Assembly: GCA_021784115.1 (NCBI GenBank)
Contig: JAJXTE010000004.1
Coordinates: 1 to 48,200, forward strand
Origin: Pseudomonadota bacterium
GTDB lineage: Bacteria > Pseudomonadota > Gammaproteobacteria > Burkholderiales > Thiobacillaceae
Length of the DNA stretch: 48,200 nucleotides
Reading direction: 5' to 3'
Translations under genes and position numbers: made by a program
Shown: piece after piece, positions 1 to 48,200 of the stretch
Position numbering within the stretch: position 1 is the stretch's first letter
How the letters are laid out: every line of letters starts with the position of its first letter
Notes under the pieces: model-generated
What the model saw: the letters and a program-made list of their open reading frames with translations, nothing else
The model's database searches: none
What the model was told of the DNA's origin: nothing

Positions 1-444
1 CCGTGCGAATTCGCGCGCGGCGACCGCGACGTCGGGAAAGAACATGAAGCCGAAGCGGCACAGCACGGCGTCGGCGCTCGCGTCAGCGAAAGGCAGCGCG
101 CCGGCGTCGCAGACCCGGGTCTCGACATTGCGCAAGCCGCGCTGCGCGGCCTTCGCGGCTGCCGCCTCCAGCATGTGCTCGGCGAGATCGGTCACCGTCA
201 CCCGGCCGCGCGGCACCCGTGCCGCCGCCGTGAGTCCCGGTTCGCCGGTGCCGGCGGCGATGTCGAGAACCTCGGAATCCTCGCGCAGCGCGGCATGCCG
301 GATCATGGCCTCGCCGAAAGGGGCAATCCAGCCGGTGACCGTTGCGTCCCACTTCTTCCAGCCCGCAGAGAATCGGTCCCAGGTTTCGCGCTGCTGGTCA
401 CGGATCTGGTCGAGGCTGGGGGTCGTGCGTGTTTCGGTGTTCAT
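1..444 (-). CDS. SAM-dependent methyltransferase, C-terminally truncated by window edge
   Basis: The minus strand is open from the window edge to an ATG at 444. The translation has the class I methyltransferase motif I (VLDIAAGTGEPGL), an acidic post-I segment (VTDLAEHMLEAA) and a motif like DAGALPFADASADAV, typical of UbiE/Methyltransf_11 enzymes. The N-terminus (MNTETRTTPSLDQIRDQQRE, then a WDRFSAGW-like stretch) resembles small-molecule methyltransferases of this group. A GGAGGG ribosome site lies 7 nt upstream of the ATG at 444; a second ATG at 450 is too close to it. The substrate cannot be told. The C-terminus is outside the window. Confidence 0.85.
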   Translation of the reverse strand, partial: MNTETRTTPSLDQIRDQQRETWDRFSAGWKKWDATVTGWIAPFGEAMIRHAALREDSEVLDIAAGTGEPGLTAAARVPRGRVTVTDLAEHMLEAAAAKAAQRGLRNVETRVCDAGALPFADASADAVLCRFGFMFFPDVAVAAREFAR

Positions 445-726
445 GGCCATTCCCTCCGTCCGGGTGTTGCGGCTGCCGGGGTCGGCCGCCGGGTATCTTC
501 ACATCATAGGACAGCGGATCTAGCGGGCGGAATCGCGGAAATGGATTGCTCGCGAAATCCGGGGACGCTGACGGGGAAGAAGCTGATCTGAATGTTCCTC
601 AGCCCCCAATTCGCCTACGATCGATCTGCAAATTGCGCCAAGCCCCCGACGCCGCGGCGACCCGTTGGGGCATGGCGTCAACTCGATCAATTCGAGACCC
701 TCGTCGATCGGCAACCCGGAGAACAC

Positions 727-1803
727 ATGATTCCACATGCGATGCGCTGGCCTCATTCCCTGAAGTGGTTCGCATGCATCCTGCTCCTGTTTTCCTGCCT
801 TGCCGGCGCAGCAGAAAAAAAGGAGGGCGCGTTCCATGGCGCGGTCCAGACCGAATACCCGAGCTGGTTCAAGGCGAGTTTCCTCGACCTCCGGGACGAT
901 ATTGCAGAAGCCAAATCCAGGCACAAGCGCGTGATGATCCTGTTCACGCAGGACGGCTGCCCCTACTGCCACGCCCTGGTCGAACGTAATCTTTCGCAAA
1001 AGGACATCGAAACCTATCTGCGGAAACATTTTGACGTGATTGCCATCAACATGTGGGGCGACCGCGAGGTCGTGGGGCTCGACAAGCGGTCCATGACCGA
1101 GAAGCAGTTTGCCGCCAGCCTCAAGGTGCAATACACCCCCACCATTCTGTTTTTCGACGAAGACGGGCAAACCGTATTGCGGCTCAATGGCTACATCCCG
1201 CCAGCCCGGTTCATGACTGCGCTGGAGTTTGCGGCGCAAGGCACGAAGGAATCCAACTACCTTGATTACGTCGCAGCGCACCAGCCGCCTGCCACGGGCG
1301 GCGAATTGATCGGCGAATCCTTCTTCAAAAAGCCCCCCTTCAATCTCGCGCGCAAGGGCGGCAAAGCCAGGCCGATTGCGGTGTTCTTTGAGCAACGCGA
1401 TTGCCCCGCCTGCGCCGAATTGCACGACGGGATACTGTCGGACAAGCAGACGCGCGCCATCATTGCCGGGTTCGATGCGATTCAACTCAATATGTGGTCT
1501 GACACGCCGCTGATCACCCCGCAGGGAAAAACCACCACGGCGCGCGCATGGGCCAGGGCGCTGGACATCAAATATGCGCCCTCCATCGTGCTGTTCGATG
1601 CAAAGGGCAGAGAGGTCATCCGCTCCGAGGCCTATTTCAAGCTGTTCCATACCCAGGGCATTTTTACCTATGTGCTGAGCGGCGCGTATGAAAAAGAGCC
1701 GAGCTTTCAGCGCTACCTGTCTGCCAAGGCGGAACACCTGCGCGAGCAGGGTCAGGATGTGGATATCTGGCGCATGGGCGATGAACCTGCAGGAAAAAAA
1801 TAG
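727..1803 (+). CDS. Periplasmic protein with two tandem SoxW-like thioredoxin domains
   Basis: 358 aa. The start at 727 has GGAG 5 nt upstream and gives an N-terminal hydrophobic signal sequence (residues about 8-28), so the protein should be exported; a lipoprotein cysteine at 24 is possible but the lipobox is poor. Two thioredoxin-fold domains follow, about residues 45-170 and 195-335. The first has CPYC (78-81) and a cis-Pro motif YTPTI; the second has CPAC (226-229) and YAPSI. Both contain an NMW-type stretch typical of SoxW-like thioredoxins, so the gene probably arose by internal duplication. Likely role: thiol-disulfide exchange in the periplasm, perhaps in sulfur metabolism or copper/cytochrome maturation. 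No sox genes adjoin it. An open extension back to 592 has no ribosome site. Confidence 0.8.
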   Translation: MIPHAMRWPHSLKWFACILLLFSCLAGAAEKKEGAFHGAVQTEYPSWFKASFLDLRDDIAEAKSRHKRVMILFTQDGCPYCHALVERNLSQKDIETYLRKHFDVIAINMWGDREVVGLDKRSMTEKQFAASLKVQYTPTILFFDEDGQTVLRLNGYIPPARFMTALEFAAQGTKESNYLDYVAAHQPPATGGELIGESFFKKPPFNLARKGGKARPIAVFFEQRDCPACAELHDGILSDKQTRAIIAGFDAIQLNMWSDTPLITPQGKTTTARAWARALDIKYAPSIVLFDAKGREVIRSEAYFKLFHTQGIFTYVLSGAYEKEPSFQRYLSAKAEHLREQGQDVDIWRMGDEPAGKK

Positions 1804-1822
1804 GCGCGTGCGAATTCACGTG

Positions 1823-1846
1823 AACGGCCCATCCGGGCCGTTTTTT
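1823..1846 (+). terminator. Rho-independent terminator after the thioredoxin gene
   Basis: A perfect 8-bp stem AACGGCCC/GGGCCGTT with a 4-nt loop is followed by TTTTTT. It begins 20 nt after the stop codon of the tandem-thioredoxin gene and would end that transcript. Confidence 0.85.
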
Positions 1847-1951
1847 GTGGGCTATGAAGTCAGGGATGCCGTTTGAAGCGAACGTCGCTGCCGACGGACT
1901 TGCATTTCAAGACGGGAGCTGACCTCTGCCCACTTTCCGGGACGGCCGCCG

Positions 1952-2899
1952 TCACGTGCCCTGCTGTTCTCCGCGCGCCTCCATGAACCTGGTCAGGATC
2001 GGACCACAAATCACGCCGAGGGCCAGGCGCAGGCTTTTGCTCGGAATCACCATCGTGGTCGGACGCGACATGTAGGCGTCGGGAATGCGCTTGAGCAAGT
2101 CGAGAAAATCATGGCGCTCGCGGTCGCGGAAGTGGATGACACAGAGCGATTCGTCGGCCAGCGGCACGTCGCGCGCAATGAACGGGTCGGAGGTATCCAC
2201 CAGGGGCATGCGCTGGATATTGATATCGGTCAGGCCGAATTGGGGAACGATGTAATGGATGTAGTCGTCCATGCGCCGCAGGATGGTTTCCACCGATTCT
2301 TCGGCCGTGCAGGTGCCCATTTTGCAGTCGCGGTGGATCTTCTGTATCCACTCGAGGTTGATCGCAGGCGCCACGCCGATCAGCAGGTCCACATGCTGGG
2401 CCACATCGATGCCCTGGCGTCCCGCGCGACGGTCTATTTCCGCCGGAAAGTGGCGCGAGTCGACCTTGCGGCGCGTCCAGGTGTTGGCCATCAGGCCGCC
2501 ATGCTGCCCCTCGTAGAACAGGAGATCGCTGCCCGGCGGCAGGGGCGCCCAGGGCGTGAACTCGCCCGCTTGCACGCCCAGTTCCTCGCCGTGCTCGGCC
2601 GTGTGCGCATACTGGCGAACCACCCCGCTGCCGCATTCGCCATAGGTCCGAAAGAACGATTCCAGCTCCTGGAAATGGTTGCACTCGGGCCCGAACCAGG
2701 AAATGTTGCGTCCGCTCCTCCGCGCTTCCTCGAGCAAGGCGGCGAACTGCCGGTCGGTATAGCGCCGGAAACCGTCGCCATGAACGATCGCGGGTTTGAT
2801 GTTCAGGCGCTGGAAAATGAACTTGAACGCGTGGCGTATCGTGGACAGGCCCGCACCGGACGAGCCGGTCACAGCAATGATGGGATGCTGCTGGGACAT
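1952..2899 (-). CDS. Phosphoribulokinase-family kinase, divergent
   Basis: 315 aa. Clearly homologous to class I phosphoribulokinase/PrkB: N-terminal P-loop GSSGAGLS (12-19), GDGF (41-44), YEGQHG, NLEWIQKIHRD, DDYIHYIVPQF, VDTSDPFIARD and ADES blocks in the family order. Several residues differ from the well studied Rhodobacter enzyme (my alignment from memory): Thr18 of the P-loop is Leu, His45 is Arg, Arg49 is Asp, and the Arg at 173 is absent because CKMGTC follows HRD. About 23 extra residues lie between YEGQHG and LLIGV. D42, the YEG glutamate and HRD remain. A phosphotransferase is likely, but activity on ribulose 5-phosphate is doubtful. It may be a paralogue of a true Calvin-cycle kinase elsewhere. 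GGGGGA lies 10 nt before the ATG. No cbb genes adjoin. Confidence 0.75.
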   Translation of the reverse strand: MSQQHPIIAVTGSSGAGLSTIRHAFKFIFQRLNIKPAIVHGDGFRRYTDRQFAALLEEARRSGRNISWFGPECNHFQELESFFRTYGECGSGVVRQYAHTAEHGEELGVQAGEFTPWAPLPPGSDLLFYEGQHGGLMANTWTRRKVDSRHFPAEIDRRAGRQGIDVAQHVDLLIGVAPAINLEWIQKIHRDCKMGTCTAEESVETILRRMDDYIHYIVPQFGLTDINIQRMPLVDTSDPFIARDVPLADESLCVIHFRDRERHDFLDLLKRIPDAYMSRPTTMVIPSKSLRLALGVICGPILTRFMEARGEQQGT

Positions 2900-3230
2900 G
2901 ATCGGTTATTCCCCCGGATTGGCCAGAAGGCAGCGGAGCAGAAAGTTTAACCCGCGCATCTCGCGAAGAACAGAATCCGCACATCGCGAGGCCCGGGACC
3001 CATCAAGCGCGTGGCGTCCATTCGAGCCCTGCCGCTTGATTCACTGCCCTATTGTTACCTCAAGCAGCGGTTGCCCTCCGGACACCGTGGTCTGCCCCTG
3101 TTGCTTCCGCGATTTTTGAAGCGGTGAATCACAGGGAGACCCTATTTTTTATAGTCTGTCCAAACCGACCCGCTGGTTCGAAGGATTAACCGAGCCTGGC
3201 CCCTTTAAATCCCGTTCTGCGTGCACCGGT
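2900..3230. other. Intergenic region, no gene seen
   Basis: This 331-bp gap between the kinase (start at 2899) and the dsbB stop codon holds no convincing ORF. It carries the first copy of a short repeat at 3191-3211 (listed separately) and an AT-rich stretch near 3142-3160 that could belong to a promoter. Confidence 0.5.
3191..3211. repeat. Short direct repeat, copy 1 (downstream side of dsbB)
   Basis: A 21-bp sequence beginning cgagcctggcccctttaaat. An identical copy is at 3737-3757, so the two bracket dsbB in the same orientation. A degenerate relative is at 5286-5303. Confidence 0.8.
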
Positions 3231-3725
3231 TTATTGGTTGTCGCGGCGCAGCAGTGCCCACAGGCCCAGCGCCGCACACGCCACAAAGGCGACCACCGCC
3301 CATACCGCAAGCGAGTAGCCGAAAATCAGCAGCGCCGTATCCTGGCACACGCCGGGCGCATCGAACAGAACAGGCACCTGCTGACCCAGCCAGTAGACGA
3401 TGTCCTCGACGAAATTGGTATCGGCGCCACAGGTGAACATGTTCGCAGGCTGGTGCTGCATCCATACCTGATAGCCCGCTACGGCCGCGCCCGACAGCGC
3501 CGTCAGCACCGTCAACCCGCCGGCGATGCGTCCGGCAGGATTTCGATGCGTGAAGAAGGCGACCAGCGCCACTCCACCCATCAGCATGAACAGCGTGCGC
3601 TGGGCGATGCACAGCGGGCAGGGTTGCAGCTTCAGCCACGCCACCATGATGAAGCTGCCGGCGACGAGTGCCATGCCGATCAGTGCAATGGCGAGCCAGA
3701 GACGCGGGGTTGGGATGCGTTTCAT
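3231..3725 (-). CDS. dsbB: Disulfide bond formation protein B
   Basis: 164 aa inner-membrane protein with four predicted transmembrane segments (about 10-30, 43-60, 68-86, 140-160). The first periplasmic loop carries the quinone-linked cysteine pair in QPCPLCIAQR, and the second loop carries the pair in FTCGAD...GVCQD, as in E. coli DsbB. It reoxidises DsbA and passes electrons to ubiquinone. The length is normal. No dsbA adjoins. The gene is bracketed by identical 21-bp repeats. Confidence 0.95.
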   Translation of the reverse strand: MKRIPTPRLWLAIALIGMALVAGSFIMVAWLKLQPCPLCIAQRTLFMLMGGVALVAFFTHRNPAGRIAGGLTVLTALSGAAVAGYQVWMQHQPANMFTCGADTNFVEDIVYWLGQQVPVLFDAPGVCQDTALLIFGYSLAVWAVVAFVACAALGLWALLRRDNQ

Positions 3726-3736
3726 GGTGGTTAATC

Positions 3737-3757
3737 CGAGCCTGGCCCCTTTAAATC
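3737..3757. repeat. Short direct repeat, copy 2 (upstream side of dsbB)
   Basis: Identical over 21 bp to 3191-3211, in the same orientation, 12 bp before the dsbB start codon. Such GGCCCCTTTAAA/AAAGGGGCC modules are common intergenic elements in betaproteobacteria. Confidence 0.8.
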
Positions 3758-3812
3758 GCCGTTGAAGTGTCTGAATGCCAGAAGCATGACCTGAGCCCCT
3801 GTGTTTTCGCGA

Positions 3813-4229
3813 TCAATCGTCGTGCTTGCCGCTCTTGCCACTCTTGCCGTGCTTGCTGTTGCCATGACCATTCCCGCCCTTGTCACGTTTGCCACCATGC
3901 CGCTCCTGATAGCGCGGAACGTATTCGTTTTGGTACCAGTCGTCCCTCACAAAGTAGACCCGCTCGCCGCAGGCGTTGTACTCGCGGCAGTGCTTGCTCC
4001 AGTGTTTGGCATGGCCGGGGGGAACGCGCAGGTAGATCGGCGGGCGCTCCATGGGCACATGCTCGATGATCATTGGCTGAGGATAGAGGATGCGTGGCGG
4101 AGGAAAGCCGCCAATATCGATTCGCCCATAGAAACCGGGCTGGCCAACGCTGATGGAAACGCCGACATCGGTCGCGAGTGCCGAGGCAGTGGCAGCGGTG
4201 AGCGCTGCGGCGAATAGAAAACGTTTCAT
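3813..4229 (-). CDS. Small secreted basic protein of unknown function
   Basis: 138 aa. The ATG at 4229 gives a clear Sec signal peptide (MKRFLFAAALTAATASALA) with AGGA 10 nt upstream; an upstream ATG at 4370 would bury the signal and is not preferred. The mature part has a Pro- and Tyr-rich middle (PPPRILYPQP, YLRVPPGHAKHW), two cysteines (CREYNAC), a VYFVRDDWYQNEYVPRY motif, and a low-complexity tail rich in His, Gly, Lys and Ser. This pattern is seen in conserved hypothetical periplasmic proteins of betaproteobacteria. The tail could bind metal or nucleic acid, but that is only composition. Single gene. Confidence 0.7.
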   Translation of the reverse strand: MKRFLFAAALTAATASALATDVGVSISVGQPGFYGRIDIGGFPPPRILYPQPMIIEHVPMERPPIYLRVPPGHAKHWSKHCREYNACGERVYFVRDDWYQNEYVPRYQERHGGKRDKGGNGHGNSKHGKSGKSGKHDD

Positions 4230-4527
4230 ATCGGATATCCTGATTGTTAGGGATCTCCCGGATTTTATCGGTTTCTGTGCGAAACAGTCAGCGACAACCG
4301 AAAAGCCTGCCCCCAAGCCAAGACGAGACGAGGGCTCGCCGGAAGCACGAGTAAAACCCGTCTCAGCCATGCCACTGTTTTTTCGGTGGCATACATGGCG
4401 CGACTTTCAGCAATGACCCCTGATCAGATTTGCAACAAATGAAGGCAAACGCCATATTCAACCGCGCCAGCATTTAATCGTGTCCGCTCCCATTTATTCA
4501 CGTCAGGCATCGATTGAAATGTGTCAT

Positions 4528-4569
4528 TGCAAGACCTGACCCCGCGTCCGAGACCTGACCCCGCGTCCG
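4528..4569. repeat. GACCTGACCCC repeats downstream of the cupin gene
   Basis: Holds tgcaagacctgaccccg (4528-4544) followed by a second agacctgaccccgcgtccg unit. The 17-bp sequence recurs exactly at 5332-5348 and 5389-5405, on the other side of the cupin gene. Confidence 0.8.
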
Positions 4570-4577
4570 GTTGTGGC

Positions 4578-5222
4578 TTATCCCAGATGCCCGACCTTGA
4601 CGAAAATCGTGCATCCCTCGCGGCTGAACGGCTGGTGCCGGCTCATGTGCGGGCTGCGCAGCCAGGTGCCGGCCGGATAGCGGCCGAACTCGTCCTCAAA
4701 CACACCATCGAGCACCAGGATTTCCTCGCCGCCGAAATGCGCATGGCTCTGGAAAAACGTCTCCGGCTGCCAGCGCACCAGCGCCGCATGCTCGCCTGCG
4801 TGCTGGTGCAAGGGCATCACCGCCAGCCCCGGCACCAGGCCGGGCAGCCACTGCATCGACTTCGTATCGAGCCGCACCACCGCCGTATCGTCAGCGTCGA
4901 AAGCGTAACGCTTGACGAACAGCACACACCCCGCCTCACTGTGCAGGGCCCTGTCCGAACCCGGCGGATCGCGCAGGTAGGCGCCCGCCGTCCACACGCC
5001 GCGCGCATCCGTCAGCGTGCCGTCGAGCACCAGGATTTCCTCACCCAGCGCACCACCCGGCGGCGCGAACACCGCGCCCGCCGGCGCCTGCACCAGGCTG
5101 GTCGTGCCCGCACCCGCCGCCAGGCTGTCGAGCGGCTTGCACGCCCCCTCGCCGTCCGCCGTGGCGAGCCAGGACGCCGTCTGCGTCGCCACCACGACGC
5201 GCTCATTCAGATCTGCATGCAT
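4578..5222 (-). CDS. Double-cupin protein, ChrR-like
   Basis: 214 aa from the ATG at 5222 (a TTG at 5249 in the same frame is less likely; neither has a good ribosome site). Two homologous ChrR-type cupin repeats are visible: residues about 35-110 (GGALGEEILVLDGTLTD) and about 140-212 (LHQHAGEHAALVRW, HAHFGGEEILVLDGVFED). The second has HQH and HAH motifs that would bind a metal such as zinc; the first has lost these histidines, so only the C-terminal cupin is likely metal-bound. Family members act as ECF anti-sigma cupin domains or as stand-alone enzymes or stress proteins. No sigma factor adjoins. The gene lies between copies of a 17-bp repeat. Confidence 0.8.
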   Translation of the reverse strand: MHADLNERVVVATQTASWLATADGEGACKPLDSLAAGAGTTSLVQAPAGAVFAPPGGALGEEILVLDGTLTDARGVWTAGAYLRDPPGSDRALHSEAGCVLFVKRYAFDADDTAVVRLDTKSMQWLPGLVPGLAVMPLHQHAGEHAALVRWQPETFFQSHAHFGGEEILVLDGVFEDEFGRYPAGTWLRSPHMSRHQPFSREGCTIFVKVGHLG

Positions 5223-5285
5223 GTTTTTCAGTTGGCTATCAATGGGCAAACGACAGGAATGTGACCCAACTTGCTCGAATTAATT

Positions 5286-5405
5286 CGAGCCCGGTCCCTT
5301 TAGGTAGTGTGTGTAGAAAAAAATGTGGTCCTGCAAGACCTGACCCCGATGGCGTGACCCCGATGGCGTGACCCCGATGGCGTGGTTTTGCAAGACCTGA
5401 CCCCG
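5286..5405. repeat. Repeat cluster: degenerate CCCTTTA element, 14-bp tandem units, two GACCTGACCCC copies
   Basis: 5286-5303 is a degenerate copy of the dsbB-flanking repeat (cgagcccggtccctttag). tgcaagacctgaccccg occurs at 5332-5348 and 5389-5405, and between them a 14-bp unit (ccccgatggcgtga) is repeated about three times at 5343-5384. The block lies between the cupin gene and the ankyrin gene and has no coding potential. Confidence 0.8.
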
Positions 5406-5414
5406 ATGGTGCGA

Positions 5415-7049
5415 TTACTTAGCTGTTCGTAAGTACTTCGCAATATTTCCTCGCCTGCGCTTGTATGCCCAATCCAAAGCTGTCATTCCATCGCGATCTT
5501 TGATTGCTCTATTGGCGCCAACTCCAAGCAGCAGTTGAACCACATCGGCATGGTCTGTTTTTGTAGCGGTTATTAAAGCGGTCATTCCATAGACGTCTTG
5601 GAGATCGGCGTTGGCACCATATTCAAGTAGTGTCTTACAGACATCAATGTTTCCATATTGAGCTCCAAAAATAAGCGGAGTAACGCCATGCACATTTCCA
5701 ATATCGGGGTTAGCTCCAGCATCAAGTAATGACCGAACAATCTTTGGATAGCCCTGTGCGGACGCGTATAGAAGTGCTGTCCAGCCAAACTCCACGCGTT
5801 CATTCACATCTATCTCCTGCTTCAGGAGCTCTGCTACCAATTCCTCGTGCCCTGCTACCACTGCCCTATGCAGAAGAGGCCCCGCTTGCACGACCATGGT
5901 CTGTAAGACGGCTTGATCGATGGCAAATGAAACAAATTTATTTGACGTTAGATCGGTGACATCCTGTTGTGTTGAGAAAAACGCTTCGGCATTCTTCTCA
6001 ACTACCTTTGTCAGAATCTCAATCTCCATGGATTCTCTCTGCGGGTCGTCAAATATGACTCGAACCCGAAGGTAGTCCTGCTTCCCTGTATGTTTTCGAA
6101 TTCTGACGCCAAGGTTTTCAAGGGCCTGATTCTCATTGTCTCCGTCCTTAGAGTAGAACTGGAATTGAATCTCTTCCAGCGTCTGAACTTTGAAACGAGC
6201 TGCCTCCGCAGAGGATTCAACTGAGGAAGCTTTCTGAATAGCTGCCTGGATAAGGTGTGGTGCAGCCTTTACATCAACACCTAAATCCTCAGCAAATCTG
6301 TCGCCACAATCGATAAGCAAGTAGGCGTAATCGTGGAAATCATGAATTTCTTTGAGCCGTTCGATACGTTTTGCATAAGGAATATGCTTCCCCTCCGAAT
6401 CGTGGCTCAAATATAGAGAAGCGAACTCCCTTCCAACCATGGACAAAAAAGTAACACAAACCAAGAATGGGCCTAGCCATTTGATGGCATCAGGTGAGAA
6501 ATACAAAAGTACGTAATAAGCTGTCAGCAAGAGAAAACCGACTGGTATCCATACTACGTATTGAGCTCGGGTCGCCACTGGAATGCGCGGTAGACGGAGG
6601 GTTCGAGATTCAGTTGGCGTACGGACCACGAGTGAAGCAAATGCCAATAGCGACATGACTTCACCAAGAAGAAATCCAATTAAAAGAAAGCCAAGACACC
6701 AAGCTGGAGACATCCCCTCAAATTGTGTGTTTACAGCAATCAGGGGATAGCCAAGCCATAATGAGGCACAGACAAAAAGTAGGGTAAAGCCGATACGCGC
6801 TTTTGCCCAGAAAAAATAACGTGCTTTTAGATCAGACTGCTTCCATTCAAAAATCAGATACAACGCAGCCAATGCAAGGAGCGCTGCTACAACTTGCGAG
6901 AAATGCTGCTGAGTTTCAAGTGTGACGTTAAGCAGTGGTAAGGGCTGGGATGGCACAAGCCCAACGAAACGAGCAAGGACGAGTGTGACGCCAAGTAGCC
7001 ATACCGAAGCTTCTGCAATGTAGTAGCGTGCCGACAACTCTAACTTCAT
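5415..7049 (-). CDS. Multi-pass membrane protein with C-terminal ankyrin repeats
   Basis: 544 aa. The N-terminal third has about six hydrophobic segments (roughly residues 11-32, 50-66, 84-105, 117-140, 166-186, 190-210). A charged cytosolic region (about 215-385) follows, then four to five ankyrin repeats (about 388-535) with typical GWTALLYASAQGYPKIVRSL and GVTPLIFGAQYGNIDVCKTL units ending in a partial repeat. The middle region matches nothing I recognise. Base composition is clearly more AT-rich than its neighbours and codon use differs (many AAA, AAT, TTT), which suggests horizontal transfer. Possible role: membrane-anchored protein-protein interaction. It stands alone, with repeats downstream and nrdB upstream. 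Confidence 0.8.
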   Translation of the reverse strand: MKLELSARYYIAEASVWLLGVTLVLARFVGLVPSQPLPLLNVTLETQQHFSQVVAALLALAALYLIFEWKQSDLKARYFFWAKARIGFTLLFVCASLWLGYPLIAVNTQFEGMSPAWCLGFLLIGFLLGEVMSLLAFASLVVRTPTESRTLRLPRIPVATRAQYVVWIPVGFLLLTAYYVLLYFSPDAIKWLGPFLVCVTFLSMVGREFASLYLSHDSEGKHIPYAKRIERLKEIHDFHDYAYLLIDCGDRFAEDLGVDVKAAPHLIQAAIQKASSVESSAEAARFKVQTLEEIQFQFYSKDGDNENQALENLGVRIRKHTGKQDYLRVRVIFDDPQRESMEIEILTKVVEKNAEAFFSTQQDVTDLTSNKFVSFAIDQAVLQTMVVQAGPLLHRAVVAGHEELVAELLKQEIDVNERVEFGWTALLYASAQGYPKIVRSLLDAGANPDIGNVHGVTPLIFGAQYGNIDVCKTLLEYGANADLQDVYGMTALITATKTDHADVVQLLLGVGANRAIKDRDGMTALDWAYKRRRGNIAKYLRTAK

Positions 7050-7123
7050 CTCGTCTCTGAAGAATGAATAGGGGGATCAAATAAACGCGTGATCAAAACT
7101 TGCGTTAAAACACCTCCCCCAAC

Positions 7124-7155
7124 AAAAAAGGCGCAGTCCCCTGCGCCCTTTTTTC
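7124..7155 (-). terminator. Terminator of nrdB
   Basis: A 7-bp stem GGCGCAG/CTGCGCC with a 4-nt loop, flanked by A-runs on the left and T-runs on the right (plus strand), 14 nt past the nrdB stop codon. The symmetry means it could stop transcription in both directions. Confidence 0.85.
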
Positions 7156-7167
7156 CATTCCAGCCGG

Positions 7168-8310
7168 TCAATCCCAGCTCAACGCCCCGCCCGTCTGGTA
7201 CTCCGTGACGCGCGTCTCGAAGAAGTTCTTCTCCTTCTTCAGGTCGATCATCTCGGCCATCCAGGGGAAGGGGTTGGTGACGCCGGGGAACATCTCGTCG
7301 AGACCGATCTGCTGGCAGCGGCGGTTGGCGATGAAGCGCAGGTATTCCTTGAACTGGCTGGCGTTGAGGCCGAGCACGCCGCGCGGCATGGTGTCTTCGG
7401 CGTAGCGGTATTCGAGCTCGACGCCCTTCTGGATCAGGGTGCGGATTTCGGCCTTGAACTCATTGGTCCACAGGTGCGGGTTTTCCAGCTTGATGGTGTT
7501 GATGAGGTCGATGCCGAAGTTGCAGTGCATGGACTCGTCGCGCAGGATGTACTGGTACTGCTCGGCGGCGCCGGTCATCTTGTTCTGGCGACCCAGGGCA
7601 AGGATCTGCACGAAGCCGACGTAGAAGAAGATGCCTTCCATGATGCAGGCGAAGACGATCAGCGACTTCAGCAGGGCCTGGTCGGCCTCGGGGGTGCCGG
7701 TCTTGAATTCGGGGTTGGTGAGCGTGTCGATGAAGGGGATGAGGAAGTCATCCTTGTCGCGGATGCTGGCGACTTCGTGATAGGCGTTGAAGATCTCGCC
7801 TTCGTCCAGGCCCAGGCTTTCCACGATGTACTGGTAGGCGTGGGTGTGGATGGCCTCTTCGAACGCCTGGCGCAGCAGGTACTGGCGGCACTCGGGCGCG
7901 GTGATGTGGCGGTAGGTGCCGAGCACGATGTTGTTGGCGGCCAGCGAATCGGCGGTGACGAAGAAGCCGAGGTTGCGCTTGACCAGACGGCGCTCGTCTT
8001 CGGTGAGCGCGGTGGGGTCCTTCCACTGCGCGATGTCGCGCGACATGTTCACTTCCTGCGGCATCCAGTGGTTGGCGCAGCCGGCGAGGTATTTTTCCCA
8101 CGCCCATTTGTACTTGAAGGGGACGAGCTGGTTCACGTCCGTCGCGCCGTTGATCACGCGCTTGTCGGAAGCCTGCACGCGGCGGGCCTGCGGGGCGGGA
8201 TCGGCGACCACGTCGGCGCCGACCGGCGCGGCAGATTCCTTGCGCAGGAAGGCCGGCACGTCAACCACGGGCTGCGTGGCGGGGGTGAAGTCTTCTTCAA
8301 AATTCAGCAT
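7168..8310 (-). CDS. nrdB: Ribonucleoside-diphosphate reductase, beta subunit
   Basis: 380 aa. Class I R2 subunit that houses the metal cofactor for deoxyribonucleotide synthesis with NrdA. Ligand motifs are in order: Asp in [19 protein letters not shown] (Glu, His and the radical Tyr seven residues after the Glu), CIMEG, and [10 protein letters not shown]. The Tyr in HTHAY argues for a tyrosyl-radical enzyme. The C-terminal tail [10 protein letters not shown] is the type that docks on NrdA. An AAGGAG site lies before the ATG. nrdA lies upstream on the same strand after an unusually long spacer of 636 bp. Confidence 0.96.
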
Positions 8311-8404
8311 CGTTCAAATCTCCTTTGGTTCTTGTAACCACGGTGGGTGACCACCGAATTCAATCTTTGTTGCACGGTCTTGCAGTTTGCTGCGGTTCGA
8401 CCTG

Positions 8405-8443
8405 TCTTCGACAGGCTCCCTTCGACAGGCTCAGGGCGAACGG
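8405..8443. repeat. TTCGACAGGCTC palindromic intergenic repeat
   Basis: Two ttcgacaggctc units in a row, the second continuing to cagggcgaacgg. The 25-bp core 8419-8443 matches 16903-16927 with two differences seen. This is a widespread betaproteobacterial REP-like sequence. Confidence 0.8.
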
Positions 8444-8609
8444 ATAACGAATAACTACCCGCATCACACTCGGCCCAGGGCAAACAGTTAACGCGTAACC
8501 ATCTTCGCCACCTCAGCGCACGGCCTCCCCCTTCTGCGCCACCTCGACTGAATCGAGTCAGCGGGGATGAAGGCGAGCACTGTTCGAGCTCCGCCAAACT
8601 CTAATCAAG

Positions 8610-8870
8610 GCGGCGGGCACGTTTTGTGTGCCCTGCCAGGGCGAGTTGCGCAGCCGCCCCGAGGCTCGGTTCAGTCGAGGCCCGCCCCGAAGGGGTGGCG
8701 CAGCGGGGTCGCCTTTCTTTGGTTACCGGACGTCATGCCTTGGCATGTCGTCCCATCAAGCCAGCTTGGCGAGACAAGAAAAGTGACTAGCCGCCGGGCA
8801 TACGATCCACACGTGCTTTAGCGCGTAGTGGATCGGAGTCCCTTCAGGGGCTACCCCCGGCCAACGAACA
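8610..8870. repeat. REP-like composite intergenic element
   Basis: A GC-rich block with GCCCGCCCCGAAGGGG and cgcctttctttggttac followed by gcgagacaagaaaagtgac, which form an interrupted inverted repeat (CTTTCTTTGG against AGACAAGAAA). From memory, such blocks occur in many beta- and gammaproteobacteria between genes. Limits are approximate. Confidence 0.5.
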
Positions 8871-8946
8871 GTTGCTTATCGCGAACACATCCATTGGCCG
8901 GCTTGGCCTCTTCTTTTGGTGCTGCCCCTCTCCTCCCACTACCCCT

Positions 8947-11856
8947 TTACTGGCAGGCCTCGCATTCCTCGAAGCCAGGATCCCCCGGCCGCATCGTGCA
9001 GGCCTTGCCCTCGATCTCCGGCTCCGGCAGGTTGGCCATCGCCGCGCTCATCGCGCTGCTGCCGCCGCTGCTCATCGCCCCCGCCCCGCCGCTCGACGAC
9101 ACCGCATTCAGCTCGCCGCCCTTGCCGGTGGATTTCTCCGCCGAGGTGGCGCCCAGCGTGCGCAGGTAATACGTGGTCTTCAGCCCGCGGATCCACGCCA
9201 GCTTGTAGGTGTCGTCGAGCTTCTTGCCCGAGGCGCCGGCCATGTAGATGTTGAGGCTCTGCGCCTGGTCGATCCACTTCTGGCGGCGCGAGGCGCACTC
9301 GACCAGCCAGCTGGTTTCCATCTCGAACGCGGTGGCGTAGAGCGTGCGGATGTCGGCCGGGATGCGGTCGATCTTGGCCAGGCTGCCGTCGAAGTACTTG
9401 ATGTCGGCGACCATCACTTCGTCCCACAGGCCGAGCTTCTTCAGGTCGTTGACCAGGTACTTGTTGGCGACGGTGAATTCGCCCGACAGGTTCGATTTGA
9501 CGTAGATGTTCTGGTAGGTCGGCTCGATCGACGCGGAGACGCCGACGATGTTGGCGATGGTCGCGGTCGGCGCGATCGCCAGGCAGTTTGAGTTGCGCAT
9601 GCCGTACTGGCCGATGCGGGCACGCAGGCTGTCCCAGTCGAGCGTGCTGGAACTGTCCACTTCCAGATAGCCGCCGCGCTCTTCGGCCAGCAGTTTCAGC
9701 GAATCCTGCGGCAGGATGCCGCGGCTCCACAGGCTGCCTTCGTAGCTGGAATAGCGGCCGCGCTCTTCGGCCAATTCCGTGGACGCCCAGTAGGCCCAGT
9801 AGGCGACGGCTTCCATCGAGCGGTCGGCGAATTCCACCGCCTCGTTCGAGGCGTAGGCCACGCGCAGTTCCTGCAGCGCATCCTGGAAGCCCATGATGCC
9901 CAAGCCGACCGGACGGTGCTTGAGGTTGGAATTGCGCGCCTTGCCGACGGCGTAGTAGTTGACGTCGACCACGTTGTCGAGCATGCGCATCGCGGTGTGG
10001 ATGGTGGTCTTCAGCTTGTCGAGGTCGAGCTTGCCGTCTTTCAGATGATTGACGAGGTTGACCGAGCCGAGGTTGCACACGGCGACTTCGTGGTCGTTGG
10101 TGTTGAGCGTGATCTCGGTGCACAGGTTGGACGAGTGGACGACGCCGACGTGCTGCTGCGGGCTGCGGATGTTGCACGGGTCCTTGAACGTGATCCAGGG
10201 ATGGCCGGTCTCGAACAGCATCGACAGCATCTTGCGCCACATCTGCACGGCAGGGATGCGCTTATACAGCTTGATCTCGCCGCGGTCGGCCTTGCGCTCG
10301 TATTCGGTGTAGGCCTCGGCGAACTTGCGGCCGTAGAGGTCGTGCAGGTCGGGCACGTCGTTGGGCGAGAACAGCGTCCAGTCGCCGCCTTCCATCACAC
10401 GCTGCATGAAGAGATCCGGAATCCAGTTCGCGGTGTTCATGTCGTGGGTGCGGCGGCGGTCGTCGCCGGTGTTCTTGCGCAGGTCGAGGAATTCCTCGAT
10501 ATCGAGGTGCCAGGTTTCCAGATACGCGCACACCGCGCCCTTGCGCTTGCCGCCCTGGTTGACCGCGACGGCGGTGTCGTTGACGACCTTGAGGAAGGGC
10601 ACGACGCCCTGCGACTTGCCGTTGGTGCCCTTGATGCGGGCGCCCATGGCGCGCACCGGGGTCCAGTCGTTGCCGAGGCCGCCGGCGTACTTCTGCAGCA
10701 TGGCGTTTTCCTTGATGGCCTGGTAGATGCCGTCGAGGTCGTCGGTGACGGTGGTCAGGTAGCAGGAAGACAGCTGGCTGTGGCGGGTACCGGCGTTGAA
10801 CAGGGTCGGCGTCGAGCTCATGAAGTCGAACGAGGACAGCACCTGGTAGAACTCGATGGCGCGCGCCTCGCGGTCGATCTCGTTGATCGCCAAGCCCATC
10901 GCCACGCGCATGAAGAAGGCCTGCGGCAGTTCGATGCGCGATTCTTCGATGTGCAGGAAATAGCGGTCGTACAGGGTCTGCAGGCCGAGGTAGCCGAACT
11001 GGTAGTCGCGGCCGGCGTCGAGCACCTTGGCGAGTCGCGCGAGGTCGAACTGGCCGAGCTTCTCGTCGAGCAGTTCGGCGGCGATGCCCTTCTTGATGAA
11101 GGCGGGGAAATACTCGGCGTAGCGCTGACCCATCTGCGCCTGGGTGACGGCCTCGCCCAGCACTTCGTGGCGGATGGAATTCAGCAGCAGGCGCGCGGTG
11201 ACCAGCGAATACGCCGGGTCCTGCTCGATCATCGAGCGCGCGGCCAGCACCAGCGCCTTTTCGACTTCGGCCATCGGCACGCCGTCGTAGAGGTCGCGCA
11301 GCACGGTGTGCATGATCGGCTCGGCCTTGACGTTGTCGCCGAGGCCGGTGCAGGCGTCGGCCAGCAGGCCGGCGAGGCACGCGGTGTCGAGCGGCTTTTT
11401 CACGCCGTCCTCGATCACGTGGAGTTGGGCTTCGGGGACGCCGGCGGCCTTCTGCGCGGCGCGTTCCTGGGTGCGCTTTTCGCGGTACAGCACGTAGGAA
11501 CGTGCGACTTCATGCTCGCCCGAGCGCATCAGCGCCAGTTCGACCTGGTCCTGGATGTCCTCGATGTGGAAGGTGCCGCCGTTAGGCGCGCGCCGCAGCA
11601 GGGCCGCCGTCACCTGGCCGGTGATCGACTCGACCAGTTCGCGGATGCGCGCCGAGGCCGCCGCCTGCCCGCCCTGCACCGCGATGAAGGCCTTGGTCAC
11701 GGCGATGGCGATCTTGTTGGGCGCGAAGCCCACCACCGCGCCGTTGCGGCGGATGATCTTGTAGTCGGCGTAGCGCGTGTCAATGACCGCCACGTCGGCA
11801 GGCCCGGTGGGGGGAATGGGCGCGGATGCGGCGGATTCGGTGGCGACGTTCAGCAT
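8947..11856 (-). CDS. nrdA: Ribonucleoside-diphosphate reductase, alpha subunit
   Basis: 969 aa from the ATG at 11856, which has AAGGAG 9 nt upstream; an in-frame ATG at 11913 would add 19 residues and overlap a DnaA-box-like site just upstream. An ATP-cone regulatory domain is at the N-terminus (YKIIRRNGAVVGFAPNKIA), so overall activity should respond to dATP. The catalytic barrel shows HSQLSSCYL, NLCTEI (Asn, Cys, Glu) and VCNLGSVNL, and the C-terminus ends CEACQ, a CxxC pair for reduction by thioredoxin or glutaredoxin. It reduces ribonucleoside diphosphates with NrdB. The N-terminal 30 residues before the cone are low complexity (Ala/Pro-rich). Confidence 0.96.
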   Translation of the reverse strand: MLNVATESAASAPIPPTGPADVAVIDTRYADYKIIRRNGAVVGFAPNKIAIAVTKAFIAVQGGQAAASARIRELVESITGQVTAALLRRAPNGGTFHIEDIQDQVELALMRSGEHEVARSYVLYREKRTQERAAQKAAGVPEAQLHVIEDGVKKPLDTACLAGLLADACTGLGDNVKAEPIMHTVLRDLYDGVPMAEVEKALVLAARSMIEQDPAYSLVTARLLLNSIRHEVLGEAVTQAQMGQRYAEYFPAFIKKGIAAELLDEKLGQFDLARLAKVLDAGRDYQFGYLGLQTLYDRYFLHIEESRIELPQAFFMRVAMGLAINEIDREARAIEFYQVLSSFDFMSSTPTLFNAGTRHSQLSSCYLTTVTDDLDGIYQAIKENAMLQKYAGGLGNDWTPVRAMGARIKGTNGKSQGVVPFLKVVNDTAVAVNQGGKRKGAVCAYLETWHLDIEEFLDLRKNTGDDRRRTHDMNTANWIPDLFMQRVMEGGDWTLFSPNDVPDLHDLYGRKFAEAYTEYERKADRGEIKLYKRIPAVQMWRKMLSMLFETGHPWITFKDPCNIRSPQQHVGVVHSSNLCTEITLNTNDHEVAVCNLGSVNLVNHLKDGKLDLDKLKTTIHTAMRMLDNVVDVNYYAVGKARNSNLKHRPVGLGIMGFQDALQELRVAYASNEAVEFADRSMEAVAYWAYWASTELAEERGRYSSYEGSLWSRGILPQDSLKLLAEERGGYLEVDSSSTLDWDSLRARIGQYGMRNSNCLAIAPTATIANIVGVSASIEPTYQNIYVKSNLSGEFTVANKYLVNDLKKLGLWDEVMVADIKYFDGSLAKIDRIPADIRTLYATAFEMETSWLVECASRRQKWIDQAQSLNIYMAGASGKKLDDTYKLAWIRGLKTTYYLRTLGATSAEKSTGKGGELNAVSSSGGAGAMSSGGSSAMSAAMANLPEPEIEGKACTMRPGDPGFEECEACQ

Positions 11857-11916
11857 CGATGGGGGCTCCTTGGTGGGTGTCTCGAAAATCGGGGCGGCCG
11901 GCGTGGTGTCCACACC

Positions 11917-11925
11917 TTATGCACA
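11917..11925 (+). promoter_or_regulatory. Candidate DnaA box upstream of nrdA
   Basis: ttatgcaca matches the DnaA-box consensus TTATNCACA exactly, 61 bp before the nrdA start codon. DnaA sites are known to regulate nrdAB in E. coli. Here the role is inferred from sequence alone. Confidence 0.5.
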
Positions 11926-11950
11926 GCTTGCCCGACCCCCGCCAACAGGT

Positions 11951-11959
11951 TTATTCACA
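11951..11959 (+). promoter_or_regulatory. Second candidate DnaA box upstream of nrdA
   Basis: ttattcaca is again an exact TTATNCACA match, in the same orientation and 34 bp from the first. It overlaps the left edge of the candidate NrdR box. Confidence 0.5.
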
Positions 11960-12000
11960 ACATATTGTGGTACTGGCAGAGGCTGGATACAAATTCTAGG
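11956..12000. promoter_or_regulatory. Candidate tandem NrdR boxes upstream of nrdA
   Basis: Box 1 (11956-11969) is the near-palindrome cacaacatattgtg, with 5-bp arms CACAA/TTGTG. A weaker partner (acaaattctagg, 11989-12000) starts 32 bp from the matching point of box 1, the spacing known for paired NrdR repressor sites (about three helix turns). NrdR is the ATP/dATP-sensing repressor of reductase genes; its gene is not in the window. Confidence 0.5.
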
Positions 12001-12338
12001 TACCCAGCCCGACATGTCAACCCGGATTCGCTTTATCCGGACGACATTTTTCACGGGTGCAAAAATCCCATGGCAAATCAAGGTTTTTGCCGGACGGCAT
12101 GCCTAAAAATTGAACAGAACAGCGGAGGAATGCGGCCTGGCGCGCCGAATCGTCCGGTCGGGCCGATGAATGCGTTGAAAATCAGTTTATTAGCAGGCGT
12201 GCATGTAGTCTGACGTGCGCAAACTCTGCTGAATCTTTGCGCGGCCGGGTGCCGCGGCGAGCAGGCGCCCGCTTCCCATAAGAGGATAAGGGGAATATTG
12301 GTTATCATGGCGCAAAAAACCACAATCCAGGCCCGCCG
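12001..12338. other. Intergenic region between nrdA promoter region and purU
   Basis: About 340 bp holding divergent promoters by position. Nothing coding is seen. A short AT-rich stretch (about 12278-12305) just before purU could hold its promoter. Confidence 0.4.
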
Positions 12339-13193
12339 ATGCGTGATACCGCCGTTCTTCTGATTTCCTGCCCCGACCAGAAGGGGCTGGTCGCCGCCAT
12401 CGCCGATTTCCTGCTCAGGCACGATGCGAACATCCTGCATGCCGACCAGCACCAGGACGCCGAGCTGAAGCTGTTCCTGATGCGGGTGGAATGGGAGCTG
12501 GCGGATTTCAGCCTCGATCTGGCCGATTTCGCCGCCGCGTTCGGCCCCATCGCCGAGCGCTTCGGCATGACCTGGCGGCTCGCCGAGTCGAGCCGCAAGC
12601 AGCGCCTGGCGGTGTTCGTGTCGAAGTTTGACCATTGCATGGCCGATCTGCTCTACCGCTTCCAGAGTGGCGAGCTGCACTGCGAGCTGCCGATCATCCT
12701 GTCCAACCACGAGGACACGCGCTGGCTGGCCGATGCCTACCGCGTGCCCTACCAGCATCTGGCGGTGAACAAGGATGCCAGGCACGAGGCCGAGCACACG
12801 CAGCTGGCGATCCTGCGCGACCAGAAGATCGATTTCATCGTGCTGGCGCGCTACATGCAGGTGCTGTCGGCGGACTTCATCCGCCATTTCCCCAACCGCA
12901 TCATCAACATCCACCATTCCTTCCTGCCGGCCTTCCACGGCGCCAAGCCCTATCACCGCGCGTTCGAGCGCGGGGTGAAGCTGATCGGCGCGACCGCCCA
13001 CTACGTCACGGAGACGCTCGACGACGGGCCCATCATCGAGCAGGACGTGGCCCGCATCTCGCACCGCGACAGCCTCGACGACCTGATCAACAAGGGCGCC
13101 GACCTTGAGAAGGTGGTGCTGTCGCGCGCGGTGAAGTGGCACCTCGACAACCGCGTGCTGGTGTACGCCAACAAGACCGTCGTGTTCGACTGA
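12339..13193 (+). CDS. purU: Formyltetrahydrofolate deformylase
   Basis: 284 aa, the normal length. The N-terminal ACT domain (CPDQKGLVAAIADFLLRHDANI, about 10-80) is followed by a formyltransferase-fold catalytic domain. The catalytic signature is present: RIINIHHSFLPAFHGAKPY, with the conserved Asn/His/Ser region, and the Asp in VTETLDDGPIIEQ. It hydrolyses 10-formyl-THF to formate and THF, balancing one-carbon pools with purine synthesis. No strong ribosome site is visible before the ATG. The next gene begins 6 nt after its stop codon, so the two are likely co-transcribed. Confidence 0.95.
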   Translation: MRDTAVLLISCPDQKGLVAAIADFLLRHDANILHADQHQDAELKLFLMRVEWELADFSLDLADFAAAFGPIAERFGMTWRLAESSRKQRLAVFVSKFDHCMADLLYRFQSGELHCELPIILSNHEDTRWLADAYRVPYQHLAVNKDARHEAEHTQLAILRDQKIDFIVLARYMQVLSADFIRHFPNRIINIHHSFLPAFHGAKPYHRAFERGVKLIGATAHYVTETLDDGPIIEQDVARISHRDSLDDLINKGADLEKVVLSRAVKWHLDNRVLVYANKTVVFD

Positions 13194-13199
13194 AACGCC

Positions 13200-15373
<2,174 letters not shown>

Positions 15374-15383
15374 AGGCGAGCGC

Positions 15384-15728
15384 ATGAAGATCCTGCAGAC
15401 CGTCTCCGCCGTCAGCCTGATCGCGCTGATCTTTCTCAGCGTCGCCTGGGAATTGTGGCTGGCGCCGATCCGCCCGGGCGGCTCGCTGCTGGCGCTGAAA
15501 GCCCTGCCCCTGCTGCTGCCGCTGATGGGCATCCTCAAAGGCCGCCGCTATACCTACCAATGGGCGCCGATGCTGGTGCTGGCCTACTTCACCGAAGGCG
15601 TGGCACGCGCCTGGTCGGACACCGGCCTGTCGGCGTGGCTCGCCGGCGGCGAGGTGGCGCTGTCGGTGACGTTCTTCCTCGCCGCGATCTATTACGCCAA
15701 GTTCAGCGCACCCTCGCGCCAGGCGTAG
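15384..15728 (+). CDS. DUF2069 family small membrane protein
   Basis: 114 aa with about four hydrophobic segments (roughly 5-25, 35-50, 60-75, 85-105). The pattern PLLLPLMGILKGRRYTYQW then YFTEGVARAWSD fits the DUF2069 family, which is often found next to wrbA. Function unknown. It starts 10 nt after wrbA and ends 6 nt from the convergent exporter gene, with no terminator visible between them. Confidence 0.8.
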   Translation: MKILQTVSAVSLIALIFLSVAWELWLAPIRPGGSLLALKALPLLLPLMGILKGRRYTYQWAPMLVLAYFTEGVARAWSDTGLSAWLAGGEVALSVTFFLAAIYYAKFSAPSRQA

Positions 15729-15734
15729 GCTGCG

Positions 15735-16661
15735 TCATGTCCCTCCGCGCCGGCTGTGCAGCCCGACGATGATGACGCCGGCCAGCACCAGCGCAGACCC
15801 CGCGACCTGCGATACGGACAGGCCCTCCTGCAGGAACACGTAGGCCATGAGGATGGTGCTGACCGGCCCGACGGAGCCGATCAGCGAGGTGCTGCCGGAG
15901 CCGATGCGGCGAATGGCGTGCGACAGGAGGAACACTGGCAGCAGCGTGGAGAAGATCGCCATGGCGAGCGCGAGCTCATACACCCGCGCCGGCACAGCGA
16001 GCGCATCGACCGGGTGCGTGGCAGCGAACTGCAGCAGGCTGGCCGCAGTCGCCACGATCATCGCATACGCCGTGAAGCGTGCCGCGCCGATCCGCGCGAT
16101 GGCATGGCCCGCGCCCACCAGGTAGACCGAGTAGGACAAGGTGCTGGCGAACACCAGCGAAGCCCCCACCACGAGGCCGCCCCGCATCGTTCCCACGTCG
16201 TGGACGAACACCAGCGCAATCCCCGCGTAGCACACCACCATCGCCGCCATGACCGTCCTGCTGATGGCACGCTTGTAGATCAGCGCCGACAGGATCACCG
16301 TCATCGTCGGATAAAGGAACAGGATCAGCCGCTCCAGCCCGGCGGAGATAGTTTGCAGCCCGAGGAAATCCAGGAAACTCGACAGGTAGTAGCCGATCAG
16401 CCCCAGTATCACGACGAGAACCCGGTCATGCCGGCTGAGCGGCTCGGCATGCTGGCGTCGGGCCCACAGCGCGACGCCGATGAAGAACGGCACCGAGAAC
16501 GCCATGCGCAAGGCCAGCAGCGTCACCGCGTCGACACGATCGAGGTAGGCCAGCTTGACCAGAATGGCCTTGGCCGAAAAACCGACCGCCGCGAGCAGCG
16601 CGAAGATCACGCCGACGAACGCATCCTGATTGGTCAACCTGCTTTGTGTATCGTTTGCCAT
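15735..16661 (-). CDS. EamA/DMT-family transporter
   Basis: 308 aa with ten predicted membrane segments in two EamA halves (about 15-150 and 160-300). Typical blocks are FALLAAVGFSAKAILVKLAY at the start of the first half and LIGSVGPVSTILMAYVFLQE near the end of the second. Members export amino acids, metabolites or nucleobases; the substrate cannot be read from sequence. It stands alone on this strand. Confidence 0.85.
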   Translation of the reverse strand: MANDTQSRLTNQDAFVGVIFALLAAVGFSAKAILVKLAYLDRVDAVTLLALRMAFSVPFFIGVALWARRQHAEPLSRHDRVLVVILGLIGYYLSSFLDFLGLQTISAGLERLILFLYPTMTVILSALIYKRAISRTVMAAMVVCYAGIALVFVHDVGTMRGGLVVGASLVFASTLSYSVYLVGAGHAIARIGAARFTAYAMIVATAASLLQFAATHPVDALAVPARVYELALAMAIFSTLLPVFLLSHAIRRIGSGSTSLIGSVGPVSTILMAYVFLQEGLSVSQVAGSALVLAGVIIVGLHSRRGGT

Positions 16662-17031
16662 GATGAGCGGACCCTGAGGGGGCTACAGCGGGTCGTCGGC
16701 AAACAGGGCGCACTGCGGTCAGACCCGCAGTGCCCCGTGAAGAAAAATCAAGTTAAAAGAGGAGCGGACTGCGACAAGGGGATAGCGTCCCCCGCCACAG
16801 TCGTTTGGCGAAGCCTGTTGTGCAAGCGATGGCGTGTTGCGTGTTCATGGGTGCAAGCCTAGCGGTACGAACAAGCCGGGTCAATGGAAACGCTGAACAA
16901 GTCCTTCGACTGGCTCAGGACGAACGGCAAGTGGTTGATTCCGTTCGTGGTGAGCCTGTCGAACGCTCGCCTGAGCAAAGTCGAAGGGCATGAGCGGAAT
17001 CAATGTGTTCAGCGTTTCCGTATGGCCAACC
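16662..17031. other. Intergenic region with an inverted-repeat element
   Basis: 370 bp between the exporter start and the leuA stop codon. 16662-16885 shows no clear feature beyond likely promoter sequence for the exporter. 16886-17019 is an inverted-repeat element (listed separately). Confidence 0.6.
16886..17019. mobile_element. 134-bp palindromic element with 14-bp terminal inverted repeats (MITE- or BIME-like)
   Basis: The ends are GGAAACGCTGAACA (16886-16899) and its exact reverse complement (17006-17019). Nested inside are further inverted pairs: ccttcgac...ctcagg against its complement at about 16971-16987, and GACGAACGG against CCGTTCGT. The left inner core matches the repeat at 8419-8443. 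It encodes nothing and lies 12 bp past the leuA stop, where it may also act as a terminator. Confidence 0.7.
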
Positions 17032-18567
17032 TCACACCTGCGGATGCGCGCGCTCGCGCTTGCTGTGCAGCTTGTTGAGCGCATGCAGGTAGGCCTTGGC
17101 CGAGGCCACCACGATGTCGGTGTCGGCGCCCTGCCCGTTCACCACGCGGCCGTCCAGCGCCAGCCGCACCGTCACCTCGCCCTGTGCATCGGTCCCGCTG
17201 GTGATATTGTTCACCGAATAAAGCAGCAGGTCCGCCCCGCTGTTGACCACCGATTCAAGCGCCTTGAACGTCGCGTCGACCGGACCCGAGCCGTCGCCCC
17301 CGGCCTGCTTCTCGGCGCCGTCGTCGGTAAATACCAGCCTGGCGTGCGGCACCTCGCCGGTCTCCGAGCACACTTTCATCGACACCAGCTTGAAGCGCTC
17401 GTGCTCGGCGGCGTAGCCTTCGTCGGAAACCAGCGCCTGCAGGTCCTCGTCGAAGATTTCGCGCTTCTTGTCGGCGAGGTTCTTGAAGCGGGCGAACGCG
17501 GTGTTGAGCGCCTCTTCGGTCTCCAGAACAATGCCCAACTCGGCAAGCTTGCTCTTGAACGCGGCGCGGCCGGAGAGCTTGCCCAAAGTAAGACGATTGG
17601 CGTTCCAGCCCACGTCCTCGGCCCGCATGATCTCGTAGGTCTCGCGGTGCTTCAGCACGCCGTCCTGGTGGATGCCGGATTCATGCGCGAACGCATTGGC
17701 GCCGACGATGGCCTTGTTCGGCTGCACCGGGTAGCCGGTGATGGTGGAGACGAGCTTGGACGCCGGCACGATCTGGGTGGCGTCGATGCGCGTGTCGCAG
17801 TGGAAGACGTCCTTGCGGGTGCGCACCGCCATCACGATTTCTTCCAGCGAGGCGTTGCCGGCGCGCTCGCCGAGGCCGTTGATGGTGCACTCGACCTGGC
17901 GCGCGCCGTTCATCACCGCGGCGAGCGAGTTGGCGACGGCCATGCCGAGGTCGTTGTGGCAGTGGGTCGACCAGATGACCTTGTCCGAACCGGGCACGCG
18001 CTCGATCAGCTGCTTCATGCGCTCGCCCCACAAGGCCGGAATGCTGTAGCCGACGGTGTCGGGCACGTTGATGGTCTTGGCGCCGGCCTTGATCACCTCG
18101 TCGAAGATGCGGACGAGGAACTCCATGTCGGAACGCACCGCGTCCTCGGCCGAGAACTCGACGTCGTCGGTGTATTCGAGCGCGAGCTTCACCGCCTTCA
18201 CCGCCGCTTCCACCACCTGGTCGGGCTGCATGCGCAGCTTCTTTTCCATGTGGATAGGGCTGGTGGCGATGAAGGTGTGGATGCGCCCCGACTTCGCCGG
18301 CTTGATCGCGCCGCCGGCGGCATGGATGTCACGCTCGTTGGCGCGCGCCAGCGAACACACGGTCGAGTTCTGGATCGTTTCGGAGATCGTACGGATTGCT
18401 TCGGCGTCACCCGGGCTGGCGGCGGCGAACCCCGCCTCGATCACGTCGACGCCAAGCTTTTCCAGCTGGCGTGCGATGCGGACTTTCTCGTCCTTGGTCA
18501 TCGACGCGCCGGGGCTTTGCTCGCCGTCGCGCAAGGTGGTATCGAAAATAAACAAACGGTCTTTCAT
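17032..18567 (-). CDS. leuA: 2-isopropylmalate synthase
   Basis: 511 aa. First committed step of leucine synthesis: acetyl-CoA plus 2-oxoisovalerate. The N-terminal TIM barrel shows [16 protein letters not shown], the metal-binding [13 protein letters not shown], and the second signature in the [17 protein letters not shown] region. The C-terminal domain (about 390-511, with [11 protein letters not shown] and [14 protein letters not shown]) is the leucine-feedback LeuA dimer domain. The ATG at 18567 has GGAG 6 nt upstream; an ATG 12 nt earlier lacks one. A TATAAT box at 18621-18626 suggests its own promoter. It follows ilvBHC-psd-pssA in the usual betaproteobacterial order. Confidence 0.96.
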
Positions 18568-18620
18568 GGCAGGCTCCATGGAGGGTCGGGGCCGATTTCG
18601 ATGTCGTCTCGGGCCGAGGC

Positions 18621-18626
18621 ATTATA
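18621..18626 (-). promoter_or_regulatory. -10 element of a leuA promoter
   Basis: A perfect TATAAT on the minus strand (plus: attata) about 54 bp before the leuA start. The hexamer 17 bp upstream (CCTGTT) is a weak -35. Predicted transcript leader is about 45 nt. Confidence 0.5.
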
Positions 18627-18677
18627 AATGGGGTGCCGCGAGAAACAGGCGGCGCGGGGTACTGCGGGGGGAGGGGT

Positions 18678-18767
18678 TCAGTATGTGCGCGCGACGCGCA
18701 GCAGCAGGCTGCCGAACAGGACGTTCGACAGGCAGAGAAGATAGGACGGGTGCGACTGATTAGACAT
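18678..18767 (-). CDS. Putative 29-aa leucine-rich small ORF between pssA and leuA
   Basis: ATG at 18767, stop at 18678, starting 14 nt after the pssA stop. Seven of 29 residues are Leu, with a hydrophobic core YLLCLSNVLFGSLLL and a basic C-terminus (RVARTY). It could be a tiny membrane protein or a leader-like peptide. It lies upstream of the predicted leuA promoter, so classic attenuation would need transcription from pssA. Only a weak GGA precedes the ATG. Not verified as expressed. Confidence 0.3.
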   Translation of the reverse strand: MSNQSHPSYLLCLSNVLFGSLLLRVARTY

Positions 18768-18781
18768 GGTCCAAATTCTAT

Positions 18782-19576
18782 CTATTTTTCGCCGCCCTGC
18801 AAGGGGGCGACCGTCTCAACCGGTTTTTTGTGGCGCATGCGCCGCAACAACGCATCGACATATCCCGACAGGCCATACAGGAGAAACGCGCCGAACAGCA
18901 CTTCGGGCGGGCTGGTCGACACCAGGATGAAGGCCAGCACGATCAGCAGGATGACGAAGAACGGCACGCTCTTCCTGAGGTTGATTTCCTTGCCGCTGTA
19001 ATAGCGGAAGTTGCTGACCATGGTGAGGCCGCCGAACAGTGCGATCACGCCCGCCAGCCAGCGCACGTCGTGGCCCGCCACGCCATACTCGACCATCACC
19101 CAGACGAAGCCGGCCACCAGCGCGGCAGCCGCAGGGCTGGGCAGCCCCTGGAAAAAGCGCTTGTCGGTGACCGTGTCGATCTGGGTATTGAAGCGCGCCA
19201 GCCGCAGAGCCGCGCCCGAACAATAGACGAAGGCGGCAATCCAGCCGAATTTGCCCATGCCCTGGAGGGCGAATTCGTAGATCACCAGCGCCGGCGCCAC
19301 CCCGAACGACACCATGTCGGACAGGCTGTCGTATTCGGCACCGAAGGCGCTCTGCGTGTGGGTCATGCGGGCGACGCGGCCGTCGAGCCCGTCGAGCACC
19401 ATGGCGATGAAGATGGCCACGGCCGCGAGTTCAAAGCGGCTGTTCATCGCCTGCACAATGGCGAAGAAGCCGGCGAACAGCGCGCCCGTGGTGAACAGGT
19501 TGGGCAGCAGGTAGATGCCTCGGTCGCGCATCCGAGCGCGCCTCGATTCGTTCTTGCGGTGATGGAAGTCGAGCAT
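18782..19576 (-). CDS. pssA: CDP-diacylglycerol-serine O-phosphatidyltransferase
   Basis: 264 aa integral membrane enzyme that makes phosphatidylserine from CDP-DAG and serine. The CDP-alcohol transferase signature is complete: LDGLDGRVARM, then G and two Asp in FGAEYDSLSD. Hydrophobic segments fill the rest; GIYLLPNLFTTGALFAGF near the N-terminus is typical of this family. It follows psd by 12 nt, so the two steps to phosphatidylethanolamine are co-transcribed. A start at the ATG 15 codons further in is possible. Confidence 0.94.
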   Translation of the reverse strand: MLDFHHRKNESRRARMRDRGIYLLPNLFTTGALFAGFFAIVQAMNSRFELAAVAIFIAMVLDGLDGRVARMTHTQSAFGAEYDSLSDMVSFGVAPALVIYEFALQGMGKFGWIAAFVYCSGAALRLARFNTQIDTVTDKRFFQGLPSPAAAALVAGFVWVMVEYGVAGHDVRWLAGVIALFGGLTMVSNFRYYSGKEINLRKSVPFFVILLIVLAFILVSTSPPEVLFGAFLLYGLSGYVDALLRRMRHKKPVETVAPLQGGEK

Positions 19577-19588
19577 TCGAGCCAGCGG

Positions 19589-20218
19589 TTACCAGCGAGC
19601 CAGTATGGTAAGCCCGCCCGTCACCTTTTGTCCGATCGAGACCTCGGGGCGCGCCGTCGTCGGCAGATAGACGTCGACCCGCGAGCCGAAGCGGATGAAG
19701 CCGTAACGCTGGCCGCGTACCAGTTTGTCGCCGGTGCGCACGTAGCACAGGATGCGCCGCGCGATCAGGCCGGCGATCTGCACCGAGGTGACATCGCCGC
19801 GCGGGGTCTGGATCCACAAGGCATTGCGCTCGTTCTCGGTGGAGGCCTTGTCGAGGTCTGCGTTGACGAAGCTGCCCGGGCTGTACCAGCGCCCCTTGAC
19901 CTCGCCGTCGACCGGACTCTTGTTCGAATGCACGTTGAACACGTTCATGAACACGCTGACCTTCAGCGCCTCGCGATCCAGATATTCGTCACGCACCTTC
20001 TCGACCGCGACGATGCGGCCGTCGGCCGGCGAGATCACCGCGTCGGCGTCAGCCGGCGGCACGCGTGCCGGGTCGCGAAAGAACTGCAGCGCGAACACGG
20101 CCCAGATCCAGAACGGTATCGACCACCAGCCAATGAGCCAGGTCGCAATCAGGGCGGCCGCAAACGCGGCCAGCAATACAAGCCAGCCTTCGCGAGCAAT
20201 GAGGGGATGTTTGTTCAT
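19589..20218 (-). CDS. psd: Phosphatidylserine decarboxylase proenzyme, short type
   Basis: 209 aa, the short form found in many betaproteobacteria and archaea rather than the roughly 300-aa E. coli form. It has an N-terminal membrane segment (about 12-45), FFRDP, SPADGRI, and [14 protein letters not shown] with the catalytic His. The Gly-Ser self-cleavage site is in [14 protein letters not shown], which would yield the pyruvoyl group on the small subunit. It decarboxylates phosphatidylserine to phosphatidylethanolamine and lies directly upstream of pssA. Confidence 0.93.
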
Positions 20219-20300
20219 AGGGGTCAGGATTCAGGGATCAGGATTCAGGAAGACGCGAAGCACAAAGCCCCTGCCCCCTGAGTCCCGATCCCCGGCCCCT
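20219..20300. repeat. Intergenic ggattcaggatcaggattcagg-type direct repeats between ilvC and psd
   Basis: The 82-bp gap has an approximately 12-bp unit (tcaggattcagg) twice at about 20224-20250, then a C-rich stretch (20266-20300) ending ggcccctttag. No ORF or terminator is seen. Confidence 0.5.
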
Positions 20301-21341
<1,041 letters not shown>

Positions 21342-21839
21342 TCAGACTTTGAGACTGCGCTCGCCGCGTCCGATGCCAGACGCGCCGGTGCGCACGGTTT
21401 CGATAATGAAGGCGGGGTCGATCGCCTCCAGGAAGGCATCCAGCTTGGAACCGGTCCCGGTCAGCTCGATGGTGTACGTAGCGTCGGTGACGTCGATGAT
21501 GCGGCCACGGAAAATGTCGGCGGTGCGCTTCATTTCTTCGCGCCCTGCTCCCACCGCCTTGACCTTGACCAGCATCAACTCGCGCTCGATGTGACTGCCC
21601 TCGGTCAGATCCATCACCTTGATCACGTCGACCAGCTTGTTCAGCTGCTTGGTGATCTGCTCGATGATGTCTTCCGAGCCGACGGTGACGATGGTCATGC
21701 GCGACAGCGTGGCGTCCTCGGTCGGCGCGACGGTGAGCGACTCGATGTTGTAGGCCCGTGCGGAAAACAGCCCGGCGACACGCGACAGCGCGCCCGCCTC
21801 GTTTTCCATCAGCAGCGAAATGATATGGCGGCGGCTCAT
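21342..21839 (-). CDS. ilvH: Acetolactate synthase, small regulatory subunit
   Basis: 165 aa. The N-terminal ACT domain (HIISLLMENEAGALSRVAGL, about 4-75) binds valine for feedback control, and a C-terminal domain follows. The length and the FSARAYNIESLTV motif are typical of IlvH/IlvN. The start ATG shares one base with the ilvB stop (TGATG), giving translational coupling with the catalytic subunit. Confidence 0.96.
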   Translation of the reverse strand: MSRRHIISLLMENEAGALSRVAGLFSARAYNIESLTVAPTEDATLSRMTIVTVGSEDIIEQITKQLNKLVDVIKVMDLTEGSHIERELMLVKVKAVGAGREEMKRTADIFRGRIIDVTDATYTIELTGTGSKLDAFLEAIDPAFIIETVRTGASGIGRGERSLKV

Positions 21840-23551
21840 CACAATTCCTCCGCCAGGATCATTTCCGACAGACCCTTGCCGCCTTCCACCATGGGGAAGA
21901 CGTTCTCGGTCTGGTCGGTCTGGAAATCCATGAACACCATTCTTTCCTTGAGCGCGGGCGAGAAGGCTTCCTTCAGCGCCGCCTCGACGTCCTCGGGCTT
22001 GTCGATACGCATGCCGACATGTCCGTAGGATTCGGCCAGCTTCACGAAGTCGGGCAGCGATTCCATGTAGGACTCGGCGTAGCGGCTGCCGTAGAAGAAC
22101 TCCTGCCACTGCCGCACCATGCCCATGTAGCGGTTGTTGAGCATCACGACCTTGACCGGGATGCGGTACTGCTTGCAGGTCGACAGCTCCTGGATGTTCA
22201 TCTGGATGCTCGACTCGCCGGTGATGCACGCGACCTGCGCCTCGGGGTGCGCGAGCTGCACGCCCATCGCATACGGCAGGCCGACGCCCATGGTGCCCAA
22301 CCCCCCGGAGTTGATCCAGCGGCGCGGCTTGTCGAACTTGTAGTACTGCGCGGCCCACATCTGGTGCTGGCCGACGTCGGAGGTGACGAATGCGTCGCCC
22401 TTGGTGACTTCCCACAGCTTTTCCACCACGTACTGCGGCTTGATGATGGGGCTGTTGCGGTTGTAGTTGAGGCAGTTCTTCGAGCGCCACAGCTCGATCT
22501 GCGTCCACCAGGCATTCAGCGCCGCGGCATCGGGCTTTTCCTTGGCCTGCTTCAACAGCGCCAGCATGTCGGTCAGCACGTTTTGCACATCGCCGACGAT
22601 GGGCACGTCGACCTTGACGCGCTTGGAAATCGACGAGGGGTCGATGTCGACATGGATGATGCGGCGCTGCTCGCGTGCGAAGTGCGCGGGATTGCCGATC
22701 ACACGGTCATCGAAACGGGCGCCGACAGCCAGCAGCACGTCGCAGTGCTGCATCGCCATGTTGGCTTCGTAGGTGCCGTGCATGCCGAGCATGCCGAGGT
22801 TCTGCTTGTCGGTGGCGGGATGGCCACCCAGGCCCATCAGCGTGTTGGTGACGGGAAAGCCCAGCAGGCGCGCCAGTTCGGTCAACTGCCCAGACGCATC
22901 GCCCAGCACCACGCCGCCGCCGGCGTAGATCATCGGACGCTTGGCTTCCAGCAGCATCTGTACCGCACGCTTCATCTGGCCGCTGTGGCCCTTGACCACC
23001 GGGTTGTAGGAGCGCATCTCGACCGTGGCCGGGTATTCGAAGTCGGTGAGGTGCGCCGTCACGTCCTTGGGCACGTCGACCACCACCGGTCCGGGGCGGC
23101 CGGTGGCGGCGATGATGAAGGCCTTCTTCATCGTCGCGGCCAGGTCCTTCACGTCCTTGACGAGGAAGTTGTGCTTGACGCAGGGACGCGTGATGCCGAC
23201 GGTGTCGACCTCCTGGAAGGCGTCCAGCCCGATCGCCGGCGTCGGCACCTGGCCGGTGACGACGACGATGGGAATCGAATCCATGTAGGCGGTGGCGATG
23301 CCGGTCACCGCGTTGGTGACGCCCGGGCCGGACGTCACCAGCGCCACGCCGACACGGCCGGTGGCGCGCGCATAGGCATCGGCGGCATGCACCGCGGCCT
23401 GCTCGTGGCGCACCAGCACATGCTTGAACTTGTTCTGCTTGAAGATCTCGTCGTAGATGTTGAGCACGGCCCCGCCGGGATAGCCGAACACAAACTCGAC
23501 CCCCTCTTCGGCCAGACAACGTACGACGATCTCGGCGCCCGTGGCTTCCAT
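21839..23551 (-). CDS. ilvB: Acetolactate synthase, large catalytic subunit
   Basis: 570 aa from the ATG at 23551 (MEATGAEIVVRCLAEEGVEF, the usual family start). In-frame ATGs at 23635 and 23656 would add unusual residues; none has a strong ribosome site. TPP-binding domains are in order: GYPGGAVLNIYD with the catalytic Glu in VRHEQAAVHAADAYAR, the central domain (LGMLGMHGTYEANMA), and a C-terminal TPP motif with GxGT-type GGLGTMGVGLPYAMG and NNRYMGMVRQWQ. It condenses two pyruvates, or pyruvate with 2-oxobutyrate. First gene of ilvB-ilvH-ilvC. Confidence 0.95.
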   Translation of the reverse strand: MEATGAEIVVRCLAEEGVEFVFGYPGGAVLNIYDEIFKQNKFKHVLVRHEQAAVHAADAYARATGRVGVALVTSGPGVTNAVTGIATAYMDSIPIVVVTGQVPTPAIGLDAFQEVDTVGITRPCVKHNFLVKDVKDLAATMKKAFIIAATGRPGPVVVDVPKDVTAHLTDFEYPATVEMRSYNPVVKGHSGQMKRAVQMLLEAKRPMIYAGGGVVLGDASGQLTELARLLGFPVTNTLMGLGGHPATDKQNLGMLGMHGTYEANMAMQHCDVLLAVGARFDDRVIGNPAHFAREQRRIIHVDIDPSSISKRVKVDVPIVGDVQNVLTDMLALLKQAKEKPDAAALNAWWTQIELWRSKNCLNYNRNSPIIKPQYVVEKLWEVTKGDAFVTSDVGQHQMWAAQYYKFDKPRRWINSGGLGTMGVGLPYAMGVQLAHPEAQVACITGESSIQMNIQELSTCKQYRIPVKVVMLNNRYMGMVRQWQEFFYGSRYAESYMESLPDFVKLAESYGHVGMRIDKPEDVEAALKEAFSPALKERMVFMDFQTDQTENVFPMVEGGKGLSEMILAEEL

Positions 23552-23697
23552 AAACTGGCAAAAAATCAATTCGTTGGTGAACCTGTGAGGGTAATCGTTT
23601 TGACCGGCCACGGTCAAGAAATCATGCCATTTCATCGATCCAGCGGGCGTTTGCATCCCTTTTTCCGCCCAGGCGCCAGCAAAAACGCCAGGTCACA

Positions 23698-23729
23698 ACG
23701 AAAAACCCCTCCACGAACGGAGGGGGTTG
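23698..23729 (-). terminator. Terminator upstream of ilvB, downstream of the roadblock-like genes
   Basis: On the minus strand AACCCCCTCC GTTCGT GGAGGGGTT then TTTTCGTT. It can end the transcript of the three small genes upstream. I looked for an Ile/Leu/Val-rich leader peptide that would make it an ilv attenuator and found none. Confidence 0.75.
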
Positions 23730-23789
23730 CTGGGGTGCGGCGACCCGCTACGCGATGAATGCAGCGGGCGCGCCAGGCTGCACCGGCGA

Positions 23790-24125
23790 TTATTCGTGAG
23801 CCGCCTCGCGCAATGCCTGCATGACCTCGTTCAGCGAGCCCTTCGCATTCTCGAACATGCACACCATGTTGCCCGCGCTGACCACGGTCATCGCGGCACC
23901 CTGCACGATCCAGCCCTGTGACGGCGACCAGCCCCGCATCTGCGTAAACAGGGACAACAGATCGGTATTGCCCGACACCATGCGACGATACCACTGGGCA
24001 AATTTCGCCAGACGCTCCATCAACTCGGGCGACAGCATGCCCTCGGCTTCCATGATCACGCCATCATCACGAAAGCGGCACACGGCCGTCACGCCGTCGA
24101 GGACCAGGATTTTTCTCAGCGACAT
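23790..24125 (-). CDS. DUF2173/roadblock-like protein, paralogue 3
   Basis: 111 aa. Shares the family block GWIVQGAAMTVVSAGNMVCM plus FENAKGS and a preceding helical region with its two upstream neighbours, so the three arose by duplication. The pattern fits DUF2173 (COG4831), roadblock/LC7-like proteins found mainly in sulfur-oxidising bacteria. No catalytic residues are evident; roadblock folds commonly bind small GTPases or form dimeric scaffolds. It starts 9 nt after its neighbour and ends the three-gene operon. Confidence 0.7.
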   Translation of the reverse strand: MSLRKILVLDGVTAVCRFRDDGVIMEAEGMLSPELMERLAKFAQWYRRMVSGNTDLLSLFTQMRGWSPSQGWIVQGAAMTVVSAGNMVCMFENAKGSLNEVMQALREAAHE

Positions 24126-24134
24126 ATGCGCTCC

Positions 24135-24473
24135 TCAGGCAGCCTGCAAGGCATTGAACGTGGCTTCGTAGTCGGCGTCGCGATTCCTGACAACCACGCC
24201 GCAGTTGCCATTCACTACCACCGACCATTCCAGCCCCACCACCGAGAAGCCCTTGAGCGGCTGAAATCCGCTCTGTCCGGTGAGGGCCTCCCAGCCGCGC
24301 GCTTCCATGCCGGCGATCGCCTGATTCGCGACGCACGAGCGCGCCAGCAAATCCAGCACTTGCGGGGTCAACTCCGTGCCTTCGCGCAACTGATGCGATT
24401 GCAGGTCCCCCTTGTCCGAGTACGTAAACGCCGCAAGTGCGCCAGGCAAATCCATTATTTTGTGCAGATCCAT
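24135..24473 (-). CDS. DUF2173/roadblock-like protein, paralogue 2
   Basis: 112 aa. Starts MDLHKIMDLPGALAAFTYSD and has the family block GFSVVGLEWSVVVNGNCGVV with RNRDAD, the most divergent of the three (the glutamate of the EN motif is Arg here). Family as for paralogue 3. 30 nt downstream of paralogue 1. Function unknown. Confidence 0.7.
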   Translation of the reverse strand: MDLHKIMDLPGALAAFTYSDKGDLQSHQLREGTELTPQVLDLLARSCVANQAIAGMEARGWEALTGQSGFQPLKGFSVVGLEWSVVVNGNCGVVVRNRDADYEATFNALQAA

Positions 24474-24503
24474 CTCAGTCTCCCCGGTATATCGAATCAG
24501 GCT

Positions 24504-24908
24504 TCAGTACAACGCTTCTTTGGTGTCGCCGCCCAGCCTGGCATACAGGTTGGCCAGCAGGTCGTCCTGAACGTCGCCGACTTTGGCGCGCATGATCGTC
24601 ATGACGTCGTTCAGCAGCTCGTCACGGTTCTCAATGAACGAAAAATAGTTGCCGACCGCGCATACCGTGACCTTGTCGCCCCGCACGATCCACCCCTGCA
24701 CCGGGCGGCAGCCGCAGTTTTCGGCAAAGGAATCGAAGATCTCGGACTGCATGTTGACCGACAGCGTATTGGCGCGGCACAGGATCGACGCCATGCGCGC
24801 GAATTCGTCGGTGAGCGCGCCTTCGTAGGAGAAACGGTCGCCACGATAGGCATATTCGCCGGCTGCGATTACGCCGGGTATGGCCATGAGTTGCTTTACG
24901 ATGTGCAT
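24504..24908 (-). CDS. DUF2173/roadblock-like protein, paralogue 1
   Basis: 134 aa from the ATG at 24908, which has GGAGG upstream; the frame is open to 25046 but that ATG lies inside the divergent gene. It shows MHIVKQLMAIPGVIAAGEY, then GWIVRGDKVTVCAVGNYFSF with IENRDE. It has three cysteines around residues 46-70 (LCRAN, NCGCRP), unlike the others, and an extra C-terminal helix. First gene of the three-gene operon. Function unknown. Confidence 0.7.
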   Translation of the reverse strand: MHIVKQLMAIPGVIAAGEYAYRGDRFSYEGALTDEFARMASILCRANTLSVNMQSEIFDSFAENCGCRPVQGWIVRGDKVTVCAVGNYFSFIENRDELLNDVMTIMRAKVGDVQDDLLANLYARLGGDTKEALY

Positions 24909-24987
24909 CGAGCCCCCTCCTTCGGTTTTGATTTGTATGCGGCGCGTTGTGGCAAAGTGTCGCACCAAGTTGCAATATAGAGCCACC

Positions 24988-25425
24988 ATGCAAGACAACG
25001 CAATAGCCCTCGCCCCTGCCTCTTTCCTGGTGCGCGTCGCTGCCATGATCTACGAACTGCTGCTGGTGACCGCAGTGCTGTTTGTCGCCTCGCTCCCCTT
25101 CCTCTACGCGGTCGGCAGTGCCCTGACCGGCTGGCGACATGTTGCCTTTCAGCTGTACCTCATCGGCGTGCTGTTCGTGTACTTCAGCACGTTCTGGATG
25201 CGCAGCGGGCAAACGCTGGCCATGAAAACCTGGCGCATCCGGCTGGTCAACCGGAGCGGCGGCCTCCTCACGTTCAGGCAGTCCGCACTGCGCTTTGCCC
25301 TCGCACTGGCCGGCCTGCTGCTGGCGGGCGCCGGATTCTGGTGGGCCCTGCTCGACCGCGACCGGCAGTTCCTGCACGACCGGATGGCGGGCACCCGCCT
25401 GGTGCGCGTGCCGCGCAAGGCCTGA
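24988..25425 (+). CDS. RDD-family membrane protein
   Basis: 145 aa. Contains three hydrophobic segments (about 15-40, 53-70, 103-125) and an RDD-type pattern: Arg in FLVRVAAMIYE near the N-terminus, GQTLAMKTWRIRLVN in the middle, and DRDRQFLHDRMAGTRLV at the C-terminus. Such proteins are thought to be transporters or membrane accessory factors. It is divergent from the roadblock-like operon. The next gene starts 3 nt after its stop. Confidence 0.85.
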   Translation: MQDNAIALAPASFLVRVAAMIYELLLVTAVLFVASLPFLYAVGSALTGWRHVAFQLYLIGVLFVYFSTFWMRSGQTLAMKTWRIRLVNRSGGLLTFRQSALRFALALAGLLLAGAGFWWALLDRDRQFLHDRMAGTRLVRVPRKA

Positions 25426-25428
25426 GGC

Positions 25429-25860
25429 GTGCGCTGGCGTGACCACCTGCGGACCCGCCTGCTGGAGATCCGGCCGGACAGCGTATGCGCACTCGATACG
25501 GCAGCCCATCAACTGGCCCGCGGCGTGCTGCACGACACCCCGGTGCACACGTCCGAGAATCCGCCGGGCCACCCCTGTGCGCTGGCGCTGGGAATCGATG
25601 CGCTGAACGGACTGGCCGCGCAGCAGGCCGAGCACCTGATCAGCCAGGCGCGCCTTTATATCGCCCCGCGCATCCTGATCGCCGCACAGCCTGGCTGCGC
25701 ACTGGACGAGGCGACCTTCCGCGCACTCGGCTTCACGCTGTCCGGGACGGACACGGCGGAAAACGTGCACATCTACGATTACGACCTCACGACCTACAAG
25801 ACCGTGCCGGACTGGCTCAACGCCCGTTTCTGGGCTAACCCTGAGCGCTGGGAACCCTAG
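25429..25860 (+). CDS. DUF6231-like conserved hypothetical protein
   Basis: 143 aa, starting with GTG 3 nt after the RDD gene, so translation is probably coupled. Cytosolic, no membrane segment. Recognisable features are ALGIDALNGLAAQQAEHLIS and a C-terminal YKTVPDWLNARFWANPERWE. It resembles small proteins named DUF6231 in betaproteobacteria that modulate or resemble methyltransferase-like folds, but I cannot assign a function. Confidence 0.65.
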   Translation: MRWRDHLRTRLLEIRPDSVCALDTAAHQLARGVLHDTPVHTSENPPGHPCALALGIDALNGLAAQQAEHLISQARLYIAPRILIAAQPGCALDEATFRALGFTLSGTDTAENVHIYDYDLTTYKTVPDWLNARFWANPERWEP

Positions 25861-25934
25861 CCCCGCCACGCGCAGCGTTGTCGCTTGCGTTACACTGGCC
25901 CTTACCCTGCTCTGTCCTATCCTGTCCGACCATC

Positions 25935-26354
25935 ATGAACTTCATTCCCCACAACGCGCTTGAAGAACAGCTCGCCGCCGTTCATGCCGGAACGCTCGAT
26001 CCCGAGACTTTCGTGCTTCAGCTGGTCGACCAGCAGTTGTTCATGCCCGTGCGCGACGAGAAAAATCCCATCCAGGGATTTCAGCGCACCACCCAGGCCG
26101 AACCGCTGATCATCGAGGACGAGGATGGCGAGCGCGTGCTGGTGATGTTCACCAGCCCCGAGCGCGCCAAACCCTTTGTCGAGCATTACCCCGAATTTTC
26201 AGGTGGCCTGCTGACCGAGTTTTCCTGGCTGCTGCGCCGCATCGGCGGCGGCGTACCGATTTCGCTGAATCCGGGCTGGGACATCGGCATGGATTTCGAC
26301 GCCGACATGGTCGCGCAGCTGATCGCGCGCCTCCCCCCCGAACATCCGGCCTGA
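25935..26354 (+). CDS. SseB-like N-terminal domain protein
   Basis: 139 aa from the ATG at 25935; an upstream in-frame start at 25878 has no support. It fits the SseB N-terminal domain: NALEEQLAAVHAGTLDPETF, LFMPVRDE, then VMFTSPERAKPF and GVPISLNPGWDIGMDFDADM near the end. In enterobacteria SseB relates to serine metabolism or type III effector regulation. Here it is a small housekeeping-type protein of unknown role, 22 nt before the oxidoreductase gene. Confidence 0.8.
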   Translation: MNFIPHNALEEQLAAVHAGTLDPETFVLQLVDQQLFMPVRDEKNPIQGFQRTTQAEPLIIEDEDGERVLVMFTSPERAKPFVEHYPEFSGGLLTEFSWLLRRIGGGVPISLNPGWDIGMDFDADMVAQLIARLPPEHPA

Positions 26355-26376
26355 CACGCACCCTGCCTGCCCCGCC

Positions 26377-27759
26377 ATGCTGCCCGAACATGCGCTTGAC
26401 GCCTTCCGTTCCGCCCTCGGGGCCAATCGCGTTTTCGACGACGACGCCACCCGCGCACTCTATGCGTGCGACGAAACCCCGCGCCGGGTCGAACCCGCGG
26501 CTGTGCTGTTCCCGTCCTCGCACGACGACGTGGCGGCACTCGCACGCATCGCCTTCGAACATCGCATCGCGCTGACCCCGCGCGGCGCCGGCTCCGGCAA
26601 CGTCGGCGGCGCGCTTCCCTCGCCCGGCAGCGTGGTGGTCAGCTTCGAGTGCATGCGGCGCGTGCTCGAATTCGATCCTGACAACCGGCTCATCGTGGTC
26701 GAGCCCGGCGTGGTCACCGAGGAAATCGACCGCATCGCGCGCAGCGCCGGACTGTTCTATCCGCCCGACCCCGGCAGCGGGGCGTATTGCCGCATCGGCG
26801 GCAACCTCGCGATGAACGCTGCCGGCCCGCGCGCCGTCAAATATGGCGTCACCCGCGATTACGTGCTGGGGCTGCGGGCCGTCACCGGCAGCGGCCAGGA
26901 AATCCGCACCGGCTGCCGCACCACCAAGGGCGTCACCGGCTACGACCTCACCCGCCTGCTGGTCGGCTCTGGCGGCACCCTCGCCCTCGTCACCGAAGCG
27001 ACGCTGAAACTGCTGCCCGCGCCGGAGTCCGTGGCCACCCTGCGCGCGTGTTTCGCCGACAACCGCTCCGCGCTCGATGCGGTCAGCCGCGTCATGCACC
27101 AGGCCGTCATGCCCTGCGCACTCGAATTCATGGACCATCGTGCCATCGAAGCCATCCGCCCGACCGGCGCGGCCGACGACCTGCCGCCCGGCACCCGCGC
27201 CCTGCTGATGGTCGAAGCCGATGGCGCCGCCGCGGATCTGCCGCGCCAGATCGCCGCGCTGGAACAGGCGCTCGCCGGCGATGGCCTGCTTGCGATGAAG
27301 AGCGGCTTCACGCGCGAGGACATCGCACGGCTGTGGGCGGCGCGCAAATCGCTGTCGCATGCCGTCAAGAGAATCGCGCCGCTCAAGATCAACGAAGACG
27401 TGGTGGTGCCGGTGTCGCAGCTGGCCGAGTTCGTCGACTTCATCGAGCACATGGCCGACACTCACCGGCTGGCCGTGGTGTCGTTCGGTCACGCCGGCAA
27501 CGGCAACCTGCACGTGAACCTGATGGTGCATCCCGACGATGCCGACGAAATGGAGCGCGCCCACCTGGCGCTCGACGCCATCCTGTTGCGCGCACTGGCG
27601 CTTGGCGGCACCCTCTCCGGCGAGCATGGAATCGGCACCGAAAAGCGCCGCTTCGTGGACCGGGAAATCGATCCCGCCACGCTGGACATGATGCGCGCGA
27701 TCAAACGGCAATTCGACCCGCACGGCCTGCTCAACCCGGGCAAGTTTTTTCCTGATTGA
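26377..27759 (+). CDS. FAD-linked oxidoreductase, GlcD / D-lactate dehydrogenase type
   Basis: 460 aa. The N-terminal PCMH-type FAD domain (residues about 40-220) shows PRGAGSGNVGGALPSPGS and GGNLAMNAAGPRAVKYGVTRDYVLGL, and the C-terminal domain ends with the family signature SFGHAGNGNLHVNLMVH and GGTLSGEHGIGTEKRRFV. This covers glycolate oxidase GlcD and D-lactate dehydrogenase (cytochrome). No glcE or glcF follows, which favours a stand-alone D-2-hydroxyacid dehydrogenase. In an autotroph it could recycle 2-phosphoglycolate-derived glycolate, but that is inference. Confidence 0.88.
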   Translation: MLPEHALDAFRSALGANRVFDDDATRALYACDETPRRVEPAAVLFPSSHDDVAALARIAFEHRIALTPRGAGSGNVGGALPSPGSVVVSFECMRRVLEFDPDNRLIVVEPGVVTEEIDRIARSAGLFYPPDPGSGAYCRIGGNLAMNAAGPRAVKYGVTRDYVLGLRAVTGSGQEIRTGCRTTKGVTGYDLTRLLVGSGGTLALVTEATLKLLPAPESVATLRACFADNRSALDAVSRVMHQAVMPCALEFMDHRAIEAIRPTGAADDLPPGTRALLMVEADGAAADLPRQIAALEQALAGDGLLAMKSGFTREDIARLWAARKSLSHAVKRIAPLKINEDVVVPVSQLAEFVDFIEHMADTHRLAVVSFGHAGNGNLHVNLMVHPDDADEMERAHLALDAILLRALALGGTLSGEHGIGTEKRRFVDREIDPATLDMMRAIKRQFDPHGLLNPGKFFPD

Positions 27760-27774
27760 TATCGTCGCGAAGGC

Positions 27775-27803
27775 TTTACAAGCGCAAAAGGCATGTATAG
27801 AAT
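27775..27803 (+). promoter_or_regulatory. Promoter of tRNA-Ala
   Basis: TTTACA (27775-27780) and TAGAAT (27798-27803) with a 17-bp spacer, then GCGCG, a G+C-rich discriminator typical of stringently controlled stable-RNA promoters. The tRNA starts 14 bp after the -10. Confidence 0.7.
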
Positions 27804-27816
27804 GCGCGGCTTCGTT

Positions 27817-27892
<76 letters not shown>

Positions 27893-27908
27893 ACTAACAG
27901 GAAGGTCG

Positions 27909-28112
27909 ATGCACAAACTTGGCGTCATCACCACGCTGCTGGGGTTGATCCTGAGTGTCGTCGGACTGGCTGTCGGGTTCTGGGAAATGCTGCATGGCAA
28001 CGGGAATGCGCAGTACTGGCTCTCGCTGATACCATTGGGGTTCGTCGGATTGTTTGTCGGCGTCACCTTGACCCAGCTGTACAACAAGCAGGAAGGGCGC
28101 AAGCCTGAGTAG
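27909..28112 (+). CDS. Small two-segment membrane protein between tRNA genes
   Basis: 67 aa, ATG at 27909 with AGGAAGG upstream. Two hydrophobic segments (about 4-25 and 36-58) and a charged tail (NKQEGRKPE). Not recognised as a named family. Lies in the tRNA-Ala/tRNA-Glu transcript, 17 nt after the first tRNA and 30 nt before the second, so it may be released by tRNA processing. Confidence 0.65.
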   Translation: MHKLGVITTLLGLILSVVGLAVGFWEMLHGNGNAQYWLSLIPLGFVGLFVGVTLTQLYNKQEGRKPE

Positions 28113-28142
28113 TAAAAGTTGGCGGTTCACACCGTCGTCCGG

Positions 28143-28218
28143 GTCCCCATCGTCTAGAGGCCTAGGACATCGCCCTTTCACGGCGGTAACCGGGGTTCGA
28201 ATCCCCGTGGGGACGCCA
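28143..28218 (+). tRNA. tRNA-Glu (anticodon TTC)
   Basis: 76 nt with encoded CCA. Acceptor GTCCCCA/TGGGGAC, anticodon arm CGCCC-TTTCACG with TTC, T-arm CGGGGTTCGAATCCCCG. No separate promoter is seen, so probably co-transcribed with tRNA-Ala. Confidence 0.95.
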
Positions 28219-28292
28219 CCTTGCTTCCGGCAAGGTGCTCAAGATCCAACCCTTCCCGGGTTGCGACAAAGACAAAATCAGATGTAGAAAAC

Positions 28293-28319
28293 ATAGCGGC
28301 CAAAGCCGCTATTTTCATT
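28293..28319 (+). terminator. Terminator after tRNA-Glu
   Basis: Perfect 8-bp stem ATAGCGGC/GCCGCTAT with a CAAA loop, followed by TTTTCATTT, 74 nt past the tRNA. It would also face the convergent tRNA-Arg gene. Confidence 0.8.
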
Positions 28320-28329
28320 TGTTATTGAG

Positions 28330-28405
28330 TGGCGCCCCGAAGACGAATCGAACGTCCGACCTACCCCTTAGGAGGGGGTTGCTCTATCCACTGAGCTACC
28401 GGGGC
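28330..28405 (-). tRNA. tRNA-Arg (anticodon CCT)
   Basis: 76 nt with encoded CCA. Acceptor GCCCCGG/TCGGGGC (one G-T pair), GTAGCTCAGTGGATAGAGC D-arm, anticodon arm ACCCC-CTCCTAA-GGGGT with CCT, T-arm GGACGTTCGATTCGTC. Confidence 0.94.
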
Positions 28406-28414
28406 GTGGCGCGC

Positions 28415-28420
28415 ATTCTA
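28415..28420 (-). promoter_or_regulatory. -10 element of the tRNA-Arg promoter
   Basis: TAGAAT on the minus strand, 9 bp before the tRNA, followed by GCGCG as in the tRNA-Ala promoter. No clear -35 is seen. Confidence 0.5.
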
Positions 28421-28502
28421 CCCAATCCCGCGTGGTTTACCGAGCCGCCGTGAAGGGTCCCTGCCGGCCGCAGGCAGTCTATGATGCACAGAGGAGAACT
28501 TC

Positions 28503-29075
28503 ATGCTGAAAATGATGATGGCCGGCCTGGCAGTGCTGTTGCTGGCCGCAAGCGCAGCTTTCTGGATGCTGAGACCCGGCACGCACCGGACGGAAGGCAG
28601 CGCCGCGCCCGACTTCGCCTTGCAGGATCAGAACGGCCGGACCCACCGCCTGAGCGATTATGCGGGACGCTGGCTGGTGCTGTATTTCTATCCCCGCGAC
28701 GACACGCCGGGCTGCACCCAGGAAGCATGCCGTTTCCGCGACGACATCGGCGTACTGGGGAAACTCGATGCGACCGTCGTCGGGGTCAGCATCGACAGCG
28801 CCCGTTCGCACGCCGATTTTTCCCGCAAATACCGGCTGCCGTTTCCGCTGCTGTCCGATCCGGGCGGACGCACCGCGGCGGACTACGACAGCCTGCTCAA
28901 TTTCGGACTCGTGCGCTTTGCCCGCCGCCACACATTCATCATTGCACCGGATGGACGCATCGCAGCACGATTCGATCGTGTGGATCCCGCGCGACATGCG
29001 AAAGAAGTCAGGGATGTCCTGCTGGGCCTGCAGCGCGCCAGGGCCACGCAGATTTTCTCGCCGCCCTGGCCATGA
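28503..29075 (+). CDS. Envelope-anchored peroxiredoxin, Bcp/PrxQ type
   Basis: 190 aa. An N-terminal hydrophobic helix (about 4-22) anchors or exports the protein, which is unusual since Bcp is normally cytosolic. The thioredoxin-fold domain has the peroxidatic Cys in YFYPRDDTPGCTQEA, with the resolving Cys five residues later (ACRF), the PrxQ arrangement. It reduces peroxides in the periplasm using thioredoxin-like donors. GGAG lies before the ATG, and the gene overlaps the next one by 4 nt. Confidence 0.88.
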   Translation: MLKMMMAGLAVLLLAASAAFWMLRPGTHRTEGSAAPDFALQDQNGRTHRLSDYAGRWLVLYFYPRDDTPGCTQEACRFRDDIGVLGKLDATVVGVSIDSARSHADFSRKYRLPFPLLSDPGGRTAADYDSLLNFGLVRFARRHTFIIAPDGRIAARFDRVDPARHAKEVRDVLLGLQRARATQIFSPPWP

Positions 29076-30313
29076 CCCAGCCTCAGCCGGCTGCCGAGCC
29101 CCGCACCATGCACAGGAGTTTTTTTCCTCCTATCGGAACCGCCTTCGTCATCCTGATCGCGCTGATCTGCGGCCTGCTGTTGAACAGCCTGATCCAGCTC
29201 GAGTCGCTGGGCAGACAGTTGCACATCGTAGTCGAACACCACAACCGCAAGATCGACCTCATCACGCAGATCCAGGTGGCGGCGCACGTCCGCACCGACA
29301 GCCTGTTCCGCATGGTGCTGGCAGATGATCCGTTCGAACGCGATGACCATTTCCTGCAATTCAACCATGCAGGGTTTATGGTCGGTCAGGGGCGCAACGC
29401 ATTGCGCGAGCTCGGGTTCGCCCCGCTCGAGCAGCAAGGCTTCGACGCGCAGACACGGATGGTCAGGAAAATTCAGGCAGTGCAGGAGCATGTGATCGAC
29501 CTGCTGAATGCGGGGCGCAACGCAGACGCGCGCCAGGTATTGACCCAGGAAGCCATTCCCATTCAGGAAACCTTCAACCGGCAACTCGCCAGCATGCGCA
29601 ACGCCTATCAGCGGGCCAACTGGGCCGCCCAGCAGCAGGCCCAGCAGTCCTACCGGCGTGCGATGTGGCTCACGCTGGCATTCGGTCTCGCGGCCATCAC
29701 GCTGGCGCTGCTGATCGCCTGGCACACGATACGCAAGATCAGATTGAAGTCTGAACAGCTGCGCGACCAAATGACGGAACTGGAGCTGTCGCGCGCCGCG
29801 CTGCGCGAAGAGGCCACCCATGACCCGCTGACCGGGCTGGCCAATCGGCGGCTGTTCTATGACCGGCTCCAGCAGGCGATCCGCCACGCCCACCGTTACG
29901 GCGGCAAGATGTGCATCCTGTACGTGGACCTGGATCGCTTCAAGGACATCAATGATCGCCACGGCCACCATGTGGGCGACGTCGTGCTGACCGAGGTGGC
30001 GAAACGCCTCACGTCCAGCATTCGCGACTCCGATACGGTGGCGCGCATGGGGGGTGACGAGTTCGCGGTGTTGCTCGAAGCGGTGCAAGGGCGTGAGGAC
30101 TGTCTCACTGCGGCCCACAATATCGAGCAGGCGCTGAATGCGGACATGGGACTCTTCGGACTCGATGTGGTCATCGCTGCCAGCGTCGGCCTGGCGATTT
30201 ACCCCGACGATGGCGCCGACGAAGACGCGCTGCTTCGCGCCGCCGATGCCGCGATGTACCGGGTCAAGTCAGGCTGGGAATCGGGGCGCCAGCGCCACCT
30301 GCCCTTTCAGTGA
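29072..30313 (+). CDS. Membrane-bound diguanylate cyclase (GGDEF)
   Basis: 413 aa. Two membrane segments (about 20-42 and 190-215) bracket a helical periplasmic sensor region (about 45-185) of the four-helix type. A short coiled coil leads to a GGDEF domain (about 245-410) with DPLTGLANRRLF, DLDRFKDINDRHGHHVGD, an intact ARMGGDEFAVL active site and an RDSD inhibitory I-site five residues before it. The protein should make cyclic di-GMP and be product-inhibited. It overlaps the peroxiredoxin gene by 4 nt (ATGA), suggesting a link between peroxide stress and c-di-GMP signalling. Confidence 0.9.
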   Translation: MTQPQPAAEPRTMHRSFFPPIGTAFVILIALICGLLLNSLIQLESLGRQLHIVVEHHNRKIDLITQIQVAAHVRTDSLFRMVLADDPFERDDHFLQFNHAGFMVGQGRNALRELGFAPLEQQGFDAQTRMVRKIQAVQEHVIDLLNAGRNADARQVLTQEAIPIQETFNRQLASMRNAYQRANWAAQQQAQQSYRRAMWLTLAFGLAAITLALLIAWHTIRKIRLKSEQLRDQMTELELSRAALREEATHDPLTGLANRRLFYDRLQQAIRHAHRYGGKMCILYVDLDRFKDINDRHGHHVGDVVLTEVAKRLTSSIRDSDTVARMGGDEFAVLLEAVQGREDCLTAAHNIEQALNADMGLFGLDVVIAASVGLAIYPDDGADEDALLRAADAAMYRVKSGWESGRQRHLPFQ

Positions 30314-30319
30314 CGCAGG

Positions 30320-30889
30320 TCAGTGTGACTTGAGAGCCGCGCGCTCCCGGCGCGCCTTGGCACTCCAGATCCACACATACTGCACGCCCGATGTCACGGC
30401 GATCACGAACACGGCGACGAACACGGGCAGCCGCCAGTCGTCCAGCGGCAGCAGGCCGGCCAGCCCGCCCAGCACCAGCGCAAGCAGCGTGAATTCCGCG
30501 AACATGTGGGTCTTGCCGAGCCAGGTCGGGTGGATCTCCAGATGCCCGGCCAGCCCGCGGTAGCTCAGCGCACCCAGCACGATGATGCTGTCGCGCAGCA
30601 GGATCGCCAGCGTCACCCACAGCGGGATCGCCTCCGCCTGCGTCAGCATCACCAGTGTCACCACCCCCAGCGCCTTGTCGGCGACGGTATCCAGCGCCGC
30701 CCCGATCTGGGTCATCTGCCTGAGCCAGCGCGCCAGCAGGCCATCGATACCGTCCGATACGGCCGCGGCCAGGAACAGCCAGCAGGCCGCCTCCCAACGC
30801 TGCTGCAGGATCAGCCACGCGACGACCGGCACGGCCGCAATGCGCAGCAGGGTGATGCTATTCGGCAGATTGAAGACGCGTTCGCTCAC
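30320..30889 (-). CDS. CDP-alcohol phosphatidyltransferase (PgsA-like)
   Basis: 189 aa integral membrane protein. The transferase signature is complete: DGIDGLLARW and then G, LD and ADK in IGAALDTVADK. It starts FNLPNSITLLRIAAVPVVAW, as in phosphatidylglycerophosphate synthases. It is divergent enough that it may be a paralogue rather than the essential PgsA. It lies 13 nt downstream of hrpA, convergent with the GGDEF gene. Confidence 0.85.
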   Translation of the reverse strand: MSERVFNLPNSITLLRIAAVPVVAWLILQQRWEAACWLFLAAAVSDGIDGLLARWLRQMTQIGAALDTVADKALGVVTLVMLTQAEAIPLWVTLAILLRDSIIVLGALSYRGLAGHLEIHPTWLGKTHMFAEFTLLALVLGGLAGLLPLDDWRLPVFVAVFVIAVTSGVQYVWIWSAKARRERAALKSH

Positions 30890-30902
30890 ACCTGAACCCT
30901 AC

Positions 30903-33900
30903 TCAATCCAGGGGCTGCCTGGCAAGCTCGTCCCACAGCTTGTCGAGCCGTTTCACCGACACTGGATACGGCGTTTTCAGTTCCTGCGCGAACAGGGAGA
31001 TGCGCAACTCCTCCAGCTGCCAGCGAAAATCGTCCAGCGCCGCCGGCGCCTCGCCCTTCACCTGGCCGCGCCGCGCAAGATACTTGTTCTGCAGCGTCAG
31101 CACGCCGGCCATGCCGCGCGAGTCGCGCTGTTCCGACGCGGGCAGCTTCTCCAGCCGCTTGAGGATACCCCTCAGATAGCGCGGCAGATCCTTCAGGTGC
31201 GCCCATCGCGTGGCGGTGATGAAGTCCGCTGGCACCAGCGCGGCCAGGTGCGTGGTCTCGTCGCGCATTGCAGCGGGGAACTGCGGCTTGGCGGCGAGGC
31301 GCGCCGCCACCTGCGCGTGCAGATCGAGAATCTCGGCGACGTCGCGCAGGAGCGCCTGCTTGACCACGGCAATCCTGGGCTTGGCGCGCTCCTTCTGCTT
31401 GGCGAAGGTTTTCGCGTCGCGTGGCGTGTCGTCGTCGCCCAGCAGCGCGCGGGTGGCGATGGCATCGTTGAGCGCTGCGCGCAGTTGCTCGGGGCTGCCG
31501 AAGCTGCGGAACTTCAGCGCCAGCGCGGTCTCGCGTGACAAATCCTTGTCGAGCTGCTTGAACTGCGCGGCGAGCGCGATCCGCAGCAGGCGCACCACGC
31601 CGCGGCGGGTCTCGGCCTCCGCCACGTCGGCGGCATCGAGCAGGCGCAGGTCGACGGTTTCGCCGTTGTCGACCAGCGCCGGATAGCCGATCAGCTCGCG
31701 TCCGCCGCGCTTGAATTTCACCCGCTCCGGCAGATCGCCGAAATTCCATTCGGTCAGACCCGTGCGCTCGAACTCGGTGTCCTCGGCGCCCCCGCCGTAG
31801 GTGATGCGCGCAGCCCCACCGAGCTGCTGGCGCAGGATGGCGAGGTCGCGGCCACTGGCAAGCTCCTGGCCGCTGTCGTCAACCACGCTGAGATTCATCA
31901 GCAGATGGGCCGGCAGCTCGCCCTTCCACTCGTCGGGGTGGATGTCGGTGCCGGTCTTCTTCCGGATGTAGGCGGCCAGTGCCTCGGTCAGCACCTGCCC
32001 ACCGGGCGTGGGCACAGAGAGAAGCGCCGTCACCGTATCGGGCAACGGGATCAGCGGACGGCGCTTGTCCTTCGGCAGGGACTTCAGCAGCAGGGTGAGC
32101 TTTTCGCGGATGAGGCCAGGCACCAGCCAGTCGATCTGCGCGGCTTCGATGCGGTTGAGCAGATAGAGCGGCAGCGTGAGCGTCACGCCGTCGAGTGGGT
32201 GGCCGGGCTCGAAGCGGTATTTCAGCTTGCACGCCACGTCGTCGACCGTCATCGTCTCGGGGAACAGCATGTGGTCGGCGCCGAGACTCTCGCCGAGGAT
32301 GTCCTCGCGCTGCAGGAACAGCGCCTTCGGATTGGCGGCCTCGGCTTCCTGGCGCCAGGTCTCGAAGGCGGCACCGTTGTGGATATCGGCCGGAACGCGC
32401 GCATCGAACACGCGGAAGATGCGTTCCTCGTCCAGCCAGACGCCGGATTTCCTCGCCTTGTGTTCGAGGGCCTCGATTTCCTTGATCAGTGCACGGTTGT
32501 GCGCGAACCACGGCGCCTGGGTGTCGTATTCGCCCGCCACCAGCGCGCCGCGGATGAAGAGCTCGCGCGACAGCACGGGGTCGATGGGGCCGTAGTGGAT
32601 CTTGCGCCGCGGCACCAGGGTGATGCCGTACAGACTCACGCGCTCGAACGCCACCGCGCGGGCGCCGTCCTTCTCCCAGTGCGGCTCGATGTACATGCGC
32701 GTCAATAAATGACGACCCGCCGCCTCGATCCATTCCGGCCTCACCTCGGCGACGGTGCGCGCGAGCAGGCGACCGGTGTCGGTCAGCTCGGCGGCCATGA
32801 TCCATTTCGGACCCTTCTTCGCCAGCGCCGAGCCGGGGTGGATCGACAGCTTGATTCCGCGCGCGCCCTGGTAGTTGCCTTCGCCCGGCTTGGGCCGCCC
32901 CTTGGCGTCGTCCGACTTGAAGCCGATGTTGCCGAGCAGGCCCGTCAGCAGCGCCTGATGAATCGTGTCGTAGCCCGCGTCCTTCTCATTTTCACGCAAG
33001 CCGAGTTCGCTCACCTGCGCATGCAGCTGGCCGTGGATGTCGCGCCATTCGCGCATTCGCCGCGGCGACAGGAAGTGATCCTGCAGCAACGTCTGCAGCT
33101 GGCGGTTGGTTTTCTTGTGCTGCACCTGCTCCTCGTACCAGCGCCACAGCTTGAGCCAACCCATGAAGTCGGAACGCTCGTCGGCGAACTGCTTGTGCTT
33201 TTCGTCGGCCGCCTGCGCACGTTCCATCGGGCGGTCGCGCGGGTCCTGCACCGAGAGCGCACTGGCGATGATCAGCACCTCGCGCACGCAGCGCTGCTGC
33301 TCGGCCGCCAGCAGCATCCGCGCGATGCGCGGGTCGAGCGGCAGCCTGGCGAGCTGGGTGCCAACTTTGGTCAGCTGCCCTTGCTCGTCGAGCGCATGCA
33401 GTTCAGCCAGCAACTGGTAGCCGTCGGTGACGAGCCGGGAACTCGGTGGGTCGATGAAAGGGAAGCCGACCACGTCGCCGAGGCCCAGCGACTTCATGCG
33501 CAGGATGACGCCGGCGAGCGACGAGCGCAGCAACTCGGGATCGGTGAAGCGCGGGCGATTGCCGAAATCGGCCTCGTCGTAGAGGCGGATGCAGACGCCG
33601 TCGGCGACGCGTCCGCAGCGGCCGGCGCGCTGGTTGGCAGACGCCTGCGAGACCTTCTCGATCAGCAGCTGCTCGACCTTGTTGCGCGCCGAATAGCGCT
33701 TCACCCGCGCGGTGCCGGGGTCGATCACGTAGCGGATGCCGGGCACGGTCAGCGAGGTTTCGGCCACGTTGGTGGCGAGCACGATGCGCCTGAGCGCCGA
33801 AGTCGGCTTGAAGATCGCGTCCTGCTCGGCCACCGACAGGCGCGAGAACAGCGGCAGGATCTCGGTGCCGGGCGGATGGTGCTTCCTCAGCGCCTCCGCC

Positions 33901-34670
33901 GTATCGCGGATCTCGCGCTCGCCGGGCAGGAACACCAGGATGTCGCCGGAGCCCACGCGCGCCAGTTCGTCGGTAGCGTCGAGGATGGCTGCAGTTAAAT
34001 CGGTTTGGGCATCACGTTTGCCCCTTCTCCCGCTTGCGGGGGAGGGTTGGGGCGGGGGAGATTCCTCGTCGCGCTCGATCGGTCGCCAGCGGATCTCCAC
34101 CGGATAGGTGCGTCCCGACACCTCGATCACCGGCGCATCGTTGAAGTGCTTGGAAAAACGCTCGGCGTCGATGGTGGCCGAGGTGATGACGATCCTGAGA
34201 TCGGCGCGCTTTTCCACCAGCGTCTTCAGATAGCCGAGCAGGAAGTCGATGTTGAGGCTGCGCTCGTGCGCCTCGTCGATGATGACCGTGTCGTAGCGCG
34301 AGAGCAGCGGGTCGCCCTGGCTTTCGGCCAGCAGGATGCCGTCGGTCATCACCTTGATCGCGGTGTCGTGGCGCACGGTATCGGTGAAGCGCACCTTGTA
34401 GCCGACCCGGCCGCCGAGGTCGGAACCGAGTTCCTGCGCGATGCGCGCCGCCACCGAGCGCGCGGCGATGCGGCGCGGCTGTGTGCAGCCGATCAGCTTG
34501 CCCGGTCTCAGCCCTGCTTCCAGGCACATCTTGGGAATCTGCGTGGTCTTGCCCGAGCCGGTCTCGCCGCACAGGATCAGCACGCGGTTGGCCCGCAGCG
34601 CGGCGAGGATGTCGGCGCGGCGCGCGGAAACCGGCAGGTCGGGGTAGTGGATGGAAACGTTGGTGTTCAA
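30903..34670 (-). CDS. hrpA: ATP-dependent RNA helicase HrpA
   Basis: 1255 aa DEAH-box helicase. Walker A GETGSGKTTQ, DEAH in IIDEAHERS, SAT motif ITSATI, and QRAGRCGR late in the helicase core, then HA2, OB-fold and a long C-terminal DUF3418 region (about 680-1250). HrpA acts on RNA in stalled ribosome rescue and fimbrial mRNA processing in E. coli. The start is TTG at 34670; no closer ATG exists before the Walker A. At about residues 204-220 an unusual PPPQPSPASGRRGKR stretch corresponds to an in-frame intergenic repeat in the DNA (34015-34066). Confidence 0.93.
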   Translation of the reverse strand: MNTNVSIHYPDLPVSARRADILAALRANRVLILCGETGSGKTTQIPKMCLEAGLRPGKLIGCTQPRRIAARSVAARIAQELGSDLGGRVGYKVRFTDTVRHDTAIKVMTDGILLAESQGDPLLSRYDTVIIDEAHERSLNIDFLLGYLKTLVEKRADLRIVITSATIDAERFSKHFNDAPVIEVSGRTYPVEIRWRPIERDEESPPPQPSPASGRRGKRDAQTDLTAAILDATDELARVGSGDILVFLPGEREIRDTAEALRKHHPPGTEILPLFSRLSVAEQDAIFKPTSALRRIVLATNVAETSLTVPGIRYVIDPGTARVKRYSARNKVEQLLIEKVSQASANQRAGRCGRVADGVCIRLYDEADFGNRPRFTDPELLRSSLAGVILRMKSLGLGDVVGFPFIDPPSSRLVTDGYQLLAELHALDEQGQLTKVGTQLARLPLDPRIARMLLAAEQQRCVREVLIIASALSVQDPRDRPMERAQAADEKHKQFADERSDFMGWLKLWRWYEEQVQHKKTNRQLQTLLQDHFLSPRRMREWRDIHGQLHAQVSELGLRENEKDAGYDTIHQALLTGLLGNIGFKSDDAKGRPKPGEGNYQGARGIKLSIHPGSALAKKGPKWIMAAELTDTGRLLARTVAEVRPEWIEAAGRHLLTRMYIEPHWEKDGARAVAFERVSLYGITLVPRRKIHYGPIDPVLSRELFIRGALVAGEYDTQAPWFAHNRALIKEIEALEHKARKSGVWLDEERIFRVFDARVPADIHNGAAFETWRQEAEAANPKALFLQREDILGESLGADHMLFPETMTVDDVACKLKYRFEPGHPLDGVTLTLPLYLLNRIEAAQIDWLVPGLIREKLTLLLKSLPKDKRRPLIPLPDTVTALLSVPTPGGQVLTEALAAYIRKKTGTDIHPDEWKGELPAHLLMNLSVVDDSGQELASGRDLAILRQQLGGAARITYGGGAEDTEFERTGLTEWNFGDLPERVKFKRGGRELIGYPALVDNGETVDLRLLDAADVAEAETRRGVVRLLRIALAAQFKQLDKDLSRETALALKFRSFGSPEQLRAALNDAIATRALLGDDDTPRDAKTFAKQKERAKPRIAVVKQALLRDVAEILDLHAQVAARLAAKPQFPAAMRDETTHLAALVPADFITATRWAHLKDLPRYLRGILKRLEKLPASEQRDSRGMAGVLTLQNKYLARRGQVKGEAPAALDDFRWQLEELRISLFAQELKTPYPVSVKRLDKLWDELARQPLD
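34015..34066. repeat. CCCTCTCCCGC-type repeat inside hrpA
   Basis: gccccttctcccgcttgcgg followed by gggagggttggggcggggga: a palindromic REP-like sequence usually found between genes. It keeps the hrpA frame open, adding about 17 residues to the protein. Confidence 0.65.
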
Positions 34671-34681
34671 GTTTGAAAACG

Positions 34682-34762
34682 ATCCGCGAAGGACACGAAG
34701 AAACGCGAAGGAAGATCGGCACGGACTTCGTCGCGCCCTTTCGCGTACTTCGCGGACAAAAA
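34682..34762. repeat. Inverted repeat near the hrpA start (tccgcgaaggacacgaag type)
   Basis: tccgcgaaggacacgaag at 34682-34699 and, in opposite sense, cgcgtacttcgcggaca at about 34743-34759. From memory this is a common intergenic motif in betaproteobacteria. It fills the gap between hrpA and the next gene. Confidence 0.5.
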
Positions 34763-34766
34763 AGGC

Positions 34767-35450
34767 TTACTTGTTCTGGATGTATTTAACGTCATCAAAA
34801 GTTTCCAGCCAGGCCGGCCGGTACACCGCCATCACCGTCACGGCCATGCCGGTCGAGAATGCCTCGGCCCAGCCGAGCAGCAGCGTGGCATACGGGGTGT
34901 ATTGGGCCAGCAGGTAATCGAGCGGGTAGGCGCCGGCAACCGCCATCAGTGCGGTGGTCGCCAGACCGACCGCCCCCACCGAGAGCGCGGCGCCGAAAAA
35001 GCCGTTGCCCAGCACGTAGATGAAAAAATGGTTCGGCAGGCGCCGCTCGAGAAACCGGTAAATATTCCAGCTCATCGCGGCCGGCAGCGCCGCCACCAGC
35101 AGCGCGTCCACGCCCAGCGACGTCCAGCGGCCACGCCCGAACGCCGCGTTCGCCAGCAGGATCAGCACGCCGGAGAAGGTGGCGCGCCAGAAGCCGAACA
35201 TCAGCGTGAGCGCCGCCACGCCGTACAGGTGGAACGCGAGCCCCGGCTTGATGCCGGTACGGATCTGCCACAGCGCCAGCACCGCCACCGTGGCGCCGAG
35301 AAACAGATTCAGCTTCGACGGTTCGGCAAGCCGGCGCCAGTCGCCCGACATCAGCCAGCGCCAGGCCAGAAAGGCCAGGCCCAGCCAGCCGACGAGATGA
35401 AATGATTCGGGCAACAGTGATGCGGACAGGCCCGCCGCGGTAAAATTCAT
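34767..35450 (-). CDS. CbiM-like energy-coupling factor transporter permease
   Basis: 227 aa with six or more hydrophobic segments. Sequence features (FHLVGWLGLAFLAWRWL, LAFHLYGVAALTLMFGFW, NHFFIYVLGNGFFGAAL, WAEAFSTGMAVTVM) match the betaproteobacterial group annotated as ECF-type permease/CbiM-like, usually linked to cobalt or nickel uptake. No ECF ATPase or CbiQ adjoins, so its partner must be elsewhere or it acts alone. Upstream region 35451-35789 separates it from divergent genes. Confidence 0.7.
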   Translation of the reverse strand: MNFTAAGLSASLLPESFHLVGWLGLAFLAWRWLMSGDWRRLAEPSKLNLFLGATVAVLALWQIRTGIKPGLAFHLYGVAALTLMFGFWRATFSGVLILLANAAFGRGRWTSLGVDALLVAALPAAMSWNIYRFLERRLPNHFFIYVLGNGFFGAALSVGAVGLATTALMAVAGAYPLDYLLAQYTPYATLLLGWAEAFSTGMAVTVMAVYRPAWLETFDDVKYIQNK

Positions 35451-35531
35451 AGGCGGATTTTACGCGATACGCGATCCGCCCCATTATCCTTAAAGACCGC
35501 AGTTGACCGCTTATTTCCCGCGAGATGCCGT

Positions 35532-35771
35532 ATGGATACTGACTTTCCTGCCTTTGATATGCCCCACCATCCGGGTGGGAACGCTGCGCACCCGCTGATC
35601 CGCGAGGGAGGGCGTCTGCCTGTGTCGCCCGTCGTTGCAGGCCCCGGCCTGCTGCCTCCCCGCTTCGCCCTAAAAGACGCCGATCCACTATGGGCTAAAG
35701 CCCATGTGGAATCGCATGCGGCAGCCGCTCGCCCGGACGAACCATCGGACGCGCCCCACTCCGGTTTCTAG
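35532..35771 (+). CDS. Putative 79-aa small protein, uncertain
   Basis: ATG at 35532 to TAG at 35769-35771, ending 18 nt before the UPF0149 gene. Rich in Pro, Ala and His; no membrane or signal segment. No recognisable family. It overlaps an inverted repeat (35687-35711, ccactatgggctaaagcccatgtgg style), which may be a regulatory hairpin instead. It could be a leader ORF or chance. Confidence 0.25.
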   Translation: MDTDFPAFDMPHHPGGNAAHPLIREGGRLPVSPVVAGPGLLPPRFALKDADPLWAKAHVESHAAAARPDEPSDAPHSGF

Positions 35772-35789
35772 GATACTTCGAGCCAAGCC

Positions 35790-36464
35790 ATGTCCGCACC
35801 CAAATCTCCCAATGCGCCGCTCGGCGATGCCGACATCGATGAACTGGCGGACCTGGTCGACCTCATCGACGAAGGCACCGATGTGCCGGTCTCGCTTGAA
35901 GGACTCGACGGCTTCGTTACCGCGCTGGTCTGCAGCCCGCGCGCCATCCCGTCCGAGGAATATTTCCCGGTGCTGCTCGATCGCGACGACGGCCTGGATG
36001 CGGTTTTCGAGGACGAAGCCGATGCGGCGCGCTTCAGGGCGCTGTTCGAGCGTCGTCGCAACGAAATCGCTCGCGCGCTGGCCGCCCCCATCGAAGATCT
36101 GGCCGACCCCAGGGCGCTGTCGCCGCTGGTCATGGACTGGGACGGCCTGCTGGCCGAGCTGCCCGCGGCCGACGCCCGGCAACTGAAGGAAGCTGGCATT
36201 CCGCCTTATGCCCAGCTGTGGGCCGCCGGCTTCCTGCTGGTGGTGGAACAGTGGGAAGACGACTGGCGCCTGCCCGCGGGCAGCAAGGACGAAGCCTTTG
36301 TCGACGAAGTGCTCGATCCCTTCTACGTGCTGGCTGCGCCGCTCGGGGAACTCTCCCCGGAGGAGCGCGCGATCCGCCGCGAAGACCATGTCGCCCTCGC
36401 CATCTGGGGTGCCTACGAACTGCGCGAGTTCTGGCTCGACCGCGGCCAGGCCCCGCGCGCCTGA
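35790..36464 (+). CDS. UPF0149 (YecA/YgfB-like) family protein
   Basis: 224 aa, rich in acidic residues. The family opener ADLVDLIDEGTDVPVSLEGLDGF-style region (LEGLDGFVTALVCSPRAIPS) matches UPF0149, and AGFLLVVEQWEDDWRL is typical of the middle. The C-terminal zinc-binding SEC-C tail found in YecA relatives is absent. Function unknown. Confidence 0.8.
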   Translation: MSAPKSPNAPLGDADIDELADLVDLIDEGTDVPVSLEGLDGFVTALVCSPRAIPSEEYFPVLLDRDDGLDAVFEDEADAARFRALFERRRNEIARALAAPIEDLADPRALSPLVMDWDGLLAELPAADARQLKEAGIPPYAQLWAAGFLLVVEQWEDDWRLPAGSKDEAFVDEVLDPFYVLAAPLGELSPEERAIRREDHVALAIWGAYELREFWLDRGQAPRA

Positions 36465-36501
36465 ATGCCTGTAACGTGACTCATCTTATGCATCTCGCGA
36501 T

Positions 36502-37170
36502 ATGAAGCTCGTCCTCTTCGACCTCGACAACACCCTGCTCGCCGGCGACTCCGACTACGAATGGGGGCAGTTCCTCATCGCCAAGGGCGCGGTTGACGGC
36601 GTGCACTACGAAGCCAAGAACAAGGCGTTCTACGAGGACTACAAGGCCGGCCGGCTCGACATCTATGCCTTCCTCGCCTTCGCGCTGCGCCCGCTCGCCA
36701 CCCACACGCGCGTACAGCTCGACGCCTGGCATGCCGAGTACATGGAGACGCGCATCCGGCCCATGATCACCCAGGCCGCGCGCGACCTGGTGAAGAAGCA
36801 CCTCGACAACGCCGACCTAGTCGCCGTCATCACCGCCACCAACAGCTTCGTCACCGGCCCGATCGCAAAGGAATTCGGTATCCCGCATCTGATCGCCACC
36901 GACCCCGAGGAAATCGACGGCCGCTTCACCGGCGAGGTCGCCGGCACCCCCTGCTTCCGCGAGGGCAAGGTCGTCCGCATCGAGCACTTCCTCGAAGCCC
37001 ACGGCACCAGCCTGGCGCGCCTCGACAACAGCTGGTTCTACAGCGATTCGCACAACGACCTGCCGCTGCTGGAGAAAGTCCGGCACCCGGTGGCCGTCGA
37101 TCCCGACCCGACGCTGCACGCCCACGCACTGGGAAAGGGCTGGCCGGTGATTTCGCTGCGGAGCGCCTGA
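36502..37170 (+). CDS. HAD-IB family phosphatase
   Basis: 222 aa. HAD motif I FDLDNTLLAGDSD, motif II VITATNSFV, and motif IV YSDSHNDLPLLE; the helical cap lies between about residues 15 and 80. It resembles SerB-like phosphoserine or histidinol-phosphate phosphatases of the HAD-IB class. The substrate is unknown. It lies 37 nt downstream of the UPF0149 gene on the same strand. Confidence 0.88.
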   Translation: MKLVLFDLDNTLLAGDSDYEWGQFLIAKGAVDGVHYEAKNKAFYEDYKAGRLDIYAFLAFALRPLATHTRVQLDAWHAEYMETRIRPMITQAARDLVKKHLDNADLVAVITATNSFVTGPIAKEFGIPHLIATDPEEIDGRFTGEVAGTPCFREGKVVRIEHFLEAHGTSLARLDNSWFYSDSHNDLPLLEKVRHPVAVDPDPTLHAHALGKGWPVISLRSA

Positions 37171-37296
37171 CGCATAGCCGGGGGAAGAGGTCAGCCGCCC
37201 CTGTCGTTTCCACCCCCTGTTTCTGAATAGTAAATTCCTACCAATTTGGGAACCAAACGGAATAAACGAAATTTATCGCCCGTCTCCTTTATTACG

Positions 37297-37318
37297 AACC
37301 CCGCTTGGGTGTTCGTCA
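37297..37318 (+). promoter_or_regulatory. Leader hairpin before the SoxB-like gene
   Basis: CGAAC/GTTCG and CCC/GGG arms around GCTT form a hairpin in the probable mRNA leader, 20 nt before the AGGAGGAGA ribosome site of the next gene. Role unknown. Confidence 0.35.
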
Positions 37319-37338
37319 ACCCCAAGGAGGAGAGATAA

Positions 37339-39489
37339 ATGAAGAAACGTATCGCAAGGGAGGGGCTGATCGTCCAATCCAGTGCCCACAAGACGCGTAT
37401 CAAGGCGCGATGCGCGGTGATGGGGCTTGCCTCGGCAAGCCTGATTTCTGCGGCAGCACTCGCCGGTGGCACGACGACGACTACAACGGGCGGGTCCGGC
37501 GATGTAACCCTGATCCAGACCGGCGACATCCATGGCCACCTGTTGCCCCGGCCTAATTTGCGCAGTGACGCGCTGGGCTACAGAGGCGTCAGCATCGAAG
37601 GCGGTGTGGCGCGCATGTACACCGTCATCAGGGCTCTCCGCGCCTTGGCAACAACGAAAGATGGGGTGGACCGTTCGCTCCTGCTTAATACTGGCGATAC
37701 CGTGCAGGGTTCCGGCGAGGCGCTGTTCAGCCGCGGCCAGGCGATGATCGATGTGTTGAATTCCTTTGGTTTTGTGGCGCATGCCCCCGGCAACTGGGAT
37801 TTCCTGTATGGGCCGGCCCGCTTCGAGGAAACCTTCAAGGGTTCCGCGACCGCCAAGCCGCTGGCGAACTGGAATGCTCTGGCATCCAACCTCTATTACA
37901 CCAACCAGTTTGACGACACTGCCGTCTGCGGCATCACGGCAACGGATCCCGCCACCGGCGCGGTGCGTCCGCTCAAGCGCGTTCTGCCGACCTACATGAT
38001 CAAAAAGGTCGGCAACGTGAAGGTGGGCATCGTCGGCTTCACCACGGCCCGTGCCATTGCCGCGGTCGGCACCAGCGTCACCCAGAACTACAAGTTCACC
38101 GACGGCAAGACCGAAGTGCCCTGCTACGTCGACAGGCTGCGTAACGTCGAGAAGGTCGACGTGGTCGTGATGATGTCGGAGATGGAAATGTCCCGCGACG
38201 TGCAGATTGCCGAGACGCTCTCCCCCGCTCCGGACGTGATCCTGAACTCGGACATGCACGAGCGCACCACCTCCCCGATCGACGTTGCACACGCCGATGG
38301 CAGCCACACCCTGATCGTCGAGGAAGGCCAGGACGGCACCGTGGTTGGAAACCTCAAGCTGTCGGTCAAGAACGGCAAGATCGCTGACTGGAGCTTCAAG
38401 CAGATTGTTGTGGCCGAAGGGATTCCGGAGGACAGGACGATTGCCGCCAAGGTGGCCAAGGCCCGCGCACCTTTTGTTAAGGGAACCTTCGTGCCTGGCC
38501 AGAAAGTGACGGTCGGTGGCAACACCACCGAACTGCTGCGCCCGGTGGATGAGACCATCGCCTTCACAGAGGTGGACCTGCACCGCTCCAACTTCGTGGA
38601 TGAGGACATGCCCGGGGTGGTCGAGGGGACTTCGCACGACCTGATCGCCGACGCCATGGCTGCCATTGGCCAGGCCCAGTCGGCGTCCATCCGCGGGTTC
38701 CGCTATGGTACCCACGTCCCGGCAGGCTGGCCCATCACCATGGAGGACATCTATCACTACATCCCCATCGGAGCCAAGCTGGGTCGCACCAACAAGGCCT
38801 GCGGCGCCGACCTGAAGTTCGCGATCGAGCAATCGATCGGTGGCACCTTCCATCCCGATCCCGCCCAGTGGACCGGTGGCTGGATGTTCGGCTACAGCGG
38901 CCTGAACTACGACGTCGACGGTTGCAACGGCTTCACGGGCGCCACCCCGGTGAATCCGACGCCACTGACCTTTGCCGATCGCTACCGGCCCTGGAGCACC
39001 GCCCGCGGCACCAACATCAAGGTCAAAGGCGTTCCCATCGACGACCTCGACATTTATGACAACCGCGCCACCATCAACGGCGTAGCCAACCCGACCTTCC
39101 AGAGCTGCCTGTCTGGTGATGGCACCAACACGCCCCACGGCGGGTATACGGTCACCGGCTACTGGTATGCGGATGATCCGACCACCATCAACAACTGCAA
39201 CCCGTGCCGGGGTCGCACGATCCAGGTCGTGAAGACGGATGGCAGCATCGTCCAGGTCGCCGGCCCTGGCGCACCCGCCACGCTGCCCCCAAGCGAAGAG
39301 TTGATGGATATCAGCGAGGCAGTGGTCCAGTACCTGCGTGTAAACCTGGGTGGAACGGTGACCGCAGCCAACCTGCCGATCCACCGCCTCACGGTGAAGC
39401 GGCTGCCGACCATCAACCCCCCCGGCTATAACTTCAAGATGATTCAGCCGGTCAAGGGTGCCTCATCGGCCACCTGCCCCGCGCTGTAG
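37339..39489 (+). CDS. Secreted SoxB/5'-nucleotidase-family protein with altered metal-site residues
   Basis: 716 aa; strong AGGAGGAGA ribosome site. A long basic N-region and hydrophobic core (about 25-43) form a signal peptide, followed by a Thr-rich linker. The calcineurin-like domain has QTGDIHGHL (D63, H65), NTGDTVQGSGEAL (D120) and GNWDF (N152), close to SoxB/5'-nucleotidase. However, the region matching SoxB LSHNG reads MSEMEM (E281) and the one matching GGHTHD reads NSDMHE (D305, H307), so one His ligand is lost and one is changed. The C-terminal half (FRYGTHVPAGWPITMED, FHPDPAQWTGGWMFGYSGLN) clearly resembles SoxB, with extra Cys-rich inserts near the end. Probably not a standard thiosulfohydrolase. 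It stands alone. Confidence 0.8.
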   Translation: MKKRIAREGLIVQSSAHKTRIKARCAVMGLASASLISAAALAGGTTTTTTGGSGDVTLIQTGDIHGHLLPRPNLRSDALGYRGVSIEGGVARMYTVIRALRALATTKDGVDRSLLLNTGDTVQGSGEALFSRGQAMIDVLNSFGFVAHAPGNWDFLYGPARFEETFKGSATAKPLANWNALASNLYYTNQFDDTAVCGITATDPATGAVRPLKRVLPTYMIKKVGNVKVGIVGFTTARAIAAVGTSVTQNYKFTDGKTEVPCYVDRLRNVEKVDVVVMMSEMEMSRDVQIAETLSPAPDVILNSDMHERTTSPIDVAHADGSHTLIVEEGQDGTVVGNLKLSVKNGKIADWSFKQIVVAEGIPEDRTIAAKVAKARAPFVKGTFVPGQKVTVGGNTTELLRPVDETIAFTEVDLHRSNFVDEDMPGVVEGTSHDLIADAMAAIGQAQSASIRGFRYGTHVPAGWPITMEDIYHYIPIGAKLGRTNKACGADLKFAIEQSIGGTFHPDPAQWTGGWMFGYSGLNYDVDGCNGFTGATPVNPTPLTFADRYRPWSTARGTNIKVKGVPIDDLDIYDNRATINGVANPTFQSCLSGDGTNTPHGGYTVTGYWYADDPTTINNCNPCRGRTIQVVKTDGSIVQVAGPGAPATLPPSEELMDISEAVVQYLRVNLGGTVTAANLPIHRLTVKRLPTINPPGYNFKMIQPVKGASSATCPAL

Positions 39490-39511
39490 ACAAATGACCC
39501 TGTAACCCATT

Positions 39512-39537
39512 CAGCCCGGCGCGAGCCGGGCTTTTTT
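39512..39537 (+). terminator. Terminator of the SoxB-like gene
   Basis: 8-bp stem AGCCCGGC/GCCGGGCT with a GCGA loop, followed by TTTTTATT, 22 nt after the stop. Confidence 0.85.
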
Positions 39538-39679
39538 ATTCTGCTGCCCCCGGGAGATGGCGCCCGGGTACGCCTTCATCACGCTGTCACGCCGGTATGT
39601 CGCCCTGGCTTGCCGTTGCCGATAAAGCCGGCTACCGTTAGCGCTCGGCAGGCACTCATCGTTTTCATCCCTCGACCCC

Positions 39680-40681
39680 ATGCACCTTTCCCTCACACCC
39701 AAGCCCCCCGCGCTCACCACACTCCAGGAAAGCGTCGCCCATCAGCGGGATGCACTGGCCAACTTGCTGCGCGAACCGTTGGCGCTGGCGGCGCAGGCAT
39801 GCAGCCGCGTCTGGCCCAGCCGCGCCGGCCTCAATGCGGCGCTGACGCACGCGCTGGCGGGCCTGCCCGCCTGCAAATACATGTATGCGCTGGACACCGG
39901 GGCGCTTCAGCTCAGCGACAACATCAGCCACGCCGGGCTGGTCGAGACCGACTACGAACGCGACCGCTCCGACCGCCCCTACATGAACGAGGCGGTTCCG
40001 AACCAGGGCTTCCTGCTGTCGCAGGCCTACATCAGCCTGCGCGCCAAGCGGCCGTCGCTCACCGCCATCCAGATCGTGCGCGACGACGACGGCCGCGTAC
40101 TCGGCTTCGTCGGTGCTGATTTCGACCTGCGCGACCTGCCGATCACCGCCAGGCTGTACGACGAACCCACCTACTGGCGGCAGATCAAGGGCGATCCGGC
40201 GATCCGCGGCGCGGTGTTTCACCAGACCCGCAGCGACAGCCAGATGGACCTGAACCTCGACACCGTGCTGGGGGTGATCGAAGAACTGATGACCGATCGC
40301 GGCATCTTCCACGGCAAGCTGCATTTTTCCAGCAGCCGCGCCACGGTCTGGCTGGTCGACGATCCCTATCGCTACCGGCTGCTGGATATCGACGCGCTGA
40401 CCGATCCCGACACCTGCCTGAGCTATCCGCGCCGTCCTTATCCGGGCGACGCCGTGGTGCCGAAGGACAAGATCCGGCCGGTTCTGGACAACCTGCGCGC
40501 GCTGCGCTTCATGGACGAGACGTTTTACCTGCGTGCCGGTTCGATCAACATCTTCAACGGCATGGTCGGCCTCACTTTCTCGTGCGACGGATCGCACTAT
40601 CTGCCGTGGGACGAGTTTCTGAGCAAGGGCTATGACTTCTGGGCGGCGAGCAATCCGGCAGGACCGATCTGCCCGGTCTGA
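39680..40681 (+). CDS. PDC-sensor (Cache-like) domain protein, stand-alone
   Basis: 333 aa. Contains a PDC/Cache-type sensor region (about 60-180) with YERDRSDRPYMNEAVPNQGF, typical of the ligand-binding fold, and FVGADFDLRDLP. No membrane segment, kinase, GGDEF or MCP output is attached, so it would be a soluble cytosolic binding or adaptor protein. No clear ribosome site before the ATG at 39680. Its last 45 codons are duplicated at 47876-48009. Confidence 0.7.
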   Translation: MHLSLTPKPPALTTLQESVAHQRDALANLLREPLALAAQACSRVWPSRAGLNAALTHALAGLPACKYMYALDTGALQLSDNISHAGLVETDYERDRSDRPYMNEAVPNQGFLLSQAYISLRAKRPSLTAIQIVRDDDGRVLGFVGADFDLRDLPITARLYDEPTYWRQIKGDPAIRGAVFHQTRSDSQMDLNLDTVLGVIEELMTDRGIFHGKLHFSSSRATVWLVDDPYRYRLLDIDALTDPDTCLSYPRRPYPGDAVVPKDKIRPVLDNLRALRFMDETFYLRAGSINIFNGMVGLTFSCDGSHYLPWDEFLSKGYDFWAASNPAGPICPV

Positions 40682-40872
40682 GGAAACGATCCAAGGTGCA
40701 AGCGGTGCGCTTCGGGCTCAACTGTCTGGCGGCAGACCTCTCCCGTGCCAGTACGCGTAGGCTACCGGAATCAGGATCAGCGACAGAAGGGCGGCCGAGA
40801 CCATGCCGCCGACCAGCGGCGCAGCGATGCGCTTCATCACGTCCGCCCCGGCCCCTTGGCTGAACAGGACCG
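40548..40872. repeat. Left copy of a 325-bp+ direct repeat (7,328-bp duplication unit)
   Basis: Matches 47876-48200 with only two differences seen: 40668 T versus 47996 G, and 40745 G versus 48073 A. It contains the 3' end of the PDC gene and the 3' end of cusA. The right copy runs off the window. Confidence 0.9.
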
Positions 40873-43831
40873 GCAGCAGGCCGCCGATGATGACGGAGAC
40901 GGTCATGATCTTGGGGCGGATGCGCAGCAAGGCCCCTTCCACGATGGCCTGATGCAAGGATGCGCGGTCTTTCAAGGTTCCAGTGCGGCGAAAGCGGTCG
41001 ATCGCGTTGTCCAGATACAGCAGCATGACCACGCCGAACTCGGCCGCCACGCCAGCGAGCGCGATGAAACCGACGGCCACGGCCACCGAAAACGGGTAAC
41101 CCAGGGCATAGACGAGCCAGAAGCCTCCCACGAGCGCCAGCGGCAGGCAGGCCATCACCAGCATGACCTTGCCGACGTGACGGAAGTGCAGATACAGCAG
41201 CAGGAGCACCATCACGAGGGTGAGCGGCACTGCCCAGCGCAGCCTTTCCTTCGCGTGCTGCAGGTGCACGTATTGGCCGGTCCATTCGATGGCGTAGCCC
41301 GGCGGAAACTTGACGGATCGTTCCACCGCCGCCCGGGCCGTGGCAACGTAGCCGCCGAGGTCGCCGCTTGAAATGTCGACATAGACATAGCCGACGAGCC
41401 GCCCATTCTCGCTTTTGATCTCGGCGGGCCCGTCGGCGATGCTCAGTTTGGCGATTTCGCCCAGCGGCACCTGCATGCCGGCCGGCGTGGTGACCCGGCT
41501 CGCGGCCAAGGTGTCAAGCGAGTCGCGGTAGCCGCGCGGATAGCGCAGATTGATGGGATAACGCTCGCGCCCGTCGATGATTATGCCGACATTCTCGCCG
41601 CCGATCGCGGTACGCACCAGGTTCTGCACATCCGCGATGCTCACTCCGTAGCGCGCGGCCTGGGCGCGATCCACGTCGATGTCGATGTAGCGCCCACTGG
41701 TCACGCGCTCGGCGAATACCGTCCGCGTGCCCGGCACTTCCTTGACCGCCGCTTCGATCCTTTGCGCAAGGTCGACGATCCCGGAAAGCTCAGGACCGGT
41801 GACCTTGACGCCGACCGCGGTTCGCACGCCAGTGGACAGCATGTCGATCCGGGTGCGGACGGGATAGCCCCACGAGTTGGTCAGGCCCGGCAGGCTGACG
41901 TTCTGGTCCAGTTTGTGGATGAAGTCCTCAATGGTTTCGCCGTCCGGCCACTGGTCGCGCGGCTTCAGCCGGATGATGGTCTCCAGCATGGAAAGCGGTG
42001 CCGAGTCGGTAGCGGTGTCGGCGCGCCCGGCCTTGCCGAACACGCGGTCGACTTCCGGCATGGTCCGGATCAGCCGGTCGGCAATCTGCAGCACGTTGGC
42101 CGCCTCGTCGATGGACAAGCCAGGCAGCGTGGTGGGCATATACAGGAGGTCGCCTTCATAGAGCGGCGGCATGAATTCGCTGCCGGTTCTGTCCACCGGC
42201 CATGCGATGCTGGCGAACGCAAGCACGGAGATCAGCAGCGTAGTCCTGGGCCGCCGCAGTGCCAGCAGCAACAGCGGCCGGTACAGCCGGTGCAGAATGC
42301 GGTTAACCGGATTGCTGATTTCCGGGGCGATGCGCCCGCGTGTCAGGTAGCCCATCAATACCGGTGTAAGCGTCACCGACAGCGCAGCGCTTGCGGCCAT
42401 GGCATAGGTCTTGGTGTAGGCAAGTGGCGCGAACAGTTTCCCTTCCTGGCCGGTAAGGGTAAGCACGGGCAGAAAGGAAACGGTGATGACCAGCAGCGAG
42501 AAGAACAGTGCGGGGCCAACTTCCACCGCGCTCCTGCGCGCCACTTCCCAATAGTCGATGTTTTCGTCTGCGTGCTCCAGTTGCTTGTGCATGTTCTCGA
42601 CCATGACGATAGCGGCGTCGACCATGGCGCCGATGGCGATGGCGATGCCGCCCAGCGACATGATGTTGGCAGTGACGCCCTGGGCCTTCATCGTGATGAA
42701 GGCAGCGAGGATGCCAAGCGGCAGGGTTACCACGGCCACTAAAGAAGACCGCAGATGCAGCAGGAAGATCAGGCAGACGAGGGCGACGACAAGCGACTCT
42801 TCCACCAGCTTGGTTTCCAGGGTCCGGATGGCGCGCCCGATCAGGCCGGAGCGGTCGTAGGTGGTGATCAGTTCGACACCCGGCGGCAGTCCTTTCTTGA
42901 GTTCCTGCAAACGCTGCTTGACCCGTTGCACGGTTTCCAGCGCGTTCTCGCCGTAGCGCATGACCACGATGCCGCCGGTCACCTCGCCTTCGCCATCAAG
43001 GTCTGTCACGCCACGACGCGCTTCCGGGCCGGTCTGGATATGCGCCACGTCGCCCAGCCGGACCGGCACGCCCCGGGCGTCGCGGGCAAGCGGAATGGTG
43101 GCGAAATCCTGCACGGATTCGAGATGGGCGCGCATGCGCACCATGTACTCGGCGTGACCCATTTCCATCACCGCCCCGCCGGTCTCGGCATTGTTGGCGC
43201 GCACCGCGTCCTCGACCTTCTGCAGGCTCAATCCGTAGCGCGCCAGGCGGTTGGGGTCCACCTCAACCTGGAACTGCCGCACCATGCCGCCGACGCTGGC
43301 CACCTCGGCCACGCCCGGCACGCCTTGCAGTTCGTATTTCAGGAAAAAATCCTGTACCGCACGCAACTGATCGGGATTGTATCGGTGCCCGCGATCGACC
43401 AGCGCGTATTCGAACACCCAGCCCACGCCGGAAGCATCGGGGCCCAGCGTCGGCCTCACCCCTGCGGGCAGTTGCGGCTGCGCCTGGGCGAGAGCCTCCA
43501 GCACCCGGCTGCGCGCCCAGTAGGGGTCGGTACCGTCCTCGAAGACGACATAGATGAAGGACTCGCCGAACATGGAGAAACCACGCACCGCAGTGGATTT
43601 CGGCACCGAAAGCAAGGCGCTGGCGAGCGGGTAGCCCACCTGGGCTTCCACCGTCTGCGGCGACTGCCCGGGGTAGGGGGTCTTGATGATGACCTGGACG
43701 TCGGACAGGTCGGGAATGGCATCGAGCGCCATGTGGCGCGCGCTGTAAGCGCCCCAGGCGGCGAGCAGACAGGCGGCCAGCAGCACCAGCACGCGGTTGC
43801 GCAGCGACCACTCAATCAGGCGGGCAATCAT
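40718..43831 (-). CDS. cusA: Heavy-metal efflux RND pump, CusA-like
   Basis: 1037 aa inner-membrane proton-driven pump. It shows the CusA-group signatures GIAIAIGAMVDAAIVMVENM, and LPGLSIDEA plus RIDMLSTGVRTAVGVKV. Two of the periplasmic Met positions known in E. coli CusA are visible (LLYM, IDML), while the RYGM position is Val here (from-memory alignment). Exports Cu+/Ag+ from the periplasm through an outer-membrane partner. It starts 14 nt after cusB and no cusC is in the window. The 3' end is in the duplicated segment. Confidence 0.9.
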   Translation of the reverse strand: MIARLIEWSLRNRVLVLLAACLLAAWGAYSARHMALDAIPDLSDVQVIIKTPYPGQSPQTVEAQVGYPLASALLSVPKSTAVRGFSMFGESFIYVVFEDGTDPYWARSRVLEALAQAQPQLPAGVRPTLGPDASGVGWVFEYALVDRGHRYNPDQLRAVQDFFLKYELQGVPGVAEVASVGGMVRQFQVEVDPNRLARYGLSLQKVEDAVRANNAETGGAVMEMGHAEYMVRMRAHLESVQDFATIPLARDARGVPVRLGDVAHIQTGPEARRGVTDLDGEGEVTGGIVVMRYGENALETVQRVKQRLQELKKGLPPGVELITTYDRSGLIGRAIRTLETKLVEESLVVALVCLIFLLHLRSSLVAVVTLPLGILAAFITMKAQGVTANIMSLGGIAIAIGAMVDAAIVMVENMHKQLEHADENIDYWEVARRSAVEVGPALFFSLLVITVSFLPVLTLTGQEGKLFAPLAYTKTYAMAASAALSVTLTPVLMGYLTRGRIAPEISNPVNRILHRLYRPLLLLALRRPRTTLLISVLAFASIAWPVDRTGSEFMPPLYEGDLLYMPTTLPGLSIDEAANVLQIADRLIRTMPEVDRVFGKAGRADTATDSAPLSMLETIIRLKPRDQWPDGETIEDFIHKLDQNVSLPGLTNSWGYPVRTRIDMLSTGVRTAVGVKVTGPELSGIVDLAQRIEAAVKEVPGTRTVFAERVTSGRYIDIDVDRAQAARYGVSIADVQNLVRTAIGGENVGIIIDGRERYPINLRYPRGYRDSLDTLAASRVTTPAGMQVPLGEIAKLSIADGPAEIKSENGRLVGYVYVDISSGDLGGYVATARAAVERSVKFPPGYAIEWTGQYVHLQHAKERLRWAVPLTLVMVLLLLYLHFRHVGKVMLVMACLPLALVGGFWLVYALGYPFSVAVAVGFIALAGVAAEFGVVMLLYLDNAIDRFRRTGTLKDRASLHQAIVEGALLRIRPKIMTVSVIIGGLLPVLFSQGAGADVMKRIAAPLVGGMVSAALLSLILIPVAYAYWHGRGLPPDS

Positions 43832-43845
43832 CCGCGGTCCGGCCC

Positions 43846-45210
43846 TCAGGGAGGCGGCGCTTCGGCGGCATGCATGCGCTGCGCGGCATCGTTGATCGAC
43901 GCCGCGGCGTCCAGCAGGAACTGGCCATTGACCGCCACCTGGGCACCCGCCGCAAGCCCGTCGCGGATGGCGATGCGCTCCCCGTCCTCGATGCCGGCAA
44001 CCACCCTGACCGGCATGAAATGCCCCGCGCCCATCGCGCGCATCACGAAATCGCCGCGCCCGGTCCGCATCACCGCAGTGTTTGGCACCGCCAATACCCG
44101 ATGCGGCGTGGCATGGATGACCACTTTGGCATATTCGCCCAGATTGGGCGCGCGTTTCAGGGCCACCGGCATGCGCACCCGCAGCGTATTTGTGGCGTCA
44201 TCCAGCAGGGGATTGAGCCCGGAGAGGTGCGCGGCAACCGTCTCGCCGTCATCGAACGCCATCGTGACGGCATCGCCCTCCGCCACCCAGGAAAGCTGAT
44301 CCGGATACAGCACGATTTCGATCTGGGCGTGCGAAGCATCGACGCAATGCAGGATCTCGGTCATATTCCCCACGGTCATGCCCGGCCGCGCCATCACCTG
44401 CTGCACCACGCAGGCCCGCTGCGCGCGCACCGGCACCGTGACGACGGCCTTTTCGGTGCGTTCGATCTGCGCCAGCATGACGTCGGTAAACCCGATTTGC
44501 CGCAAACGCAGTTTCAGCCGCTCGCGATCGCGCTCCCATGGCTGCAACAGCGACAATAGTTGCTCTTCGCTCTGTCGGACCGCTCGTTCAAGCTGCGCGC
44601 GTGCGGCCGGCTCCAGGTCGCGCGCGTTTTCCAGCTTGACCCGATTCTGTTCGCGCCGCTCCTCAGCCATTTTCATGGTCGGCTTTCCACGGCGCATGAT
44701 GTCGACGTATTCGTACTGCAGATTGAGGATGTCCGGAGAACTGATCTCGTAAATAACCTCGCCGCGGCTTACCCGCTGACCGATCCGGTTCACATTCAGT
44801 TTGGTCAGCAGCCCTTCCACATTGGGCGTGATGCGTAGTTCCGCGTCCTCGTCAGGCACCAGGGTGCCGTAGGTGACAATGTCACGGGCAAGCATGGCGG
44901 GCTTCGCGACGGCGAGTTGTACGCCGAGCCGGTACTGGGTCGCGGTGTCGACATGAATCTGGCTTGTTGCGGCGCCGGCAGCGTCCTTCATTTTCACCAG
45001 GTCCATGCCACAAATCGGGCAGGTGCCCGGGTTGTCCTGGACGATGTGCGGGTGCATGGGACAGACGTAGGTCGCATGCCCTGCCGTCTTGCCTGGCTGT
45101 ACCGAAATCGCTTCGAGAACGGGCGGGGATGAAGCTTGCCCGCGCCCGAGGAAAAATGCGGCCGCCCCGACCACCAGCGCGACCAGCAAGGGAAAGACCG
45201 CTTTTTTCAT
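43846..45210 (-). CDS. cusB: Efflux RND adaptor with heavy-metal binding domain, CusB-like
   Basis: 454 aa from the ATG at 45210, which opens a signal/anchor helix (MKKAVFPLLVALVVGAAAFF); an upstream ATG at 45285 adds a region without a signal and is rejected. Directly after the helix comes a heavy-metal-binding motif (YVCPMHPHI ... CPICGMDL), then the HlyD-type barrel-sandwich, a long helical hairpin (about residues 185-245) and the membrane-proximal domains. It links CusA to the outer-membrane channel and hands over Cu+. Between the MCO gene and cusA. Confidence 0.9.
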   Translation of the reverse strand: MKKAVFPLLVALVVGAAAFFLGRGQASSPPVLEAISVQPGKTAGHATYVCPMHPHIVQDNPGTCPICGMDLVKMKDAAGAATSQIHVDTATQYRLGVQLAVAKPAMLARDIVTYGTLVPDEDAELRITPNVEGLLTKLNVNRIGQRVSRGEVIYEISSPDILNLQYEYVDIMRRGKPTMKMAEERREQNRVKLENARDLEPAARAQLERAVRQSEEQLLSLLQPWERDRERLKLRLRQIGFTDVMLAQIERTEKAVVTVPVRAQRACVVQQVMARPGMTVGNMTEILHCVDASHAQIEIVLYPDQLSWVAEGDAVTMAFDDGETVAAHLSGLNPLLDDATNTLRVRMPVALKRAPNLGEYAKVVIHATPHRVLAVPNTAVMRTGRGDFVMRAMGAGHFMPVRVVAGIEDGERIAIRDGLAAGAQVAVNGQFLLDAAASINDAAQRMHAAEAPPP

Positions 45211-45288
45211 GTCGGATCGGAACCGGGAAACCCGTGGGCACGTGCAGGCGCAGAAAAAGGAGGGCAGAGCCCTCCTGCTGTGCAACCG

Positions 45289-46290
45289 TCAGGTCACGTT
45301 GATGCGCGTCTTCGCCGTCCCCAACACCGCCCCCGTGCGCCAGTGCAGATACTGGATGCTCACCGTCCAGATGCCGGTGCTGGTCGGCTTGATGATGCAG
45401 TCATAGCGCTCGGCCGAATGCGCCTCGATGGCGCCGGTGTTCCAGGCCGCAGGCAAGGGCCGGCCGTCGGAGGCCACCACGCTGGCGATCAACCCGCCAA
45501 AGCTGATTTTCTGCGGATAGAAACCGGCACAGATGTAGCGCACCAGCAAGGTCTGTCCCAGCTTCATGTTCACTGCCACGGCCGGGTTGGTCAGCGCCGA
45601 ACTCGCGCCATCCACACCGGTGATGATGAAATACCTCGGATTGAGGTTGTTCAATCCGACATCGCCGCCGCAGGTACCGGCATACCACGGCAGGGTATGC
45701 CAGGCTGGATCGATCTCGTCGCAGGCCCAGATGGCTTCGACATCATATGTGGGGCCGTTGTAGAAAGCACGCTTGGTACCCGCGGGATCGCCAGGCGTTG
45801 GTTTGGGGTCGACGATCAACGCCCCATACATGCCCATTTCCGCATGCAGCGGCGTATTCACATGGCAATGATAGAAGTAGGTGCCTGCATGCTGGGGACG
45901 CCACTGATAGGTATACGTGCCGTTGTACACATCCCAGGACAGATGGCCCACGCCGTCGTTCTCGGTGCTGGGTTCGATGCCGTGATGGTGGATGGTGTGC
46001 ATCCACATCATGTTCACAGACAGCGAGGTATGCACGATCTGCCCTTCGGTGACGCGTATCGCCGGCGAAGGAAAGGAACCGCCACCCATCTGATCGCCGC
46101 CGCCACCACCACCACCACCGGCGGCCAGATCGGTAAAGCCCCAGATCGTCACCGACTTGCCGTCATCAAAGGTCATCGAGCCATTCATGTAGATGCCGCG
46201 CTGGAACAGCACATCGGGCGTCACAAACCCGGGCGTCGCCGGCGCCCCCGGATACACATAACACGCGTTGCCGTTACCATTCGTGCTCAT
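45289..46290 (-). CDS. Multicopper oxidase-like protein with a type-1 copper site, no signal peptide
   Basis: 333 aa; GAGGAG lies 7 nt before the ATG, so the start is solid. The N-terminus (MSTNGNGNACYVYPG) has no signal sequence. First cupredoxin domain: HTIHHHGIEP gives the trinuclear-site histidines; then, after a Gly9 linker region earlier (GGGGGGGGG, about residues 58-66), HAGTYFYHCHVNTPLHAEMGM supplies Cys, His and Met of a type-1 copper. The second half (VNMKLGQTLLVRYICAGFYP, VVASDGRPLP) is a cupredoxin domain without metal residues. It lies 18 nt after the Tat-exported partner and probably needs it for export. Predicted periplasmic. Confidence 0.8.
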   Translation of the reverse strand: MSTNGNGNACYVYPGAPATPGFVTPDVLFQRGIYMNGSMTFDDGKSVTIWGFTDLAAGGGGGGGGDQMGGGSFPSPAIRVTEGQIVHTSLSVNMMWMHTIHHHGIEPSTENDGVGHLSWDVYNGTYTYQWRPQHAGTYFYHCHVNTPLHAEMGMYGALIVDPKPTPGDPAGTKRAFYNGPTYDVEAIWACDEIDPAWHTLPWYAGTCGGDVGLNNLNPRYFIITGVDGASSALTNPAVAVNMKLGQTLLVRYICAGFYPQKISFGGLIASVVASDGRPLPAAWNTGAIEAHSAERYDCIIKPTSTGIWTVSIQYLHWRTGAVLGTAKTRINVT

Positions 46291-46308
46291 GTCGATCTCC
46301 TCGATTGC

Positions 46309-47331
46309 TTATTTGAATACGATGTCGGTCATTGCTCCGAACAGGTACAAGCCGCCCCCCGCCGTCTGCGACATCTCGTCGTGCAGATGCATCGGGAAGT
46401 GGCCGGTTGTCACGGGGGGATAGGCATCAGGCGGCGCCTCGAACGGATAGATGGCGTCGATCTTGCCGAGCTGGTTGCGGAGATACAGAACATCCTTTTT
46501 CCAGACAGAGGGGCGCACCGTGCCGCGGTCGGTCAGCCATTCCATATGGTTGGCATGGGTATGGACGGCATGGGAGCACATGCCGGCGTTCAGCATGCGG
46601 ACCAGGGTGCGGTCGCCCACACTGCCCGCGAGTTGGGTCTCGGGATTGGCCATCGCATCCTTGGTCGGATCGTCAAACCCTACCGCCCCTGGAGGCAGGG
46701 AAGTCTGGCCATTGATGGTGAAATAGCGCGGAGTGAGACTGGTGGGCACCGCGGTGCCGTTCTGTACCGCGTTGTTCAACGCCGGATCGATGTCGTTGAA
46801 CACCCAGAACAGCTGTTTCACGAACGTCGGACTGCCGGAATAAAGCTGATTGCTGCTCCCGGCCGGCATGATCGCCAGCCCGCCATGCAGGCCGAGGAAC
46901 ACGTTGTAGCTGGTCTTGTTGTCGTAGAACAGGTAGGAACCCGCCTTGCCGGTCGGAATGGTGTAGGTGATGGTCTTGCTGCCGCCGCCGGCGATGTCGC
47001 CACTGCTGACCAGCGGCGGGTCGCCCGCCTTGAGGCCGCCGATCACGAAGTTGTGGGTCACTGCGAGCCGGTTGATGATGGTGATCTGCAGGGTGTCGCC
47101 TTCCTGGCAGATGATCGGCGTAGCCGGCACGTTGAGGTCGGCTGACGAATCGCTGAATCCCTTGACGTAGATCGACACGCCGTCCGGCATGGTTTGCGTG
47201 CCGGCGGTGATATACAAGGTCTTGTTGATGGTCGCCGCCTCCGCACGCGGCGCCCATGACAGCAGGCCGGTCCCCGTCATCAGGCTGGCAAACCCGGCCG
47301 TTCCGGCCTTCAAGAATCCTCTTCGCTCCAT
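46309..47331 (-). CDS. Tat-exported multicopper oxidase-like protein, partner of the next gene
   Basis: 340 aa from the ATG at 47331 with GGAGAAGG upstream; the twin-arginine motif RRGFLK at residues 3-8 precedes a hydrophobic stretch, so it is a folded Tat substrate. Two cupredoxin domains are seen. The first (DTLQITIINRLAVTHNFVIG, GSYLFYDNKTSYNVFLGLHG) has lost the usual His pair; the second keeps CSHAVHTHANHMEWL and HFPMHLHDEM, histidine clusters like the domain-3 copper sites of laccases, but no type-1 Cys. With the neighbour it would reconstitute one multicopper active site. A longer ORF to 47424 has no support. Confidence 0.8.
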   Translation of the reverse strand: MERRGFLKAGTAGFASLMTGTGLLSWAPRAEAATINKTLYITAGTQTMPDGVSIYVKGFSDSSADLNVPATPIICQEGDTLQITIINRLAVTHNFVIGGLKAGDPPLVSSGDIAGGGSKTITYTIPTGKAGSYLFYDNKTSYNVFLGLHGGLAIMPAGSSNQLYSGSPTFVKQLFWVFNDIDPALNNAVQNGTAVPTSLTPRYFTINGQTSLPPGAVGFDDPTKDAMANPETQLAGSVGDRTLVRMLNAGMCSHAVHTHANHMEWLTDRGTVRPSVWKKDVLYLRNQLGKIDAIYPFEAPPDAYPPVTTGHFPMHLHDEMSQTAGGGLYLFGAMTDIVFK

Positions 47332-47875
47332 ACGCCTTCTCCTATTTCTCCTGGCATGACACCGACTCGGAATTGCAGGGGCAAATGCCCCGCGGCGATT
47401 GCCGATCAGCCGTGCTGAATGCAATCGCTAGAGGGGGTCCCGGAAGGGACAGATCAAGAGGGAAGACGCGCTGGGATGCTCTGGGAAAGCTGCCGCATTG
47501 GCGGCATTGCGCAAATAGGGCCGTCTTCACTCGGCAAAATTCTTGTTGTTTGCTGTTGTTATGATTAAGCCGGTTTATCAGCGGATAAATTGTTTCCCTC
47601 GGAGACTTGGCTGACCATGGTTAATTCAGACCACCATGATGAACCACTTTACAAATCCGCCCAGCAGGGTCGTGCCCGAGAAGCCCAAAGCCCTCATGCC
47701 AATCTGCCGCTGATCAGCAACAAAGGGCACCCTCATCGCGATGATCACGGTGGCGCTGATGTCGCCCGTCTTCAGAGGCGTCGGGCCGGTCAAATAATGC
47801 TGGCCAGATGGCCATCCTGATCGTGGCGATCGCCGAGGGCGACGCGGACATCGACCGGTGTCCGTAGTGCGCCGA
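47332..47875. other. Region upstream of the MCO operon up to the duplication junction
   Basis: About 540 bp with no clear gene. 47530-47580 is AT-rich and may hold the operon promoter. From about 47590 to 47875 the sequence has fragments with coding-like character on both strands (a minus-strand open frame over 47626-47925 crosses the junction, so it is not an intact gene). It looks like remnants near the duplication boundary. Confidence 0.5.
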
Positions 47876-48009
47876 ACATCTTCAACGGCATGGTCGGCCT
47901 CACTTTCTCGTGCGACGGATCGCACTATCTGCCGTGGGACGAGTTTCTGAGCAAGGGCTATGACTTCTGGGCGGCGAGCAATCCGGCAGGACCGAGCTGC
48001 CCGGTCTGA
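47876..48009 (+). pseudogene. 3' fragment of the PDC-sensor gene (duplicated)
   Basis: Encodes the last 44 codons of the PDC-sensor protein, in frame to the same TGA, with one substitution (Ile to Ser near the C-terminus). It has no start, no 5' part and no ribosome site, because the duplication begins inside the gene. Confidence 0.85.
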
Positions 48010-48045
48010 GGAAACGATCCAAGGTGCAAGCGGTGCGCTTCGGGC

Positions 48046-48200
48046 TCAACTGTCTGGCGGCAGACCTCTCCCATGCCAGTACGCGTAGGCTACCGGAATC
48101 AGGATCAGCGACAGAAGGGCGGCCGAGACCATGCCGCCGACCAGCGGCGCAGCGATGCGCTTCATCACGTCCGCCCCGGCCCCTTGGCTGAACAGGACCG
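48046..48200 (-). CDS. Second CusA-like gene, C-terminal end only (window edge)
   Basis: The minus strand repeats the last 51 codons of cusA with the same stop codon; the one difference is silent or near-silent by position (48073). The rest of the gene lies to the right of the window. A complete second copy cannot be shown from here. Confidence 0.75.

What the first reader, a model, noticed from the sequence alone, without database searches (positions are those of the whole stretch)
40548..48200. Tandem duplication of the copper operon with a 7,328-bp repeat unit
Seen: 47876-48200 copies 40548-40872 with two differences, so the unit 40548-47875 (end of PDC gene, cusA, cusB, both MCO-like genes) is followed by the start of a second copy. 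Inference: recent gene amplification, which often follows metal stress, or a collapsed/unresolved assembly. The two differences argue against a simple assembly overlap.
Basis: partly seen in the sequence, partly recalled or inferred. Interest (0 to 1): 0.75.

Follow-up and report, generated by a model that had tools for sequence, protein, structure and literature searches.

The report
Copper cassette between duplicated gene ends
In a Thiobacillus draft genome, a copper-export gene cluster sits between two near-identical copies of the tail of the gene next door, and the assembly loops back into it, so it is probably present in tandem copies that recombination can add or remove.

Summary
The repeat is real: 47875-48200 matches 40547-40872 over 326 bases with two mismatches. 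The window is one whole contig of a 155-contig Thiobacillus draft. It stops exactly 127 bases after the last mismatch, and contig C40 starts with exactly 127 bases of the repeat (47883-48009), then runs into nsrR-norZ-rnf. Both fit a k=127 de Bruijn graph in which the copper cluster is entered twice. A tandem copy is the best reading, though no reads or depth were available.

The unit's first 134 bases are the 3' end of a Cache-sensor gene (PDC); its last 155 bases are a decayed rnfA/rnfB remnant. So the cusA-cusB-MCO-MCO cassette lies between PDC and a PDC 3'-end copy, which C40 joins to nsrR. PDC|rnf is an insertion hotspot across 52 other Thiobacillus genomes; two of them show the same signature (new cargo, PDC 3' copy, older cargo). 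One relative has a single copper copy at this site without the repeat.

Verdict: observation confirmed, interpretation partly supported; 'recent' and 'metal stress' are not shown. Proposed mechanism: additive insertion at PDC, then copy-number change by homologous recombination between the PDC ends, a known kind of process.

The parts
39680..40681 (+). PDC gene: 333-aa Cache-domain sensor-like protein; left anchor of the locus in the genus
   Evidence: Pfam dCache_1, E 2e-6, below its cut-off; homologues of 69-91% identity in 52 of 55 other genus genomes
40548..40681 (+). First direct repeat: last 134 bases of PDC including its stop; carries T at 40668 (Ile where the relatives with this tail have Ser)
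   Evidence: C40 diverges right after the stop
40718..43831 (-). cusA, Cu/Ag-type RND efflux pump
   Evidence: TIGR00914 1208 bits, cut-off 701; E. coli CusA structures 1239 bits
43846..45210 (-). cusB-type periplasmic adaptor with heavy-metal-binding domain (an upstream start at 45285 is possible)
   Evidence: Pfam HlyD_D23, HMBD; CusB-specific NF007303 below cut-off
45289..46290 (-). multicopper-oxidase-like gene 1
   Evidence: Pfam Cu-oxidase_3/_2; nearest solved chain 3g5w multicopper oxidase, E 1e-20
46309..47331 (-). multicopper-oxidase-like gene 2 (an upstream start at 47424 is possible)
   Evidence: Pfam Cu-oxidase_3, E 3e-5; no solved homologue at E 0.001
47721..47875 (+). decayed remnant of the rnfA 3' end and parts of rnfB, ending at the join
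   Evidence: blastn to rnfA/rnfB of relatives, 47723-47832 and 47822-47875; 73.5% to own rnf, 80.6% to G005
47875..47876 (.). join point rnfB' | PDC'
   Evidence: sequence comparison; no clear microhomology by eye
47876..48009 (+). Second direct repeat: copy of the PDC 3' end (G at 47996); its last 127 bases are also the start of contig C40, there followed by nsrR-norZ-rnfABC
48010..48200 (-). start of the second copy of the copper cassette (end of cusA, synonymous A at 48073), cut by the contig end
48074..48200 (.). 127-mer identical to 40746-40872, where the assembly graph would merge and the contig stops

Best explanation
A 7.2-kb copper cassette (cusA, cusB and two multicopper-oxidase-like genes, plus an rnfA/B scar) is inserted in a Thiobacillus hotspot directly after the PDC gene. 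It is flanked by direct repeats of the last 134 bases of PDC. At least part of the population carries two or more head-to-tail copies, each with its own upstream region and separated by a PDC 3'-end copy. The array ends at nsrR-norZ-rnf (contig C40). Proposed working: DNA carrying a PDC 3' end plus cargo entered by a single (additive) crossover at PDC, which left PDC intact and displaced the old 3' end with the old neighbour. The repeats then let homologous recombination duplicate, delete or circularise the cassette, which changes copper-export gene dose. Shown: the repeat, the rnf scar, the PDC'-nsrR junction in C40, the 127-base contig geometry, the hotspot and two parallel cases. Inferred: copy number, array order, RecA dependence, the additive crossover and the dosage effect.
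For: Repeat with 2 differences in 325. Contig end exactly 127 bases after the last mismatch and C40 overlap of exactly 127 bases. A one-molecule model with two copies gives four unitigs whose ends match both contigs. Apart from C128 itself, only C40 (127 b) matched the window's right end strongly; the other hits listed were 49 b or shorter, E 0.008 or worse (40 of 77 candidates scored). A DNA search with C40's rnf block found no second rnf in the draft (40 of 179 candidates scored). G016 has a single copper cassette at the same place, alignable through the PDC|cusA side, with no PDC copy or rnf scar found. In 10 of 52 other genomes nsrR is the first marker after PDC, 35-85 bases on; on the same measure C40 has 51. 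Same signature in G009 (PDC - 5.6 kb cargo - PDC' - WYL-type fragment/cas9; PDC' and downstream align contiguously with the PDC-WYL junction of G076 and G062) and in G018 (PDC followed by the same WYL-type flank on one contig; CRISPR repeat - PDC' - kup - rnf on another). The rnf scar is closest to G005/G060/G016; 23 of 35 other genomes score higher than the genome's own rnf, so a duplication of the present rnf is unlikely. Tandem amplification by recombination between flanking repeats is established in E. coli (PMC12892994, passages).
Against: No reads, no depth, nothing right of 48200. Both copy-2 bases look ancestral, as in a second, less derived strain; models with two strains give the same C40 start and the same merge. 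The rnf scar is far more decayed than the PDC copy beside it, which a single insertion event does not explain without later exchange between PDC ends. The place of C40 to the right of C128 is inferred from a 127-base overlap only. That a k=127 assembler was used is inferred from two lengths. In G018 PDC and PDC' are on different contigs, so their order is inferred.
Confidence: 0.58

Rival explanations
1. Strain mixture without tandem copies: one strain has PDC(T)-Cu-PDC'-nsrR, another has PDC(G)-Cu(A); the assembler wrongly walked from the first strain's PDC' into the second strain's cusA.
For: Copy-2 alleles both look ancestral; the shared 134-base PDC end is longer than 127, so the graph mixes the paths; simulated unitigs show the same C40 start and the same merge at the contig end.
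Against: The contig's own path 47875-PDC'-cusA would then have no supporting molecule; needs an assembler error plus two strains. Low contamination estimate for the draft (0.01), which however does not measure strain variation.
Confidence: 0.18
2. Tandem strain plus an empty-site strain: the array is real, but C40 is the PDC-nsrR junction of cells that lack the copper cassette.
For: C40's PDC-to-nsrR spacing lies within the range of 10 relatives without the cassette; simulated graph fits.
Against: No second rnf locus was found in the draft, and the simpler single-molecule model already explains C40.
Confidence: 0.12
3. Ordinary in-place tandem duplication: a segment from PDC to rnfB of the same chromosome was duplicated by illegitimate joining, then one rnf copy decayed.
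For: The join is rnfB' to PDC' with no clear microhomology, like the non-homologous joins of yeast CUP1 arrays (PMC4232551, abstract and introduction).
Against: The rnf scar is less like the genome's own rnf (73.5%) than like that of 23 of 35 other genomes, one tying; nsrR-norZ is missing before the scar; PDC'-nsrR in C40 would need a second, exactly placed deletion.
Confidence: 0.09
4. Integrase-driven island whose attachment site is the PDC 3' end, with a circular form giving the loop.
For: PDC stays intact and its 3' end is repeated on the far side, as with islands at gene 3' ends (recalled).
Against: No integrase among the four genes of the unit; the left edges of the PDC' homology differ between the window, G009 and G018, though decay blurs them; a circle cut from this copy would carry G, not A, at the cusA site.
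Confidence: 0.03

Closest known systems
Tandem amplification by homologous recombination between flanking direct repeats in bacteria (PMC12892994, passages seen)
   Same: Resistance-type genes between direct repeats; the repeat is also found between units; copy number expected to rise and fall.
   Different: Repeats here are a gene 3' end, 134 bases, not IS or rRNA copies; copy number and RecA dependence untested.
Hotspots of horizontal transfer without integrases, exchanged by recombination at flanking core genes (Oliveira et al. 2017, PMC5635113, passages seen)
   Same: Conserved flanks (PDC, rnf), variable cargo; no recombinase in the window's unit.
   Different: Their proposed mechanism is double recombination at the flanks; here the new cargo seems added and one flank is partly duplicated (3 genomes).
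CUP1 copper-resistance arrays of yeast (PMC4232551, abstract and introduction)
   Same: Copper gene in tandem units with a non-homologous join.
   Different: Eukaryote, metallothionein; arrays compared across natural isolates there.
Transformation-made tandem duplications in Streptococcus pneumoniae (PMC3784515, passages)
   Same: Incoming DNA with a repeated segment can create tandem duplications.
   Different: The repeat-borne ones reported there span about 100-900 kb; here 7.3 kb, and DNA uptake is not shown.
Single-copy copper cassette of Thiobacillus sp. 0-1251 (MKWL01000001, G016/L056)
   Same: Same four genes, same order, same site after PDC, 83% nucleotide identity over a 7.7-kb alignment.
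   Different: No PDC copy, no rnf scar, no second copy found.

Membership tests
Tandem gene amplification unit flanked by direct repeats | Two or more head-to-tail copies in one molecule | tested here: inconclusive
   Contig re-enters the cassette for 191 bases and stops at the graph merge; no reads
Tandem gene amplification unit flanked by direct repeats | Direct repeats at both borders of the unit | tested here: met
   134-base PDC 3' end at 40548-40681 and 47876-48009, one difference
Tandem gene amplification unit flanked by direct repeats | Raised read depth | not testable with these tools
   No reads or coverage values are held
Tandem gene amplification unit flanked by direct repeats | Formation depends on RecA | not testable with these tools
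   Needs a culture and a recA mutant
Integrase-free horizontal-transfer hotspot | Conserved flanking genes across the group | tested here: met
   PDC in 52 of 55 other genus genomes; rnfA downstream in 38 of 52 fetched stretches, two more further out
Integrase-free horizontal-transfer hotspot | Different cargo in different genomes | tested here: met
   Of 52: 17 none, 10 nsrR, 1 copper, 4 kup, 7 cas3-like, 1 cas9, 6 other extra sequence before rnfA, 6 undecided
Integrase-free horizontal-transfer hotspot | Raised recombination in the flanking core genes | not tested
   No recombination rates were estimated
Integrase-free horizontal-transfer hotspot | No integrase in the cargo | tested here: inconclusive
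   Met for the four genes of the window's unit; cargo of the other genomes was not scanned against a family library
Integrative element at a gene 3' end | Site-specific recombinase in the element | tested here: not met
   The four genes are cusA, cusB and two multicopper-oxidase-like genes
Integrative element at a gene 3' end | Same crossover core in every case | tested here: inconclusive
   PDC' homology starts at different places in the window, G009 and G018; decay blurs the edges
CusCBA copper/silver efflux system | CusA-type pump | tested here: met
   TIGR00914 above cut-off; CusA chains best by far; the methionines that I recall as the Cu site lie in aligned stretches and are identical
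CusCBA copper/silver efflux system | CusB adaptor at the specific model's cut-off | tested here: not met
   NF007303 86 bits against 390; general HlyD_D23 and HMBD met
CusCBA copper/silver efflux system | CusC outer-membrane channel in the operon | tested here: not met
   The unit holds four genes and none is such a channel; the rest of the genome was not searched for one

The most novel reading that the evidence does not exclude
The 3' end of the PDC gene is a reusable docking site in Thiobacillus. Incoming cargo repeatedly arrives linked to a PDC 3' end, is added without loss of the older cargo, leaves a PDC 3' copy at the border, and thereby becomes an amplifiable and removable unit without any integrase or IS.
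Probability: 0.25. Interest if true: 0.6.

Novelty: new member of a known kind. Interest (0 to 1): 0.4.

Why it matters
If true, an environmental Thiobacillus can tune copper-export dose by recombination between two ordinary gene ends, with no mobile element. The hotspot gives a concrete way to see how integrase-free cargo accumulates: each added cargo would leave a copy of the flank's end. It is also a reminder that contig ends in short-read genomes can be read as graph evidence for hidden tandem copies.

Tried and rejected
Simple end-to-end overlap of a circular molecule: rejected because the overlap has two mismatches and lies inside the contig, not at its other end; the left end of the contig had only weak hits elsewhere, E 0.0066 or worse.

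Duplication of the genome's own rnf as source of the scar: disfavoured. Plasmid origin of the cassette: 6 plasmid records matched MCO gene 2, all under 32% identity. Copper cassette always at PDC: no; of 34 loci related to MCO gene 2, only L056 (= G016) showed PDC or rnf within the fetched stretch (some loci are short or end inside the gene, and the own genome may be left out of that listing).

The G001 remnant (C71, 61% protein identity) lies on another contig than G001's PDC and rnf and may come from a paralogue; not counted as a case. Papers: searches. None of the titles and abstract starts listed describes this locus; the search Thiobacillus + rnfA + hotspot returned no paper. This is no proof that nothing is in print.

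A wider test of k=127 with 20 other contig starts was prepared but not run; k=127 rests on two exact lengths.

Full report
WHAT WAS CLAIMED AND WHAT IS THERE. This is exact: 325 bases, two mismatches, offset 7,328; BLASTN extends one base left. The other self-matches listed are 28-44 bases long. The window is the complete contig C128 of a draft genome of 2.23 Mb in 155 contigs, 91.3% complete, 0.01 contamination. G016, which the tool places in the window's genus, has a contig of the same length as MKWL01000001, 'Thiobacillus sp. 0-1251'; this is how I name the genus.

THE CONTIG END IS INFORMATIVE. The last mismatch lies at repeat position 198 and the contig ends at position 325, i.e. exactly 127 identical bases later. 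Contig C40 starts with exactly 127 bases identical to 47883-48009, then diverges at the first base after the PDC stop codon. Two exact 127s point to a de Bruijn assembly with k = 127 (that assemblers use this k is recalled). In that graph a contig tends to stop where it runs back into a k-mer already used. Apart from C128 itself, the own-genome search with 47000-48200 found only C40 as a strong match; the other hits listed were 49 bases or shorter with E 0.008 or worse (40 of 77 candidates scored). So the second copy most likely goes on into the copper operon. I simulated three arrangements, forward strand only. Two copies in one molecule, ending at C40, give four unitigs, and C128 (from 38001 on) is a legal walk through three of them. 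Two strains with one copy each, or a tandem strain plus an empty-site strain, give seven unitigs, with the same C40 start and the same merge. In the model with two single-copy strains the walk 47875 - PDC' - cusA, which the contig shows, exists in no molecule.

ANATOMY OF THE UNIT. From left to right: PDC 3' end (134 bases with stop), then on the minus strand cusA, cusB, MCO-like 1 and MCO-like 2 (read from right to left), then an upstream region, then 155 bases of decayed rnfA 3' end and rnfB, then the join at 47875|47876 to a PDC 3' end. cusA passes the CusA/CzcA model (1208 bits, cut-off 701) and its best solved relatives are E. coli CusA. cusB has the heavy-metal-binding and HlyD_D23 domains but falls short of the CusB-specific model. 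MCO-like 1 resembles small multicopper oxidases; MCO-like 2 has no solved relative at E 0.001.

C40. It begins inside the PDC 3' end (base G), followed about 45 bases after the stop by the end of an nsrR-type Rrf2 regulator (the NsrR and RirA models score alike, both below cut-off), a NorB-type nitric oxide reductase and rnfA, rnfB, rnfC. A DNA search with its rnf block found no second rnf in the draft (a very different copy would be missed, and the draft is 91% complete). The simplest order is PDC - copper - rnf scar - PDC' - [copper - rnf scar - PDC']n - nsrR - norZ - rnf.

THE LOCUS IN THE GENUS. 52 of 55 other genus genomes hold a PDC gene (cut by a contig end in G022). G007, G014 and G031 show only a paralogue-like or weak match, which in incomplete drafts is no proof of absence. 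I read downstream of PDC in all 52 (the stretch was as short as 193 bases where a contig ended). rnfA directly after PDC (within 200 bases): 17. nsrR first after PDC: 10 (8 with norZ). Copper cassette: 1 (G016). kup: 4. cas3-like match: 7. cas9: 1. Other extra sequence before rnfA (0.6-2.2 kb): 6. None of the markers in the stretch: 6. In G009 and G032 rnfA was found about 16 and 14 kb further on. A CRISPR repeat (35 bases, up to 5 mismatches) occurs 14-42 times in the stretches of G032, G034, G010, G004 and G062, once in G027 and once in G018. So PDC|rnf is a hotspot of gene gain and loss.

THE SAME SIGNATURE ELSEWHERE. Besides the window, two of 52 genomes carry a PDC 3' copy that I could place in this locus. 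G009: PDC, 5.6 kb of other cargo, PDC', then a WYL-type fragment and cas9. Its PDC' and downstream flank align contiguously with the intact PDC-WYL junction of G076 (80% over 400 columns) and G062 (70% over 391). So the older junction seems kept and the newer cargo added in front of it. G018: its PDC runs into the same WYL-type flank on one contig that ends 352 bases after the gene; another contig starts with one CRISPR repeat, then PDC', kup and rnf. The order PDC - CRISPR - PDC' - kup is inferred across that gap. G016, with the same copper cassette at the same place, has neither PDC' nor scar by these searches. A further remnant in G001 is elsewhere and was not counted. In most genomes no PDC' was found.

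AGE AND ORIGIN. At both differing positions the second copy looks ancestral. G016 has G and A; for the cusA site G016 is the only outgroup compared. Five of 18 relatives compared have the SCPV protein tail, and none has the Ile. The change in PDC is Ser to Ile; that in cusA is synonymous. The PDC ends differ by 1 in 134. The rnf scar is 70-81% identical to 36 intact rnf sequences (35 genomes and C40; only those whose rnf lay in a fetched stretch). Its best matches are G005, G060 and G016 (80-81%); own rnf has 73.5%, with 23 genomes above it and one level, although own rnf and G016 rnf are 90% alike over the same columns (155 columns, the last few of doubtful homology). The scar therefore probably comes from another lineage, and is older than the near-identity of the PDC ends suggests. 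Either the PDC copy is newer than the scar, or the two PDC ends have been exchanged since. Frequent exchange is what a living array or repeated pop-out would give, but this is inference. The cassette is 83% identical to that of G016, about as much as the neighbouring nsrR-rnf block (85%), so it is not a fresh import from that relative.

MECHANISM. Best supported: an additive crossover at the PDC 3' end set the copper cassette between two PDC ends, and homologous recombination between these ends makes and loses further copies. The unit carries no integrase. That flanking direct repeats drive tandem amplification through homologous recombination in bacteria is established (PMC12892994, passages). 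Hotspots without integrases and with frequent recombination at flanking core genes are described (PMC5635113, passages). Transformation can create tandem duplications through repeated segments (PMC3784515, passages). What differs here is that cargo seems added, with part of a flank duplicated, in three genomes of one genus.

WHAT IS NOT SHOWN. Copy number, the sequence right of 48200, whether one cell holds both junctions of PDC', any effect on copper tolerance, and any tie to metal stress. A strain mixture remains possible at about one in five.

VERDICT. A real repeat, probably a real tandem array, explained by a gene-end direct repeat at a genus-wide hotspot. The kind of process is known; the docking pattern at PDC is the part worth following.

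Noticed in passing
PDC-rnf interval in 52 Thiobacillus genomes (L036-L041, L043-L053, L055, L092-L125): Hotspot with very different cargo: nsrR-norZ, kup, cas3-like or cas9 CRISPR systems, copper cassette, and by eye a PEP-CTERM-like protein in L040. Eight of 52 have a cas3-like or cas9 match downstream of PDC.
   Followed up: partly
L052 (reverse complement) 11813-12260; L054 1-370: PDC 3' copies next to older cargo in G009 and G018, parallel to the window.
   Followed up: yes
L042 9467-9643 (G001:C71): Another PDC-like 3' fragment (61% protein identity) near a contig end, on a different contig from G001's PDC and rnf; possibly from a paralogue.
   Followed up: partly
window 45289-47331 and loci L056-L089: The two multicopper-oxidase-like genes stand side by side in 30 of 34 loci; cusB follows directly in the 12 nearest, L056-L067, so the pair may be the older unit (some loci are cut by contig ends).
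   Followed up: no
L117 1100-1190 (G027): A single CRISPR repeat and a WYL-like fragment between PDC and kup look like the scar of a lost CRISPR system.
   Followed up: no
window 37339-39489: A 716-aa protein with a 5'-nucleotidase C-terminal domain sits between the HAD gene and PDC; among the 18 PDC loci compared only G011 and G021 also have it there.
   Followed up: no
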